Below, piece after piece: positions 1-64,000 of a stretch of 64,000 nucleotides of DNA. Where the stretch lies: contig NZ_CP019434.1 in assembly GCF_001975725.1 (NCBI RefSeq), positions 3,188,792 through 3,252,791 on the forward strand, in the 5' to 3' direction. The DNA is from Acidihalobacter ferrooxydans (lineage in GTDB: Bacteria; Pseudomonadota; Gammaproteobacteria; DSM-5130; Acidihalobacteraceae). The notes beneath the pieces were generated by a model. It saw nothing but the letters and a program-made list of their open reading frames with translations. It had not been told where the DNA came from and searched no databases. Every line of letters starts with the position of its first letter. Positions within the stretch are counted from its first letter, which is position 1. The position numbers and the translations under genes are program-made.

Positions 1-618
1 CGGCACCGCGTCGGCAGTGAGGATGGCCGGCCCCATCGGGCAGAATCCGTCGATGCTCTTGCCGAGGAACCACTGCACATGGCGCTTTTGCAGGCCGCGG
101 GCGGTTACGTCATTGAGCACTGTGTAGCCATAGACATGCGCCATGGCATCAGCCCGGGCGATGCCCCGCCCACCGAGGCCGATGATCACGCCCAGCTCGC
201 CTTCGTAATCGGTCGTACCGCTCGTGTCGAGATACGAGGGTATCGGCGCACCGGGGCCGATCACCGTGGAGGGTGCCTTGGTGAACACGATCGGATGCGC
301 CGGCACGTCGCCGCTCCCGGTCGGCAACGATTTGACCTCGTTGACGTGGTCGCGGTAATTCTTGCCGATGCACAGAATATTGCGCGCCGGCCGAGGAATC
401 GGCGCGAGCAGACGAACCTCGCCCAGCGGTATGCGGGCAGCCCCGCCCGCCAGCGCGGCGCGCGCCGCGGTCAAACCCTCGTCGCCCAGTGCGATGAAAC
501 CGAGCATGTCGCGCGCTAACGCAGGCGCGGCCTGGGAAAGGTCAACCACGATGCCGGCGTTGCGGTCGAGCACGCCAAGTCGTGGATGATCGTCAGTGGT
601 GAAATTCACGAGTAGCAT
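1..618 (-). CDS. Fumarylacetoacetate hydrolase (FAH) family protein, C-terminus cut off by window edge
   Basis: Reading the minus strand from the ATG at 618 gives 206 uninterrupted codons running off the left edge. The start follows a GGAGG ribosome site. Residues include VFTKAPSTVIGPG, DYEGELGVIIG, NDVTARGLQ and FLGKSIDGFCPMGPAI, the core signature of the FAH fold, with the acidic metal ligands in DYEGELG. Family members hydrolyse or hydrate 2-oxo acids (fumarylpyruvate, 2-keto-4-pentenoate hydratase-type, ureidoglycolate lyase-type); the exact substrate cannot be assigned. About the first 75% of a typical 280-residue protein is present. It stands alone, with no catabolic neighbours inside the window. 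Confidence 0.85.
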   Translation of the reverse strand, partial: MLLVNFTTDDHPRLGVLDRNAGIVVDLSQAAPALARDMLGFIALGDEGLTAARAALAGGAARIPLGEVRLLAPIPRPARNILCIGKNYRDHVNEVKSLPTGSGDVPAHPIVFTKAPSTVIGPGAPIPSYLDTSGTTDYEGELGVIIGLGGRGIARADAMAHVYGYTVLNDVTARGLQKRHVQWFLGKSIDGFCPMGPAILTADAVP

Positions 619-663
619 GGATACCTCCTGTTCGGCGCCGGCCTTATGTCGCCGCGCGCATTG

Positions 664-760
664 TGAGCCTGCCGGATATGGAAAGAATCGGTGGCGACGA
701 TGGGATCATGGCCCCATCCCCCACTCGCTTCGCCACGATCCTCCACGTACGTCAGGTTTA
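664..760. repeat. Family A palindromic repeat, copy A1 (short, reverse orientation)
   Basis: Ends GAGCCTGCCGGATATGGA and TCCACGTACGTCAGGTTT resemble the family A terminal inverted repeat (consensus taken from A2 at 7038-7199). The inner stretch GATGGGATCATGGCCCCAT matches the conserved half of A2 read in reverse, and the other half is deleted. It fills most of the 619-892 spacer, in which no gene is seen. Confidence 0.6.
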
Positions 761-892
761 TGGGCAGGTCAAAAACATCATGCCTAATTACTTCGGCCCT
801 GAATGAGCCACTTCCGCTGTTCCCTGCCGGCTCGATACCAGACCGTTACAACGATAGAGTAAGCTCCCAAAAACACGAATGGAGAGCCCCCC

Positions 893-1336
893 ATGCAAGA
901 ACACTGGTTCGAATCGACCATGGAAACGGCCAATCGGCTGCTGCATGTATTCATCGCCCTGGCCTTGCTGGTCGCGAGCCTGCTGCTGATCTGGCAATTC
1001 ATTGCCGACGTGATTCACACCCTGGCGTCCGGCAACGTGGCCCGGGGGTTCCTCAAGGCGCTAGGCAACCTGTTCATTTTATGGGTATTGTCCTCGCTGA
1101 TTTCAGCCGAAGTGCGTTATATGCGCACGGGGCGTTTCACCGTGATCGTATTCATCGAAGCGGCGCTGATCACCTTGTTGCGCCAGCTCATCATCATCCC
1201 GGTGGAAAGCAACGGACATCTCGAACAAGCCGCGTGGACCTACGGCCTGATCGTCGCGGCGGTCATCGCAGTCGGCCTGACCTACTACCTCGTGCAGCGC
1301 ACTCAGGAAGAGAAGCCACCGCTTGAGCCCAAATAA
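893..1336 (+). CDS. PsiE-like four-helix inner-membrane protein
   Basis: A 147-residue protein with four predicted membrane segments (about residues 15-37, 52-74, 80-102 and 116-136). The layout and the FIEAALITLLRQLIIIP segment resemble the phosphate-starvation-inducible PsiE family, whose biochemical role is unknown. ATG 893 is preceded by GGAGAG. The C-terminus is hydrophilic and charged (QRTQEEKPP). It overlaps nothing essential; the downstream exonuclease begins 40 bp later on the same strand. No phosphate-regulon genes are nearby, so regulation by phosphate is not supported here. Confidence 0.65.
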   Translation: MQEHWFESTMETANRLLHVFIALALLVASLLLIWQFIADVIHTLASGNVARGFLKALGNLFILWVLSSLISAEVRYMRTGRFTVIVFIEAALITLLRQLIIIPVESNGHLEQAAWTYGLIVAAVIAVGLTYYLVQRTQEEKPPLEPK

Positions 1337-1376
1337 TATCCGGGACAATGGCAACAATACATTTGTAGACCGCCTC

Positions 1377-2273
1377 ATGCAGCCTCCGATTCTGCTGGTC
1401 GACTCCAGCATCTACGTCTTCCGCGCCTGGTTCACGCTGCCGGACAGCCTGTGCGATGCCCAGGGGCGCCCCGCGAACGCCGCGCTCGGCTTCGTCGAGT
1501 TCGCACATCGCCTGCTCGCCGAGCGCGCGCCCTCACGCATCGCCTTCGCCTTCGACCAGTCGCTGAGCAGCAATTTCCGTCACGACATCTACCCGGACTA
1601 CAAAGCCAACCGCTCGCCCGCACCCGTGGCACTGCGCCAGCAATTCGACCAGGCCCGCGCCTTCCTGCGCGCCGCCGGGCTGTGCGAACTGAGCAGCCCG
1701 CACCACGAAGCCGACGACCTGATCGGCACCCTGGCCGCGCGCGAACGCGCCCGCGGCGGGCGTTTGCTGATTCTCACCGCCGACAAAGACCTCGCCCAGC
1801 TGATCGGCCCGCGCGATCAGTGGTGGGACTTCCCGCGCGGCGAACCGCTGGACCCGCGCGCACTGACACGCAAGTTCGGCGTGCGCCCCGAACAGATCGC
1901 CGACCAACTCGCCATCGCCGGCGACAAGGCCGACAACATCCCCGGCGTGCCCGGCGTCGGCATGGCCACTGCCGCCAAACTGCTGCGCCGCTTCGGCACG
2001 CTGGACGCGCTGCTCGCCGACATTCCTGCCATCGGCACCATGAAACTGCGCGGCGCCGGTCGCCTGATGCAGCTCATCGACGCGCATCAGGACACCATCC
2101 GCCTCGCCCGCCGCCTCACCGGCATCGAGTGCGCCGCCACACTGCCCGAACACGCGCCGCTGGCACGCCAGCCGCCGGACTTCGACGCGCTTGAAAACTG
2201 GTTCGACCTGATGGCGGTCGGCGCCGCGCGCCGCGCGAGCTGGCGCGCGCTGCTGACGGGGATGCCCGCGTGA
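1377..2273 (+). CDS. 5'-3' exonuclease (Xni/ExoIX or Pol I 5'-nuclease domain type)
   Basis: A 298-residue stand-alone 5'-nuclease. Visible motifs are [14 protein letters not shown] at the N-terminus (first metal Asp), [16 protein letters not shown] (helical arch), [10 protein letters not shown] and [11 protein letters not shown] (acidic metal ligands), then the helix-hairpin-helix [20 protein letters not shown] that grips DNA. This matches the N-terminal nuclease of DNA polymerase I without the polymerase, as in Xni. ATG 1377 is preferred over an in-frame TTG at 1323 because homology begins at [11 protein letters not shown]. The stop overlaps the rluE start as GTGA, so the two are probably translationally coupled. 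Confidence 0.85.
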
Positions 2274-2842
2274 GCCGCGTGCTGCTGTTCAACAAACCCT
2301 ACGGCGTGCTGACCCAGTTCACCGACGCCACCGGCCGCGCCACACTGGCCGACTACATCGACGTGCCCGACGTATACGCCGCCGGCCGCCTCGACCGCGA
2401 CAGCGAGGGGCTGCTCGTGCTCACCGACGACGGCCGCCTCCAGCACCGCATCGCCACCCCGAAGCACGCGATGAGCAAAACCTACTGGGCGCAAGTCGAA
2501 GGCGAACCCGCCGCCGCCGCATTGCAGGCCCTGCGCGACGGCGTGACGCTCAAAGACGGCCCCACCCGCCCCGCCAGGGTCCAGCGCATCGCCGAACCGC
2601 CCGGTCTATGGCCGCGCGACCCGCCGGTGCGCTACCGCAAGAGCATACCCACCACCTGGCTCGCGCTGACCCTCCGCGAGGGCCGCAACCGCCAGGTCCG
2701 GCGCATGACCGCCGCCCTCGGCCACCCCACGCTGCGTCTGATCCGCTACCGCATCGGCGCGTGGACGCTCGACGGCCTCGCGCCGGGCACCTGGCGCGAG
2801 TTACCCTTAGACCGTAAACCGCACGAGGACACCCGCCGATGA
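2270..2842 (+). CDS. rluE: 23S rRNA pseudouridine(2457) synthase RluE
   Basis: A 190-residue protein of the RsuA/RluB/RluE group, which isomerises uridine to pseudouridine in 23S rRNA. It starts directly with the catalytic domain and lacks an S4 domain, as RluE does. The signature [17 protein letters not shown] carries the catalytic Asp42. Strong RluE hallmarks are [25 protein letters not shown], the LWPRDPP segment, RKSIPTTWL and [15 protein letters not shown] 2270 overlaps the exonuclease stop and its own stop overlaps the next start (ATGA), giving a three-gene coupled unit. Confidence 0.93.
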
Positions 2843-3234
2843 GCGACCGCGATCACATGCACCACGACCACCAATCATGGTCCGCCGAACATACCGCCTG
2901 GCTGGACGATCTCGCCCGCTGGCAGCGCGAACACGCAGAGGCGCTGCGCCAGCTCGACGCCATCGCGCAACGCCTGCGCGCCGGCGACGCGCCGCTCGCC
3001 ACGCATGCCGCACGCATCCGCGCGCATGAAACACTGAGCACCGAACACGAGCACGTCATGGACGCGCGGGACACCGCGGGCGGGCACGGCGTGCTCGATC
3101 GGGCGATGACCACGCGCCACGCACACGAAGACGCCGAACACGCCGCCGTCGCCGCCGCGCACGAGCACTACGCCGAGCGTCATGCGCAAATCATGGACGC
3201 GGTTGCCCGCCTGTACGCACTCGTGACGAAATAA
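2839..3234 (+). CDS. Small His-rich helical protein of unknown function
   Basis: A 131-residue hydrophilic protein with no signal peptide and no recognised family. It is very rich in His, Ala, Glu and Arg, with an N-terminal HMHHDHQSW cluster and repeated HEH/HAHED patterns, and is predicted to be mostly helical. The histidine content could bind metal, but this is only inference. The start overlaps the rluE stop (ATGA), so it is co-translated with rluE and the exonuclease. Codon use is like the neighbours. Confidence 0.6.
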
Positions 3235-3379
3235 CGAACGCCGCCGACTGCGCCTTGCGTCTCGTCAGACCCGCCGGCGCGGAAGGCGCGCCGCCGGACG
3301 CCCGAGTCGAACCGCCCGCCAATCCCTTACGCCAGCCCCGCGCGATCCGGCCGGATCCGCGGCATTTGGCGTGGGCAGC

Positions 3380-4000
3380 TCAATGCACACCGAGCATGCC
3401 CAGTCCGTCCCACCACAGCGTCAAGGCCAGCAGCGACAGGCCGAGCGCCAGCACGCGCAGCGTCCAGCGGTATGCGCCGCCGCGCAGCAGCCCGCGATAA
3501 CGCCCGACCAATAGCGCAAGTCCGGCTTTCGCCCCGACCAGCAAAACATAAAACACCCCGACGAAGGCCCCCGCCGCCCACGCCCCGGCATCGTGCCAGG
3601 CACGCAACAACAAGGGTCCACCCACGACCAGCCAGAACAGATAGGGATGCGGATTCAGAAAATTGGTCAGCACCGCGCGGCGCAGGCCACCTGCCGGAGG
3701 CGCCGCCTCCGGCGCGACCGGCGGCGTGACGCGCCAGGTTTCCCACGCAAGATACATAAGGTACGCGCCACCGGTCAGCGCGAGCGCGCCGAGCACCGGC
3801 CGCGTCCGCGCCAATTCGTCCAGCGCCAGCAGCATCGCCGCGATAATCGGCAGATCGGTGAGCAGCGGCGCCATCGCCACGCGCAGACCGGCCCGCGCGC
3901 CATGGCGCAGACTCTGCGTGACCGTCAGCGCCAGCATCGGCCCCGGCGCCAGTCCGGCCGCCAGCCCGAGCAACAGCCCGGCCAGCAGCGCCTCGCTCAC
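3380..4000 (-). CDS. LysE/RhtB family amino-acid exporter
   Basis: About 206 residues, six hydrophobic segments. The N-terminal LAAGLAPGPMLALTVTQSLRHGARAGLRVA is the LysE family hallmark (G-x-x-x-G-P-x-x-G near the first helix), and NFLNPHPYLFWLVVG is the second conserved loop. Members export amino acids or related solutes across the inner membrane; the substrate is unknown. The start is taken as GTG 4000 because it overlaps the stop of the upstream globin gene (GTGA) and homology begins at SEALLAGLLLG. Confidence 0.8.
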   Translation of the reverse strand: MSEALLAGLLLGLAAGLAPGPMLALTVTQSLRHGARAGLRVAMAPLLTDLPIIAAMLLALDELARTRPVLGALALTGGAYLMYLAWETWRVTPPVAPEAAPPAGGLRRAVLTNFLNPHPYLFWLVVGGPLLLRAWHDAGAWAAGAFVGVFYVLLVGAKAGLALLVGRYRGLLRGGAYRWTLRVLALGLSLLALTLWWDGLGMLGVH

Positions 4001-4377
4001 CCGATGGCCGCCTGCCGCAGGCGCGCGCCGATACCCTGTGCCATGGTCTTCCACTGCGCCGCCAGTTCAGGCTCCAGTTCGGCGTCGACAGTCTCGCCGA
4101 ACAGTGCCAGCCAGCGGTCGAGATCGGATTGACGCAGCTTCATCGGCCGGTGCAGGCCGAGCATGTCCACCGGCGCCGGATCGGACAGCTTGCCGCCCAA
4201 GGCGATCCACCAGAAATCAGCGATCAGACGCTCGTGCGCCGGAAAATCCTCGATATGCGCGAAAAACGGCGCCAACTGCGCGTCCGCGCGCAGCCGGTCG
4301 TAAAATCGCGCGGTGACGCGGTCGACGCTTTCGCGACCGATACGATCGCACAGGGGACGCAGTACTCTTTTGTTCAT
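3997..4377 (-). CDS. Group III truncated haemoglobin
   Basis: A 126-residue globin: SVDRVTARFYDRLRADAQLAPFF (helices A-B/E region), then AHERLIADFWWIALGG and LHRPMKLRQSDLDRWLALF. The FY...PFF, H-x-x-x-I-x-x-FW and C-terminal W-x-x-LF patterns are typical of group III truncated haemoglobins, which bind O2 or NO; the physiological role is often unclear. ATG 4377 is chosen because upstream in-frame codons show no homology. It is coupled to lysE by a 4-bp overlap. Confidence 0.82.
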   Translation of the reverse strand: MNKRVLRPLCDRIGRESVDRVTARFYDRLRADAQLAPFFAHIEDFPAHERLIADFWWIALGGKLSDPAPVDMLGLHRPMKLRQSDLDRWLALFGETVDAELEPELAAQWKTMAQGIGARLRQAAIG

Positions 4378-4582
4378 TCGCTTACTATCCAGAACGGCCC
4401 GCCAGGCGGGATCATGATGACGCAGAAAATTGAATTCACAGGGAGTATTCAGAGTGATCGACAGCGTTGCGCTATGCCCGGACGAAACATCAACCTGTGA
4501 ACGCAAGAATCAGGCAAGCGCGCATCGTCTGATGGCATAGTGTGGATTGTAACCGCTCAGGAATCCGCATACAGGACCCCGC

Positions 4583-5464
4583 ATGGACCTCTTCGCCCAG
4601 ATTGCCGCAGAACTCTCCACGGCACTCGACCGCCCCGTTGTCATCGATCGCACACAGACGCTCGGCGGCGGCTCCATCAACCACGCTTTCCGCCTCGACA
4701 CGTCAGCCGGTCATGTTTTCGTCAAAACGAACCATGCCGACCGCGCCGATATGTTCGCCGCCGAGGCCGCGGGGCTTGACGAACTGGCCGCCGCCACGGC
4801 GCTGCGCGTACCTCGCGTGCTGGCCCGCGGCAGCACGGACACACAAGCATGGCTCGCGCTCGATTATCTCGAACTCGGCGGCCCGCCCGCGCCGGCGCGC
4901 TTTGGCGAGGCACTGGCGCAACTGCACCGCCACACCGCCGACACCTTTGGCTGGACATGCGACAACACCATCGGCAGCACCGCGCAGCGTAACACGCCGC
5001 ACACGGACTGGGTCGGCTTCTGGCAGAGCTGCCGTCTCGGGCCGCAAATCGAGTTCGCCAAGCTGGATGGCGCTCCACGCGGCCTGATCGGCGACTGCGA
5101 ACGTCTGCACGACGACCTGCCCGCCTTCTTCATCGATTACTGCCCCCGCCCCTCGCTGCTGCATGGCGATCTGTGGTCCGGCAACTGGGGCTACGGCAGC
5201 GACGGCGCCCCCACCCTCTTCGACCCGGCGGTCTACTACGGCGACCGCGAAGCCGATATCGCCATGACCGAACTGTTCGGTACGCCAGGCGCCGCATTCT
5301 ACGCCGCCTACGACGCCGCCTGGCCGCGCGACGCGGGCTACCGCGTGCGCCGCACGCTGTACAACCTCTACCACATCCTCAACCACCACCACCTGTTCGG
5401 CGGCGGCTACGCAAGCCAGGCCGCGCGCATGGCCGGTAGCCTGCGCGCCGAGCTGCGGGGCTAG
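4583..5464 (+). CDS. Fructosamine kinase family protein (FN3K/YniA-like)
   Basis: A 293-residue protein-kinase-fold small-molecule kinase. LGGGSINHAFRLDT is the glycine-rich ATP loop, HVFVKTN carries the ATP-binding Lys, SLLHGDLWSGNWGY holds the catalytic HGDLWxGN motif, and LFDPAVYYGDREADIAMTELFG holds the metal-binding DP-x-x-YYG-x-R-E-x-D. Members phosphorylate ketosamines or ribulosamines, which starts repair of glycated proteins. Length is as expected. The TAG stop (5462-5464) lies inside a CTAG target duplication made by the adjoining IS element, so the protein end is unchanged by the insertion. Confidence 0.88.
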   Translation: MDLFAQIAAELSTALDRPVVIDRTQTLGGGSINHAFRLDTSAGHVFVKTNHADRADMFAAEAAGLDELAAATALRVPRVLARGSTDTQAWLALDYLELGGPPAPARFGEALAQLHRHTADTFGWTCDNTIGSTAQRNTPHTDWVGFWQSCRLGPQIEFAKLDGAPRGLIGDCERLHDDLPAFFIDYCPRPSLLHGDLWSGNWGYGSDGAPTLFDPAVYYGDREADIAMTELFGTPGAAFYAAYDAAWPRDAGYRVRRTLYNLYHILNHHHLFGGGYASQAARMAGSLRAELRG

Positions 5465-7035
5465 CCCGGATATTTCACAAACAAAAAGGGCAAAACCCGT
5501 ATAGTTCGATATAATTCAGTTGCTTACACTGCTATCGAACGAGGTTTTGCCCGTGACTGAATGTACCTCAGAAGGCTTTGACTTTCCACCGTTAAAACGC
5601 CGCCGGATCGAGGCCCGATTCTCAGGCGGGGATATCACCAGCGACGGCGGCCTGTTATTACTCCGACAAGCCGACCGGCGGCTGGGACTGCTCGAAGCGG
5701 TCAGTGCGAAGCTCCCCGACGCCCGCGATCCGCGCTATGTCAAGCATGACCTGCTGACCCTGTTGCGCCAACGCGTGTATGCCCTGTGTCAGGGCTATGA
5801 AGACCTCAATGACCATGATCAGCTCCGTGGCGATCCGGCATTGCAGATGGCCACCGGGCAGGATCGGATGTTGGGCAGCGCGCCGACCTTGTGCCGGTTG
5901 GAAAACCGCATGGACCGCAAGGCGGCGATCGCTATTCACCAGGTGCTGGTGGAAACAGTTCATCGCGTCCTTTGCCGAGCCGCCTGAAGAGTTGATCCTC
6001 GACTTCGATGCCACCGATGATCGGGTGCACGGTCTGCAGGAAGGACGCTTCTTCCACGGTTATTACGACGCCTACTGCTTTCTTCCCTTGTATGTCTTTT
6101 GCGGCGAGCAGTTGCTGGTCAGCTATCTGCGTCCGAGCAAGATCGATGGTGCCAAGCATGCCTGGGCGATTCTGGCCCTATTGGTACGGCATCTGCGCCA
6201 GGCTTGGCCTGGGGTCGATATCATCTTCCGGGGCGACTCCGGCTTTTGCCGCCACCGCATGCTCGGCTGGTGTGAGCGCCACGGCGTGCACTACATCGCC
6301 GGGCTGGCCCGAAACCGTCGTCTGGAGGCGATGGTCGAACAGCCCATGGGACTGATCGAGCGGCGGCAACAGCTCACCGGCAAAAAGCAGCGCGAGTTCT
6401 TCCCCCTGATCTACCGCGCCAATGCCTGGTCGAAGTCCCGGCGTGTCATTGCCAAATTGGAAGTCACCGACAAGGGACGCAATCCCCGTTTCATCCTCAC
6501 CGACCTTCCGGGTGATGGACAGCCGCTCTACGAGCGTCTCTACTGCGCCCGAGGCGAGATGGAGAATCGCATCAAGGAACAGCAACTGGGCCTGTTCGCC
6601 GATCGCACCAGCGCCCACCACTGGTGGACCAATCAGTTCCGCCTGCTGTTATCCAGCCTGGCCTATGTGTTGATGGAATCGATCCGCCGGTTGGCCCTGC
6701 ATGACACGGAACTGGCCCATGCCCAGGTGGGTACCTTGCGGCTCAAGCTGCTCAAGATCGGTGCCGTCATCCTGCGCAATACCCGGCGAATCCAGTTTCT
6801 TCTCTCAAGCGCCTTTGCCTACCAGCGCCTGTTTTGCACCGTCGCTGAGCGACTGGTGCCAGGATAATCGCTGCTGAGTGCTGCCCCGGCACGTTGACAA
6901 ACCATGGGGTAAGGGGAAGTTGCGCCCGCAATCCGGGGAAACCCCCATCACACTCAGCCGTCACCCCTGAATTTCCAGATTGACCTCGCCATCGCGACTT
7001 CGGCATGAAATTGAGATACGGGTGAAATATTCGGG
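5465..7035 (+). mobile_element. IS1380-family insertion sequence, 1571 bp, with 4-bp target duplication
   Basis: The outer ends are CCCGGATATTTCAC on the left and, read in reverse, CCCGAATATTTCAC on the right, an imperfect inverted repeat. They are flanked by CTAG on both sides (5461-5464 and 7036-7039), a 4-bp target duplication typical of IS1380. Inside is one DDE transposase gene on the plus strand, broken by a frameshift, with about 168 bp of non-coding DNA after it. Removing the element joins the fructosamine-kinase stop directly to repeat A2. Confidence 0.85.
5553..6867 (+). pseudogene. IS1380-family transposase, frameshifted
   Basis: GTG 5553 follows a GAGG site. The first part (RFSGGDITSDGGLLLLRQAD ... 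LNDHDQLRGDPALQ) is the IS1380 N-terminus. Near 5956-5959 one extra base moves the reading frame: the first frame stops at 5987, while the next frame continues with FIASFAEPPEELILDFDATDD, FRGDSGFCRHRM and GEMENRIKEQQLGLFADR, the three acidic DDE regions. Correcting the base restores about 437 residues, the family length. The frame is otherwise intact, so the lesion is recent, or a sequencing error, or less likely a programmed shift. Confidence 0.85.
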
Positions 7036-7037
7036 CT

Positions 7038-7199
7038 AGGAGCCTGTCGGACTTGGAGGAACGAAGCGAGGCGAGTGGGGAATGGAGGCCAGTTTCCCGC
7101 TCTTTTGAGGATGAGTGGTTCTATTCGAAAAAGAGCGGGGGGGGTGGGCCCCATTATCCCATCGCCGCAGTCGATTCTTTCCAAGTCCGACAGGCTCCT
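7038..7199. repeat. Family A palindromic repeat, copy A2 (best-preserved)
   Basis: A 162-bp element with a perfect 20-bp terminal inverted repeat: AGGAGCCTGTCGGACTTGGA at 7038-7057 and its exact complement at 7180-7199. Internal marks are GAGTGGTTCTATTCGAAAAA and ATCCCATCGCCGCAGTCGAT. No protein fits it. It lies between the IS element and the ZnuA-like gene, and could fold into a long hairpin if transcribed. Confidence 0.88.
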
Positions 7200-7304
7200 G
7201 GGAACCCCCGCGTAGTGCATGCCCAACCCACGCAGGCAGTATTTCGCGCCGCCACCGATTGGTATACCTTATCGACCCTCATGCATCCTCCGGACCTTCA
7301 CACC

Positions 7305-8150
7305 ATGCGACGCCTGCTCTTCGTTTTCCTGCTCTGTCTCGCACCCCTGTCCGCGTCGGCCGCGCCGCTCGATGTCGCGGTGAGCATTCTGCCGCAGAAG
7401 TATTTCGTCCAGACCATCGGCGGCGACCAGGTGCGCGTGCAGGTAATGGTGCGCCCCGGCTACGATCCGGCGATCTATGCCCCCACGCCGCGCCAGCTCG
7501 CCGAGCTGTCGCAGGATCGCCTGTACTTCGCCATTGGCGCGCCCTTCGAGCGCGCCTGGCTGCCGCGCTTCATCGCAGCGAATCCGCACATGCGCATCGT
7601 CGACACGCAGCGCGGCATCCAGCGCTTGTTGCCGACCACCGGCCTGCCCGGCGCCAACCCCAATCCGCACATCTGGCTCTCGCCGCCACTGGTCCGGGTA
7701 CAGGCGGCGAACATCCTGCGCGCGCTCGTCGCCGCCGATCCCGCGCATGCCGCCGCTTTCCGCCGCGGCTACGCCAAACTGATCGCCACCATCGACTCGG
7801 TCGATACGCGCATTGCCCATGAACTGCTGAACACGAACCTCGGCAACCGCCGCTTCATGGTGTTTCACCCGGCGCTTTATTATTTCGCGCGTAGCTACGA
7901 TCTACAGGAAATTCCGATCCAGATCGAAGGCAAGGAACCCAGCCCGCGCGAACTCGCCGCGCTGATCCAGACCGCGCACCGGGATCACATCAAGGTTGTG
8001 TTCGTCGAGCCGCAGTTCTCGCAAAAAGCCGCCCGCACCATCGCCGCGCAGCTCGGCGGACGGGTCGTGTCCATCAATCCGCTGCCGGAGGACTGGCCGG
8101 CCGGCATGCTGGCCATCGCCAAAGCGCTGCGCACGGCGCTCGCCCAGTAA
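7305..8150 (+). CDS. ZnuA-like periplasmic metal-binding protein (cluster A-I SBP)
   Basis: A 281-residue exported solute-binding protein. The signal peptide is MRRLLFVFLLCLAPLSASAA. Family motifs follow: VAVSILPQKYFVQTIGGDQV, then PGYDPAIYAPTPRQLAEL, NPHIWLSPPLVRVQAANI, FHPALYYFARSYDL, EPSPRELAALI and VVFVEPQFS. The usual first metal ligand (His in DPH-x-Y) is Ala here; the other His and the acidic ligand region are kept. No permease or ATPase gene lies alongside, so metal and partner transporter are unknown. ATG 7305 is chosen from the signal peptide; ATG 7281 is an alternative. Confidence 0.8.
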   Translation: MRRLLFVFLLCLAPLSASAAPLDVAVSILPQKYFVQTIGGDQVRVQVMVRPGYDPAIYAPTPRQLAELSQDRLYFAIGAPFERAWLPRFIAANPHMRIVDTQRGIQRLLPTTGLPGANPNPHIWLSPPLVRVQAANILRALVAADPAHAAAFRRGYAKLIATIDSVDTRIAHELLNTNLGNRRFMVFHPALYYFARSYDLQEIPIQIEGKEPSPRELAALIQTAHRDHIKVVFVEPQFSQKAARTIAAQLGGRVVSINPLPEDWPAGMLAIAKALRTALAQ

Positions 8151-8334
8151 GTGACCATGTTTTGCAGGGCCGACAGCGCGGGCCTCGCGCACCCAACGTA
8201 CAACACCGCCTCAGCGGCAACGGCGCGAGGTCGTGGGCCACAACGGTGCAGCGAATCGGCACCGACCGGTCATTTCGCCTGCCACGCCCGCCGCACGCCT
8301 CGCCAAGCAGCGCGCCCCCGCGTGGCGCCATAGC

Positions 8335-9078
8335 GTGTCATTGTCACGCCAAGCGCTTCGCCGCGCGCTGCGGCAACGCCGCAGCGCCTTGACGCCGACT
8401 GAGCGGGCACGCGCCGCCGAACGCATCGCCCGTCGCCTCATGCTCAGCCCGCATTATCGGCGCAGCCGGCGGATCGCCGTCTATCTGGCAGTCGGCGGTG
8501 AAATCGACTGCGCGCCACTCATCCGCCACGCACTGCGCGCCGGCAAACGTCTCTACCTCCCGCACGTACTGCCGAACGGACTTCTGCGTTTCCTGCGTTG
8601 GACACCGTCTACCCCCATGCGCAATAACCGCTTCGGCATCCCCGAACCGGCCACGCCCGGCGCTCCCCCGCTCGCACCGCAGCGCCTCGATCTCGTCTGC
8701 CTGCCGCTGGTAGGCTTCGACTCCCGCGGCAACCGGCTCGGTATGGGTGGCGGTTATTACGACCGCAGCTTCGCCTGGATAAAGCGCGCGCCCAAGCGTA
8801 TGCAGGGCTTGGATGCGCCTGGACAATGGTGGCCGGTGGCGGCCCGATTCCCCGAGGAAAACAGTGGTTCCAGGCGACGAAAAATGGGGACTTGGCCCAC
8901 TGTCTCCGTCGACGCAGTCGATTTCGTCCAGACCGGACAGACTCCCGCTCCGCGCCGCCCACGGCTGATCGGCCTCGCCTACGATTTTCAGCACGTCCCC
9001 CGACTGCACCGCGCACACTGGGATGTCGCGCTCGACGGCGCGGTCACGCCAACGCGAATTTATGCCTTCAAACGCTGA
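8335..9078 (+). CDS. fthC: 5-formyltetrahydrofolate cyclo-ligase with in-frame 51-residue repeat insertion
   Basis: This enzyme converts 5-formyl-THF to 5,10-methenyl-THF using ATP. Motifs: SRQALRRALRQRR at the N-terminus, AVYLAVGGEID, LYLPHV, FGIPEP, DLVCLPLVGFDSRGNRLGMGGGYYDR, and after a gap LIGLAYDFQ ... WDVALDGAVTPTRIY. Between YYDR and LIGLAYD there are about 66 residues where the family normally has about 17. The extra residues 154-204 (counted from GTG 8335) coincide exactly with family A repeat copy A3, 153 bp or 51 codons without a stop. The start is uncertain, and no strong ribosome site is seen. Activity with the insert is untested. Confidence 0.85.
   Translation: MSLSRQALRRALRQRRSALTPTERARAAERIARRLMLSPHYRRSRRIAVYLAVGGEIDCAPLIRHALRAGKRLYLPHVLPNGLLRFLRWTPSTPMRNNRFGIPEPATPGAPPLAPQRLDLVCLPLVGFDSRGNRLGMGGGYYDRSFAWIKRAPKRMQGLDAPGQWWPVAARFPEENSGSRRRKMGTWPTVSVDAVDFVQTGQTPAPRRPRLIGLAYDFQHVPRLHRAHWDVALDGAVTPTRIYAFKR
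8794..8946 (+). repeat. Family A palindromic repeat, copy A3, inside the fthC coding sequence
   Basis: Ends AAGCGTATGCAGGGCTTGGA (13/20 identical to the A2 end) and TCCAGACCGGACAGACTCCC (14/20). Shared interior marks are AATGG-GGCC, GAGGA, AGTGGTTC, CGA-AAAA and GACGCAGTCGAT-TCGTCC. It is 153 bp long, a multiple of three, read without stops as KRMQGLDAPGQWW ... VDFVQTGQTP. It is more diverged than A2, as expected if it has been kept open under coding constraint. Confidence 0.8.
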
Positions 9079-9370
9079 ATGAAGCGGCACGACATGGTGT
9101 CAATCGGGCTCTTGAGCTCATTTACGCTCTGTAAACTGCGCTTTTCGCCCGACATCCCTTCTCGCGCACTCGCCTGAGCGGCAACAGCGTTGCTAATGGG
9201 ATATCCGGGCTCAATCGGCCTTCGGAGCGATCGCCCCAAGAGCTGCCTATCGCGTGACAACATGCTGCATATGATCTTCAACTCGGACCGTGTGCCGAGA
9301 AGACATGGAGACGTTTACGCGGTTTCGAGTACCTGGCGAAGTGGAACCTGAATCCAATTCTGGATACCCT

Positions 9371-9404
9371 AAAAACAAAGGCCCAGAATTTCTTCTGAGC
9401 CCTT
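9371..9404 (-). terminator. Intrinsic terminator after tRNA-Glu
   Basis: On the minus strand AAGGGCTCAGAA pairs imperfectly with TTCTGGGCCTT around a GAAA loop, followed by TGTTTTT. It lies 9 bp past the tRNA-Glu 3' end. Confidence 0.65.
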
Positions 9405-9412
9405 GGTTTTAT

Positions 9413-9488
9413 TGGCGTCCCCAAGGGGATTCGAACCCCTGTTACCGCCGTGAAAGGGCGGTGTCCTGGGCCTCTAGACGATGGGGAC
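9413..9488 (-). tRNA. tRNA-Glu (anticodon TTC)
   Basis: A 76-nt cloverleaf with encoded CCA. Acceptor arm GTCCCCA pairs with TGGGGAC, the anticodon stem CCGCC-CTTTCAC-GGCGG gives anticodon TTC, and the T-arm is CAGGGGTTCGAATCCCCTT. It is the second gene of a two-tRNA transcript with tRNA-Ala, and a terminator follows. Confidence 0.97.
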
Positions 9489-9648
9489 GTCTAAACGGTT
9501 AACCTTTGTGTTGCAGGCCCTAAGACTGATATCGCATGGTCTCGGATCTGCATCCGGTAACCACACGAGTGAAACGAATCAGCTATCCGTTTCCAAAATA
9601 TAACGATCACGCTGCGAACAGTTTCAGCAACGCGCATCGGCAAAAATT

Positions 9649-9724
9649 TGGTGGAGCTAGGCGGGATCGAACCGCCGACCTCCTGCATGCCATGCAGGCG
9701 CTCTCCCAGCTGAGCTATAGCCCC
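9649..9724 (-). tRNA. tRNA-Ala (anticodon GGC)
   Basis: A 76-nt cloverleaf with encoded CCA. Acceptor GGGGCTA pairs with TAGCTCC (one G-T pair), the D-arm contains AGCTCAGCTGGGAGAG, the anticodon loop ATGGCAT gives GGC, and the T-arm has the GGTTCGATCCC core. It lies 160 bp before tRNA-Glu on the same strand; both probably come from the promoter at 9743-9771. The 9489-9648 spacer holds no gene. Confidence 0.97.
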
Positions 9725-9742
9725 GTTCGTTGGGAAGCGCGT

Positions 9743-9771
9743 ACTTTAATGAGGCGGCCAGGGTGCGTCAA
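9743..9771 (-). promoter_or_regulatory. Sigma-70 promoter for the tRNA-Ala/tRNA-Glu unit
   Basis: Read on the minus strand: -35 TTGACG, a 17-bp spacer, -10 TAAAGT, then the GC-rich stretch ACGCGC just before the start region, typical of stable-RNA promoters under stringent control. It ends 18 bp before the mature tRNA-Ala. Confidence 0.7.
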
Positions 9772-9954
9772 GCCCCAGCTTCTTCCGATGACACATGAGA
9801 CTTGCCCATCGAAACGAGCAATAGCGTAGAGTCGAGGTCGAAAACGTCACCACTTCGAGCAGATGACATCCCTGGGCGAAAATCCGAGTCACGACCGACA
9901 ACGTTCAGCGCCTCAAGCCCGGCATCGCGTTCGAACGTCGCAGCAACATCGCTC

Positions 9955-10118
9955 AGGCGTCTGCCGGACCTGGAGAATCGTGGCGAGGCGGGTAGGCAAT
10001 GGAGGCCAATCTCCGTGCTTTTGAGGGCAATAGCGATTCTATTCGACACGATAAAACTGTGTTGTGGAACCACCATCCCATCGTCGCAGTCGTTTCTTTC
10101 CAAGTCCGACAGGTTTGT
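9955..10118. repeat. Family A palindromic repeat, copy A4
   Basis: 164 bp with ends AGGCGTCTGCCGGACCTGGA and TCCAAGTCCGACAGGTTTGT, plus the interior marks TGGCGAGGCGGGTAGGCAAT, CTTTTGAGG, GATTCTATTCGA and CATCCCATCGTCGCAGTCG. It is near full length and lies directly downstream of the trxA stop. The remaining 9772-9954 spacer shows no gene. Confidence 0.8.
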
Positions 10119-10131
10119 TACAACCGATTAA

Positions 10132-10458
10132 TCAGATATTTTGGTCGATAAACGCCGTCAACTGCGATTTCGATACTGCACCGACCTTGGTCGCCTCCAC
10201 ACTGCCGCCCTTGAACAGCATCAGCGTCGGTATGCCGCGGATGCCGTATTTCGGCGGTGTGCCGGGGTTATCGTCGATATTTAATTTGGCGATTTTCAGT
10301 TTACCCGCGTACTCGTCAGCGATTTCATCGAGCACGGGCGCAATCATTTTGCAGGGGCCGCACCATTCCGCCCAATAGTCAACCAGCACGGGTTGATCGG
10401 ACTGTAGCACTTCGCTTTCAAACTCACTGTCGGAAACATGGACAATCTTGTCGCTCAC
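10132..10458 (-). CDS. trxA: Thioredoxin 1
   Basis: A 108-residue cytoplasmic disulfide reductase with the active site [19 protein letters not shown] and the cis-Pro region [14 protein letters not shown]. Length is exactly that of TrxA. GTG 10458 is chosen because it follows a strong GGAGGT site with good spacing, and the protein then begins SDKIVHVSD as in other thioredoxins. It is divergent from rhlB, an arrangement common in gammaproteobacteria; rho, often next to trxA, is not found here. Confidence 0.95.
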
Positions 10459-10673
10459 ATTGACCTCCGGGAATACGGACTTGGCAAGACGGCGGCTAAT
10501 GGATATGGTGCGGACTGCACCCGCCACCGTGCGCCCTTGGAATTAAGGGTCTGCCGATTGTGGGCCTAGTACGCGCAGCATTTCAACCCTGCGCCCTTCA
10601 CCGGTTACTCGGATTCAGCCATACCCACCGAGCACACGGCATAACGAACGATTACCGCAGGACACCGATCCGC

Positions 10674-12029
10674 ATGAGCGACACGCATCTTTCGGATGTG
10701 CGCTTCGATCAACTCGAACTGGACGCATCCGTACAGGCCGGCATCCGTGATGCCGGCTTCGCGCAGGCCACCCCCGTACAAGCGGCGACGCTGCCGATTG
10801 CACTCGCAGCGCGAGACGTTGCCGGGCAGGCACAAACCGGCACCGGCAAGACCGCCGCTTTCCTCATCGTCACCTTCGACCATTTGCTACGCCATCCGCC
10901 ACATGCCGATCGCCGGCCCAACCAGCCCCGCGCGATCATGCTCGCACCGACCCGCGAACTGGCGATTCAGATCCACAAGGATGCCGTCGCGCTCAATGGG
11001 CATACCCGCCTCACTCTGGGGCTGGTCTACGGCGGCGTCGATTACGAAAAACAGCGCCAGCAACTCGCCGACGGCGTGGATGTGCTGATCGGCACGCCCG
11101 GGCGCATCATCGATTACTTCAAGCAGCATGTCTTCGATCTGCGCGCCGTCCAGGTCATGGTGCTCGACGAGGCCGACCGCATGTTCGATCTCGGCTTCAT
11201 CAAGGACATCCGGTTTTTGCTGCGCCGCATGCCGCCTCCGGCGAAACGCCTGTCGATGTTGTTCTCGGCCACATTGTCCTACCGCGTCATGGAGCTGGCC
11301 TATGAGCACATGAACAATCCCCAACGCGTACAGATCGAGCCCGAGCAGGTCACTGCCGAACGGGTACGCGAGCAGGTTTTTTTCCCCGCGAATACCGACA
11401 AAATTCCGCTCTTGCTGGGTATCCTGCAAAAAGAGCAGCCCGAACGCAGCATCGTGTTCAGCAACACTAAACGCGGCACCGAACTCGTCGCCGGTTATCT
11501 CGAAGGCAACGGTTACACGGTGGCCCTGCTCTCCGGCGACGTCCCGCAGAAAAAGCGCCAGAGCCTGCTCAGGGCATTCACCAATGGTCAGTGCAACGTA
11601 TTGGTCGCGACCGATGTCGCTGCGCGCGGGCTCCATATCCCCGACGTGACGCACGTGTTCAACTTCGACCTCCCGCAGTCCGCCGAGGACTACGTGCACC
11701 GCATCGGGCGCACTGCGCGTGCCGGCGCGAAGGGCGACGCTGTGAGCTTCGCCTGCGAGGATACCGCATTCTATTTGCCGGAAATTGAGGCATACATCGG
11801 CCACAAACTGCCGGTCGAAAACGTTTCGGCAGAGTTGCTGGTCAAACCGCAACCGCCTGTCCGACAAGAGCATGCGCCGCGTCAGGCCCGGCGAAGCAAT
11901 CAAGGCAACCAGCCGCGCAAGCCGCATCAGAATGCGCCGGCGCCGAGCAGCGGCGATGAAAATGCGCCGCAAACGTCGCGCGCTCGCCGACGCCGTAAAC
12001 CACGCGGCACACAGCAACCGAAGAGCTGA
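10674..12029 (+). CDS. rhlB: ATP-dependent RNA helicase RhlB (DEAD-box)
   Basis: 451 residues. Q-motif [13 protein letters not shown], motif [12 protein letters not shown], Ia [55 protein letters not shown] and [12 protein letters not shown] are all present. [21 protein letters not shown] and the divergent position to trxA point to RhlB, the RNA-degradosome helicase. The C-terminus (from about residue 385) is a basic, disordered tail rich in Arg, Gln, Pro and Lys that probably binds RNA or partners. ATG 10674 gives the usual short N-terminus. Confidence 0.9.
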
Positions 12030-12033
12030 ATCC

Positions 12034-12294
12034 AGGAGACTGTCGGACTTAACCCGAATGTTTCACAAAATCCCGCCGCTCTCACGGGTCTCTTGATTCC
12101 ACAAGGGATATTTCCTCAGTCGGCCGTAATCACCGATACGACGCTCCTTCGGTGTCCCTCGTGAAATCAATATTCAGCGCGATATCAGCGGTAGTTGTGA
12201 AACATCCGCGTTAAAAAAATCGGTTGCGGCGGTGGGATAATGGGCTTATTTCCCCGCTCGCCTCACTACGATCCTCCAGATCCGACAGGCGCCT
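12034..12294. repeat. Family A repeat, copy A5, split by repeat B1
   Basis: Outer ends are AGGAGACTGTCGGACTTAAC and TCCAGATCCGACAGGCGCCT. Element B1 (12053-12210) sits inside it between two TTAA copies. After removing B1 and one TTAA, about 99 bp of reverse-orientation family A remains, with GGTGGGATAATGGGC conserved. Confidence 0.75.
12053..12210. repeat. Family B MITE-like element, copy B1, inserted into A5
   Basis: 158 bp beginning CCCGAATGTTTCACAAAATC and ending, in reverse, CGCGGATGTTTCACAACTAC, flanked by TTAA on both sides (12049-12052 and 12211-12214). The ends match those of the IS element at 5465-7035 but there is no transposase. The interior TTGATTCCACAAGGGATATT and CGGCCGTAATCACCGATACG are shared with B4. 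Confidence 0.85.
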
Positions 12295-12309
12295 GGCCCG
12301 TGTAAACGA

Positions 12310-12334
12310 GAACGCCCGCATCAAGCGGGCGTTC
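12310..12334 (-). terminator. Hairpin terminator downstream of soeC
   Basis: A perfect 10-bp stem GAACGCCCGC / GCGGGCGTTC with loop ATCAA, placed 22 bp past the soeC stop. Only a weak T-rich tail follows on the minus strand (TCGTTT). Confidence 0.6.
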
Positions 12335-12356
12335 GTCAATCCATGCAGGGACGCGC

Positions 12357-13307
12357 TCAGGTGTGCTGCGCACCGTGGTACAAATTCACCACATGACGGG
12401 CTTCAGCGAAAAACAGCCAGCGCTCGATCATTTTCCCGACATAGGAAGACACCACCGCGGTCACCGCGAGCGCGAACGCTCCGGCTCCCGGCGCGAGATA
12501 GGCGGCCAGGGCCACGAGGATCAACGGAAGGATGAATCCCAGCACGAACACCAAGGTGCGCAGGACGCTGCGCAGACCCTCGCTGATCTGATAGCCGAAC
12601 TCTTCGGTAAGGAAGGTTCCGGCGGTGTGCCCGGTATCCAACAGGCGCACGCGGGCACGGGTGAAGGTCGTCGCCGTGTTGATGGTGGGGCCACTGACCC
12701 GGTCGATCCAAAAATAATAAATGCCTTTCATCACCCCGGTCATGACCAGAGCCGTGCCAGCCACGCCGGAAATGAACTGCAGATCGGCGCCGAAATAGGC
12801 TTCAATGGCCATGTGGATCAAGGCGCCCAGCGTCAGGCCCATCAGCAGGTAGTTGGCCGGCACCAGCGGCGTGTTCCACTGCCGCATAGTCTTGAGGCAC
12901 GCGTAGATCATGCCGGTGGCGAACACGGTTATGAACCCAAAAATGATGCCGATCAACCCCATGGTGACGAAGAAAATCGGAACATGCGCGCCGTAGAAGA
13001 TGACGCCGATCAGGTACAGAAACGCAAAGGGGAAAAAGGCGACCGCGAGCACCGCCTCCCGCGACAGCCACGAAGTCTTGACCCGCATGAAGGAGCGCCA
13101 CGCATTCTTGGGATTGGCCAGATGACCGGTCGACGAGAGCAGCCCGGCGATGATCAGGACCAGCGAGGTGACGAGTGCCACCAGCAACTGGGTGCGGTCA
13201 AGCGACGGCCCCAACCGGAACAGTTGCAGTACGGCAGTGAGCGAATACAAACCAAAGCCCGCGCCCGAGGTGACGGTGAAGAAAATGACGGATAGAGCCG
13301 GATGCAT
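12357..13307 (-). CDS. soeC: Sulfite dehydrogenase membrane anchor subunit SoeC (DmsC family)
   Basis: A 316-residue polytopic protein with about eight membrane helices, beginning MHPALSVIFFTVTSGAGFGL as in DmsC/SoeC anchors. The segments SSTGHLANPKNAWRSFMRVKTSWLSREAVL and WNTPLVPANYLLMGL are family hallmarks. It anchors the SoeAB catalytic module to the inner membrane and passes electrons to quinone. It is last in soeABC, 45 bp after soeB; a GAGGAT site precedes ATG 13307. Assignment to Soe rather than DMSO reductase rests on the SoeA sequence and the lack of a Tat signal. Confidence 0.85.
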   Translation of the reverse strand: MHPALSVIFFTVTSGAGFGLYSLTAVLQLFRLGPSLDRTQLLVALVTSLVLIIAGLLSSTGHLANPKNAWRSFMRVKTSWLSREAVLAVAFFPFAFLYLIGVIFYGAHVPIFFVTMGLIGIIFGFITVFATGMIYACLKTMRQWNTPLVPANYLLMGLTLGALIHMAIEAYFGADLQFISGVAGTALVMTGVMKGIYYFWIDRVSGPTINTATTFTRARVRLLDTGHTAGTFLTEEFGYQISEGLRSVLRTLVFVLGFILPLILVALAAYLAPGAGAFALAVTAVVSSYVGKMIERWLFFAEARHVVNLYHGAQHT

Positions 13308-13351
13308 GATCTAATCCTCAATGATTTCGATGAAACCGTACATGACGCCAA

Positions 13352-14047
13352 TCAACGCGCCACGGCCTTGTTAACCCACTGCTTGACCTTGCCGGCCAGA
13401 CTTGGACGGCGCACATCGTCGGTGGGGATCGGCGTGTTGATGCGCGGCGGCAGATAGCGATTGGTCGGGTTGTAACCCAGTTCCGGCATCAGTTGCATGC
13501 CGTCGCGCTCGCGCACCAGGCGGCTGACTTCCGAATCGGCATCGTCGAAATCGCCGAAGAATCGCGCGTGCGCCGGGCAGGTAATGACGCAGGCCGGCTG
13601 GCGGTCGATCTCGGCGAGGCTCTCGTCGTAGATACGGTCGATGCACAGCGTACATTTCTTCATCGTGCCCGATTCGCGATCCAGTTCGCGAGCGCCGTAG
13701 GGGCAGGCCCATGAGCAGTAGTTACAGCCCATACACTTGGTCTGGTCGACCAGCACCACGCCGTCTTCCTTGCGCTTGTACGAGGCGCCGGTGGGACAGA
13801 CGGTGACACAGTCGGCGTCCTCGCAGTGCATGCAGGACATCGGGAAGTTGATGGTCTTGCTGTTCGGGTAGTCGCCGACTTCGTAGTGACGAATGCGGTT
13901 GAACCACACGCCGCTGGGATCCTCGCCGTAGGGGCGGTAGTCTGTCAGCGGGCCGGTGGTGCCGGAAGTGTTCCATTGCTTGCAGGCCACCGCGCAGGCA
14001 TGGCAGCCGACGCAGGTGTCCAGATCGATTACGAGACCGAGTCGCAT
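13352..14047 (-). CDS. soeB: Sulfite dehydrogenase iron-sulfur subunit SoeB
   Basis: 231 residues with four cysteine groups binding [4Fe-4S] clusters: CVGCHACAVACKQWN, CMHCEDADCVTVCPTGASYK, CMGCNYCSWACPYGA and KKCTLC ... PACVITCPAHARFFGD. It wires electrons from the molybdenum site in SoeA to the quinone site at SoeC. There is no signal peptide, so it faces the cytoplasm. GAGGAG precedes ATG 14047, 15 bp after soeA. Confidence 0.9.
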   Translation of the reverse strand: MRLGLVIDLDTCVGCHACAVACKQWNTSGTTGPLTDYRPYGEDPSGVWFNRIRHYEVGDYPNSKTINFPMSCMHCEDADCVTVCPTGASYKRKEDGVVLVDQTKCMGCNYCSWACPYGARELDRESGTMKKCTLCIDRIYDESLAEIDRQPACVITCPAHARFFGDFDDADSEVSRLVRERDGMQLMPELGYNPTNRYLPPRINTPIPTDDVRRPSLAGKVKQWVNKAVAR

Positions 14048-14062
14048 CGTTGTCGTCTCCTC

Positions 14063-16963
14063 TTATTTCTCGCCGCGGGTGAGCACGTCTTTGAGATTAC
14101 GCTGCAGATTGACTGCATCGTGTGCGTGATAGCGCAACACGTCGGGCGCGGGCTTCATGTTGGGCAAGGGCTTGATGGTGTCGAACGTCGGCCAGCTACC
14201 GGTCTCGCCCGGTGCCGCCGGCGTGATCTTCACGCGCAGGTCGTACCAGGCCGCCTGTCCGGTCACCGGGTCGGAGTTGGTGATGGCGTCGACCGCATCG
14301 CCCTTTTTCGGCAGCAACTCGCTGATCAGATGGTTCATCAGGAAGCCCTTGGTGGACTCGTTGGCGCCTTTTTTCAGACCCCAGGCGCCGGACTGCTTGC
14401 CGATGGCGTTCCAGGTCCACACCGTGTTGTGCTCGACGCCTTCCATCAGCTTGACCTGCACACGGATTTTGCCGTTATGCGATTCGACCCACACCCAGGA
14501 TTTGTCCTCGATGCCCATCTTGCTTGCTTGCTGGCGGTTCATGAACAGATAGTTCTCGGCCACGATCTGGCGCAGCCAGGCGTTCTGCGAATCCCAGGAG
14601 TGGTACATCATCATCGGGCGCTGGTTGACCGCGTGGAACGGATACTCGTCCTCGTCAATGCGGCACTGTTCCAGTGGCGTGTATTGCTCCGGCAGAGGCG
14701 AAAAATAATCTGTCAGGCGCTGCTTGTGTTCCGGCTTGGTCGGTTGTGGACCGTCATACAGGCCCATGCCGGCAAGACGGAACTTCTGCAGCGTTTCGGA
14801 GTACAACTCGATCACGATCGGATCAGTAGAGCCGGCCCATCCGGCATGTTTGGCCAGTTCCAGATAATCCTTGTTGGCAAAACGGTAGTACCGCGTGTTT
14901 TCCGGCAGGTGATAGGTGAAAAACGACTGATTCTCGATATAACGATCCCACTGCTTGGGATTCGGTTTGCCACGCAGATGAACCTCTTTACCGTTCTCGT
15001 CCAGACGCCATCCGGAAAGGAATCCGATACCCGGCTCCTTCTCGTAGTTGATGATAAAGTCTTTGTAATCCTTAAACTTGCGCGAACCGTCTTCGTTAGT
15101 GAAAGCCGGAAACTTGAGGCGCGAGGCCAACTCGATCTGCACTTCCTGCCACGGCATCACCTCGCGCCGGGGTTCAAGCACTGGCTGACGGATCGAATCG
15201 GCGGCTACGTCGGCCTCGGAAATCGGCCGGTCGAGCATCGAAATCGTATCGTAACGCTCAAGATAGGTGGTATCCGGTATCACCAGGTCGGCGAAATTGA
15301 CCATCTCCGAGTGAAAAGCGTCACTGACCACCAGAAACGGAATCTTGTGCTCGCCGTTCTCGTCCTTGGCGCGCAACATACCCTGAATGTCCTTGGTGTT
15401 CATGCTCGAATTCCACGCCATATTCGCCATGAAGAACATCAAAGTATCAATGGGATAGGGATCGCCCTTGACGGCATTGGTGATAACCATGTGCATCAAG
15501 CCGTGATTGGAAATCGGCGCATCCCAGGAGAACGCCTTGTCGATGCGCAACGGATTACCGTCGGCGTCGATGACCAGATCTTCCGGCCCCTTGGGGAAGC
15601 CGAGCGGCGGGCTCTTCAGCGGCGTGTTGGGGGCCATTTCCTTGGCAGGTTTGATCGCCGGCGGCACATGCTTGGGATATGGCGGCTTGGCGACATGACC
15701 GCCAGGGCAGTCGATTGAGCCCAGCAAAATCTGCACGATGTGAATCGCGCGGCAGGCCTGAAAGCCATTGGAGTGCGCCGAAATGCCGCGCATCGCGTGC
15801 ATCGACACCGGGCGGCCGATGAACTTGTCATGCTTGCGGCCGGCCCAGTCCGTCCACTCTGCCTCGACCTCAATGCTTTCCTTGAACGCGACGTGTGCCA
15901 TTTCCAACGCCAGACGCTCAATGGTATCGGCCGGGATACCCGTCACCTTTTCGGCATTCTCGGGCGAATACTCGTCGGACAGATACTTCTCGGCCAGGAT
16001 CGACATTACCGTACGGACCGGGCGGCCGTCCGGACCCTTCCCTTCCCAGAACAACGCCGGGGTGATCTCGGCTGTCTTGGCGTCGACGAAGGCTTCCTTG
16101 GTCATATCCCAGGCCAATGGATTGCCATTTTCGCCGCGCACGAACAGCCCATCGCCCTTCTCACCGGGCGTATTGACCACCAGCCAGGGCGTGTTGGTGT
16201 AACGGATCAGGAAATCCCAGTCGAACTGCTCGTGCTTGAGCAGCACGTGCGCCATCGACAGCGCGAACATCGCATCCGTACCCGGACGGATCGCCACCCA
16301 CTCGTCGGCAATCGCCTGGTAACCGGTACGCACCGGGTTGACGCCCACGAACTTGGCGCCCCGCCGTTTGAGCTTCTCCAACCCGATCTTGATCGGATTC
16401 GAGGCATGATCCTCGGCCACGCCCCACATCATGAAATATTTGGTGCGGTCCCAGTCCGGATCGCCGAATTCCCAGAACGCATGCCCCATGGTGTACAGGC
16501 CACCGGCGGCCATGTTCACCGAGCAGAAGCCACCATGGGCCGCCCAATTGATGGTGCCGAACTGCGTAGCCCACAGGCCGGTCAGCGCCTGCATCTGGTC
16601 GCGCCCCGTGAAGTAGGCCAATTTTTTAGGGTCGGTTTCACGGATTTTCTTCAGACGTTCGGTGAGAATATCCAGCGCCCGCTCCATCGAGATTTCCTCG
16701 AACTCACCGCTGCCGCGCTCCGCACCCTGCTTGCGCAGCAGCGGCGAACGCAGCTTGGCCGGCGAATTCTGCTTCATGATGCCGGCATTACCCTTGGCGC
16801 AGAGCACGCCCTTGTTGATCGGGTGATTGCGGTTACCCTGTATATAGCGAACCTCGTTGTTCTCCACGGTCACCTTGATGCCGCAGCGACAGGCACACAT
16901 GTAACAGGTCGAGTATTTGATTTCCTGATTGGCGTGGTTTTCGAATTCGGGCAAAGCGCTCAT
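14063..16963 (-). CDS. soeA: Sulfite dehydrogenase molybdopterin catalytic subunit SoeA
   Basis: A 966-residue complex-iron-sulfur molybdoenzyme. The N-terminal [4Fe-4S] motif is C20-x2-C23-x3-C27-x27-C55 (STCYMCACRCGIKV ... GVLCAKG). It has GGFCSVNMAAGG near the molybdenum site, MMWGVAEDHASNPIKIG and GVNPVRTGYQAIADEW for cofactor binding, and the C-terminal molydopterin-binding domain (HNGKIRVQVKL). No twin-arginine signal is present, so it works in the cytoplasm, as SoeABC of purple sulfur bacteria does when oxidising sulfite to sulfate. Close family alternatives are polysulfide or tetrathionate reductases, but those are exported. Confidence 0.87.
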   Translation of the reverse strand: MSALPEFENHANQEIKYSTCYMCACRCGIKVTVENNEVRYIQGNRNHPINKGVLCAKGNAGIMKQNSPAKLRSPLLRKQGAERGSGEFEEISMERALDILTERLKKIRETDPKKLAYFTGRDQMQALTGLWATQFGTINWAAHGGFCSVNMAAGGLYTMGHAFWEFGDPDWDRTKYFMMWGVAEDHASNPIKIGLEKLKRRGAKFVGVNPVRTGYQAIADEWVAIRPGTDAMFALSMAHVLLKHEQFDWDFLIRYTNTPWLVVNTPGEKGDGLFVRGENGNPLAWDMTKEAFVDAKTAEITPALFWEGKGPDGRPVRTVMSILAEKYLSDEYSPENAEKVTGIPADTIERLALEMAHVAFKESIEVEAEWTDWAGRKHDKFIGRPVSMHAMRGISAHSNGFQACRAIHIVQILLGSIDCPGGHVAKPPYPKHVPPAIKPAKEMAPNTPLKSPPLGFPKGPEDLVIDADGNPLRIDKAFSWDAPISNHGLMHMVITNAVKGDPYPIDTLMFFMANMAWNSSMNTKDIQGMLRAKDENGEHKIPFLVVSDAFHSEMVNFADLVIPDTTYLERYDTISMLDRPISEADVAADSIRQPVLEPRREVMPWQEVQIELASRLKFPAFTNEDGSRKFKDYKDFIINYEKEPGIGFLSGWRLDENGKEVHLRGKPNPKQWDRYIENQSFFTYHLPENTRYYRFANKDYLELAKHAGWAGSTDPIVIELYSETLQKFRLAGMGLYDGPQPTKPEHKQRLTDYFSPLPEQYTPLEQCRIDEDEYPFHAVNQRPMMMYHSWDSQNAWLRQIVAENYLFMNRQQASKMGIEDKSWVWVESHNGKIRVQVKLMEGVEHNTVWTWNAIGKQSGAWGLKKGANESTKGFLMNHLISELLPKKGDAVDAITNSDPVTGQAAWYDLRVKITPAAPGETGSWPTFDTIKPLPNMKPAPDVLRYHAHDAVNLQRNLKDVLTRGEK

Positions 16964-17258
16964 GCAACACCTCGTGAAGGCAGCGATCCTAAGGGAATCT
17001 CCGTTTGAATACTGGCGGGGACTGAGACCATGGCACCTGTCTATTCAGAAAACCGCACCACGGCGCGGTTAGCGAAGCGGACAGGGATCAGTGCGCATTA
17101 CATCGCTGAGACCACACAGGTCGACCATCATCCTGACGCCCAGGTTTCGAGCGGAGCCTTCCCTAAGCTAAGAATGCACAGTGTGCCCTCCACCGGCACC
17201 GCGATTCAAACTAGAGTTTTTTATTTCGCGATAATTAAAATATATAGGCACTAAATTT

Positions 17259-17286
17259 TATTTATCGCTCTATCGAAATTTTTCAA
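17259..17286 (-). promoter_or_regulatory. Possible promoter for soeABC in an AT-rich island
   Basis: On the minus strand -35 TTGAAA, a 16-bp spacer, -10 TAAATA, inside a markedly AT-rich stretch (about 17205-17290) of this GC-rich genome. It would leave a leader of about 290 nt before soeA. The rest of the 16964-17503 spacer holds repeat B2 and no gene. Confidence 0.35.
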
Positions 17287-17297
17287 CCCTGATCCAT

Positions 17298-17442
17298 CCT
17301 GGATGCTTCACAAATCTGTGCTCGCGCCGTATAGGTTTCACAAGCAAACCACGAAGGAGCGACGCTTTGGTGATGACGCCGGCTGAGGGAATAGCGGAAT
17401 CAAGCGACCCGCAAGATCGGTGGTAGTTGTGCAACATTCGGG
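17298..17442. repeat. Family B MITE-like element, copy B2
   Basis: 145 bp with ends CCTGGATGCTTCACAAA and, in reverse, CCCGAATGTTGCACAAC. Flanks CCAT and CTAT could be a degenerate 4-bp target duplication. It shares GACCCGCAAGATCGG-GGT with B3. It lies just upstream of moaA. Confidence 0.7.
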
Positions 17443-17503
17443 CTATATCCGACTTATTTACTTGGGATTACTTTTACGTCATGTCCCGTCGTATACTGCG
17501 CTC

Positions 17504-18484
17504 ATGGACACTTTGAACGATCCCTTCGGACGGCGCATCGAATACGTCCGCCTGTCGGTCACCGACCGTTGCGACCTGCGCTGTGACTACTGCATGCCCA
17601 AAGGCTTCAAGGACTTTCAGGAACCTGAGGAATGGCTGCGCTTCGATGAAATCGAGCGCGTCATAGCTGCTTTTGCGCGACTCGGCGTCAGCCGTGTGCG
17701 CCTGACCGGCGGCGAACCGCTGGTGCGCCGCGATCTGCCCGAACTCGCCGCCCGCCTCGCCCGCCTGCCCGGCCTCGACGATCTTTCGCTCTCCACCAAC
17801 GCCACCCGGCTCGTCAAACACGCCGAAGCATTGCGCGCAGCCGGCGTCAGCCGGCTCAACGTCAGCCTCGACACCTTGCGCGCCGAACGTTTCAAACGCA
17901 TTACCGGCGGCAAGCTGACCAAAGTACTGGACGGACTTATGGCCGCCAAGGCCGCCGGTTTCGCACCGATCAAACTCAACATGGTCGCCATGCAGGGCGT
18001 CAACGATGACGAAATCGAGGACATGGTCGAGTTCTGCCTCGAACACGGATTCACCCTGCGTCTCATCGAAACCATGCCGATGGGTGACACCGGCCGCGAA
18101 GCCAGCGGGCGCTATCTCGACCTGCAGACCGTACGCGCCAGGCTTGCCGAACGCTACGAACTGCTGCCCGGCGTGATGCCCGGCGGCGGTCCGGCGCGCT
18201 ACGTGCAGATCGCCGGCACCGAGCTGCGCATCGGCTTCATCACGCCGATCTCCCAACATTTCTGCGCCACCTGCAACCGCGTACGCCTGGCCGTCGACGG
18301 CACGCTGTACATGTGCCTCGGGCAGGAAGATCGCTTCGAACTGCGCCCCCTGCTGCGCGACGGCATCGACGACGCCGATCTGGAAGCGGCCATCCGCCAG
18401 GCGATCGCGCTCAAGCCTGAGCGCCACGAATTCAGCGAGGAACCCGGCAAGATCGTGCGCTTCATGTCAATGACCGGAGGCTGA
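17504..18484 (+). CDS. moaA: GTP 3',8-cyclase MoaA (molybdenum cofactor synthesis)
   Basis: A 326-residue radical SAM enzyme turning GTP into cyclic 3',8-dihydro-GTP, the first step to molybdopterin. The SAM cluster is C23-x3-C27-x2-C30 (TDRCDLRCDYCMP), then RLTGGEPLVRRDL. The second C-terminal cluster is FCATCNRVRLAVDGTLYMCLG, and the protein ends with the required Gly-Gly (SMTGG). ATG 17504 has no clear ribosome site; a -10-like TATACT sits 6 bp upstream, so a leaderless transcript is possible. Its position beside soeABC fits supply of cofactor to SoeA, although it is divergently transcribed. Confidence 0.93.
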   Translation: MDTLNDPFGRRIEYVRLSVTDRCDLRCDYCMPKGFKDFQEPEEWLRFDEIERVIAAFARLGVSRVRLTGGEPLVRRDLPELAARLARLPGLDDLSLSTNATRLVKHAEALRAAGVSRLNVSLDTLRAERFKRITGGKLTKVLDGLMAAKAAGFAPIKLNMVAMQGVNDDEIEDMVEFCLEHGFTLRLIETMPMGDTGREASGRYLDLQTVRARLAERYELLPGVMPGGGPARYVQIAGTELRIGFITPISQHFCATCNRVRLAVDGTLYMCLGQEDRFELRPLLRDGIDDADLEAAIRQAIALKPERHEFSEEPGKIVRFMSMTGG

Positions 18485-18741
18485 AACGTCTGACGCCTGC
18501 TGACGCCCGCCCGCGAACGCCAGCCGCGCCGCCACGGCGAAAGCACGCCGGCCATTACCCCGGTGGCAAGGCGAAATAGCCCTACCTTTTCGCCACGACA
18601 TCGGCTATGCTGCGCCCCGCCTGGCATCATCCGGTCGATGCCACCTGCCGCGCGGCTCCGCCCGCTCTGCTTCTTCCCGATTCAACACAGTCCCCGCCTG
18701 ACCGGCCCCGGCAACGGGAGTGGCCGACACCAGGAGTACTC

Positions 18742-19986
18742 ATGTCGTTCCAAGACCTCGGCCTTAGCGCCGAATTGCTGCGTGCTGTCGAAGCACTCGG
18801 CTACACCCAGGCTACGCCCATTCAACAACAGGCCATCCCGGCCGTACTCGGCGGTCACGACGTGCTTGCCGGCGCACAGACCGGCACCGGCAAGACCGCA
18901 GCCTTTGTACTGCCCATCCTCCAGCGCCTGAACGCCGCCGGCCCCGCCGGCCGTGCGCCGCGCGCGCTGGTGCTCACCCCCACCCGCGAGCTGGCCGCGC
19001 AGATTGGCGAGGACGTACGCGATCTCGGCGCACATCTGCCGCTGCGTCACACCGTCGTTTTCGGCGGCGTCGGCATCAACCCGCAGATCGACAAACTGCG
19101 CCGCGGCGTCGACATACTCGTCGCCACGCCCGGCCGTCTGCTCGACCACGCCGGGCAGAACACCGTCGACCTCTCGCACATCGAAATTCTCGTGCTCGAC
19201 GAAGCCGACCGCATGCTCGACATGGGCTTCATTCACGACATCCGCCGCGTCCTCAAACTGCTGCCCGGGCGACGCCAGAACCTGCTCTTCTCGGCCACTT
19301 ACTCCGACGACATCCGCAAGCTGGTCGACGGCCTACTGCGCGAGCCGGTATCCATCGAGGTCGCGCGCCGCAACACCGCAGCGGAATCTGTCGAGCAGCG
19401 CATCTACCCGGTGGACAAGACGCGCAAGCGCGAACTGCTCGCCGAACTGATCCACAGCGGCGGCTGGGAGCAGGTGCTCGTTTTCACCCGCACCAAGCAC
19501 GGCGCCAACCGACTGGCCGAACAGCTCGGTCGCGACGGCCTGAGCGCCGCGGCGATCCACGGCAACAAGAGCCAGGGCGCGCGCACGCGGGCGCTGGCAG
19601 GATTCAAGTGCGGTGACGTACGCGTCCTGGTGGCAACCGACATCGCCGCGCGCGGCATCGACATCGATCGCCTGCCCCACGTCGTGAACTACGAACTGCC
19701 GAACGTGCCCGAGGACTACGTGCACCGCATTGGCCGCACCGGTCGCGCCGGCGCGCTGGGGCTGGCGGTATCGCTGGTCAGCGCGGACGAATTCGGCATG
19801 CTCGGCGGCATCCAGCGCCTGCTCAAGCGCGAGCTGCCGCGCGCGACGCTGACAGGCTTCGAGCCGACGGAAACCGCATCTGCGGACGCGGCGCACGAAA
19901 CCCGTCGGCCGCCCCCCAACCGTCGCCCGCGCAACCGGCGCAGCGGAGGCAACGTGTCGGCCGGCAACCGCAACCGGCGCTCCTGA
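18742..19986 (+). CDS. rhlE: DEAD-box RNA helicase RhlE
   Basis: 414 residues with all DEAD-box motifs: [85 protein letters not shown] and [31 protein letters not shown] and [27 protein letters not shown] identify RhlE. The tail after residue 380 is a short Arg/Asn-rich RNA-binding extension. ATG 18742 follows AGGAGT. Probable roles are ribosome assembly and RNA turnover. The 18485-18741 spacer has no gene. Confidence 0.9.
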
Positions 19987-20053
19987 CACACACGGTAAAA
20001 CGCGCGGTCATGGCCAGGGTGAATCTCACCTCAGGTTGTGACCGCAGCGGCGT

Positions 20054-22759
20054 TCAGCGAACGCCCGTTCCGTTACGGGTATCATGCAGTCCGATCTGGC
20101 GTGCCAGCCGCAGGATTTCGCCATCCAGATCGTCCGCATAATGCTCCAGCTTGCCAACTTCGCGGCGCAGGCTCGCGGCATCGGCCGTCTGCCAGGCCAG
20201 CGTAGCCTTGATCGCCTGTGCATGAAGTTGCACATGGACGCGCTGGAGTTGCTTGAACGCCGCATGCGCCCGATAGCGCTGCCCGGCACCACGTAACCAA
20301 CGCCCCAGCGCGCAATGCGTTTCGTCCACGCATTCTGGAAGCTGCAGAAACGGACGCTCGGGCGTGGGAGGCGTTGCCAGAGCCGCCAACAAATCCCGCA
20401 GATTATGCCGGTGCGCCGTACGGGCCATCAGAAACGGCAGATCCTGGTGGGTAAAGAGATTTTCGCGCCATTGCGCCCACTCGGCGGGTGGCTGCCAGTG
20501 CGCCACCCAGGCGAGGAGGTCCGACGCCGACAGGGGTTTGGCAATAAAAAACCCCTGTGCCTGGCGACAGCCGAGCTGGAGCAGCAGCTCACCTTGCTCA
20601 ATGGTTTCGACGCCTTCGGCAATGACCCCCAGATTGAGCAGGCTGGCAGAGGTCAGGCTCCCGGCGACGATGGCCAGCGCGCGCGGTTCATCCAGCAGCT
20701 TCTGCACGAAACGCTTGTCGAGCTTGATCTGGTCGGCGGGAAGCTCCTGCAGATAGGTCAGCGAGGCATGCCCCGTGCCAAAGTCATCCAGCGCAATGGA
20801 CAGGCCGCGGTCGCTGCACGCCTGCAAGGCGGCGTGCGTGCGCTGCATGTCATGCAGCACGGCACGCTCGGTGACCTCGATCTCCAGGCGCGCCGCCACC
20901 GTTGGATAACATTCGAGAACGTCGTCGACATCGTCGATAAAGGCCGGGTTGAGCAGATGTTCGGCGCCGATGTTGACCGCCACGCTGCAATCGAAGGACT
21001 TCTTTTTCCAGTCCATGATCTGTCGCGCGGCAGCGACAAGCGCGTAACGGCCGAGGCGTCGACTGAGATGCGGCGAGTCTTCCACTGCATCGATGAAGCC
21101 TTCGGGGGAGACCAGGGTATCGCCTTGACGCCAGCGCGCAAGCGCCTCAACGCCGACGAGCCGACCCAGTGCAAGATCGACTTTCGGTTGATAATGAAAT
21201 TCGATCTCGTCATGGCTTAAAGCCTGCTCGAACCGCTGTTGCAAGCTGTCGATGCGACGACGTTTGTCTTCGGCGGCATGCTCGAAAATCCGATAGGTAT
21301 GCCGACCGGCATCCTTGGCCTGATAGAGCGCGATGTCTGCATGCCGCAACAAATCCTGGCTGTCGGCATCGTCAAGCGGATAGAGCGTGAGTCCGAGGCT
21401 GGCGCCCACCCGGACAGCCTTGCCTTCGAGCAGGAAAGGTTCCTCCAGCGCGTTGAGCATGCGACGGACGATTTTCTCCCCTGCGTCGACATCCGTCAGA
21501 TCGGTCATCAGCAGACCGAATTCGTCACCCCCCAGGCGCGCCAGAGTATCGCCCTGGCGCAACTGTCTGGAAAGCCGCTCGGCCACCTGATGCAACAGCG
21601 CGTCGCCGCCAAGATGACCCAGACGATCGTTGATTTTCTTGAACCCGTCGAGATCGATCATGCTCACGCCGAGCAGCGTTTGCCGCCGCCCAGCTTGCCC
21701 GACCCCCTGCACCAGACGATCCATGTAGAGGCTGCGATTGGGCAGACCAGTGAGTGGATCGTGCAGATGGCTGTCCCGGATATCCAGCAAAACCTGACCG
21801 AGTTTGGCGAACGCGTCGAAGGGCGCGCTGCCGACATGATCGAAGTACCCGTCGTGGTCGGCATAGACGACGCCCAGTCCGCGCATTCCGCTGACGCGAC
21901 CGAACGGGAAGATGGCGACCGCTTCAATATCCCGGGCCGACGGCCACCAGGCGGGCAGCGGCGTTTCCTGCGCGGCGGAAACAACCAGACTGCGGTTTTC
22001 ATCCAGTGCCTGCCACAGCGGGTCACTGGCGTCGTAGGGTACATCGACGTCTTGCCACAGCGCAGTCGCGCCGGCTCCGAAAAACGGCTTCAGCGGTGTC
22101 TGCGGGTCTTCCAGCACAGCAAACCATACCGCTGACAGGTGGCGCGAACGCGTGACGAGATCCGCACAGATGTCGCTGAAAACGGCTTCGGGGCTCGGCA
22201 AATCCGCCAGTTTCAGCGTGGTGTCCAGCAAGGTCTGCGTGATGATTTCGCCTTCGGCAAGCATGTCGGCATGAATGTCTTCAAGGGCAGCGGTCTGCAC
22301 CATCATGTCGCAGGTCAGCAGCCGCCCGAGGGCCTCGCGCAGCGCGTCGTGCGCGGCCACAGGCAGGCCGACCAACAAGGCGTCGAGATGCTCGCGGCAG
22401 GCGTTGTAACCCGCCACGATCCAGGTGGGTGCAATGCCCAGGCTATGGTGCAGACGGGCCATGTCGTCTGCGGTGTGCGGCCCGTTGCGCAGCATCGCGC
22501 GAAAATGCTCGGCCTGTCGCTCCACCAGCAGCCGCATCCGGCGCGGAGGAATCGCCGCAAACGCATTGGCGGCGGGCGGATACGCCCGCAGGGCGTCATA
22601 AAAGTGGCCGGCCAGACCGTCGGCCTGCGCGGCAAGAATTTCCGCGTGCTCACGCACCAGCGCGAGCGCCGCCGTATCCAGGCCGACGAAACGGCACAAT
22701 GACACGGTCGGATTCTCGGGATCACCTCGCAGCGGTGTTTGTTCGGACAAAGTCGTCAT
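20054..22759 (-). CDS. Globin-coupled GGDEF/EAL protein with C-terminal CZB zinc-binding domain
   Basis: 901 residues, no membrane segments. N-terminal globin-sensor domain (about 20-160) with probable haem-ligand His104 in RLHHSLGIAPTWIVAGY; a GAF-like region (about 180-330); a GGDEF domain with an intact GGDEF at 410-414 and an RxxD inhibitory site at 401-404; an EAL domain with EAL at 538-540 and ALDDFGTGHASL; and a CZB domain (about 780-895: ARTAHRHN ... DETHCALGRWLRGAG ... VHVQLHAQA) of the type first seen in chemoreceptors. It should make and/or break c-di-GMP in response to O2/redox and zinc or hypochlorite. It lies 58 bp after nhaD on the same strand. Confidence 0.85.
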   Translation of the reverse strand: MTTLSEQTPLRGDPENPTVSLCRFVGLDTAALALVREHAEILAAQADGLAGHFYDALRAYPPAANAFAAIPPRRMRLLVERQAEHFRAMLRNGPHTADDMARLHHSLGIAPTWIVAGYNACREHLDALLVGLPVAAHDALREALGRLLTCDMMVQTAALEDIHADMLAEGEIITQTLLDTTLKLADLPSPEAVFSDICADLVTRSRHLSAVWFAVLEDPQTPLKPFFGAGATALWQDVDVPYDASDPLWQALDENRSLVVSAAQETPLPAWWPSARDIEAVAIFPFGRVSGMRGLGVVYADHDGYFDHVGSAPFDAFAKLGQVLLDIRDSHLHDPLTGLPNRSLYMDRLVQGVGQAGRRQTLLGVSMIDLDGFKKINDRLGHLGGDALLHQVAERLSRQLRQGDTLARLGGDEFGLLMTDLTDVDAGEKIVRRMLNALEEPFLLEGKAVRVGASLGLTLYPLDDADSQDLLRHADIALYQAKDAGRHTYRIFEHAAEDKRRRIDSLQQRFEQALSHDEIEFHYQPKVDLALGRLVGVEALARWRQGDTLVSPEGFIDAVEDSPHLSRRLGRYALVAAARQIMDWKKKSFDCSVAVNIGAEHLLNPAFIDDVDDVLECYPTVAARLEIEVTERAVLHDMQRTHAALQACSDRGLSIALDDFGTGHASLTYLQELPADQIKLDKRFVQKLLDEPRALAIVAGSLTSASLLNLGVIAEGVETIEQGELLLQLGCRQAQGFFIAKPLSASDLLAWVAHWQPPAEWAQWRENLFTHQDLPFLMARTAHRHNLRDLLAALATPPTPERPFLQLPECVDETHCALGRWLRGAGQRYRAHAAFKQLQRVHVQLHAQAIKATLAWQTADAASLRREVGKLEHYADDLDGEILRLARQIGLHDTRNGTGVR

Positions 22760-22817
22760 GGAATAGTGTTGTCATGGAATACAGTCGACCGGTCGCAGCG
22801 CTCCCGCGCTGACATCA

Positions 22818-24248
22818 TCAGGGCGCGCCCACCATCACGCGCATTTGTGCCGCGTTCAGCCATAAGTGAACCCCAATGGAGGCGGCATAGCCGAGGGCAA
22901 TAGCCCAGGTCCAGCGCAGATGCGCGAAGAAGGTGTAAACGCCGCGCGCCTGGCCCATCAGCCCGACGCCTGCGGCCGAACCGATGGATAGCAGCGAACC
23001 GCCTACACCAGCAGTCAGCGTCACCAGCAACCACTGGCCGAGCGACATATCCGGGTGCATGGTCAGCACAGCGTACATGACAGGAATGTTATCGACTATA
23101 GCCGAGAGCAGACCGACGAGCACATTGGCCCAAGTCGGACCGAGACCGGTATAAACGGTGCTGGAGGCAAGTGCCAGATAACCCAGCGCGGACAGTCCAC
23201 CCACGCACAGGATGACACCGTAGAAAAACATCAAGGTATCCCATTCGGCGCGCTGCAACTGGGCAAACACGTCGAACACCCGGCTTTCGTCCACCTGCCC
23301 ATTGGCGGCAAGCAGTGCGCGGCGCTCGGCCAGCTTGATGAAATAGCCATAGAACTTGAGCACCCCCAGACCCGCCATCATGCCGAGCATCGGCGGCAGA
23401 TGCAGGAAGTGATGAAAGCCCACCGCCGCGCCGATAGTAAGCAGGAACAAGCCGATGATCACCAGCCCGCCGCGCTTGATCCGGACCTCTTCTGCAAGCG
23501 GATCGGGCCGGCAGCGTGGCACGGCAAACGACAGGATGACGGCCGGCACCAACCAGTTCACGAGCGCCGGCAGAAACAGATTGAAGAACTGCGTGAACGT
23601 GACGATATGCTTCTGCCACACCATCAGCGTGGTGATGTCGCCGAAGGGACTGAATGCGCCGCCAGCATTGGCGGCAACAACGATGTTGATGCAACTGACG
23701 GCGACGAACTGCGGCCGGTCGCGTGCCACGGCCAGCACCACGGCGCCCATCAACAGTGCGGTGGTGAGATTATCCGCCAGTGGCGAAATGAAAAACCCGA
23801 GCAGACCGGTGATCCAGAAAATACCGCGCAGCGTGAACCCGCGCGACACCAGCCAGGCGCGCAACGCGTCGAACACGCGCCGCTCCTGCAACGTGTTGAT
23901 GTAAGTCATCGCGGCGAGCAGGAACAGCAGCAGCTCGGCATATTCGAGAATATTGTCGCGCAGCAGTTCCCCAGGCAGGTCGACCTTCCCATGCGCTTGA
24001 TAAGCCAGCGGCACCAGCACCCAAATCAGCGCGGCCGCGACCATCACCGGCTTGGATTTGCGCAGATGAATCGCTTCCTCGGCGACCACCAGGATGTAAG
24101 CGACGGTGAACACCAGGATGGCGGCGATGCCGTACCCAGTGCCGGTCAGGTCCAGCGGCGCGGGGGCAATGGCGCTGGCATGGGCCAGTGCCGGGGCAAA
24201 GAGGGTAAGCGCAGCCACGGCCAAGGCCTGAGCTGAATAGCGTTTCAT
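22818..24248 (-). CDS. nhaD: Na+/H+ antiporter NhaD
   Basis: A 476-residue antiporter of the ion-transporter superfamily with about 12-13 membrane helices and an N-terminal signal-like segment (MKRYSAQALAVAALTLFAPALAHA). Characteristic stretches are FFISPLADNLTTALLMGA, NIVVAANAGGAFSPFGDITTLMVW and LLSAIVDNIPVMYAVL ... GSLLSIGSAAGVGLMG. NhaD exports Na+ (or Li+) for H+ at alkaline pH, supporting life in saline habitats. ATG 24248 fits the hydrophobic start. Probably co-transcribed with the globin/GGDEF/EAL gene. Confidence 0.9.
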   Translation of the reverse strand: MKRYSAQALAVAALTLFAPALAHASAIAPAPLDLTGTGYGIAAILVFTVAYILVVAEEAIHLRKSKPVMVAAALIWVLVPLAYQAHGKVDLPGELLRDNILEYAELLLFLLAAMTYINTLQERRVFDALRAWLVSRGFTLRGIFWITGLLGFFISPLADNLTTALLMGAVVLAVARDRPQFVAVSCINIVVAANAGGAFSPFGDITTLMVWQKHIVTFTQFFNLFLPALVNWLVPAVILSFAVPRCRPDPLAEEVRIKRGGLVIIGLFLLTIGAAVGFHHFLHLPPMLGMMAGLGVLKFYGYFIKLAERRALLAANGQVDESRVFDVFAQLQRAEWDTLMFFYGVILCVGGLSALGYLALASSTVYTGLGPTWANVLVGLLSAIVDNIPVMYAVLTMHPDMSLGQWLLVTLTAGVGGSLLSIGSAAGVGLMGQARGVYTFFAHLRWTWAIALGYAASIGVHLWLNAAQMRVMVGAP

Positions 24249-24391
24249 GTTGTTCTCGATAGTCAGGCGGCGCGAAGTGCCGGAGCGGATCGTAGCAGAC
24301 GTGTGCGGTGTACGCATGCGACGCCTGATCCCTGCACTGCGCGGCGAACGTGATTTTCCCGCGCACCGCGTTGACGGCCAAACAACCACAG

Positions 24392-24551
24392 CCCGGATGC
24401 TTCCTGAATTCGCACCAAAAACGAACAAGCTATTAATTTTAATATAAAATCCTAGAACAAGCAGCGTATCGGCGATGACGGTCGACTGAGGAAATACCCC
24501 TTGTGGAATAATGAGACCCGCAAGATCGGCGGTCGTTGTGAAACATTCAGG
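24392..24551. repeat. Family B MITE-like element, copy B3
   Basis: 160 bp with ends CCCGGATGCTTCCTGAATTC and, in reverse, CCTGAATGTTTCACAACGAC. It contains an AT-rich core (about 24428-24450) and GAGACCCGCAAGATCGGCGG shared with B2. Flanks ACAG and CTAG are only partly alike. It fills the nhaD-prkB divergent spacer. Confidence 0.7.
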
Positions 24552-24653
24552 CTAGAATGCACCCACTGTGCGGAATATCAGGGTGCGAAAAGACGCGCGC
24601 CACCCGACTCGCCCACCACGATTTAACAACCTGGCATTGAGGAGAAAGCGAAT

Positions 24654-25544
24654 ATGTCCAAGCAACATCCTGTCGTCGCGGTCACCGGTTCATCCGGCGC
24701 GGGCACATCCACGGTCAAGCGTGCGTTCGAGCACATTTTCCTGCGTGAGGAAATCACCCCGGTCGTGATCGAGGGCGACAGCTACCATCGCTACAACCGC
24801 GTCGAAATGAAAGCTGCAATGCAGCATGCCGAGACCGAGGGCAACAACCATTTCAGCCACTTCGGCCCGGAAGCGAATCTGTTCGACAAGATCGAAGAAA
24901 CTTTCCGCGTCTACGGCGAGTCCGGCGCCGGCAAGAAGCGCTACTACCTGCATAGCGATGCCGAGGCCGCCGAGCACAACGCCCGTCTCGGAACCTCCCT
25001 CAAGGCCGGCGAATTCACGCCCTGGGAAGACATCCCCGAAGGCACCGATCTGCTGTTCTACGAAGGTCTGCACGGCGGCGTGGTGACCGATCAGGTCAAC
25101 GTGGCAGCGCAGACCGACCTGCTGATCGGCGTGGTGCCGATCGTCAACCTCGAATGGATACAGAAAATCCATCGCGACAAGGCCGAACGCGGATACGCCG
25201 CCGAAGCCACGGTGGACACCATCCTGCGCCGCATGCCCGACTATGTGCATTACATCACGCCACAGTTCACACACGCAGACATCAACTTCCAGCGCGTACC
25301 GCTGGTCGACACGTCCAACCCGTTCATTGCGCGCGACATTCCGACAGCCGATGAAAGCCTGGTCATCATCCGCTTCAAGGACCCGGTCAAGTTGAACATC
25401 GATTTCCCCTTCCTGCTGTCGATGATTCACGACTCCTTCATGTCGCGCCGCAACGACCTCGTCGTGCCCGGCGGCAAAATGGGCTTCGCGATGGAACTCA
25501 TCCTGACTCCGATCATCCACCGCATGCTCACCGAGCGCGCTTGA
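24654..25544 (+). CDS. prkB: Phosphoribulokinase (Calvin cycle)
   Basis: A 296-residue bacterial type I phosphoribulokinase, which phosphorylates ribulose 5-phosphate to the RuBisCO substrate. Walker A GSSGAGTSTVKRAFEHIF, then EGDSYHRYNRVEMK, HFGPEANLFDKI, FYEGLHGG, NLEWIQKIHRDKAERGYAAEAT and MPDYVHYITPQFTHADINFQRVPLVDTSNPF are diagnostic. ATG 24654 follows GAGGAG. Calvin-cycle use is supported by the tkt-gap-pgk-fba cluster at 39.4-46.5 kb; RuBisCO genes are outside the window. Confidence 0.96.
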   Translation: MSKQHPVVAVTGSSGAGTSTVKRAFEHIFLREEITPVVIEGDSYHRYNRVEMKAAMQHAETEGNNHFSHFGPEANLFDKIEETFRVYGESGAGKKRYYLHSDAEAAEHNARLGTSLKAGEFTPWEDIPEGTDLLFYEGLHGGVVTDQVNVAAQTDLLIGVVPIVNLEWIQKIHRDKAERGYAAEATVDTILRRMPDYVHYITPQFTHADINFQRVPLVDTSNPFIARDIPTADESLVIIRFKDPVKLNIDFPFLLSMIHDSFMSRRNDLVVPGGKMGFAMELILTPIIHRMLTERA

Positions 25545-25554
25545 CCGACACCCT

Positions 25555-25580
25555 GCGGCGACCGAGCAGACGGTCGCCGC
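25555..25580 (+). terminator. Hairpin terminator after prkB
   Basis: A perfect 10-bp stem GCGGCGACCG / CGGTCGCCGC with a 6-nt loop, 11 bp past the prkB stop. There is no U-tract, so read-through into the next gene is possible. Confidence 0.5.
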
Positions 25581-25625
25581 ATTCACGGATCGGTATTTTC
25601 CCTTATCCCACACCGTGAGGCTGCC

Positions 25626-26075
25626 ATGTCGCCCACCGCCAGTGGATCGCAACTCGAACGTTTTCTGAACCGTTACACCGGCCGCACCCTGATCGTGCAT
25701 GCCGGCTTCCCACCGGACTGGCTGGAGGAATTATTCAAGCAGCCGGGTGGCGGCGGGCATTTTCGTATTGACAGCCGCCAATTGAACACGGGCAGGCAAA
25801 CGCCGGTAGACTGGCTGATACGCCGGCATCTACTTCCCCTGGAACTGCCCTTGCCGCTGATCGTCAAGGTCACACCCGCGGCGCTGTTCGTGCGCCACCT
25901 GACCCGCGCCGGGACCGCCGTACACCCCAGCGACATCTACTGGTTCCTGGAAGAAATCGACACGCGCCACCATGTGCGGCTACGAGTCGACGGCGGGGCG
26001 CTGCGTGCCGAAACCGGCCTCGATCCGGCGGACAATGAAGCCCTGTCATTCCTCGAATCGCTCGGCGGGCTCTGA
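25626..26075 (+). CDS. Uncharacterised 149-residue protein downstream of prkB
   Basis: Not recognised. It is soluble, with no signal peptide or membrane helix. Seen features are an N-terminal RFLNRYTGRTLIVHAGFPPDWL, a central RQTPVDWLIRRHLLPLELPLPLIVKVTP and a C-terminal Asp/Leu-rich end. The mix of PVDWLIRRHLLPLE and a Leu/Pro strand loosely recalls small chorismate-lyase-like folds, but this is not strong enough to name it. TGAGG precedes ATG 25626. Its stop TGA is part of the TGAC duplicated by repeat B4. Confidence 0.6.
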   Translation: MSPTASGSQLERFLNRYTGRTLIVHAGFPPDWLEELFKQPGGGGHFRIDSRQLNTGRQTPVDWLIRRHLLPLELPLPLIVKVTPAALFVRHLTRAGTAVHPSDIYWFLEEIDTRHHVRLRVDGGALRAETGLDPADNEALSFLESLGGL

Positions 26076-26076
26076 C

Positions 26077-26237
26077 CCCCGAATGTTTCACAAATTCCCG
26101 CCGCTCTCGCAGGGCTCTTGATTCCACAAGGGATATTTCCTCAGTCGGCCGTAATCACCGATACGCCGCTCCTTCTGAAATCCCCTTGTGAAATCAATAT
26201 CCGGCGCGATACCGGCACTAGTCATGAAACATTCGGG
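26077..26237. repeat. Family B MITE-like element, copy B4
   Basis: 161 bp with ends CCCCGAATGTTTCACAAATT and, in reverse, CCCGAATGTTTCATGACTAG, flanked by TGAC on both sides (26073-26076 and 26238-26241), a clear 4-bp target duplication. The interior is very like B1 over most of its length. Confidence 0.88.
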
Positions 26238-26324
26238 TGACAATTTTTTCAACCCGCTTGCATCTGCCGACCGTTCTCGCGGTAGACTCGTGCATCGGTT
26301 CTCCCGATACGGATACCCCGTTCG

Positions 26325-27446
26325 ATGCAACGCTTCGCACTCGCCCACACCACTGGCACTCACGCACAGACACTGGTTGCCGACCTGCTCCGTCAGCTTG
26401 GTCCGCAACCGGATGCGACCATCGGCTTCATTTATGCGAGTGACGCCCTGGCGGCGCAACTCGAGGACATCCTGGACGCGCTGCGCACGGCAACCGGCGT
26501 GCAGCACTGGGTCGGCAGTGTCGGGATGGCACTCAGCGTGACCGGTCACGAGTATTACGACTCGCCGGCGCTCGCGGTCATGCTCGCAGACTTCCCGCCA
26601 CAGCTGCTGCGCGAAGTGCCGCCGCTACGCGACAATGTGGAAGACTTCGTCGGCAGCTGCCACGACTGGCTGGAGCGCCACGACGGCAGCGTGTTCGGCG
26701 TACTGCACGGCGACCCCGGAAACCCGGCCACCCCCCTGCTGATCGAGCAACTCGCCGAACGCCTGCCCCGGTTGTTTGCAGTGGGCGGCATCACCTCGAG
26801 CCAGAGCGAGAATTTTCAGGTCGCGGGTGGCAAAGTGGTCAAGGGCGGGGTGTCCGGTGTGCTGTTTGCGCCGGAAATTGCCGTCGCAACCGGACACACC
26901 CAGGGCTGCACGCCCAGCGGACCGCAGCGACGCATCACGCGCAGCCGCCGCAACGTGCTGGTGGAACTTGACGACCGCCCCGCGCTCGAAGTACTCAAGG
27001 CCGACATCGGCGAGGTACTGGCCCGCGACCTGAACCGCCTCGGCGGCTATATCTTCGCCGGGCTACCGGTGCGGGGTAACGACGACGGCGACTATCTGGT
27101 GCGCAATCTGATCGGAATCGACACCACACAGAATCTCGTCGCGATTGGCGATTACGCGCAAGAGGGTGCGCAACTGATGTTTTGCCGTCGCGACGGCAAC
27201 ACGGCGCGCATCGACCTGCTGCGCATGCTCGGCGATCTGCAGGGCCGCATTGCCGCGCCGCCGCGCGGCGCGCTGTATGTCTCCTGCCTCGGGCGCGGAC
27301 GCCATCAGTTCGGCGCCGAATCGCAGGAACTTGAATTGATCCGGCAGGAACTGGGCGACGTGCCGTTGCTCGGCTTCTTTGCCAACGGCGAAATTTTCGC
27401 CAACCGGCTGTATGGCTATACCGGCGTGCTGACGCTGTTTCTCTGA
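26325..27446 (+). CDS. FIST-domain (FIST_N + FIST_C) sensory protein
   Basis: A 373-residue cytoplasmic protein. The N-terminal FIST domain includes TIGFIYASDALAAQLEDIL, WVGSVGMALSVTGHEYYDSPALAVML and LFAVGGITSSQ ... GGVSGVLFAPEIAVATGHTQGC. The C-terminal FIST_C domain includes GRHQFGAESQELELIRQELGDVPLLGFFANGEIFANRLYGYTGVLTLF. FIST domains are thought to sense small ligands such as amino acids; here no output domain is attached, so partner and ligand are unknown. ATG 26325 has a weak ribosome site. It is followed after 38 bp by a Tas-type reductase. Confidence 0.85.
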   Translation: MQRFALAHTTGTHAQTLVADLLRQLGPQPDATIGFIYASDALAAQLEDILDALRTATGVQHWVGSVGMALSVTGHEYYDSPALAVMLADFPPQLLREVPPLRDNVEDFVGSCHDWLERHDGSVFGVLHGDPGNPATPLLIEQLAERLPRLFAVGGITSSQSENFQVAGGKVVKGGVSGVLFAPEIAVATGHTQGCTPSGPQRRITRSRRNVLVELDDRPALEVLKADIGEVLARDLNRLGGYIFAGLPVRGNDDGDYLVRNLIGIDTTQNLVAIGDYAQEGAQLMFCRRDGNTARIDLLRMLGDLQGRIAAPPRGALYVSCLGRGRHQFGAESQELELIRQELGDVPLLGFFANGEIFANRLYGYTGVLTLFL

Positions 27447-27484
27447 CGCCAGCGCAACACCCAACGACTCCAAGGAGAAGGACC

Positions 27485-28522
27485 ATGCAACACCGCCCGC
27501 TCGGCGACAGCGGCCTGTCGGTCAGTCTGATCTGCCTCGGCACCATGACTTTCGGCGAACAAAACACCGAAGCCGAAGCACATGCACAACTCGACCGCGC
27601 GCTCGACGCCGGAATCAACTTCGTCGATGCCGCCGAAATGTACCCGGTGCCGCCGCGCGAGAAAACCCAGGGGCGTACCGAAGCCTACATCGGCAGCTGG
27701 CTGAAAAAGAGCGGGCGGCGCGACGAAATCGTACTGGCGAGCAAGGTCGCCGGCCCCGGCAACGGTCTCGACTATCTGCGGGGCGGCCCACGCCTGACCG
27801 CCGAGCACATCGAACAGGCCGTGCACGACAGCCTCAAACGCCTGCAAACCGATGTGATCGACCTTTATCAGGTGCACTGGCCGGATCGCAACACCAACTT
27901 CTTCGGCAAACTCGGCTACGAACACGACGCCGGCGAGGACGCCACGCCCATCGAGCTGACGTTGATCGCCCTGGCGCGCATGCAGGAGCAGGGCAAGATT
28001 CGCCACATCGGCATCTCCAACGAAACGCCCTGGGGCATGATGACCTATCTGCGCCTGGCCGAGACCCAGGGTCTGCCGCGCATCATCAGCATCCAGAACC
28101 CGTACAACCTGCTCAATCGCAGCTTCGAGGCCGGCCTGGCCGAAGTCGCGCACCGCGAAAACGTAGGGCTGCTGGCCTACTCGCCATTGGCCTTCGGCGT
28201 GCTCAGCGGCAAATACCTTGGCGGTCAGCAGCCCCCCAAGGCGCGGGTCACGCTCTTCGAACGCTTCCGCCGCTACTCCGCGCCGTACGTCGACGGCATC
28301 GTCGCGCAGTACGCCGAGCTGGCCGCGGCACATGACATGAGTCTCGCCCAGCTCGCCCTGGCCTACGTCAACTCGCGCCCATTCCTGACCAGCAACATCA
28401 TCGGCGCGACCACGCTGGAACAGCTCGACGAAGACATCGCCAGTGCCGACGTGACACTCGGTGACGACATACTGGAAGCCATCGAAGCCATCCACACGCA
28501 GCACCCCTATCCCTGCCCCTGA
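27485..28522 (+). CDS. tas: NADP(H)-dependent aldo-keto reductase, Tas type
   Basis: A 345-residue (beta/alpha)8 reductase. Motifs: RPLGDSGLSVSLICLGTMTFGEQN, catalytic-site AGINFVDAAEMYPVPP (Asp/Tyr), ASKVAGP (Lys), DLYQVHWPDR (His), and the cofactor-binding SNIIGATTLEQLDEDI. The Tas hallmarks PPREKTQGRTEAYIGSWL and NTNFFGKLGY are clear. The physiological substrate of Tas proteins is unsettled. A strong AAGGAG site precedes ATG 27485. Confidence 0.88.
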   Translation: MQHRPLGDSGLSVSLICLGTMTFGEQNTEAEAHAQLDRALDAGINFVDAAEMYPVPPREKTQGRTEAYIGSWLKKSGRRDEIVLASKVAGPGNGLDYLRGGPRLTAEHIEQAVHDSLKRLQTDVIDLYQVHWPDRNTNFFGKLGYEHDAGEDATPIELTLIALARMQEQGKIRHIGISNETPWGMMTYLRLAETQGLPRIISIQNPYNLLNRSFEAGLAEVAHRENVGLLAYSPLAFGVLSGKYLGGQQPPKARVTLFERFRRYSAPYVDGIVAQYAELAAAHDMSLAQLALAYVNSRPFLTSNIIGATTLEQLDEDIASADVTLGDDILEAIEAIHTQHPYPCP

Positions 28523-28555
28523 GGCCGGGACGGGAACGCAAAGGGGGAGCACGCA

Positions 28556-29824
28556 ATGTCCAGCGTCGATCTGGCCGTCCTGACGCTCGCCATCGTCATG
28601 GTGGTCGGCGTCATCACGTTTCTGTTCAGCGGACAAACCGGCATTTCCTACGTGCCGATCCTAATTCTGCTCGGCATCGCGATCGGCCCGGTGCTGCACC
28701 TGGTCGACCGCAGCGAGGCGCATAGTCTGTTCGATTATGCGCGCGTATTCGGCTTGGTGATCATCCTGTTCGCCGAAGGACACAATCTCAAATGGCCGCT
28801 GCTGAAACGGCATGTCGCCACCATCGGCATACTGGATACCGTCGGTTTACTCGGCACCGTCGCCGTGGCCGCATTCGCGTTCTCCTGGCTGCTGCATGTG
28901 CCGCTGGCCGTCGGGTTTTTGTTTGGCGCAATCATCGGCGCCACCGATCCGGCCACCTTGATTCCGCTGTTCAAACAACACACCGTGCCTGAGGACATGC
29001 GCGCGGTCATCGTCAGCGAATCGATCTTCAACGACCCCCTCGGCATCGTGCTCACCATGCTCGCCATCGCCCTGCTGGTGCCGCAGGCCGACAGCGCCAA
29101 GCTGATCGAAGCCATCGCGCAGCATGTCTCGCTACTGCCTGCCGCGGTGCTGTATTTTCTGTACGAAGTGCTCGCCTCGGCCGCCATCGGCGTTGCGGTC
29201 GGGTTGATCGGCTACCGCCTCATCCATGTTTTCCATCTTGAATCCTTCCCTGAACTCTATTCCTTCGCACTTGCCTTCGGTGGGTTCGCCATCGGTGAGG
29301 CCGTGCAGGCATCGGGCTACCTGGTGGCCACCGTCACCGCGCTGGTGCTTGGCAATCATGAACTGTTCTTCCCACGCGAAGACCGCGTGGAACGCGCCTC
29401 GCGCGTGATCGACCGCGAGCACCACTTCAACGAAATCCTGGCCACGCTGGCCACAGTGGTGATTTTCATACTGCTCGGTGCCGGCATCGACTTGCAGAAC
29501 CTGATGTCCTCGCTCTGGGTCGGCATCGCCGTCGCGCTGGTGGTCGTATTCGTCGCCCGGCCGCTGGCGACGCTGAGCATCCTGCCGCTGCGCAAATGGT
29601 CCTTGCGCGAATGCGGCTTCATGGCCTTCGAGGGTCCGCGCGGCGTGGTCGCCTCGGCGCTGGCCGGACTGCCGCTCGCCCTCGGGCTGAGCAATCACGA
29701 CAAGCAGTTGATCGCGTGGGGCGAATCGATTCTGGCCGTCACCGTCATCACGATTCTCGTCTCCGTCATCCTCGAAACGTTATGGATCGGCATCCTCAAG
29801 CGGCGCTGGCTGGATGGCGGCTAA
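28556..29824 (+). CDS. Cation:proton antiporter, CPA1 (NhaP-like)
   Basis: A 422-residue membrane protein with about 12 helices. GATDPATLIPLF followed by SESIFNDPLGIVLTMLA holds the paired acidic ion-binding residues of CPA1 Na+(K+)/H+ antiporters; GPRGVVASALAGLPLAL is a second conserved site. It exports Na+ or K+ for protons at the inner membrane. GGGGGAG precedes ATG 28556. With NhaD at 22.8 kb it is the second monovalent-cation antiporter in the window. Confidence 0.85.
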   Translation: MSSVDLAVLTLAIVMVVGVITFLFSGQTGISYVPILILLGIAIGPVLHLVDRSEAHSLFDYARVFGLVIILFAEGHNLKWPLLKRHVATIGILDTVGLLGTVAVAAFAFSWLLHVPLAVGFLFGAIIGATDPATLIPLFKQHTVPEDMRAVIVSESIFNDPLGIVLTMLAIALLVPQADSAKLIEAIAQHVSLLPAAVLYFLYEVLASAAIGVAVGLIGYRLIHVFHLESFPELYSFALAFGGFAIGEAVQASGYLVATVTALVLGNHELFFPREDRVERASRVIDREHHFNEILATLATVVIFILLGAGIDLQNLMSSLWVGIAVALVVVFVARPLATLSILPLRKWSLRECGFMAFEGPRGVVASALAGLPLALGLSNHDKQLIAWGESILAVTVITILVSVILETLWIGILKRRWLDGG

Positions 29825-29831
29825 GAGCAGG

Positions 29832-30629
29832 ATGCCGGCGTTGATCGATTCACACTGCCACCTGGACGATGCGGCATTCGACACCGACCGCGGCGTCGTG
29901 CTCAGCCATGCAGCCGAGGCGGGTATCGACAGCATCGTGGTGCCGGCCATCAGCGCGCGCTATTGGCCCCGGCTGCGCGCGGTGGTGGCCACCGACGCGC
30001 GGTTGTTCGCGGCCTACGGCCTGCACCCGATGTATCTGCCTGAACACCGCCCTGAACATCTGACCGCGCTGCGCGAGTGGATCACGCGTGAACGGCCGGT
30101 CGCGGTGGGCGAGTGCGGCCTGGACTTTTACGTCGGGAAACTGGATGTCGACGCACAGATCGATTTTTTCACCGCGCAACTGCGCCTGGCCCGCGAGTTC
30201 GATCTGCCGGTGATCGTACACGCGCGACGCGCCGTCGATGAGGTGATCAAATACCTGCGCCGCTTCCCCGGTTTGCGCGGCGTAGTGCACAGTTTCGCCG
30301 GCAGCTTGCAGCAGGCCGAGCGCTTGTTTGCAAACGGCTTCCTGCTCGGCCTCGGCGGACCATTGACCTACCCGCGCGCACAACGCCTGCGTCGTGTCGC
30401 CGCGGCGCTCCCGCTGGAGGCGATCCTGCTGGAAAGCGACGCGCCGGATCAACCGGGCATCGCGCACCGCGGCCAGCGCAACGAACCCGCGTTTATCGGC
30501 GAAGTGCGTGACACACTGGCGGACTTGCGCCAGGTTTCACCAACGCTCATCGCACAAGCCAGCACCCGGAATGCCCGCGCGCTGTTTGGACCACCACTGA
30601 TGGGCGTCGACGAATCCGTTACTGACTAA
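29832..30629 (+). CDS. TatD family metal-dependent hydrolase/DNase
   Basis: 265 residues. Metal-binding motifs: LIDSHCHLDDAAFD, AAYGLHPMYL, VAVGECGLDFYV, VIVHARRAVDEVIKYL, VVHSFAGSLQQAE and LLESDAPDQPG. This is the TatD/YjjV-type hydrolase set. Reported activities are 3'-5' exonuclease and D-aminoacyl-tRNA hydrolysis in relatives; the role here is not fixed. ATG 29832 (after an AGAGCAGG-like site) is preferred over ATG 29814, which overlaps the antiporter gene. Confidence 0.85.
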   Translation: MPALIDSHCHLDDAAFDTDRGVVLSHAAEAGIDSIVVPAISARYWPRLRAVVATDARLFAAYGLHPMYLPEHRPEHLTALREWITRERPVAVGECGLDFYVGKLDVDAQIDFFTAQLRLAREFDLPVIVHARRAVDEVIKYLRRFPGLRGVVHSFAGSLQQAERLFANGFLLGLGGPLTYPRAQRLRRVAAALPLEAILLESDAPDQPGIAHRGQRNEPAFIGEVRDTLADLRQVSPTLIAQASTRNARALFGPPLMGVDESVTD

Positions 30630-30662
30630 ATCAGTTACTGACTAAAAGACACGGAAACCCAT

Positions 30663-31424
30663 ATGAATAGTGCGCAGTCGATCGATCCGCTTTATGAACG
30701 CACCGCCATTCTGGTCGGCGACGAGGGCCTGGAGCGATTACGCAACACGCGCGTTCTGGTCGCCGGCCTCGGCGGCGTGGGTGGTGCAGCGGCCGAAGCG
30801 CTGGCCCGGGCCGGCGGCGGGCGCTTGACCCTGCTCGACCACGACACCGTGGCGCCGTCCAATCTCAATCGCCAGATCGTCGCGCTGCATTCAACGCTCG
30901 GGCGCGGTAAAACCGCAGCGATGGCGGAGCGCCTGCGCGACATCAATCCTGCGATCGATCTGGACCTGCACACCGCTTTTCTCCAGCCGCAAGACGCCGC
31001 CGACCTGGTCGCCGAACCCTTTGACTACGTACTCGACTGCATCGACTCGATTGCCTGCAAGGCAGCACTGGTGCTGGCAGCGCAACAGGCCGAGAGACCC
31101 GTCATTTCCAGCATGGGCGCAGGCGGGCGCCTCGATCCGACGCGCATTCACGTGGCTACGCTCAACCAGACCTCGCGCTGCGGCCTGGCGCGCGAAATGC
31201 GCAAAACGCTCAAACGACTCGGTGGACGACTCAATTACCCGGTGGTGTATTCGGACGAGGAAGCGATCAAGGGCCTTGCGCACCAACCGGTCGGCGGCGA
31301 CGTGCCGGGCCGACCGCGCGCGATCAACGGCACCATCAGCTATCTGCCGGCGTTGTTCGGCTTTACGCTGGCAGGCTATGTCATCAAATCGCGCCTGCGC
31401 GACCAGCCCTGCGACCCGTCGTGA
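30663..31424 (+). CDS. tcdA: tRNA threonylcarbamoyladenosine dehydratase TcdA (CsdL)
   Basis: A 253-residue E1-like enzyme that cyclises the t6A side chain in tRNA to ct6A using ATP. N-terminal ATP-binding VAGLGGVGGAAAEALARAGGGRLTLLDHDTV, then SNLNRQIVAL, DCIDSIACKAAL, SSMGAGGRLDP and TLNQTSRCGLAREMRKTLK are as in TcdA. Just upstream (30618-30649) is a near-perfect 16-bp tandem duplication, GTTACTGACTAAATCA then GTTACTGACTAAAAGA. The 31425-31622 spacer after it holds no gene. Confidence 0.92.
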   Translation: MNSAQSIDPLYERTAILVGDEGLERLRNTRVLVAGLGGVGGAAAEALARAGGGRLTLLDHDTVAPSNLNRQIVALHSTLGRGKTAAMAERLRDINPAIDLDLHTAFLQPQDAADLVAEPFDYVLDCIDSIACKAALVLAAQQAERPVISSMGAGGRLDPTRIHVATLNQTSRCGLAREMRKTLKRLGGRLNYPVVYSDEEAIKGLAHQPVGGDVPGRPRAINGTISYLPALFGFTLAGYVIKSRLRDQPCDPS

Positions 31425-31622
31425 AGCGCGGATAGCGCCGCGCTGCGGGTGCCCATGGCCTGCGCTGCGGCGCGCCACGGCCAAATAGGCCCCCAATCAG
31501 CAAATCTTATGGCTTGATCAAACGGGAATTTTTGATGCGGCCGTCAATTTCCTCTAAGCTAGCCGCGCTCTGGGGGGCATTACTGCCCGATTACACAACA
31601 CCAATCAGTCGACCCATACCCT

Positions 31623-32123
31623 ATGGAAAACGCTCTGATCCTGGCGGGCGTAGACGGTTCGCAAAACTCGCTGCTCGCCGCCGGCGTCGCCGCCCGCATG
31701 GCCGCCCTGATCGGCGCGCGCCTGGGCCTGGTGCATGGGCTTGACGAACCCGTTCTCGGCTACTGGGGCGGGCTCCACGAACGCATGGCCGAGGGCGTGC
31801 GCGCCGAAGCCGAGCGCACGCTGGCGGATGTCGCCCGGCGGGTACAGGACGTCTGCGGAATGACGCCGGAAATTTTCATCGAAACAGGTTTGCCCGAGGA
31901 CGCCATACCACGCGTCGTGACGCGCGAGCCGAGTGTCGCGATGGTGATCGTCGGTCGACACGGATTGGAAGGCGAGCGCCGCGCCCGGCCGCTGCACCCA
32001 CGCACCGGACATGTGGCCACCTACCTGGCGAGTCACCTGTCGGTGCCGGTTACCTGCGTCCCACCGGATGTCGCCGCCTCGCAGATCTGCGAGGCCACCG
32101 AACAATTGCGCTCCGGCGTCTGA
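31623..32123 (+). CDS. Universal stress protein (UspA family)
   Basis: 166 residues. LILAGVDGSQNSLLAAGVAARMAAL is the N-terminal strand-helix of USPs, and VAMVIVGRHGLEGE plus GHVATYLASHLSVPVTCVPPD the C-terminal nucleotide-binding loop region. The classic G-x2-G-x9-G-[ST] loop is altered, with TGHVATY in place of GS-x-A. It is 14 bp upstream of the TauE/SafE gene, with which it is probably co-transcribed. Confidence 0.75.
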   Translation: MENALILAGVDGSQNSLLAAGVAARMAALIGARLGLVHGLDEPVLGYWGGLHERMAEGVRAEAERTLADVARRVQDVCGMTPEIFIETGLPEDAIPRVVTREPSVAMVIVGRHGLEGERRARPLHPRTGHVATYLASHLSVPVTCVPPDVAASQICEATEQLRSGV

Positions 32124-32137
32124 ACAGGGTTCAAGAC

Positions 32138-33052
32138 ATGGAAATCTTTCTGCCCATCGCGCATATGGACGTCAACCTGCTGCTGATCATTCTGTTCGGT
32201 GGCGTGGTCGGCTTTCTCTCGGGCCTCGTCGGCGTCGGTGGCGGCTTTCTCATTACGCCACTGCTGATCTTCGTCGGTGTGCCGCCGCTGGTGGCGGTGG
32301 CCACGGGCGCCGCGCAGATTGTCGGCACTTCGGCCAGCGGCAGCTACGCACACTGGCGGCTCGGCAACGTCGACATGCGCATGGCCTTCGTGCTGCTGGT
32401 CGGCAGTTGGACCGGCGGCGCGGTCGGCGTGCATATCGCCAAGATTCTGCAGGCCGGCGGCCATTTCGGCACCATCGTCACATTCCTCTACGTCGGCCTG
32501 CTCGGCATCGTCGGCGCGAGCATGCTGATCGAATCGTTGAACGCGCTGCGTGGCTCGAAGAAAGAAAAGCCCACGACTGCCGCGGCCGGGAGTCAGGGCT
32601 GGATGACCAGGCTGCCCATGCAGATGGAATTCCCGGTCTCCGGCCTGCGCCTGTCACTGTTGGTGCCGGTCATTATCGGCTTCGGCGTGGGCATCCTGAC
32701 CTCATTGATGGGAGTCGGCGGCGGCTTCATCATGGTCCCCGTGATGATTTATCTGCTGCGCATGCCAACCAAGGTGGTAGTCGGCACCTCGCTGTTTCAG
32801 CTGCTGTTCACGACCGCCGAGGTCAGCATCCTGCAAGCGGGCGTGAATCATGCGGTCGACCCGTTCCTCGCACTGGTGCTGGTGCTCGGTTCCGCACTCG
32901 GCACGCAATGGGGCGCCAAGCTCGGCGCGCGGCTGCCCGGCGAGCAGTTGCGCCTGATTCTCGCGCTGGTCGTGGTGGCGGTCGCCATCAAGATGCTGTT
33001 CGGCATCCTGATCAAGCCCGAAGACCTCTACAGCCTGGTGCTTGCCCGATGA
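32138..33052 (+). CDS. Sulfite exporter TauE/SafE family permease (TSUP)
   Basis: A 304-residue membrane protein with about eight helices in two repeats: VVGFLSGLVGVGGGFLITPLL and, in the second half, ILTSLMGVGGGFIMVPVMIYLLRMPTKVVVGTSLFQLLF. These paired GVGGGF motifs define TSUP. Members move sulfite, sulfoacetate, taurine-derived or other organosulfur anions. In a bacterium that oxidises sulfite with Soe, sulfite or sulfur-compound transport is a reasonable guess, not shown. The stop overlaps the next start (ATGA). Confidence 0.85.
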   Translation: MEIFLPIAHMDVNLLLIILFGGVVGFLSGLVGVGGGFLITPLLIFVGVPPLVAVATGAAQIVGTSASGSYAHWRLGNVDMRMAFVLLVGSWTGGAVGVHIAKILQAGGHFGTIVTFLYVGLLGIVGASMLIESLNALRGSKKEKPTTAAAGSQGWMTRLPMQMEFPVSGLRLSLLVPVIIGFGVGILTSLMGVGGGFIMVPVMIYLLRMPTKVVVGTSLFQLLFTTAEVSILQAGVNHAVDPFLALVLVLGSALGTQWGAKLGARLPGEQLRLILALVVVAVAIKMLFGILIKPEDLYSLVLAR

Positions 33053-33804
33053 AAAAGCTGCTGTTCGTGCTGCTCGCATTCTTGATTCCTGCCGCCGCCT
33101 GGGCCCAGAACGGCGACGCGTTGGTCAGTGACATGACCAGCGACCACGTGGACATTTCCGCCCGCTACACCGGCGACTCGATCCTTCTGTTCGGGGCGAT
33201 GTCCACACCGGGCCAGATCATTGTCAAGGTTCGCTCGCCCGAGCAAGGCATCGCGCTGGAAAAGAAAGGACAGGTCGGGCCCTTCTGGTTGAGCCAGGGC
33301 AAACACAACATCACCGGTATCCCGGGGCTGTACTACCTGCTGTCCTCCGCGCCGATCGACCGCATTCTACCGGCGGCTGCACGCGCCGCGAACGGCCTCA
33401 ATCTGAGCGATGCGCTGGCCGGCATGACCGTCACGCCGACGCCAGCAACGTCCACAGACCGGCAGACGCTCATCGACGCTGTGCTCAAACTGGAGCAGTC
33501 GCGCCACTACTACGTGACCGATCCACGGGCGGTCAAAATTCAGGCCTCCCGGCTGTATTCGACCTCGATCAAGCTGCCGGCACAGTTGCCGCTGGGCAAG
33601 TACCAGGTTGATATCTATCTAGTGCATAACGGTCAGGTCGTGGCAACGCAGCATCGCACCATCGAAGTCAACGAAGTGCGCGTGGAGCATTGGATTTCGA
33701 GTGTTGCGGCCAATCGCCCGTGGCTGTTCGGGGTTGTATTCACGGCGAGCATGATGCTGATCGGCCTGTTTTTGGGCGTGGTTCTCGGGCGCAAGAAAAG
33801 CTGA
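33049..33804 (+). CDS. TIGR02186-type exported membrane-anchored protein
   Basis: A 251-residue protein with signal peptide MKKLLFVLLAFLIPAAAWAQ, an extracytoplasmic beta-rich region (about 20-215) and one C-terminal helix LFGVVFTASMMLIGLFLGVVLG followed by RKKS. Marks such as DHVDISARYTGDSILLFGAM, KKGQVGPFWLSQGKHNITGIPGLYYLLSS and VDIYLVHNGQVV match the conserved family regularly found beside TSUP permeases. Function unknown; translational coupling suggests it works with the permease. Confidence 0.8.
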   Translation: MKKLLFVLLAFLIPAAAWAQNGDALVSDMTSDHVDISARYTGDSILLFGAMSTPGQIIVKVRSPEQGIALEKKGQVGPFWLSQGKHNITGIPGLYYLLSSAPIDRILPAAARAANGLNLSDALAGMTVTPTPATSTDRQTLIDAVLKLEQSRHYYVTDPRAVKIQASRLYSTSIKLPAQLPLGKYQVDIYLVHNGQVVATQHRTIEVNEVRVEHWISSVAANRPWLFGVVFTASMMLIGLFLGVVLGRKKS

Positions 33805-33810
33805 TGCACC

Positions 33811-33911
33811 AGGAGCCTATCGGCCCGCGAGGAGCGTAGCCGGCAAGTGAGGAAATAGGCGCCCTTCATCCCATCGCCGCCACCGATTCATTCCAGACTC
33901 GACAGGCTGCC
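33811..33911. repeat. Family A palindromic repeat, copy A6
   Basis: 101 bp with ends AGGAGCCTATCGGCCCGCGA and TCCAGACTCGACAGGCTGCC and the conserved TTCATCCCATCGCCGCCACC. It is a shortened copy right after the TIGR02186 gene. The rest of the 33805-34167 spacer holds the promoter below and no gene. Confidence 0.75.
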
Positions 33912-34083
33912 AGGCAGAAACGACTTCGATTTAAATTGGCTGCAAAATTCAGCCGGCTCCGTCCATCGCCTTCTTACCCTTGCGATATTGGCTGACGCAG
34001 CCCGTCCGACATTGCCTGCAGCGGCAGTCACCGCCCCCTCAATATCGGCATGTCTGGCCAAGGGAAACAGTGCCGAGTGCAAA

Positions 34084-34112
34084 TTGCAATTGCCCCGTAC
34101 GCACTGTAAAGT
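34084..34112 (+). promoter_or_regulatory. Sigma-70 promoter candidate for the outer-membrane protein
   Basis: -35 TTGCAA, 17-bp spacer, -10 TAAAGT. The predicted start is about 50 bp before ATG 34168. It is the best match in the spacer. Confidence 0.55.
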
Positions 34113-34167
34113 CGGGTAAATAAATCGGAACACCATAAACTCCAACTACCAACGAAAAGGTCCGCCG

Positions 34168-34734
34168 ATGAAACGCAGCCTAGCCGCGATATCCACCACC
34201 GTTCTGCTCCTCGCATCCACTCAGGCCTTCGCCGCCGATGCCTCTGCCGGCAAACCGTATATCGGTCTCGAATTCGGCAGCATACATGGCAAATTCAAGA
34301 ACCAGGGTCATGAAAACACTGGCAACGCGACCGCGCTGAATGCCTATTTTGGCTACCAGTTCACAAAGTATCTCGGCGTGCAGCTGAATATCGGTTCGGG
34401 TTCCAACATGTACATCAACGGCGCAGACATCAAACCCCACCTTTACGAATCCGCTTACATTAAAGGCACAATTCCGTTCAGAGATCGGTGGGGCGTTTAC
34501 GGCATTGCCGGTGTGACCCATATGGATGTTCACGCCAGTGGCGGTTTTAAAGGTACTTCAGGCTCCTATGGTGTCGGCCTCCAGTTCTACGGCGCGCCGG
34601 CCACGGCCCTGACGCTTTCCTATACGCGCTTGTTCGATGGCAACATCAAGGGCCAGGGCCAGACCGTTAAGACCACCTACGATGTGGCCGCAATCGGTCT
34701 CGTTCACTACTTCAACTGGCCGCAGGTGCAGTGA
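34168..34734 (+). CDS. Small outer-membrane beta-barrel protein
   Basis: A 188-residue exported protein: signal peptide MKRSLAAISTTVLLLASTQAFAA, then alternating amphipathic strands (PYIGLEFGSIHGKF, ALNAYFGYQFTKYLGVQLNIG, WGVYGIAGVTHMDV, SYGVGLQFYGAPATALTLSYTRLF, DVAAIGLVHYF) that look like an eight-strand barrel of the OmpA/Opa-like porin superfamily. It ends with an aromatic-rich strand. Ligand or role unknown. A strong hairpin terminator follows at 34841-34875. Confidence 0.7.
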   Translation: MKRSLAAISTTVLLLASTQAFAADASAGKPYIGLEFGSIHGKFKNQGHENTGNATALNAYFGYQFTKYLGVQLNIGSGSNMYINGADIKPHLYESAYIKGTIPFRDRWGVYGIAGVTHMDVHASGGFKGTSGSYGVGLQFYGAPATALTLSYTRLFDGNIKGQGQTVKTTYDVAAIGLVHYFNWPQVQ

Positions 34735-34840
34735 ATAATCCAAGGTGATTGCGCGCTGCCATGAGCGACCCTCAAGCAAGCGTGCCTATCCACTCTGAGC
34801 CGCTTTCGGCGGTTCGGACATACTGCTCCGACCTTCCAGC

Positions 34841-34875
34841 ACGCATAACGGCCCCACATCGGGGCCGTTATGCGT
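34841..34875 (+). terminator. Strong hairpin terminator
   Basis: A perfect 15-bp stem ACGCATAACGGCCCC / GGGGCCGTTATGCGT with loop ACATC. A short T-rich tail TTGTGC follows. It lies 106 bp past the barrel-protein stop. Confidence 0.7.
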
Positions 34876-34931
34876 TGTGCACCAGACTATCGCACCAGCC
34901 CTGCACAGCACGCCGGTCGTTGCCGGCCTCA

Positions 34932-35090
34932 GGATAGTGTCGATTTTGAAGAATCGTGTAGCGAGGCCAGTGAGCAAGGGGGCTCGGTTCGCAGGGCTTT
35001 TGATAACAAGGTTCTATTCAACGAAAAAGGGCGCTACGAACCCGTTATTCCAGCGCCACCTCGGTATTATCCCAAGTCAGGCCGGCCCCT
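34932..35090. repeat. Family A palindromic repeat, copy A7 (degenerate)
   Basis: 159 bp with ends AGGATAGTGTCGATTTTGAA and TCCCAAGTCAGGCCGGCCCC. It keeps GTAGCGAGGCCAGTGAGCAA, GGGCTTTTGATAAC and GGTTCTATTCAACGAAAAAG in the same order as A2. It occupies the 34735-35139 spacer with the terminator; no gene is seen. Confidence 0.65.
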
Positions 35091-35139
35091 GAACACAGGT
35101 GCGCAATCCATGGCGAAATCGGGCGTTTCGTCTCCCGCG

Positions 35140-36261
35140 TTACAAAGCCCGGTAGATTTCGCGGGCGAGCGCGAGCGCACTATCGACATTTTCTCCCAGC
35201 ACGCAGTAATGCCCCATCTTGCGGCCGACGCGTGCTTCGCGCTTTCCGTACAGATGCAATCGGGCACCGGGCGCGGCGAATACCGACGACCACCGCGGTT
35301 CGCGCTTCGCCCATAGGTCGCCCAACAGATTCACCATCGCGACCGGGCTCAACAGGCGCGTGTCGCCCAACGGCAATCCACACAGCGCGCGCAATTGTTG
35401 TTCGAACTGCGAACTGGCACATGCATCGACCGTGTAATGCCCGCTGTTGTGCGGGCGCGGAGCTATTTCGTTAATCAACAACTCGTCGTCATGCGTGACG
35501 AAAAACTCCACCGCCATGACACCCTGATACTCCAGCGCTGCGGCTACGCCGAGCGCCATATCGCGCGCTGTTACGGCCAGATCGGGGTCGATACGCGCCG
35601 GCACGATAGACACATCGAGAATACCGTTACGGTGTTCATTCTCGGCAACCGGATAGCAGCAGGCCTGACCAGCGATACCGCGCGCCAACACCACCGACAC
35701 CTCCAGCGCCAGATCGACCCGCCGCTCAAGCACGCACGCAACTTCGCCCATTCGAGCAAATGCCGCCTGTAAATCGCCAGCAGTGGCAATGCGCGCCTGC
35801 CCTTTGCCGTCGTAACCGAATTCGGCACGTTTGAGAATGGCTGGCACCCCCACCTCAGCCATAGCGCCAGCCAAGTCCTGCGTGTCACGGATCACCGCAA
35901 ACGGCGCGGTCGGAAAACCTGATGCGCGCAAAAAGGTTTTCTCTCGAATACGATTCTGCGCCGTGCGCACTGCCGCCGCAGATGGAAAAACCGGCACCGA
36001 CGCGCCCAGGCGCTCAAGCGTTTCGGCCGGGATATTTTCGAATTCCGTAGTGATCGCAGCGCACCCCTGCACCATGCGGTCGAGCGCCCAGGGGTCATCG
36101 TAGGCGGCGTGCAGATGCTCGTCGGCGACGCGCCCGGCGGGGCTGTCCGGATCGGGATCAAGCACGACGACCCGATAGCCCAGATCGTGCGCAGCAAGCG
36201 TGAACAGACGCCCGAGCTGCCCGCCCCCGAGCATGCCCAAGGTCGCGCCCGGCAGGATCAT
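35140..36261 (-). CDS. purK: 5-(carboxyamino)imidazole ribonucleotide synthase PurK
   Basis: A 373-residue ATP-grasp enzyme that carboxylates AIR with bicarbonate and ATP in purine synthesis. [56 protein letters not shown]-type [25 protein letters not shown] and [14 protein letters not shown] are diagnostic. ATG 36261 overlaps the purE stop (ATGA); upstream in-frame codons belong to purE read in another frame. purK and purE act in sequence. Confidence 0.94.
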
Positions 36262-36758
36262 GCGCTTGTCGGGGGCAAGGTCATCGCTGCGACCCGCTCG
36301 CGCTGCGCCGCGCGAAATTCCGCCAGCCGTTCGGCCAGCGCAGCATCGCCTGTTGCGAGCATCGCCACCGCGAACAGACCGGCATTGGCTGCCCCGGCCT
36401 CGCCGATGGCGAAGGTGGCCACCGGCACGCCCTTGGGCATTTGCACGATGGACAACAGCGAATCCTGCCCCTTGAGATAACGCGAAGGTACCGGCACACC
36501 CAGGACTGGAATCGTAGTCATGGCCGCGAGCATGCCCGGCAAGTGCGCCGCTCCCCCTGCGCCGGCGATGATAGCCCGGAGACCACGCGCAGCGGCCTCC
36601 TCGGCATAGCGATACATCAGGTCGGGCGTGCGATGCGCCGACACCACCCGCGCTTCGTGCGCCACGCCGAACGCGTCGAGCCGTTCGACGGCATGCGCCA
36701 TCACCGGCCAATCGCTGTCCGAGCCCATCACTACACCGACCAGGGGTTGCTGCGTCAT
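36258..36758 (-). CDS. purE: N5-CAIR mutase PurE
   Basis: A 166-residue class I PurE that moves the carboxylate of N5-CAIR to give [60 protein letters not shown] and [44 protein letters not shown] are the conserved blocks. It is directly downstream (4 bp) of the TRAP binding-protein gene and overlaps purK. Confidence 0.95.
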
Positions 36759-36762
36759 CGGC

Positions 36763-37869
36763 TTACAAATCCTTCAAGGGCACCTGCGGAAAGGCGAAGG
36801 ACTCATAGACCAACTGATCGGCCGCAGCCCACGCAAATTCCATATTACGGAATTTCAGCCATTCGCCGTAGATCTTGCGCCAGGTCGGATCGGTCTGGTT
36901 GAGGCCATCGTAGATTTCAAACGCCGCCTTCTGCGCCGCCGTCATGATGTCATTGGAGAATTTTTCCAGCTTCACACCCTTGGACATCAGGCTCTTCAGC
37001 GCCGGCGGATTCTTGGCGTCGTACTTCGCCACCATATTCCAGTTCGCCGCCGCACAGGCAATCCGCAAGGCATCCTGATACTGCCTGGGCAGGCTCGCCC
37101 ACCGCTTGTTGTTGATGTACACCGACAACTGCGCGTTCGGTTCCCACCACGAGGGCGCATAGTAATACTTGGCCACCTGGTAGAATCCCAGCTTCTGATC
37201 GTCATACGGGCCGACGAACTCGGCCGCATCGATGACGCCGCGCTCCAGCGCCGGATAGATTTCCGCTCCCGCGAGCGTCTGCACGTTCACACCCAGCTTG
37301 GCCATCACCTTGCCGCCAAACCCCGGAATACGCATCTTCAAGCCTTGCAGAGACTTGAGATCAGGCACCGGTTTGCGGAACCAGCCGCCCATCTGCACGC
37401 CCGTGTTGCCGGCCGGCAGAGACATGATCCCGAACTGGCTGAACACCTCTTTGTTCAGCAGTTCGTTGCCACCACCCTGCATTTGCCAGGCATTCTGCTG
37501 GCGCGTGGTCATGCCGAAGGGAACGGTGCAATCGAACGCCAACGCCGGCGACTTGCCGATGTAGTAATACGACGCCGTATGCCCCATCTCCACCGTATCC
37601 GCGGATACCGCATCCAGCACCTGCAGCCCTCCGACGAGTTCGCCGCCAGCGTAAGGCCGAATTCTGAAACGCCCGCCAGTCAACTGAGAGACATACTTGG
37701 CCACGTCCTCGGCGCCACCATAGATTGTATCCAGACTATTCGGCCAACTGGTCACCATGCGCCAGCGCAACCGTGGCAGATTGGCAGCGCCCGCCAATGG
37801 CGCCATGGTCAGCCCCGCGCCCGCAACAGCTCCGGCACCTGCCCCTTTCAGAAAATCCCTGCGCTTCAT
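36763..37869 (-). CDS. TRAP transporter solute-binding protein (DctP7/TakP-like), Tat-exported
   Basis: A 368-residue periplasmic binding protein with twin-arginine signal [20 protein letters not shown]. Motifs of the TakP/mannitol-chloroaromatic type: [96 protein letters not shown]. Such proteins bind oxo-acids or related carboxylates. The DctQ and DctM membrane partners are not in the window. Placement 4 bp upstream of purE suggests co-transcription without an obvious functional link. Confidence 0.87.
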
Positions 37870-38032
37870 GAAACCTACCCCCTATCGATTTTTAAGTTGT
37901 CCGGGCGCGGCGGAACGGCTCCGCCCCAACCCATCGGGAGCTTAGCATGCCCGATCGCCGCATTCAGCCACCACGGATCACTCTCCGCATGAACCAGGGT
38001 TTACAATCGCTCCAAACACCACGAGAACCGAT

Positions 38033-38920
38033 ATGTCCAACACACTTTTTCAGGCCGATATCCGCACGCTCCCCCTGCTCCATCGCGGCAAGGTACGCGA
38101 CATCTTCGCCATTGACGACGCGCACATGCTGATCGTGACCACCGACCGCCTGTCAGCCTTCGATGTGGTGCTGCCGACGCCTATCCCCGGCAAGGGACAT
38201 GTGCTCACCGAAGTATCGAACTTCTGGTTCGGGAAACTGCGCGCCATCGTACCCAATCAACTCAGCGCCTTGCGGCTCGCAGACGTGGTACCCGACCCCG
38301 TCGAACGCGCGCCGCTGGAGGGCCGTTCGGTCATCGTCCGGCGTCTTCAGGCCTTGCCGGTGGAAGCCATCGTGCGCGGCTACCTGATCGGCTCGGGCTG
38401 GAAAGACTATCAGCGCACCGGCGGCGTATGCGGAATCGAACTCCCCGCCGGGCTCGAACTCGCAGGCCGGCTACCGGAGCCGTTATTCACTCCATCGAGC
38501 AAGGCCGCAGTCGGCGAACACGACGAAAACATCGATTTTGCTGCGGTAGAAAAGCTGATCGGCCCCCGGATGGCGGCGCGTATGCAGGACGTCAGTCTCC
38601 TGCTCTACCGCACCGCTGCGGCGCATGCGCTGGAACGCGGCATCATCATCGCCGACACCAAGTTCGAATTCGGCCTCGATCCGCACACCGGCGAACTGAC
38701 TCTGATCGACGAAGTGCTGACGCCAGATTCCTCCCGCTTCTGGCCAGGGGAAAGCTACCGCACCGGCATCAGCCCACCCTCGTTCGACAAGCAGTTCGTG
38801 CGCGATTATCTGGAAACACTGGACTGGAACAAAACCGCTCCCGGCCCGCATCTCCCCGATAATATTGTGGAACAGACCACAGCGCGTTATCGTGAAGCAC
38901 TCAAACGCCTGACATCCTGA
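38033..38920 (+). CDS. purC: SAICAR synthase PurC
   Basis: A 295-residue enzyme of the longer PurC type joining CAIR and aspartate with [98 protein letters not shown] and [15 protein letters not shown] are conserved. It is divergent from the purEK side, so several consecutive purine-synthesis steps are encoded together. The start has only a weak ribosome site. Confidence 0.95.
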
Positions 38921-38962
38921 CGATCGTTGCGCCACCATCAGGCCAGAGCGAAGGAGGCACGC

Positions 38963-39331
38963 ATGGACACCCGCGACGCATTACATCACCTGCGCAAGGC
39001 CAAAACCGCCCATCTGAAGTGGCGCACGTACGCCCAGGCGCTGGCTGCCGGCGTCAGCGTCGGGGACGACAAGGCTCCCTTGCAACATACCGGCTGCGAT
39101 TTCGGCCGCTGGTACTATGGCCCCGGCCAAAGTCTGCGCGAGGTCACCGATCTTTACGAAGACATCGAGGAGCCGCACCGCCTGTTGCACGAAGCCTATG
39201 CCGCTATTTACGAACTCGCCAGAGCGGGCAAATACACCAAGGCCTCCGACAAGCTCAGGGGTCTCGAATCAATCTCCACCTCTCTGATGGCCATCATCGA
39301 CGCGTGCGTGGAAGACATCCGGGACCGTTGA
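38963..39331 (+). CDS. Stand-alone CZB (chemoreceptor zinc-binding) domain protein
   Basis: 122 residues forming one CZB domain: AKTAHLKWRTYAQAL (His ligand), HTGCDFGRWYYGPGQS (Cys of the C-x-x-G-x-W core) and EEPHRLLHEAYAAIYELA (two His). CZB domains bind zinc through 3 His and 1 Cys, and in E. coli DgcZ and Helicobacter TlpD sense zinc or HOCl. Here there is no effector domain, so it may act on a partner such as the CZB-bearing c-di-GMP protein. ATG 38963 follows AAGGAGG. 42 bp after purC. Confidence 0.85.
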   Translation: MDTRDALHHLRKAKTAHLKWRTYAQALAAGVSVGDDKAPLQHTGCDFGRWYYGPGQSLREVTDLYEDIEEPHRLLHEAYAAIYELARAGKYTKASDKLRGLESISTSLMAIIDACVEDIRDR

Positions 39332-39393
39332 CACACGCCGCCTGCTGCGGCGCCGGCTATGGAGCTTCGTCGCCTATCGCGCGGCAGAAACGA

Positions 39394-39419
39394 CGAGGGG
39401 CGGTGTCCACCGCCCCTCG
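39394..39419 (-). terminator. Terminator hairpin between the CZB gene and fba
   Basis: CGAGGGGCGG / CCGCCCCTCG, a perfect GC-rich stem around TGTCCA, between the convergent CZB and fba genes. It can serve both strands. No long U-tract. Confidence 0.6.
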
Positions 39420-39446
39420 CATACGTACTCCGAAATTCGATCCCGC

Positions 39447-40511
39447 TCAGTTGATCTTCGGGTCCAGTTCGCCCTTGGCGTAACGCGACGTCATCGCTTC
39501 CAGCGACACCGGCTTGATTTTCGAAGCCTGCCCGGCCGATCCGAAAGCCTCGAAACGCGCCTGACAGATGTCCTTCATCGCCTTGGTCGATGCACCGAGC
39601 CACTTGCGCGGATCGAAGTTCGACGGATTCTCGGCCAGGAACTTACGCACCGCGCCGGTACTCGCCATGCGCAGGTCGGTGTCGATGTTGACCTTGCGTA
39701 CGCCGTGCTTGATGCCTTCGACGATTTCCTCAACCGGCACGCCGTAGGTCTGCCCCATGTCGCCACCGTAGTTATTGATGATCTCCAGCCACTCTTGCGG
39801 TACGGAGGACGAACCATGCATGACCAGATGCGTGTTCGGAATCCGCGCGTGAATTTCCTTGACGCGCTGAATGGCCAGGATGTCGCCGGTCGGCGGACGG
39901 GTGAATTTATACGCGCCGTGGCTGGTGCCGATGGCGATGGCGAGTGCGTCCACGCCGGTCTTCTTCACAAAGTCTGCCGCCTCTTCCGGGTCGGTCAGCA
40001 GCTGACTGTGATCCAGCACGCCCTCGGCGCCGCTGCCGTCCTCTTCGCCGGCCATGCCGGTTTCCAGCGAACCCAGGCAACCCAGTTCGCCTTCGACGGA
40101 CACGCCCAGCGCGTGCGACAGTTCGACGACCTTGGCCGTGGTTGCGACGTTGTAATCGTAGGTCGCCGGCGTTTTCATGTCGGACATCAGCGAGCCGTCC
40201 ATCATCACCGAAGTGAAACCGGACTGGATCGAGCGGAAGCACACCGCCGGTTCGGCGCCATGATCCTGATGCAGCACAATCGGAATATCCGGGTACTGCT
40301 CGGCGGCAGCGACGATCAGATGACGCAGGAAGGGCTCGCCGGCGTATTTGCGGGCGCCGGCCGAAGCCTGGATGATCACCGGGCTGTCCACCGCCACCGC
40401 GGCTTCCATGATCGCGTGCACCTGTTCCATGTTGTTGGCATTGAAGGCCGGCATGCCATAGGCATGCTCGGCCGCGTGGTCGAGAAGCTGTCGCAGAGAA
40501 ATGAGGGCCAT
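39447..40511 (-). CDS. fba: Fructose-bisphosphate aldolase, class II
   Basis: A 354-residue zinc aldolase of the CbbA type used in the Calvin cycle and glycolysis. [31 protein letters not shown] (zinc His), [35 protein letters not shown] and [14 protein letters not shown] are conserved. ATG 40511 follows GGAGG with correct spacing. Last gene of tkt-gap-pgk-pyk-fba. Confidence 0.95.
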
Positions 40512-40611
40512 GTTGACCTCCTTAGGTTGGTAGTGACGAAAAACTAAACGCTGATGCCAGCATCGCGGCATCGGCGGCGAAAATGGAAAGCTGGATTGCT
40601 GCGGCGCGCGC

Positions 40612-42063
40612 TCATGCGCCGTCGGCGGGCAACGGATCGCCCACCCGGAGAATCTTCATGGCATTGGTACCGCCATGCACACCCATCATGTCGCCCTTGG
40701 TAAAAATCACCAGATCCCCCTCGCTGATCGCGCCCTGTTCGAGCAACAACTGGATGGCTTGACGGTTGGCTTCGGCATGGCTCGCCTGCATGGTCTCGAA
40801 CGCCATGGGATAAACCCCGCGGTAAAGCGCCATTTTTCTACCTGTCCGCTCCTGCCGCGTCAAGCCGTAGATCGGGATGCCCGAGCTGATGCGCGACATC
40901 CACAGCGCCGTCGAGCCGGACTCGGTCATCGCCGCGATTGCCCGCACACCGAGATGGTTGGCGGTATACATGGTAGCCATGGCGATGGCTTCGTCAACGA
41001 ACTCGAAGCGGCTGTCCATGCGATGTTCCGACTCGCGTGCGGCACGGCGTTTCTCCGCCGCTTCGCAGAAACGACCCATCGCCTTCACCACCTTGGCCGG
41101 GTACTTGCCCGCGGCGGTCTCACCCGACAGCATCACGGCATCGGTGCCATCGAGCACCGCGTTGGCAACATCGAACACCTCGGCGCGCGTCGGAATCGGA
41201 TTGACGATCATCGACTCCATCATCTGCGTGGCCGTGATGACCACACGGTTCATGCTGCGTGCCTTCTGAATCAGATCCTTCTGCACGCCGGGCAATTCGG
41301 CATCGCCGATTTCGACGCCCAGATCGCCGCGCGCGATCATGATCACCTCGGACGCGAGGATGATCTCATCGATGACTCCAGGTTCGATGGCTTCGGCCCG
41401 CTCGATCTTCGCAACGAGCGCCGCATCGCCGCCAGCTTCCTTGAGCAGACGCCGCGTTTCGTGCATGTCTTCGGCACAACGCGGGAACGACACCGCCAGA
41501 TAATCGACCCCGATTTCGGCGGCGGTGCGGATATCGGCGCGATCCTTGTCGGTGAGCGCCTCGGCCGAGAGCCCACCACCGAGCCGGTTGATGCCCTTGT
41601 TGTTGGACAACTCGCCGCCGACCACCACCCTGGTATGGATCTGCGCGCCCTCGACCCGCACGACTTCCAGCACCAGACGGCCATCGTCGAGCAGCAGCAC
41701 ATCGCCCGCCGACACGTCATTGGGCAAGCTCTTGTAGGTCAGCCCGACACGCGTCAGGTCGCCGGCATCGCGGTCCAGTTCTGCATCGAGCACGAACGGC
41801 GCGCCTTCCTCCAGAAAAACCTTTCCCTCGGCGAACCGGTCGATGCGGATTTTCGGCCCCTGCAGATCGCCCAGCACGCCGACGGTCCGGCCCTGCCGCG
41901 CCGCCTCGGCCCGCACCTGTTCGGCACGTTGACGATGATCCTCGGGACTGCCGTGGGAAAAATTGAGGCGCACCACATCGACACCGGCCCGTATGATCGC
42001 CTCGATCTTGCCGGGCTTGTCGGTCGCCGGCCCCAGCGTAGCCACTATTTTGGTACGTCGCAT
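40612..42063 (-). CDS. pyk: Pyruvate kinase
   Basis: A 483-residue enzyme making pyruvate and ATP from PEP and [86 protein letters not shown] and ATQMMESMI ... [27 protein letters not shown] are diagnostic. The start is taken at ATG 42063 from homology; GGAG lies upstream. Placement inside a Calvin-type cluster is a recurring arrangement in autotrophic proteobacteria. Confidence 0.95.
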
Positions 42064-42187
42064 AGTCAATGAACTCCGAGTGAGCGTGAAGCCGACGACA
42101 GCGTCGCCAGCCAATACGGATTTCTTTTCAGCCTACTCCGGCACACAGGATCGGAATATGGCCGCAAATCCGACAGCAAACGCGCCT

Positions 42188-43366
42188 TCAACCGCGCGCA
42201 CGCTCCTCCAGCATAACCACCGCGGGCAGTTTCTTGCCTTCCAGAAACTCCAGGAAGGCGCCGCCGCCCGTCGAAATATAGGACACACGATCCGCAATGC
42301 CGTACTTGTCCACCGCCGCCAGCGTATCACCACCACCGGCAATCGAGAATGCGTCGGACTCGGCGATCGCCATAGCCAAAGCTTTGGTACCCTCGCCGAA
42401 CTGATCGAACTCGAATACGCCAACCGGGCCGTTCCAGACGATGGTGCCCGCGCTCTTGAGGATTTGCGCGAACTGTTCGGAAGTCTGCGGACCGACATCG
42501 AAAATCATGTCGTCGTCGGCCACCTCGGCCACCGGCTTGAGCTCGGCCGCGGCCGCCTCGGAAAACTCCTTGCCGCAGACCACGTCCACCGGCACCGGAA
42601 TATCCGCACCGCGCGCATGCGCCTCGGCGGACAGCTGCTTACAGGTGTCGATCAGATCGCCTTCGTACAGCGACTTGCCGACCTTATGTCCGGCAGCGGC
42701 GATAAAGGTGTTGGCGATGCCGCCGCCGACGATCAGCTGATCGACGACCTGCGACAATGACTCCAGCACCGTCAACTTGGTCGACACCTTCGAACCGCCG
42801 ACGATGGCCACCATCGGGCGGGCCGGTTTATCCAGCGCCTTGCCAAGCGCTTCGAGCTCGGCGGACAGCAGCGGACCGGCGCAGGCGACTGGCGCAAACC
42901 GCCCGACGCCGTGCGTCGAGGCCTGGGCGCGATGCGCGGTACCGAAGGCGTCCATCACGAATACGTCGCACAGCGCCGCATACTGCTTGGACAATGCTTC
43001 ATCGTCTTTCTTCTCGCCTCTGTTGAAACGCACGTTCTCCAGCACGACGAGGTCGCCATCGGCCAGATCGACGCCGCCGAGGTAGTCTTTCACGACTTTC
43101 ACCTCGCGCCCCATCAGGTGACCGATATACGCGGCGACCGGTGCCAGCGAGGCAGCCTCGTCGTACTCGCCTTCGGTCGGGCGCCCCAGATGCGACATCA
43201 GCATGACCCGGGCTCCCGCCTTGAGGGCGAGTTCGACGGTCGGCAGCGAGGCGCGAATACGCTGATCGGACGTCACCTTGCCGTCCTTGATCGGCACGTT
43301 GAGGTCCGCACGAATCAAGACACGTTTTCCGGCGAGGTCAAGATCGGTCATCTTGATGAAAGACAT
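42188..43366 (-). CDS. pgk: Phosphoglycerate kinase
   Basis: A 392-residue two-domain kinase interconverting 3-phosphoglycerate and 1,3-bisphosphoglycerate. [89 protein letters not shown] and [17 protein letters not shown] are conserved. It follows gap after about 130 bp; GGAGAA precedes ATG 43366. Confidence 0.97.
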
Positions 43367-43426
43367 GCTGTTTTCTCCTGCGTAAATAAAAGATTTTGGG
43401 TAACCGCCGGGTTACCGAAAGCCTCT

Positions 43427-43456
43427 TCGAATATCGACCGATCGAATATCGACCGA
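43427..43456. repeat. Perfect 15-bp tandem duplication between gap and pgk
   Basis: TCGAATATCGACCGA occurs twice back to back. It lies between the gap terminator hairpin and a small inverted repeat GGTAACC-GCCG-GGTTACC (43399-43416). Confidence 0.8.
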
Positions 43457-43461
43457 CAAAA

Positions 43462-43486
43462 AGCGGGGGGCCTGTAGCCCCCCGCT
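43462..43486 (-). terminator. Intrinsic terminator/attenuator after gap
   Basis: A perfect 10-bp stem AGCGGGGGGC / GCCCCCCGCT with loop, followed on the minus strand by TTTTTGTC. It is inside the tkt-to-fba cluster, 11 bp after gap, so it would reduce expression of pgk-pyk-fba from an upstream promoter. Confidence 0.75.
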
Positions 43487-43496
43487 GCGGTGCAAC

Positions 43497-44540
<1,044 letters not shown>

Positions 44541-46526
44541 TCAGAGCACCGAATTGACGGCTTCGACAACGTGCTCGACGGTGAAACCGAAATACTTGAA
44601 CAGCGCCGCAGCCGGGGCGGACTCACCGAAGGTGTCGATACCGACCACGGCGCCGTCCAGACCCACGTACTTGCGCCAATAATCGGTGACGCCGGCCTCG
44701 ACCGCCACGCGGGCACGCACCGCCCTGGGCAGCACGGATTCCTTGTAGGCGTCGTCCTGGGCGTCGAACGCGTCGGTCGACGGCATGGACACCACGCGAA
44801 TCTTCTTGCCGCTCAGTTCAGCAGCCGCATCCATCGCCAGGCCGACTTCCGAACCGGTGGCAATGATGATCGCATCCGGCGTGCCATCGCAGTCCTTGAG
44901 CACGTAGCCGCCCCTGGCGATGGCGGCGATCTGCTCGTCGCTGCGCGTCTGGTGTGGCAGGTTCTGACGCGACAGGATCAGCGAGGTCGGTCCGCTCAGG
45001 CGCTTGATTGCCAGTTTCCAGGCGACGGCAGTCTCAACCGCGTCGCACGGACGCCACACGCTCATGTTTGGCATCATGCGCAGCGTGGCGGTCTGCTCCA
45101 CCGGCTGGTGGGTCGGGCCGTCTTCGCCGAGGCCGATGGAATCGTGCGTGAACACTTCGATGTTGCGGATTTTCATCAACGCGGCCATGCGCAGCGCGTT
45201 GCGGGCGTATTCGGAAAACATCAGGAAAGTCGCGCCATACGGCACGAAGCCGCCATGCAGCGCGATGCCGTTGACCATCGCGGTCATACCAAACTCGCGC
45301 ACGCCGTAGTGAATGTAATCGGCATCGGGATTGGCCGCGCTCAGCGGGCGCGCATCCGGCCACAGCGTGAGATTCGAGCCGGCCAGATCGGCCGAGCCGC
45401 CCATGAAATCGGTGAACGCGGCGAAGCCCTTGATCGCGTTCTGCGAAGCCTTGCGCGAGGCGATGGTCTCGCCCTTCTCGGCCACGGACTTGATGAAGGC
45501 ATCGGCCCGGGCGTCGAAATCGGCAACCAGTTCATTATTCAGGCGACGCTTCAACTCAGCCGCCAACTCGGGATGCGCCGCGGCATAGGCGTCGAACCGG
45601 GCATTCCAGTCGGCTTCGGCGGCGGCACCCTTGTCCTTGGCGTTCCAGCCGGCATAAATGTCGTCCGGAATCTCGAACGGGCCATATTTCCAGCCCAGCT
45701 TTTCGCGGGTCAGGGCCACTTCGGCCTCGCCCAGCGCCGCGCCGTGACTCTCTTCCTTACCCTGCTTGTTCGGCGAGCCGAAGCCGATGATGGTGCGGCA
45801 GCAGATCAGCGTGGGCTTATCAGTTACTGCGCGAGCCTGTTCGATCGCGGCCTTGATGGCGGCGGAATCATGCCCGTCGACATCGCGCACGACATGCCAG
45901 CCGTAGGACTCGAAGCGTTGCGGAGTATCGTCAGTGAACCAGCCCTCGACCTCGCCGTCGATGGAAATGCCATTGTCGTCGTAGAAACACACCAGTTTGC
46001 CCAGACCCAGCGTCCCGGCCAGCGAACAGGCCTCATGCGAAATGCCTTCCATCAGACAGCCGTCGCCGAGGAACACATAGGTGTAATGGTCGATCACGTC
46101 ATGGCCGGGGCGGTTGAAGTGCGCGGACAGCGCGCGCTCGGCGATGGCCATGCCCACGCCGTTGGTCACGCCCTGCCCAAGCGGGCCGGTGGTGGTCTCG
46201 ATGCCGGGCGCGTAGCCGTATTCCGGATGACCGGGCGTCTTGGAATGCAGCTGGCGGAACTGCTTGAGTTCGGACATCGGCAGGTCGTAACCGGTCAGGT
46301 GCAGCACCGCGTAGGGCAGCATCGACCCGTGACCGTTGGACATCACGAAACGATCACGATTCGGCCAGGCCGGATTGGCCGGATTGTGGTGCATGTAGTC
46401 GTTCCACAGCACCTCGGCGATGTCGGCCATGCCCATCGGGGCGCCGGGGTGGCCGGAATTCGCTTTCTGGACCGCGTCCATGGCAAGCGCACGGATGGCG
46501 TTGGCTAATTCTCTGCGCGAAGGCAT
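44541..46526 (-). CDS. tkt: Transketolase
   Basis: A 661-residue thiamine-diphosphate enzyme. [85 protein letters not shown] (ThDP/Mg motif), [12 protein letters not shown] and the C-terminal [12 protein letters not shown] are diagnostic. It moves two-carbon units to regenerate ribulose phosphate. ATG 46526 follows GGGAG. First gene of the cluster; the 46527-46689 spacer holds no gene and no strong promoter. Confidence 0.96.
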
Positions 46527-46689
46527 AAGTCGATTACTCCCGTCAATGTCATGAAAGCTGTTGCGGCCGCCGCACGAATAGCGCGTCGATCCGACGCCCA
46601 CCGGCACACGTCGGAGCCATCAGGCCGCGAAAAGGATCACATTCTTACCAGAGTCGTCCCGCGGGGGCAACAAACACGCACCGCACAGA

Positions 46690-48096
46690 CTAAAAAAAGG
46701 CGCGCGCCCAGACGCCGACACCCAGCGTAAGCAGCACAGCAACACCGAGCACGAGGGCGCCGCCGGGCGCGGGACGGGCCATGGGCATCTGCGTCGTTTC
46801 CTCCGTCTGGAAGAAGGCGAGCAGAAGACGCAGGTAGTAGTAAAATGATGCCGCAGTCGCCAGCACCAACACGACGGCCAGCCCGACGTGGCCACCGTGC
46901 AGCAATGCGGACAACACGAAGAGCTTGGCGAAGAACCCTGCCGTCGGTGGCAGCCCCGCCAGCGACAACACCCCGACGACCAGCGCCAGACCGAGCCAGG
47001 GATGGCGCCGCCCGACCCCGCGGTAGTCGGCAATGCGCCCCTCGCCGCCGTTTCGCGTCGACAACACCGCGAAGACGGCGAACACGGCCATGTTCATCAC
47101 CGCGTAGGCCAGCCCGTAGTACAGCGCAGCGCGGTAGCCATCTGCCGACACGCAACTCAGCGCGGCCAGCACGTAGCCGAAATGCGCGATGGTCGAATAC
47201 CCGAGCAGGCGCAGCACCTTGGTCTGGCGCAGCGCGAGCAGGTTGCCGACCAGCATACCGAGCACGGCGAGCACGGCGAGTATCGGTGCCAGCGCGCTCA
47301 GCACGCGCGGCGGCGCCGCGCCGAGCAGGTGCACCAGGAACACCAGCATCGCCACCTTGGCGACCGTGCCGAGCAGCGCGCTCACCGGCACCGGCGCGCC
47401 TTCGTACACATCCGCCGCCCACATGTGGAACGGCACCAGCGCCAGCTCGAAACCGATGCCCACCAGCAACAGCACGAAGCCGGCCACGGTCAGCAGCGGC
47501 TGCGCGTGGGCCTGCGCCAGAGCGGCGCCCATGGCCGGCAGCGCCAGCGTGCCGGAACCGGCGTAGATCAGCGCGAGGCCATACAGAAAGAACGCCGCGG
47601 CCACGCCGGAAAGCACCGCGTATTTCAGCCCGCCCTCGATCGCGCCGCGATGGCGCGGCACCCAGGCCACCAGACCGAACAAGGGCACTGCCACCAGTTC
47701 CAGACCGAGGAACGCGACCAGCAGATCGTCGGCGGAAATCAGGATAAACATGCCCAGCACGGCGAACAGGACCAGTGCGCCAAAAGCCTCGCCGACCTCG
47801 CCGCGCAGCGGCGCATACCCGCGCGCCAGCACCAGTGCGCCGAACGCGCCGGCGCAGGCGAGCGCGTCGAAGCCGTAACTGACCGCATCGAAGCGCAACC
47901 CGCCGTCCATCGCCACGCCCGTCTGCCCAAGCAGCGCGAGGCTCAACGCAAAGGCGGCGGCCAGCAACGCCAGAGCCAGGCCGTGCGCCAGGGTCTGTCG
48001 TCCCGGCAGCGGCAGCACACCCGCCAGCAGCACAGCAACCGCCCCCAATCCGAGTACCAGAAATGGCGACAGCAGCAGGAATTCGTTGGCGGTCAT
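46690..48096 (-). CDS. nuoN: NADH-quinone oxidoreductase subunit N
   Basis: A 468-residue antiporter-like proton-pumping subunit with about 14 helices. Conserved LGLELVAVPLFGLVAW, EGGLKYAVLSGVAAAFFLYGLALIY, PFHMWAADVYEGAPVPVSALLGTVAKVA and LRLLGYSTIAHFGYVLAA are seen. Last gene of the nuo operon, 10 bp after nuoM. A T7 run lies in its final codons (VWARAFF). Confidence 0.95.
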   Translation of the reverse strand: MTANEFLLLSPFLVLGLGAVAVLLAGVLPLPGRQTLAHGLALALLAAAFALSLALLGQTGVAMDGGLRFDAVSYGFDALACAGAFGALVLARGYAPLRGEVGEAFGALVLFAVLGMFILISADDLLVAFLGLELVAVPLFGLVAWVPRHRGAIEGGLKYAVLSGVAAAFFLYGLALIYAGSGTLALPAMGAALAQAHAQPLLTVAGFVLLLVGIGFELALVPFHMWAADVYEGAPVPVSALLGTVAKVAMLVFLVHLLGAAPPRVLSALAPILAVLAVLGMLVGNLLALRQTKVLRLLGYSTIAHFGYVLAALSCVSADGYRAALYYGLAYAVMNMAVFAVFAVLSTRNGGEGRIADYRGVGRRHPWLGLALVVGVLSLAGLPPTAGFFAKLFVLSALLHGGHVGLAVVLVLATAASFYYYLRLLLAFFQTEETTQMPMARPAPGGALVLGVAVLLTLGVGVWARAFF

Positions 48097-48106
48097 GATC
48101 GCGGCC

Positions 48107-49552
48107 TCAGTGCAGATACGCCAGCGCGGCGGTCACGCTGTCGATGGGCGCCAGAAACACCTGCGGAAACAGCCCAAGCCACAGCAACAGCGCCACCGTC
48201 GCGCCCATGACGAAGGTCTCGCGCAGGCCCAGATCGGCCATCGCCGCCTCCTCGCGCAGCGGGCCGAGCATGCTGCGCTCGTAGGCGCGCAGGAAGTCCA
48301 TCACGCTGAGCAGGATGCCGAGCGCGGCGAGCGCGCCCCACAGCACGTCGCGCTCGACCCCGCCGGCCAGCGTCAGGAACTCGCCGACGAAATTCGCCAG
48401 CCCCGGCAAGCCGACGCCGGCCAGCAGGCAAATCAGAAACAGGATACCCAGGCGCGGCATCGGCCTGAACCAGCCACCCATCGTGTCGAGATCCAGGCTG
48501 CGTCCGCGCGCCTCGATCCAGGCCGTGACCGCGAACAGACCGAGCACGAGCAGGCCATGCGCCAGCAGCAGAAACACCGCGCCGGTCAGCGCCTGACGCT
48601 GCCAGGCGAACAGACCGAGCACGACCAGCCCCATGTGGCTGATGCTGGAATAGGCAATGACGCGCTTGAGATCGTTCTGCACCAGCGCCAGCAGGCCGGC
48701 GTAGACGACGCCGACCGCGCCCAGCGCCATGCCCCAGGGCGCGAACAGTTGCGCGCCGGCCGGAAACAGCGGCAGACAGAAGCGCAACACCCCGTAGGCA
48801 CCCAGATTGGCCATTGCTCCGGCCAGCATGATCGATACCGGCGCCTCGGCGCGCTGGTAGGTGTCCGGCGCCCACAGGTGCAGCGGAAACATCGGAATTT
48901 TCACCGCGAACGCGGCCAGCATGCCGAGCATCAGCCACAGGCTGGCCTGAGCCCCCAGCGGCGTGTGCAAGAGCTTGAAGTAATCAAAGGTGTAGTCGCC
49001 TGTCGCCTGTCCGTGCAGCACATACAGCCCGACCATCGACACCAGCATCAGCAGCGAGCCGACGATAGTAAACAGGAAGAAACGCAACGCCGCCTGTCGC
49101 GCCTGCGCCCCGCGCCGCGCGGCGAGGAAGAACACCGGCACGATCATCACTTCCCAGAACACGTAGAACAACACCAGATCGAGCGCGGTGAGCACGCCCA
49201 TCATGGCCCCTTCGGCGAGCAGGATCAGTGCGCCGAACGCGGCCCAGTCGTCGACCGCATTCCAGGCTACCAACAGCGCGCCGAGCGTAACCACCGCAGT
49301 GAGCAGCGCGAGCACGAAACTCACGCCGTCCATGCCCAGCGTGTAGCCCACGCCAAGCGACGGCAGCCAGGGCGTCTGCACCTGCGCGTAGAAACCGCCG
49401 CCGTGCGGCCACAGCGCCAGACACAACAACAGTTCGAGCAGCGCCAGCGTCAACACCGCCCGCCGCGCCGCGCCGGGGCTGCCCCGCAGCAGCAGCCAGA
49501 CCAGACCGCCGCCAAGCATCGGCAGATAAATCAGCGCATTCAGCATGCGCAC
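48107..49552 (-). CDS. nuoM: NADH-quinone oxidoreductase subunit M
   Basis: A 481-residue antiporter-like subunit. LGMDGVSFVLALLTAVVTLGALL, FYVFWEVMIVPVFFLAARRG (pump Glu), KIPMFPLHLWAPDTYQRAEAPVSIMLAGAMANLGAYGVLRF and LKRVIAYSSISHMGLVVLGLF are conserved. It is separated from nuoL by 1174 bp of non-coding repeat DNA, unusual for this operon. Confidence 0.96.
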   Translation of the reverse strand: MRMLNALIYLPMLGGGLVWLLLRGSPGAARRAVLTLALLELLLCLALWPHGGGFYAQVQTPWLPSLGVGYTLGMDGVSFVLALLTAVVTLGALLVAWNAVDDWAAFGALILLAEGAMMGVLTALDLVLFYVFWEVMIVPVFFLAARRGAQARQAALRFFLFTIVGSLLMLVSMVGLYVLHGQATGDYTFDYFKLLHTPLGAQASLWLMLGMLAAFAVKIPMFPLHLWAPDTYQRAEAPVSIMLAGAMANLGAYGVLRFCLPLFPAGAQLFAPWGMALGAVGVVYAGLLALVQNDLKRVIAYSSISHMGLVVLGLFAWQRQALTGAVFLLLAHGLLVLGLFAVTAWIEARGRSLDLDTMGGWFRPMPRLGILFLICLLAGVGLPGLANFVGEFLTLAGGVERDVLWGALAALGILLSVMDFLRAYERSMLGPLREEAAMADLGLRETFVMGATVALLLWLGLFPQVFLAPIDSVTAALAYLH

Positions 49553-50056
49553 CTCCCCACCGTACGGAAGTCCGAGCCAGAAAAACTTTGTCGGCTGGGC
49601 CGACGCAGGCGGCCCAACGGTCGCTGGCGGGAATCGATCTCGGAATGTTGGGCCTCGCGTCGCTCGGCGCAGGCGTGCCTGTTCAGGCTTGCTTGAACAG
49701 GCGCATTTTCAGGCGTCCGTGGTCTCGTTTCGCACGCCACGGGCTTCTCGGTATTTGCCGAACGCAGGGAGCAGCGTGCGAGCCCTTTTCTTTGCTTGTC
49801 CAAAGAAAGGGACGAAAGAAAGGCACCCGGAATGCCTTGACCCTGACGGGCAACCACGGCCGCACGCGCCGCCTCGGGGCACCGCAGCCAATCGCCTTCC
49901 CGGCGAAGGCTGCGCGGGCGGCATCCTGCCGCCCGACCCTGAGCCGTCACGCACGGCCGAGGCAAGGCATTGACGGGACGGGTAAGGCAAAAACCGCGAG
50001 CGCTGTGGGCATGGTGCCGTTCGGGGCAGTGCAGAGGTTCTGCGTTTAGGTCAGGT

Positions 50057-50142
50057 GTAGGTTGGGCAGAGCGCAGCGAAGCCCAACGGGCGGTGCCAAA
50101 TCGGGCATCCGGTGTTGGGCCTTCTACGGTGGCCCAACCTAC
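50057..50142. repeat. 86-bp palindromic (REP-like) element D1
   Basis: Starts GTAGGTTGGGC and ends with its complement GCCCAACCTAC; the inside has AGAGCGCAGCGAAGCCCAAC and GTGTTGGGCC, so it can fold into nested hairpins. A nearly identical twin is D2. Confidence 0.75.
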
Positions 50143-50455
50143 ATGCAGAGTTTTGCCGTTGACGTTCGATTCCCCTTGATCGCCTGCCTTGCGCCCGTGC
50201 GGCTGGGCGGGGATGGCCGGCAGGACGCCGGCCAAGCGGCCCCGCGCAGGACGCGCGTGGCCGCGTGCCCCGTTCAGGCGTGCGGGCGCAAGGTTGCCCG
50301 CAGGGTCAGGCGATCCAGGGGCACGTTTCTTTGGATACTTTCTTTGCGTGAACAAAGAAAGTATCTCGGGCGCGTCACGAGGCGAATCGGAACCCGCGCC
50401 GCCGATTCGCGCCCGAAACACCGCTTCATGGCTAACGACAGGAACGGCAAAGCGC

Positions 50456-50541
50456 GTAGCTTGGGCAGAGCGCAGCGAAGCCCAACCGATAGCGCCGGAT
50501 CGAGCGTCCGTTGTTGGGCCTTCTGCGGCGGCCCAACCTAC
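50456..50541. repeat. 86-bp palindromic (REP-like) element D2
   Basis: Starts GTAGCTTGGGC, ends GCCCAACCTAC, and shares AGAGCGCAGCGAAGCCCAAC and GTTGTTGGGCC with D1. Same length and orientation as D1, 399 bp further on. Confidence 0.75.
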
Positions 50542-50726
50542 GGTTCCCAAGGTGCCATGACGCAGAACATCACCGCCCCAAAGGATTTGGCCGTTGACCT
50601 TCGGTTCCCCTTTGTCGCTTGCCTTACCCAGACCCATCGGAACCCGTGACGCCGATTCGCGCCCGACACCCCGCGCAAAACTCAACGCGGGCAGGAAGCA
50701 ACCCGGTGCATGGATGAACCGCCCCA

Positions 50727-52595
50727 TCAATAAAGCCATAGCAGATACCCCAACATCGCCACCACGCCCAGCGCCATTAACGCAGCGTAGCGCGCCGCGC
50801 TGCCGTTTTGTGTCGTACTCAGCGCGCGATGACCACCGCGCAGCGCCAGCACCAGCGAACCGACCACTGCGGCGTTGAAAATCAGCGCCTCTGCGCCGTC
50901 GCGCAACGCGCGCGCCAGCGTGAAACACGGGCGCACAATCAGCGCATCGTAGATCGCATCCAGATACAGTCCGCTGGACAGCACCGCCAGCCGACCGCTG
51001 CCGCGTCCGGCCAGTTCGGCCCGCGCCAGCCGCCAGCCCCAGTAAATGCCGAGCAGCGATGCGGCCATGCCAAGCAGCATAAGCACCACGGACGCCGTGC
51101 CGTGCGGCATCGTCGGCAAACCCACTTCGGGGGCCAGCCAGGGCAACAGCAGGTGCGGCAGGTGCGGCCAGTCGCTGGGGAACTGCACGAAGCCCAGCCC
51201 GATGCTCGCCACGGCGAGAATGCCCAGCGGCAGCTTCATCGACCCGGTCAGCGCGTAGTCCTTGATCGGACTGCGCGGCGCGCCCGCGAACACCATGAAA
51301 TACAGCCGGAAGGTATAGGCGCCGGTAAGCACCGCACCGATGATCGCCAGCCCCCACAGCAGCCAGCCCTGCGGCGCCGCCCAGGCCGCCTCGATGATTG
51401 CGTCCTTGCTGTAGAAGGCGGCGGTAATCAGCGGCACGGCGGCCAGGGCCATCGCGCCCGCCAGGAAGACCGCCCGCAGATAGGGTGCGCGTTTGCCCAG
51501 TCCGCCCATGTGGCGGATGTCGTGATCGCCGTCAAAGTGTTTGATTGCCGCCCCGGCGGACATGAACAGCAGCGACTTGAAGCAGGCGTGCACGGCCAGA
51601 TGGAACAGCGCCAGACCATAGGCGCCGATGCCGACGCCGAGGAACATGTAACCGATCTGGCTGATGGTCGAATAGGCGATCACGCGCTTGATGTCGTACT
51701 GCCCCAGCGCCGCCAGACCGGAGAAGGTCAGCGTCAGCGCGCCGACCAGCCCGACCAGCCAGAGCACCTCCGGCACAAGCTGGAACAACGGGTGCAGGCG
51801 GATGATCAGATACACGCCGGCGGTCACCATGGTGGCGGCATGAATCAGCGCCGAGACCGTGCTCGGGCCGGCCATGGCGTCCGGCAACCAGGGCGACAGC
51901 GGCAACTGCGCCGACTTGCCCGCCGCGCCCAGCAGCACCAACAGCGCGATCCAGGTCAGCAGCGTGGCGTCGACCGGCTGCGTGTGCAGCGCGGCGAACA
52001 GCGGCGCCAGGGCCACCGTGTGGTAATGCGCGAAGATCAAAAAAATCGCCAGCGCCAGCGCGGTATCGCCGATGCGCGTGACGACGAAGGCCTTGCGCCC
52101 GCACCAGGCGTTGTGCGCTTCGCGGTACCAGTGCGCGACCAGCGCGTAGGAGCACAGACCCATGACCTCCCAGCCGAGGTAGATCAGGATCAGATTGTCG
52201 GCAAGCACGAAGCTCAGCATGCCGAACACGAACAGATTGAGGTAGACGAAATAGCGCCGCTCGCCGTAATCGTCGGCCATGAAACGGTAGGAAAACAGAT
52301 GAATCAGGAAGCCGACCCAGCTCGCCACGCTCAGCATCACCAGCGTCACCCGATCCACCCGCAGACCGACCGTCACGCGCCAGTCGCCGACCGCCATCCA
52401 GGTGTACAGCGTCTGCTGCAGATCGTGCGTCGCGCCGCCGCCGAACCACAGCGCGATCACCGACGCCGCGCTCACGCCCAGCGCCAGCACCGCCAGCCGC
52501 GCGCTGTTGCGCGGCCCCCACCAACCGCCGCAGACCGCGTTGAGCGCCGCGCCCAGCAGCGGCGCCCCCGGAATCAGCCACAGCCAATGGTTCAT
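50727..52595 (-). CDS. nuoL: NADH-quinone oxidoreductase subunit L
   Basis: A 622-residue proton-pumping subunit. RVDRVTLVMLSVASWVGFLIHLFSYRFM, LIYLGWEVMGLCSYALVAHWY (pump Glu), TWIALLVLLGAAGKSAQLPLSPWLPDAMAGPSTVSALIHAATMVTAG and DIKRVIAYSTISQIGYMFLGVG are the conserved antiporter motifs, and a C-terminal lateral-helix region follows. The start overlaps the nuoK stop by 4 bp. Confidence 0.97.
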   Translation of the reverse strand: MNHWLWLIPGAPLLGAALNAVCGGWWGPRNSARLAVLALGVSAASVIALWFGGGATHDLQQTLYTWMAVGDWRVTVGLRVDRVTLVMLSVASWVGFLIHLFSYRFMADDYGERRYFVYLNLFVFGMLSFVLADNLILIYLGWEVMGLCSYALVAHWYREAHNAWCGRKAFVVTRIGDTALALAIFLIFAHYHTVALAPLFAALHTQPVDATLLTWIALLVLLGAAGKSAQLPLSPWLPDAMAGPSTVSALIHAATMVTAGVYLIIRLHPLFQLVPEVLWLVGLVGALTLTFSGLAALGQYDIKRVIAYSTISQIGYMFLGVGIGAYGLALFHLAVHACFKSLLFMSAGAAIKHFDGDHDIRHMGGLGKRAPYLRAVFLAGAMALAAVPLITAAFYSKDAIIEAAWAAPQGWLLWGLAIIGAVLTGAYTFRLYFMVFAGAPRSPIKDYALTGSMKLPLGILAVASIGLGFVQFPSDWPHLPHLLLPWLAPEVGLPTMPHGTASVVLMLLGMAASLLGIYWGWRLARAELAGRGSGRLAVLSSGLYLDAIYDALIVRPCFTLARALRDGAEALIFNAAVVGSLVLALRGGHRALSTTQNGSAARYAALMALGVVAMLGYLLWLY

Positions 52596-52918
52596 TGCGC
52601 ACCCTCCCCATCCGCGGCGTCGTCGCGCAGCATCGACACATCGGCCAGATCGGTGGCGTGCAAGCGCCGGTAGGCCAGATACACCAGCACCAGCGCCACG
52701 GCCAGCTCGGCGCCGGTAATGGTCATCAGAAACAGCACCAGCACCTGCCCGACCGGGTCATGCCAATACTGCCCGGCCGCCGCGGCCGTCAGACCCGCGC
52801 CGTTGAACATCACCTCGATACCCATGAGCACGAACAACAACTCGCTGCGCAGCAGCACCATCGCCAGTCCAATCACGAACAGCGCGCCGCCGGCCAGCAA
52901 AGTCGGAGCGTATTCCAT
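52592..52918 (-). CDS. nuoK: NADH-quinone oxidoreductase subunit K
   Basis: A 108-residue, three-helix subunit. LLAGGALFVIGLAMVLLRSELLFVLMGIEVMFNGAGLTAAAAG holds the conserved helix Glu residues for proton transfer, then FLMTITGAELAVALVLVYLAYRR. ATG 52918 shares one base with the nuoJ stop (TAATG). Confidence 0.95.
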   Translation of the reverse strand: MEYAPTLLAGGALFVIGLAMVLLRSELLFVLMGIEVMFNGAGLTAAAAGQYWHDPVGQVLVLFLMTITGAELAVALVLVYLAYRRLHATDLADVSMLRDDAADGEGAQ

Positions 52919-53412
52919 TACGACGCCTCCTCGCCCTTGCGGCTCAGATGCAGCACTGCGGTAAGCGCGGCCAGCAGCAACAGCGCGGTGGCCTCGACCA
53001 GCAGCAGGTAATGTCCGAACAGCTCCGCGCCGACTGCCTTCGGGCCGACTGCAACCACCGCCTGCGTTGGCGCCTGCACGCGAAACGCGAACACCATCAC
53101 GCCCTCGGCCAACAGCAGCGCAAGCAGCAACAGCGGCCACAGCACACCGCCGCGCCGCTTGCGCCGGCGCGCCGGCACGCGATTGAGCATGGTGATCATG
53201 AACACCAGCAACACCACGATGGCGCCCACGTACAGACTGACCTGAAGGGCGGAAATGAACGGCGCGCCCAGCAGGTAGTACAGCATCGCCACCGCGATCA
53301 TCGAGATCACCAGATACAACGCGCCGTACATCGCCTGACGCGCGAACAGCGCCGCCAGCGCCGAGCCCAGCATCAGCGCGACAGTCAGCCCGAAAATGAC
53401 GTTCCACACCAT
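52918..53412 (-). CDS. nuoJ: NADH-quinone oxidoreductase subunit J
   Basis: A 164-residue, five-helix subunit: VWNVIFGLTVALMLGSALAALFARQAMYGALYLVISMIAVAMLYYLLGAPFISALQVSLYVGAIVVLLVFMITML, the conserved NuoJ core. ATG 53412 is chosen from homology, with GAGG upstream. It is 10 bp after nuoI. Confidence 0.95.
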   Translation of the reverse strand: MVWNVIFGLTVALMLGSALAALFARQAMYGALYLVISMIAVAMLYYLLGAPFISALQVSLYVGAIVVLLVFMITMLNRVPARRRKRRGGVLWPLLLLALLLAEGVMVFAFRVQAPTQAVVAVGPKAVGAELFGHYLLLVEATALLLLAALTAVLHLSRKGEEAS

Positions 53413-53422
53413 GACACCAACC

Positions 53423-53962
53423 TCAAGGAAGATTCGCGAACGGATCGACCGGCGGCGTTTCGTGCTCGGCCGTGCCGATCGGCTTACCGGCGATCGGCAC
53501 ACCGGTGTGGCGATAAAAATTGTAATGCGGATGCTTGCCGGTGCCGTCGATCAACAAGTCCTCCTTCTGATAGAGCAGATCGGCGCGGTCGCGCACGCAC
53601 ATTTCGAAATCCGGCGTGAGCTGAATCGCCAGCGTCGGGCAGGCCTCCTCGCACATGCCGCAGAAAATGCAGCGGGCGAAATTGATCTGAAAGGTCTGCG
53701 GATAGCGGCGCTCGTCCTCCGGTGCCTCGGTGCCCTGAATATCGATGCAGTTCACCGGACACACCGCCGAACACAGATAGCAGGCAACGCAGCGCTCGGC
53801 GCCGTCGGGATCGCGGGTGAGCACGATGCGGCCGCGGAAACGCGGCGGCAAATCGGGTTTCTGCTCGGGATAGAGCACCGTGTCGCGGGGGGCTGCGGCG
53901 TGTTTCAGGGTTGCGGCCAGAGAGCCGAGGATGCCGCCGATGGCTTTGGGTACATTCATCAT
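53423..53962 (-). CDS. nuoI: NADH-quinone oxidoreductase subunit I
   Basis: A 179-residue protein carrying the N6a and N6b [4Fe-4S] clusters: [15 protein letters not shown] and [30 protein letters not shown] and [11 protein letters not shown] are also as expected. ATG 53962 follows AGGAT at good spacing. It is separated from nuoH by 721 bp of repeat DNA. Confidence 0.96.
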
Positions 53963-54683
53963 GGCTGGATCCTTTGTGAAAAGCGGGGCTGCCTTGAGGT
54001 TTGAGGTGACTGGTTGAGTTGCGACCATTCTTTCGAATGCGCGGGTCTCGTTTCACACGCTGGAAACCACGTCGCCCTCACCAGACCGATACTGCAAGCG
54101 TGCGAGTTCCTTTCTTTGTTCGCCCAAAGAAAGGAACCAAAGAAATGCGCCCCGATCACCTTGGCCCCGCGGGCAACCTCGCGTTCGGGTGCCGGGACGA
54201 GGCACGCAGCCAAACGCCCTCCTAGCGCAGGCTGCTCGGCCGACATCCTGTCGGCCGACCTCGTCCCGCCACCCGAACGCGAGGCAAGGTGATAAGGGGA
54301 TGACAAGTTAAAAGCCTGCCCATCGGGGTTTGATGAGCAGAAATGTCCAGCCTGAACAGCCGGATGCGCTGCACTTATCCACCCTACGCAGGATCGCGCA
54401 TGGGGCGTCAGGGTGTGTGTAGGGTGGATACGCGATAGCGCATCCACCGTGAACGGCTGGAGCGACGCTCGTGTCTGGTCTGGGAACGGGATGTCTACGG
54501 TTCCTGCCACACCAAGGATTCCAGCTCGTTCCTGGCGCAGAACATCACCGTTCCAATGGGCTTTGCCGTTGACCAGAGATTCCCCGTGAGTGTCTGCCTT
54601 GCGCGCGTGCGGCCGGGCGGGTATGGCCCCGGCCATGCGGCCCAGGGCAGGCCAAAAACAGCGACCACTCAAGAAAAGCGAGA
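53963..54683. repeat. Non-coding repeat island between nuoH and nuoI
   Basis: 721 bp without a credible gene. It contains a TTTCTTTGTTCGCCCAAAGA / AAGGAACCAAAGAAATG palindrome block (about 54110-54150), an inverted repeat around CTCGTCCCGCCACCCGAACG and its partner CGTTCGGGTGCCGGGACGAG, a GTAGGGTGGATACGCGATAG palindrome (about 54419-54450), and GCCGTTGACCAGAGATTCCC like the nuoL-nuoM island. Same repeat family as 49553-50726. Confidence 0.72.
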
Positions 54684-55652
54684 TCACTTCCATAACAAGC
54701 CCACCAACGCCGTCACCATCACATTCAGCAAGGCCAACGGCAACAGAAATTTCCACCCGAACGCGATCAGCTGGTCATAGCGCAAACGCGGCAGACTGGC
54801 GCGCAGCCAGAAGAACAGCAGCACAATCAGCAGCGTCTTCAAGGCAAACCACGGCACCGCCAGCCACGGCTGGAACGGCCCATGCCACCCGCCCAGATAC
54901 AGCGCCGTGGTCAGCGCGGCGATCAAGACCACGCCCATGTATTCGCCGAGGAAGAACAGTCCGAAGCGCATACCGCCGTATTCGGTGTTGAATCCGGCGG
55001 CCAGCTCGTTTTCCGCCTCCGGCAGGTCGAACGGCAGACGGTGCGTCTCGGCGATGCCGCAGATCAGGAAAATGAGAAACCCCAGCGGCTGCAACACGAT
55101 GTAGGGAATATGCTGTGCCTGGACGATGCGCTCCAGGCTGAACGAGCCGGCCAGTAGCACCACGCCCATCACGGCCAACCCGAGCGACAATTCGTAGCTG
55201 ATGAGCTGTGCGATGGCGCGCACCGATCCGATCAACGGAAACTTGCTGTTCGAGGCCCAGCCACCGAGAAACACGCCGTAGGCATTGATCGAACTCATCG
55301 CGAGCACGAACAGCAGGCCGACATTCAGCTCGCCGGCCCAGCTCAGCCCCGGCCCGACCGGCACCACGACGAAACTCAGCAGCACGGAACTGGCCACCAG
55401 AATCGGCGCCAGCGTGTAGAAAAAGCGGTCGGCAAACGGCGGCACAAAAGCTTCCTTGCTAAGCAGTTTCAAGGCGTCGGCAATGGATTGCAGAATGCCG
55501 AAGGGGCCGGCGCGGTTGGGGCCGTAGCGGTCCTGCAACAGCCCGAGCAGGCGACGCTCGACGAAGATCAGCAGCGCGGCGACCAGAATCAGCGCCACAG
55601 CGGTGATACCGATCCCGATCACCACCAGCAGCCAGTAGAGCACCGGGTTCAT
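54684..55652 (-). CDS. nuoH: NADH-quinone oxidoreductase subunit H
   Basis: A 322-residue, eight-helix subunit forming the quinone chamber. ERRLLGLLQDRYGPNRAGPFGILQSIADALKLLSKE, GWASNSKFPLIGSVRAIAQLISYELSLGLAV, GIAETHRLPFDLPEAENELAAGFNTEYGGMRFGLFFLGEY and LRASLPRLRYDQLIAFGWKFLLPLALLN are conserved. ATG 55652 overlaps the nuoG stop (ATGA). Confidence 0.97.
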   Translation of the reverse strand: MNPVLYWLLVVIGIGITAVALILVAALLIFVERRLLGLLQDRYGPNRAGPFGILQSIADALKLLSKEAFVPPFADRFFYTLAPILVASSVLLSFVVVPVGPGLSWAGELNVGLLFVLAMSSINAYGVFLGGWASNSKFPLIGSVRAIAQLISYELSLGLAVMGVVLLAGSFSLERIVQAQHIPYIVLQPLGFLIFLICGIAETHRLPFDLPEAENELAAGFNTEYGGMRFGLFFLGEYMGVVLIAALTTALYLGGWHGPFQPWLAVPWFALKTLLIVLLFFWLRASLPRLRYDQLIAFGWKFLLPLALLNVMVTALVGLLWK

Positions 55653-58021
55653 GCGCTCGCCTCCCAGGTCAGTTCGTCGCCCTCATCGGCGCCGAGCACG
55701 GCCATGCTGGCGCGCGACAGGCCCAACGTGCCGCGCGGGCAGCCGGCATCGGCGATCAGCGCCAGCCGACTGCGTCCGCCCGGCCCGCTCAGCAGCACGT
55801 GCGCCGCGTCGTCCAGACCGTGCGCGGCCACGTCGTCCGGGTGCATGCGCACGCCCTCGCGTGGTGCCAGGCTCTGCAACTCCGGCGCGTGCAACGCCAG
55901 ATGTTCGTCGCCGTACCAGGTGGTCATCACTACCTGCCAGCCGCCGCCCGGCTCCGGCGGCGGGCGGTAGTCGACAGCCGCGCTATCGCGCAGATGCGCA
56001 AAGCCGGCGGCATCGACGGTAATCCCGGTGCGCCCCGGCGTCGGCGGCTCGTTGAAGAACTGATAAGCGAGGATTTCCGCGTTGCGTTGCACCCGGCCCA
56101 GCCCCATGCGCCGGCCGATCTCGCAGATCGCGTCGAAGGCGTCCGGCAGGTGGCCGTCATGCGGCGCGAGCGGCGAGCCGACCGGACCGAGCCCGGCATA
56201 GAAGGGATTGGCCGGATGGTCTCCACGGCCGGTCTGGTCGACGAATTCCTCGATCCGGGCGAAACCCTGCGCCAGTCCGGCGTAGTTGACGAAGGTGCCC
56301 GCGCGCTCGGTGAAGGCCGTCAGCGGAATGAAGATATCGGCCTGCTCGGAGGTCGTGGTGCGCACGCAGTCGAGCACCAGCAAAAAGTTCAAGCGCTCGC
56401 GCAGCGCGGCCCAGCGCCCCGCGCCGGCACCGCTGCCGAGCGGGTCGGCGCCGAGCACGATAAGCCGATCCGCGCGGCCGCTCTCGGCCGATTCGAGCAC
56501 GCGTTCGCTGTCGCCGGGGCGCGAGAGCAGCGCGGTGCCGAAGGCGTTGGCGTTGGGCAGGGCAAAACCGAGACGCGCGCCCAGCGCGCCGGCCAGCTGG
56601 CCCAGCGCGCGGCAGCCGGGCGCGCCCAGCGTCTCGGCGACGCCAAGCACCACCCGATTGCGCGCGCCGCGCAGCGGTTCTAGCAACGCGGCGAGGTCGT
56701 CGTCCTCGACCCGACCTTCGGCGGTGGCGCATAGGGTCTCGATCAGGCCAAGCAGTTCGCGCGGGGTCACCTGACGGCGGCGTTGCGCATGCCTGGCCAG
56801 CGGCGCAGGGCCGGTGTGCAGCAGCACCAGCGGTCGCCCGACGCGCACCGCCTGGCGCACGGCGAAGTCCAGCATCGGCGCGTGGCCGGTGAGGTCGCCC
56901 GCGACCAGCACGGCGTCGGCCTGCCCGATCTCGGCCAGCGTCGGCGCCTGCGTGCTCAGCGCGGCGGCCTCGGCGATGGCCGCTTCGAGGTCGGGATTGG
57001 GATGCGCGGTGTACCAGCCGTGCAGTACGGCCAGCAGTGAGCGCAGCGCGGCATTGCCCTCCATGTCCTCGCGTACCGAACCGAGCCCGGCAATGCTGCC
57101 GTCGGCCGCTTCGGACAGGCGCTGCGCAGCGGCGTCCAGCGCTTCGTCCAGCGACACGTCGCGTCCGTCGACGCGCGCGGTGCGCGGGCGGTCCTCGACC
57201 TCGGTATAGCGATGGCCGTAGCGCCCGCGGTCGCAGATAAACCATTCGTTGACACGCCGGTTGGCGCGGTTGACCACGCGCCGCAGACTGCCCTCGCGTG
57301 CGCCGGGCAGGGTGTTGCAGCCGACGCTGCAGTGCGGGCACACGGACGGCGCGGTCTGCAGATCCCACACGCGGCTGTAGTGGCGGCGGTAGACGCGGTC
57401 GGTGAAGACGCCGGTCGGACACACCTCGACCAGGTTGCCGGCGAAGGGGCTTTCCAGCGGGCCGTTCTCGTGGCGGCCGAAGTACACCCGGTTGCGCGAG
57501 CCGAAGGCGCCGAGATCGTCGCCCAGCGCATGGTCCTGGTAGAAGCGCACGCAACGGTAGCAGGTGATGCAGCGATCCATGGTGTGCCAGATCAGCGGAC
57601 CGAGGTACTGGTTGACGAAGGTGCGCTTGGCGCCCTCGTAGCGCCGGTACGGTGGGCCGACCTCGACGGTCATGTTCTGGAGGTGGCACTCGCCGCCCTC
57701 GTCGCAGACCGGGCAGTCGTGCGGGTGATTGGTCATCACCTCCTCGATCACCGACTGGCGCGCGTCCACCGCGTGCGCGGCCTTCAGCGACACGCGCATG
57801 CCCTCGCCGGCCTTGAGCAGACAGGAGGCCATGTTGCGCGGGCGGTCGCCCTCGCGCGCCGGTTCGAGCTGCACCATGCACAGGCGGCAGGCGCCGAGAC
57901 TGCCGAGCGCGGGGTGATAGCAAAAATGCGGAATTTCGATGCCCGCGCGGCGCGCGGCGTCGATCACGTACTCGCCCTCCTCGAAGGGGATCGGGCGCTC
58001 GTCCAGATAGAAGGTGCCCAT
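55649..58021 (-). CDS. nuoG: NADH-quinone oxidoreductase subunit G
   Basis: A 790-residue iron-sulfur subunit. [2Fe-2S] N1b at CYHPALGSLGACRLCMVQL, HDCPVCDEGGECHLQ (HxxxCxxC cluster), CITCYRCVRFYQ with CPTGVFTD, and the additional N7 site C-x2-C-x3-C-x27-C (SVCPHCSVGCNTLPG ... EWFICDRGRYG), present only in some bacteria. A molybdopterin-oxidoreductase-like domain follows (LIVLGADPLGS). ATG 58021 shares a base with the nuoF stop (TGATG). Confidence 0.95.
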   Translation of the reverse strand: MGTFYLDERPIPFEEGEYVIDAARRAGIEIPHFCYHPALGSLGACRLCMVQLEPAREGDRPRNMASCLLKAGEGMRVSLKAAHAVDARQSVIEEVMTNHPHDCPVCDEGGECHLQNMTVEVGPPYRRYEGAKRTFVNQYLGPLIWHTMDRCITCYRCVRFYQDHALGDDLGAFGSRNRVYFGRHENGPLESPFAGNLVEVCPTGVFTDRVYRRHYSRVWDLQTAPSVCPHCSVGCNTLPGAREGSLRRVVNRANRRVNEWFICDRGRYGHRYTEVEDRPRTARVDGRDVSLDEALDAAAQRLSEAADGSIAGLGSVREDMEGNAALRSLLAVLHGWYTAHPNPDLEAAIAEAAALSTQAPTLAEIGQADAVLVAGDLTGHAPMLDFAVRQAVRVGRPLVLLHTGPAPLARHAQRRRQVTPRELLGLIETLCATAEGRVEDDDLAALLEPLRGARNRVVLGVAETLGAPGCRALGQLAGALGARLGFALPNANAFGTALLSRPGDSERVLESAESGRADRLIVLGADPLGSGAGAGRWAALRERLNFLLVLDCVRTTTSEQADIFIPLTAFTERAGTFVNYAGLAQGFARIEEFVDQTGRGDHPANPFYAGLGPVGSPLAPHDGHLPDAFDAICEIGRRMGLGRVQRNAEILAYQFFNEPPTPGRTGITVDAAGFAHLRDSAAVDYRPPPEPGGGWQVVMTTWYGDEHLALHAPELQSLAPREGVRMHPDDVAAHGLDDAAHVLLSGPGGRSRLALIADAGCPRGTLGLSRASMAVLGADEGDELTWEASA

Positions 58022-59295
58022 CAGACGGCCCTCCGCGCCGGCACGGCGTGCCACGGACAAGCGCCCTCGGCGATGTGCCGTTCGATCACGTCGGCGAACA
58101 GTTTCAGCCCCGACTCCATCGGCATCACCGCGCCGGGGGCGAAGGCGCAGAAGGAGTTCGGCGCGATCTTGGCGCACAGCTCCAGCAGGTGCTCGCGGTC
58201 GCCGGGGCGCCCCTGCCCGGCCTCGATGCGCTCCAGAATGCTGTGCGCGTAGGGCAGCCCGTCGCGGCACGGCGTGCAGAACCCGCAGGATTCGCGCACG
58301 AAGAACGCGTTGATGGCGATGAGAAAGTCCAGCGGGCAGGTCTGATCGTCGAGCACGATGATGCCGCAGGTGCCAAAGCGCGAGCGCAGCTTGGCCACGG
58401 AGTCGAAGTTCATCGAGGCATCGAGGTGTTCGGGCAACAGGAAGGCAGTGGACGCGCCGCCGGGCAGGAAGGCGGTCAGTGCGTGACCGTCGAGCAGCCC
58501 GCCGGCGTGCTCGTAAATCAGTTCGCGCGCGGTGGTGCCCATCGGCAGTTCCCAGCATCCGGGGTTCTTGACCGGACCGCACACGCTGTAGAGCTTGGTG
58601 CCCTCGCCGCCGTTGACGCCCTGTGCCTTGAACCAGTCCACGCCGTTGAGCACCACGCCCGGCACCTGGCACACGGTTTCCAGATTGTTGATCAGCGTGG
58701 GCTTGCCCCAGAGCCCTTGCTGGAACGGGAACGGCGGCTTGGAGCGCGGGTTGGCGCGACGGCCTTCGAGCGCGTTGAGCAGCGCGGTTTCCTCGCCGCA
58801 GATGTAGCGCCCGGCGGACAGGTGCACATCGATATCGAGACTGAAGCCGGAGCCGAGTATGTTCCGCCCGACCAGACCGGCCGCGCGTGCCTCATCCACC
58901 GCGCGCTGCAGGCCCTGCGCGCCCTCGGCGTACTCGCCGCGCACGAATACGAACGCCCGGTCGGACCCCTGGATATAGGCGCCGACGAGAATCGCCTCGA
59001 CGATCAGGTGCGGGTCGCGGTAGAGCAGTTTGCGATCCTTGAACGAACCGGGTTCGGTTTCGTCCAGATTGATGACCATGTAATGCGGACGCGGCGCATC
59101 GGCGGCCACCGCCGACCACTTGCGCGCCAGCGGGAAGCCGGCGCCGCCGTAGCCGCGCAGCGCGGTCTGGCCGATCTGGTCGAGCAGGTCGGCCGGTTTC
59201 TGCGCCAGTGCGGCCTTGAGTGCGCGATAGTCGCCGTAGGTCTTGAGATCGGGCGGTTCGGGCAGGTGGAAATGGCGGCTGAGGACAGCTTCCAT
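58021..59295 (-). CDS. nuoF: NADH-quinone oxidoreductase subunit F
   Basis: A 424-residue NADH- and FMN-binding subunit. LRGYGGAGFPLARKWSAV is the NADH loop, YICGEETALLNALEGRRANPR the FMN region, and the N3 [4Fe-4S] cluster is ESCGFCTPCRDGLPYAHSIL with a later Cys (LLELCAKI). It takes electrons from NADH and passes them on to the NuoG clusters. Starts 1 bp after nuoE. Confidence 0.96.
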   Translation of the reverse strand: MEAVLSRHFHLPEPPDLKTYGDYRALKAALAQKPADLLDQIGQTALRGYGGAGFPLARKWSAVAADAPRPHYMVINLDETEPGSFKDRKLLYRDPHLIVEAILVGAYIQGSDRAFVFVRGEYAEGAQGLQRAVDEARAAGLVGRNILGSGFSLDIDVHLSAGRYICGEETALLNALEGRRANPRSKPPFPFQQGLWGKPTLINNLETVCQVPGVVLNGVDWFKAQGVNGGEGTKLYSVCGPVKNPGCWELPMGTTARELIYEHAGGLLDGHALTAFLPGGASTAFLLPEHLDASMNFDSVAKLRSRFGTCGIIVLDDQTCPLDFLIAINAFFVRESCGFCTPCRDGLPYAHSILERIEAGQGRPGDREHLLELCAKIAPNSFCAFAPGAVMPMESGLKLFADVIERHIAEGACPWHAVPARRAV

Positions 59296-59296
59296 G

Positions 59297-59773
59297 TCAC
59301 TGCCCTCCCGTGTTTTCAGGCGCGACGAGCGCGGCCAGTGCGGCGGCGTCCAGCGGGCCGTGCGCGGCCTCGTCGAGCAGCGCCGCGGGCGCCAGGTCGC
59401 ACAGCCCGAGGCAGACGTGCGGCAGCACGGTGACCGCGCCGTCCGCGCTCGGCTGGCCGAGCGGCACGCCGCTCAGCCGCACCGCTTCGTCCAGCAGCGC
59501 GGGCGCTCCGGCCATGTGGCAGGCGATGCTGTCGCAGATGCGCAGCACGCGCCGCCCGACCGGGCGGCGCAACAGCAGCGGGTAGAAACTGACCAGTTCT
59601 TCGAGCTGGGTGATCGACAGCCCGCACAATGCGCTGGCCTCGCGCAGCGCCTCGTTGTGCAGGTGGCCGTACTTGCGCTGCAAAAACTGGAGCGTGTAGA
59701 TCGCCCCCGCACGCGGCTCGGGATAATGCCCGATGTGTGCGGCCAGATGCGCTCTTTCGTCTTCGTTGAGCAT
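59297..59773 (-). CDS. nuoE: NADH-quinone oxidoreductase subunit E
   Basis: A 158-residue thioredoxin-like [2Fe-2S] protein (N1a). Ligands are RICDSIACHMAG (C-x4-C) and VCLGLCDLAPAALLDE (C-x3-C). It pairs with NuoF. 22 bp after nuoCD. Confidence 0.95.
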   Translation of the reverse strand: MLNEDERAHLAAHIGHYPEPRAGAIYTLQFLQRKYGHLHNEALREASALCGLSITQLEELVSFYPLLLRRPVGRRVLRICDSIACHMAGAPALLDEAVRLSGVPLGQPSADGAVTVLPHVCLGLCDLAPAALLDEAAHGPLDAAALAALVAPENTGGQ

Positions 59774-59795
59774 GTCTTGCGATGCCTTCCTGGTT

Positions 59796-61487
59796 TCAGC
59801 GGTCCAGGTCCGCGAGGACGTAATCCATGGAGCCGATCATCGGAATCAGATCGCCGAGCTGGCCGCCGGTGGCGAGCCAGGAAAACGCCTGGACGTGAGG
59901 GAACGAGGGTGTGCGGATGCGCACGCGGTACGGCTGCGAGGAGCCGTCGGACACCACGTAGAAGCCCATCATGCCCTTCGGGGCCTCGGCGCAGAAAAAG
60001 GCGTCGCCGACCGGAAAACCCATGCCGCGCCCGGTGCCGATGAAGTGGTGAATCAGGGTTTCGATGTCCTCCAGCGTCTGCGCCTTGCGCGCGAAGGAAA
60101 ACCGTGCCCGGTCCGACAACACCGGCCCGCCCGGCAGGCGGTCGGCGGCCTGGCGCACGATCCGCAGGCTCTGGCGGATTTCCTCGATGCGCAGCCGCGT
60201 GCGCGCCAGCGCGTCGCCTTGCGTGGCGGTCGGCACCTCGAAATCGTAGTCTTCGTAGCCGCAGTAGGGGCGTGTCTTGCGCAAATCCCAGGCCAGCCCG
60301 GTGCAGCGCAGGTTGGGGCCGGTGAAACCCCATTCGATAGCCTGATCCCGGGTGTACTGCCCGTTGCCCAGGGTGCGTGCCTGGAAAATCGGGTTGTCGA
60401 CGGTCAGCGCGGCGAACTCGCCCATGGAGCCGTCGATCGCGTCGAGCGCCGTATCGAGCGCGGCGCGCCAGCCTTCGGGCATGTCCAGCGCCACGCCGCC
60501 GATGCGGAAAAAGGCCGGGTGCATGCGCCCGCCCGTGATGAGTTCCATCACATCGAACAGCTTCTCGCGCACGCTGAAGCAGTAGAACGCCGGCCCCATG
60601 ACGCCGAGGTCGTGGCCGTAGCTGCCGAGCCAGACGAGGTGCGCGTTGATGCGAAACAGCTCGCTGAGCAGCACGCGCATGACGACCGCGCGTTCGGGCA
60701 CGTCGATACCGGCGAGTTGTTCGACCGCCATCACGTAGGGCAGCTCGTTGGCCACGCCCGCGAGATAGTCGATGCGGTCGCAGTAGGGGATGTAGTTGTG
60801 GAACGTGTGGCGCTCGGCGATTTTCTCCGCGCCGCGGTGGTGAAAACCAATATCGGGATCGAGCGATGCGATGGTCTCGCCACGCATCCGCGCGATCAGG
60901 CGCAGGATACCGTGCGTGCCGGGGTGGTTGGGGCCGATGTTGAGCACGTATTCGTCTTCGTGCGCGCCGGGCCCGCGCGTGTCGGCGATCTGGTAGGGCG
61001 CCATCAGCTCGCGGTAACGCTCGGGCGGCAGGCTGTAGGGGCCGTGCTCGGTGGCCCGGCCGGGGTAGCTCTTGCGCAGCGGGTGGCCTTCCCAGTAGAC
61101 CGGCAGCAGGATGCGCCGCAGATCCGGGTGGCCCTCGAAGCGCAGGCCGAACAGGTCGTAGACCTCGCGCTCGTACCAGTTGGCGCTGGGCCAGAGCGGC
61201 GTCGCGCTCGCAATGGCCTGGCTGTCGTCGGGCAGGTGTACCTCGATGCGCAGATCGCGGTTCGCCGACAGCGAGACCAGGTGATAGAACACGGTGAAAC
61301 CGCCGCCGCGCCCGGCGTCGTCCACCGCCGAGAGGTCGAACAGCATCTCGTAACACACGCCGTCCTCGCCACGCTTGAGTCGCGCAAGCGTGTCCGGCAG
61401 TTCAGCCGGCGACACCTGGCGCACGGGCACATCGCGCCCGGCTCCGCCGGCCGGCAACGTGCGCGCCACGGCGGTGGGGGCGTTCAT
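59796..61487 (-). CDS. nuoCD: Fused NADH-quinone oxidoreductase subunits C/D
   Basis: 563 residues: NuoC part first (about 25-175, with [31 protein letters not shown]), then NuoD (about 180-563, with [57 protein letters not shown] and the C-terminal [25 protein letters not shown]). The two lie in one frame with no internal stop, as in E. coli. They form part of the quinone pocket near N2. ATG 61487 overlaps the nuoB stop (ATGA). Confidence 0.96.
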
Positions 61488-62062
61488 GCCGGCGGCACCC
61501 AGATGCCGAGCGGCTCGCGCTCGGTCGAGCGCAGCTTGCGCGGCTGGTCGGCAATCTTGTCTTGCAGGATCGTAATGCCCTGCAGCAGCGCATCGGGCCG
61601 CGGCGGGCAGCCGGGCACGTACACATCCACCGGCAGGATCTGGTCGACGCCCTGCACCACGCTGTAGACGTCGTACATGCCGCCGGAGTTGGAGCACGAG
61701 CCCATCGAGATCACCCACTTGGGTTCGAGCATTTCGGCATACAGGCGCAGCATCATCGGCGCCATCTTGGTGAAAATGGTGCCGGCGGTAATGAGCAGAT
61801 CGCTCTGGCGTGGCGAGCCGCGCAATACCTCCGCGCCGAAGCGCGCGATGTCGTAGCGCGGCGTGATCGCCGTGGTCATCTCGACAAAACAGCAGGAGGT
61901 GCCGAAGTTGAACGGCCACAGCGACGACTTGCGGCTCCAGGCCAGCAGATCTTCCAGCCTGGCGAACACGGCGCTGAACGGGCCGTCGGCCGGCTCCGTG
62001 CCGGTTTCCCGACCGGACTGCGGCGCAGCATCGAAACGCTGCAGAATGTGCGTATCGTTCAC
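61484..62062 (-). CDS. nuoB: NADH-quinone oxidoreductase subunit B
   Basis: A 192-residue subunit binding cluster N2, the last electron carrier before quinone. [13 protein letters not shown] holds the tandem Cys, [42 protein letters not shown] the other two. GTG 62062 is chosen over ATG 62083 because GGGAGG sits 6 nt before it and it overlaps the nuoA stop as GTGA. Confidence 0.95.
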
Positions 62063-62415
62063 GACAGGCCTCCCTTGCGCCATTCGTAAATCAAGCCAAG
62101 CAGCAGAATGAAAATAAAGGCCAGTGCGCCCCAGGTGGCCAGTGGCGGCGACCGCCAGTAATCGACCGCCCAGGCGAACAGAAACGCCGCCTCAAGTTCA
62201 AAGATCAGGAAGGAGACCGCCACCAGGTAGTAGCGCATGGGAAAAGGCACGCGCGCATCGCCGGTCGGGGGAATGCCGCTTTCGAACGGCGTCTCCTTTT
62301 CGGCATCGGCGCGATACCCCCCGAGCAGACGGTTGAGCACCAGCGTCAGCACGATCACGCCGAGCACCACCAGCGCGAACAGCCAGACGATCACGCCCGT
62401 CGTCAGATACGACAT
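62059..62415 (-). CDS. nuoA: NADH-quinone oxidoreductase subunit A
   Basis: A 118-residue, three-helix subunit: [47 protein letters not shown]. The family normally has YECG where this has FESG, so the reactive loop Cys is absent. First gene of the operon; GGGAG precedes ATG 62415. The nuo promoter must lie in the 62416-62702 spacer, shared with metK in the other direction; no clear hexamers are seen. Confidence 0.95.
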
Positions 62416-62591
62416 GCGAAACTCCCTACGATCCTATCGTTCACTGCGCGGCCTTCATTGCGTGCCGCGACGACCTGACCCGGACTATCCATCAGGCGCG
62501 GCGCGTTTGCTTGATCGCTCAGATGACATCCGGCTGCTCACCGGACCCGTTGGTGTCGGGAACGAACACATACCTAGTGCGACCCGACGAT

Positions 62592-62631
62592 GGGATGCAA
62601 GTTCCCGCTTTCGCGGTTAGACTTGCATCCC
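62592..62631 (+). promoter_or_regulatory. Structured hairpin in the metK leader
   Basis: A perfect 11-bp stem GGGATGCAAGT / ACTTGCATCCC encloses a smaller CCGC-TTTC-GCGG hairpin, 71 bp upstream of metK. A CTAGTG copy lies on either side (about 62574 and 62651). It could be a regulatory RNA structure, an operator or a small repeat. It does not match a SAM riboswitch class I can recognise. Confidence 0.45.
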
Positions 62632-62702
62632 CTGGCTTGAGCACACCGCTAGTGTTTAGCACAGAATTCGCATCTATCAACCCAAACCGAAGGTTGCCCA
62701 TC

Positions 62703-63872
<1,170 letters not shown>

Positions 63873-63916
63873 CCCGGAGCACAGTCCGCCGGGTGGACTG
63901 ACCCGGCACCACCGCA

Positions 63917-63991
63917 CCGCCGGGGAGCGCTGCGACAGGGTTCCCCCTGCCAGGCCCGGCGGCACGGCCAACTCACTGCAACGGCGCTCAC
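63917..63991 (+). promoter_or_regulatory. S-adenosylhomocysteine (SAH) riboswitch, controlled gene beyond the window
   Basis: The stretch carries the SAH-riboswitch core GGGGAGCGCTGCGAC ... CAGGCCCGGC ... CAACGGCGCTCACGA. Pairings read directly: GAGCGC (63925-63930) with GCGCTC (63984-63989), CAGGG (63936-63940) with CCCTG (63945-63949), and GCCGGG (63919-63924) with CCCGGC (63955-63960). This family turns on SAH-recycling genes when SAH builds up; the target is expected to be ahcY just downstream of 64000. Confidence 0.88.
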
Positions 63992-64000
63992 GAACCGACC

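Follow-up and report, generated by a model that had tools for sequence, protein, structure and literature searches.

The fthC locus of Acidihalobacter ferrooxydans

The window, which is the whole stretch of 64,000 nucleotides analysed, corresponds to positions 3,188,792-3,252,791 of the single 3,448,835-bp contig of A. ferrooxydans DSM 14175 (strain V8; CP019434), a halotolerant iron-/sulfur-oxidising acidophile with 61.6% GC and a chromosome of 3,448,835 bp (PMC5477407). At 8335-9078, on the forward strand, it contains fthC, encoding a 5-formyltetrahydrofolate cyclo-ligase of 247 residues if read from the GTG at 8335; an in-frame GTG is also found at 8233. The assignment is based on the conserved residues of the family and on the Pfam and NCBIfam profiles PF01812 (5-FTHF_cyc-lig, E=9.5e-43) and TIGR02727 (MTHFS_bact, E=7.7e-48), whose best stretch stops in both cases at residue 151-152, where an extra segment begins. 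FthC homologues are present in 52 of the 56 genomes searched, and their alignments with the V8 protein are interrupted at this segment; the homologue search found no second fthC in the A. ferrooxydans genome.

Homologue search and alignments divide the gene in three parts, all read on the forward strand: an N-terminal conserved part (8335-8793) that ends at YYDRSFAWIKRAP, the extra segment (8794-8946), and a C-terminal conserved part (8947-9078) that begins at APRRPRLIGLAYDFQ and contains the invariant residues Q219, W229, D230 and T238. The extra segment is a copy of a palindromic repeat, family A, with exactly 153 nt (51 codons, residues 154-204), is codon-aligned and stop-free, and lies in a surface loop just after GMGGGYYDR. 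The distance between YYDR and LAY is 73 residues in V8 FthC and 16-31 residues in all of the 109 aligned homologues, which include those of the other genome of the genus and of three genomes of sister genera, and none of the 109 has any residue in the columns of residues 158-199. In an alignment of 45 FthC sequences, 24 columns are invariant, and V8 FthC keeps all of them, on both sides of the insert; codon usage is normal in both flanks (scores of 0.24 and 0.32). The initial annotation had described a family A repeat of 153 bp without stop codons, covering residues 154-204 in the loop after GMGGGYYDR and followed by the conserved C-terminal half of the enzyme; the reading of the ORF, the invariant residues and profiles built without this copy agree with it on each of these points, and none of the orthologues carries the same segment; its presence in distant ones would have spoken against an insertion.

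The family A repeat in the window and in the genome

Three further family A copies are found on the forward strand of the window: the well preserved, intergenic copy A2 (7038-7199, 173.9 bits), a moderately diverged intergenic copy adjoining trxA (9955-10118, 115 bits) and a strongly diverged copy (34936-35090, 74 bits). Central-deletion derivatives are located at 663-761 (reverse strand, around 98 bp, 58.5 bits), 12200-12294 (reverse strand, short, 39.9 bits) and 33811-33911 (forward strand, short, 34.3 bits). The internal-deletion form of around 98 bp, a "MITE of a MITE" which keeps both ends, occurs around 20 times in the genome.

A DNA search with A2 gave 194 candidates on first listing and 40 scored full copies with 87-92% identity. 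A covariance model gave at least 134 matches at more than 100 distinct places, some of them being both strands of one palindrome; this count is a lower bound, since 150 of 1,420 candidates were scored. Full copies have 161-167 bp (n=55), and element plus target duplication adds 165 nt in 21 of the 55 and 162 nt in 11. The family shows the features of a MITE: a small size (162-165 bp in most of the 55 full copies), dispersal over more than 100 places, terminal inverted repeats with GAGCCTGTCGGACTTGGA at both ends, and a target-site duplication, seen in one empty-site comparison beside a one-base N assembly gap. The terminal repeats with up to one mismatch occur 74 and 85 times, and the reversed control gave 0. 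The 55 full copies have CTAG-type outer 4-mers, and left and right 4-mers are equal in 22 against 15 expected, which is a weak excess.

Nearly all the other family A copies inspected are intergenic. The other genome of the genus contains a single good copy besides several weak ones, and the family was not found in three genomes of sister genera. No autonomous parent with the family A terminal repeats was found among repeat pairs enclosing a transposase or in the DDE_Tnp_1 and DUF4096 families, and the Acidihalobacter literature searched makes no mention of the repeat. Family A copies are often situated directly at gene ends (for example at loci L190 and L011), so placed that the TAG stop codon comes from, or overlaps, the CTAG of the element.

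Membership of the fthC copy in family A

The hairpin of the fthC copy is lost: its folding energy (MFE) does not differ from that of shuffled sequences (z = -0.97), and it scores 17 bits with the covariance model, where good copies score 115-199. Since a hairpin-based search would miss a copy of 17 bits, hairpin-independent profiles were used. An nhmmer profile made from 30 other family A copies recovers the fthC copy in the 64-kb window with E=8e-11, and a profile of 72 other copies, from which the fthC copy was excluded, recovers it with 52.8 bits and E=6.5e-15 in 447 kb searched, with no matches in the reversed-sequence control of the same 447 kb. The pairwise score to the consensus is 103, and shuffled sequences show a mean of 22.8 and a maximum of 42. 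The alignment spans the full 165-nt consensus with around 71% identity and a net length change of -12, a multiple of three, and only at the 5' end (8794-8814) is the alignment poorer than elsewhere. The fthC reading frame corresponds to frame 0 of the repeat (RSLSDLEDRSEASGEWRPVSRSFEDNSGSIRRKRAGKWAHYPIAAADSFQVRQAP in one and KRMQGLDAPGQWWPVAARFPEENSGSRRRKMGTWPTVSVDAVDFVQTGQTP in the other), and the ends of the element coincide with the break in the orthologue alignment. The origin of the extra segment from the insertion of a palindromic mobile repeat is well supported, and the identity of around 71% bears out the earlier view that the copy is more diverged, and older, than the intergenic A2.

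Target site and other copies inside genes

A family A copy is also found in a gene encoding an ABC-transporter permease (genome positions 2,595,230-2,596,120), in frame after codon 10 and inside the first predicted membrane helix. A paralogue 3 kb downstream, 82% identical, does not contain the repeat. The permease with the repeat shows TCG-CTAG-GAGCC...GGCTC-CTAG-TCC where the paralogue shows TCG-TTAG-TCC, and this comparison of a filled and an empty site points to a target duplication of 4 bp, CTAG. With such a duplication the element itself would have 158-161 bp; together the two add 162 or 165 nt, as found for 32 of the 55 full copies. Since the locus contains a one-base N, an assembly gap, the permease is taken as a candidate second in-frame case. 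The target duplication of the fthC copy has decayed beyond recognition (CCAA on one side and CCCG on the other).

Copies inside genes were surveyed in the stretches around the approximately 110 best places and in a 380-kb spread of the genome, as copies with coding sequence in the same frame on both sides. The initial annotation had proposed a search of the genome for other copies within ORFs; it gave two further candidates, the permease and the N-terminus of the soluble lytic transglycosylase Slt, and of the copies inspected only the one in fthC is securely inside a gene. The N-terminus of Slt (genome positions around 213.8-216 kb) may include a family A copy read in frame: the repeat-derived stretch is just upstream of the signal peptide, and relatives match only from around residue 57 on. 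Most apparent internal copies lie between two genes on inspection, so copies inside genes are rare. Candidates at glcE/glcF, at fadA/fadD and upstream of ribF, dnaB, moeB and tolC were rejected as intergenic, and several frames that appeared open through copies were spurious, in a GC-rich genome. The expected share of gene insertions that are both in frame and stop-free, as a mean over copies and frames, is 23%.

A long ORF in the window (7053-8150), that of a ZnuA-like metal-binding protein, stays open across the A2 repeat. The protein probably starts at MRRLLFVF near 7306, and the automatic annotation may therefore include repeat-derived residues. The window also contains, at 63916-63996, a match of 59.6 bits to the SAH riboswitch (RF01057).

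Structure model

The AlphaFold2 model, built with 45 sequences, shows a mean pLDDT of 84, with most of the core above 90 and most of residues 155-200 below 50 (segments 155-171, 176-181 and 183-200). In the model, the insert comes after the helix that follows YYDR and before the strand at 210-214. The top Foldseek matches are 5-FTHF cyclo-ligase (FthC/MTHFS) structures (2jcb, E=4e-14), and the insert segment has no Pfam match. The model suggests that the protein likely has the normal fold of the enzyme with a predicted disordered loop. Tryptic peptides that would lie inside residues 154-204 include MQGLDAPGQWWPVAAR and MGTWPTVSVDAVDFVQTGQTPAPR.

Probable origin and fate of the insert

The reading that accounts best for these data, and that is considered probable as a whole, is a selfish MITE insertion which fthC tolerated as an extension of a surface loop, with its frame kept and its amino acids drifting. 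Family A would be a non-autonomous palindromic MITE of approximately 158-161 bp that targets CTAG-like sites, the 4 bp of which are duplicated on insertion. The insertion of one copy into fthC would have taken place in an ancestor of A. ferrooxydans V8, after its split from the other genome of the genus. Since 165 or 162 nt is a multiple of three and two forward frames of the repeat are usually open, the insertion would have been read as around 55 codons; since it fell in the variable surface loop between the helix that follows GMGGGYYDR and the next core strand, the enzyme is proposed to have kept its fold and its activity. Selection would since have kept the frame only, with net indels in multiples of three and no stop codon, and the probable order of events is that the frame was kept, the hairpin was lost and codon composition shifted towards that of the host. 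The insert is most likely still present in the protein, as a disordered loop without a function of its own.

Constraint on the frame is supported by the intact flanks and the phase of the indels. The lack of stop codons falls short of proof, because a stop-free insert at this divergence is expected under neutrality with p ~0.24. Among 30 other copies with up to 85% identity, three keep frame 0 open together with a length divisible by three, the copy ends being extrapolated in this comparison from profile coordinates.

The initial annotation called the repeat domesticated. True domestication, in which the 51 residues gained a role in regulation, oligomerisation or stability in an acidophile and were selected for their sequence, would fit a frame kept through around 30% divergence, a pN/pS of the insert against the consensus of 0.76, below the neutral mean of 1.07, and a third-position GC that moves from 0.49 in the consensus to 0.65 in the insert, towards the 0.72-0.76 of the flanks. 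However, 10% of neutral simulations show a pN/pS as low, so the constraint on amino acids is not significant; the amino-acid identity of 42% is as expected under neutral drift (37.5 +/- 4.6%), the segment is predicted to be disordered and matches no Pfam family, and only one genome among those compared carries it. Nothing beyond tolerance is borne out, and domestication is regarded as unlikely. A broader form of it appears just as improbable: that the insert serves FthC, perhaps by regulating or stabilising it as a disordered segment, and that family A recurrently donates readable segments, in fthC, the ABC permease and the Slt N-terminus. If it were true, a core folate enzyme of a free-living acidophile would have acquired a functional part from a selfish MITE.

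Somewhat less probable still is that fthC is becoming a pseudogene, the enzyme having been inactivated or impaired by the insertion and its frame surviving by chance. FthC is dispensable in some bacteria, and the neutral chance of a stop-free insert of around 24% would allow it, but the insert is old and yet 24 of 24 invariant residues and normal codon usage are preserved at both sides, the indels add up to a multiple of three, and the genome yielded no other fthC. Finally, a loop expansion specific to the lineage, with a resemblance to the repeat due to chance or composition, could be imagined from the divergence of the copy and its less well aligned 5' end, but it is for practical purposes refuted by the match to the profile that lacks this copy (E=6.5e-15, zero control matches), which covers nearly the whole element and ends at the break in the orthologue alignment.

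Comparison with known palindromic elements

A tolerated insertion of this kind has several counterparts. The RPE of Rickettsia are palindromic repeats of around 105-150 bp found in frame in conserved genes, to which they add around 50 residues (Ogata 2000, 2002; PMC10969869, PMC2229807); 19 intragenic RPE have been reported (PMC10969869, PMC2229807), a guanylate kinase that bears one is translated and active (PMC2229807), and their palindromic arms decay with age (PMC6649704). The WPE of Wolbachia are found in addA, addB and priA, in frame, stop-free and apparently not inactivating (PMC4224334). In-frame fusions of MITEs and genes are also described in enterobacteria (ERIC/IRU and YPAL/RU-2, with YPAL having around 168 bp and a 56-codon frame), in Neisseria (the 107-bp Correia element) and in archaea (PMC2229807). 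The initial annotation was mistaken in taking Rickettsia as the only comparison; cases are described in Gammaproteobacteria too (ERIC, YPAL/RU-2).

The fthC copy resembles RPE in its behaviour: both are multi-copy palindromic repeats with an in-frame, stop-free insert in a conserved gene that is absent from the orthologues, and the lost hairpin of the fthC copy parallels the decay of RPE arms. In contrast to the many gene inserts of Rickettsia, family A is secure inside a gene in fthC alone among more than 100 copies, its host is a free-living acidophile, and its target is of the CTAG type. WPE share the in-frame, stop-free insertion of a palindrome in conserved genes, but in another host and with several inserts per gene. 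Frequent presence inside genes, a trait of both RPE and WPE, is not seen in family A, where one candidate besides fthC was found among the inspected copies. ERIC/IRU, YPAL/RU-2 and Correia elements are, like family A, open-frame MITEs of Gamma- or Betaproteobacteria, mostly intergenic and in some cases fused in frame to genes; family A differs from them in its terminal inverted repeats (GAGCCTGTCGGACTTGG) and its CTAG-type rather than TA termini, and their fusions are partly in hypothetical genes, whereas the fthC copy is internal to a conserved enzyme. Since family A is limited to the same genus among the relatives tested, descent from RPE or WPE is unlikely.

The kind of event is known, and the family, host and gene appear to be new within the literature searched. 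The fthC copy is an example of a selfish palindromic repeat turned into protein sequence outside endosymbionts, where such cases are best known, and it is clean and well dated, backed by a profile of the family, a structural model and 109 orthologues in which the site is empty. It also brings to light a MITE family, apparently undescribed so far, to which much of the repeat content between the genes of A. ferrooxydans belongs, and fthC offers a simple test bench for the neutrality of such inserts.

A second repeat family

A second repeat family, with ends CCCGAATGTTTCAC, is found in the window at 12053-12216, 17396-17445, 24431-24557 and 26078-26243, and also at locus L278. Its ends resemble the 18-bp inverted repeat CCTAGCCCGGATATTTCA that flanks a transposase in L278; this transposase and the IS1380-like one at 5779-6867 of the window apparently belong to one family. 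Family A copies often abut the ends of this second family and share a CTAG with them.
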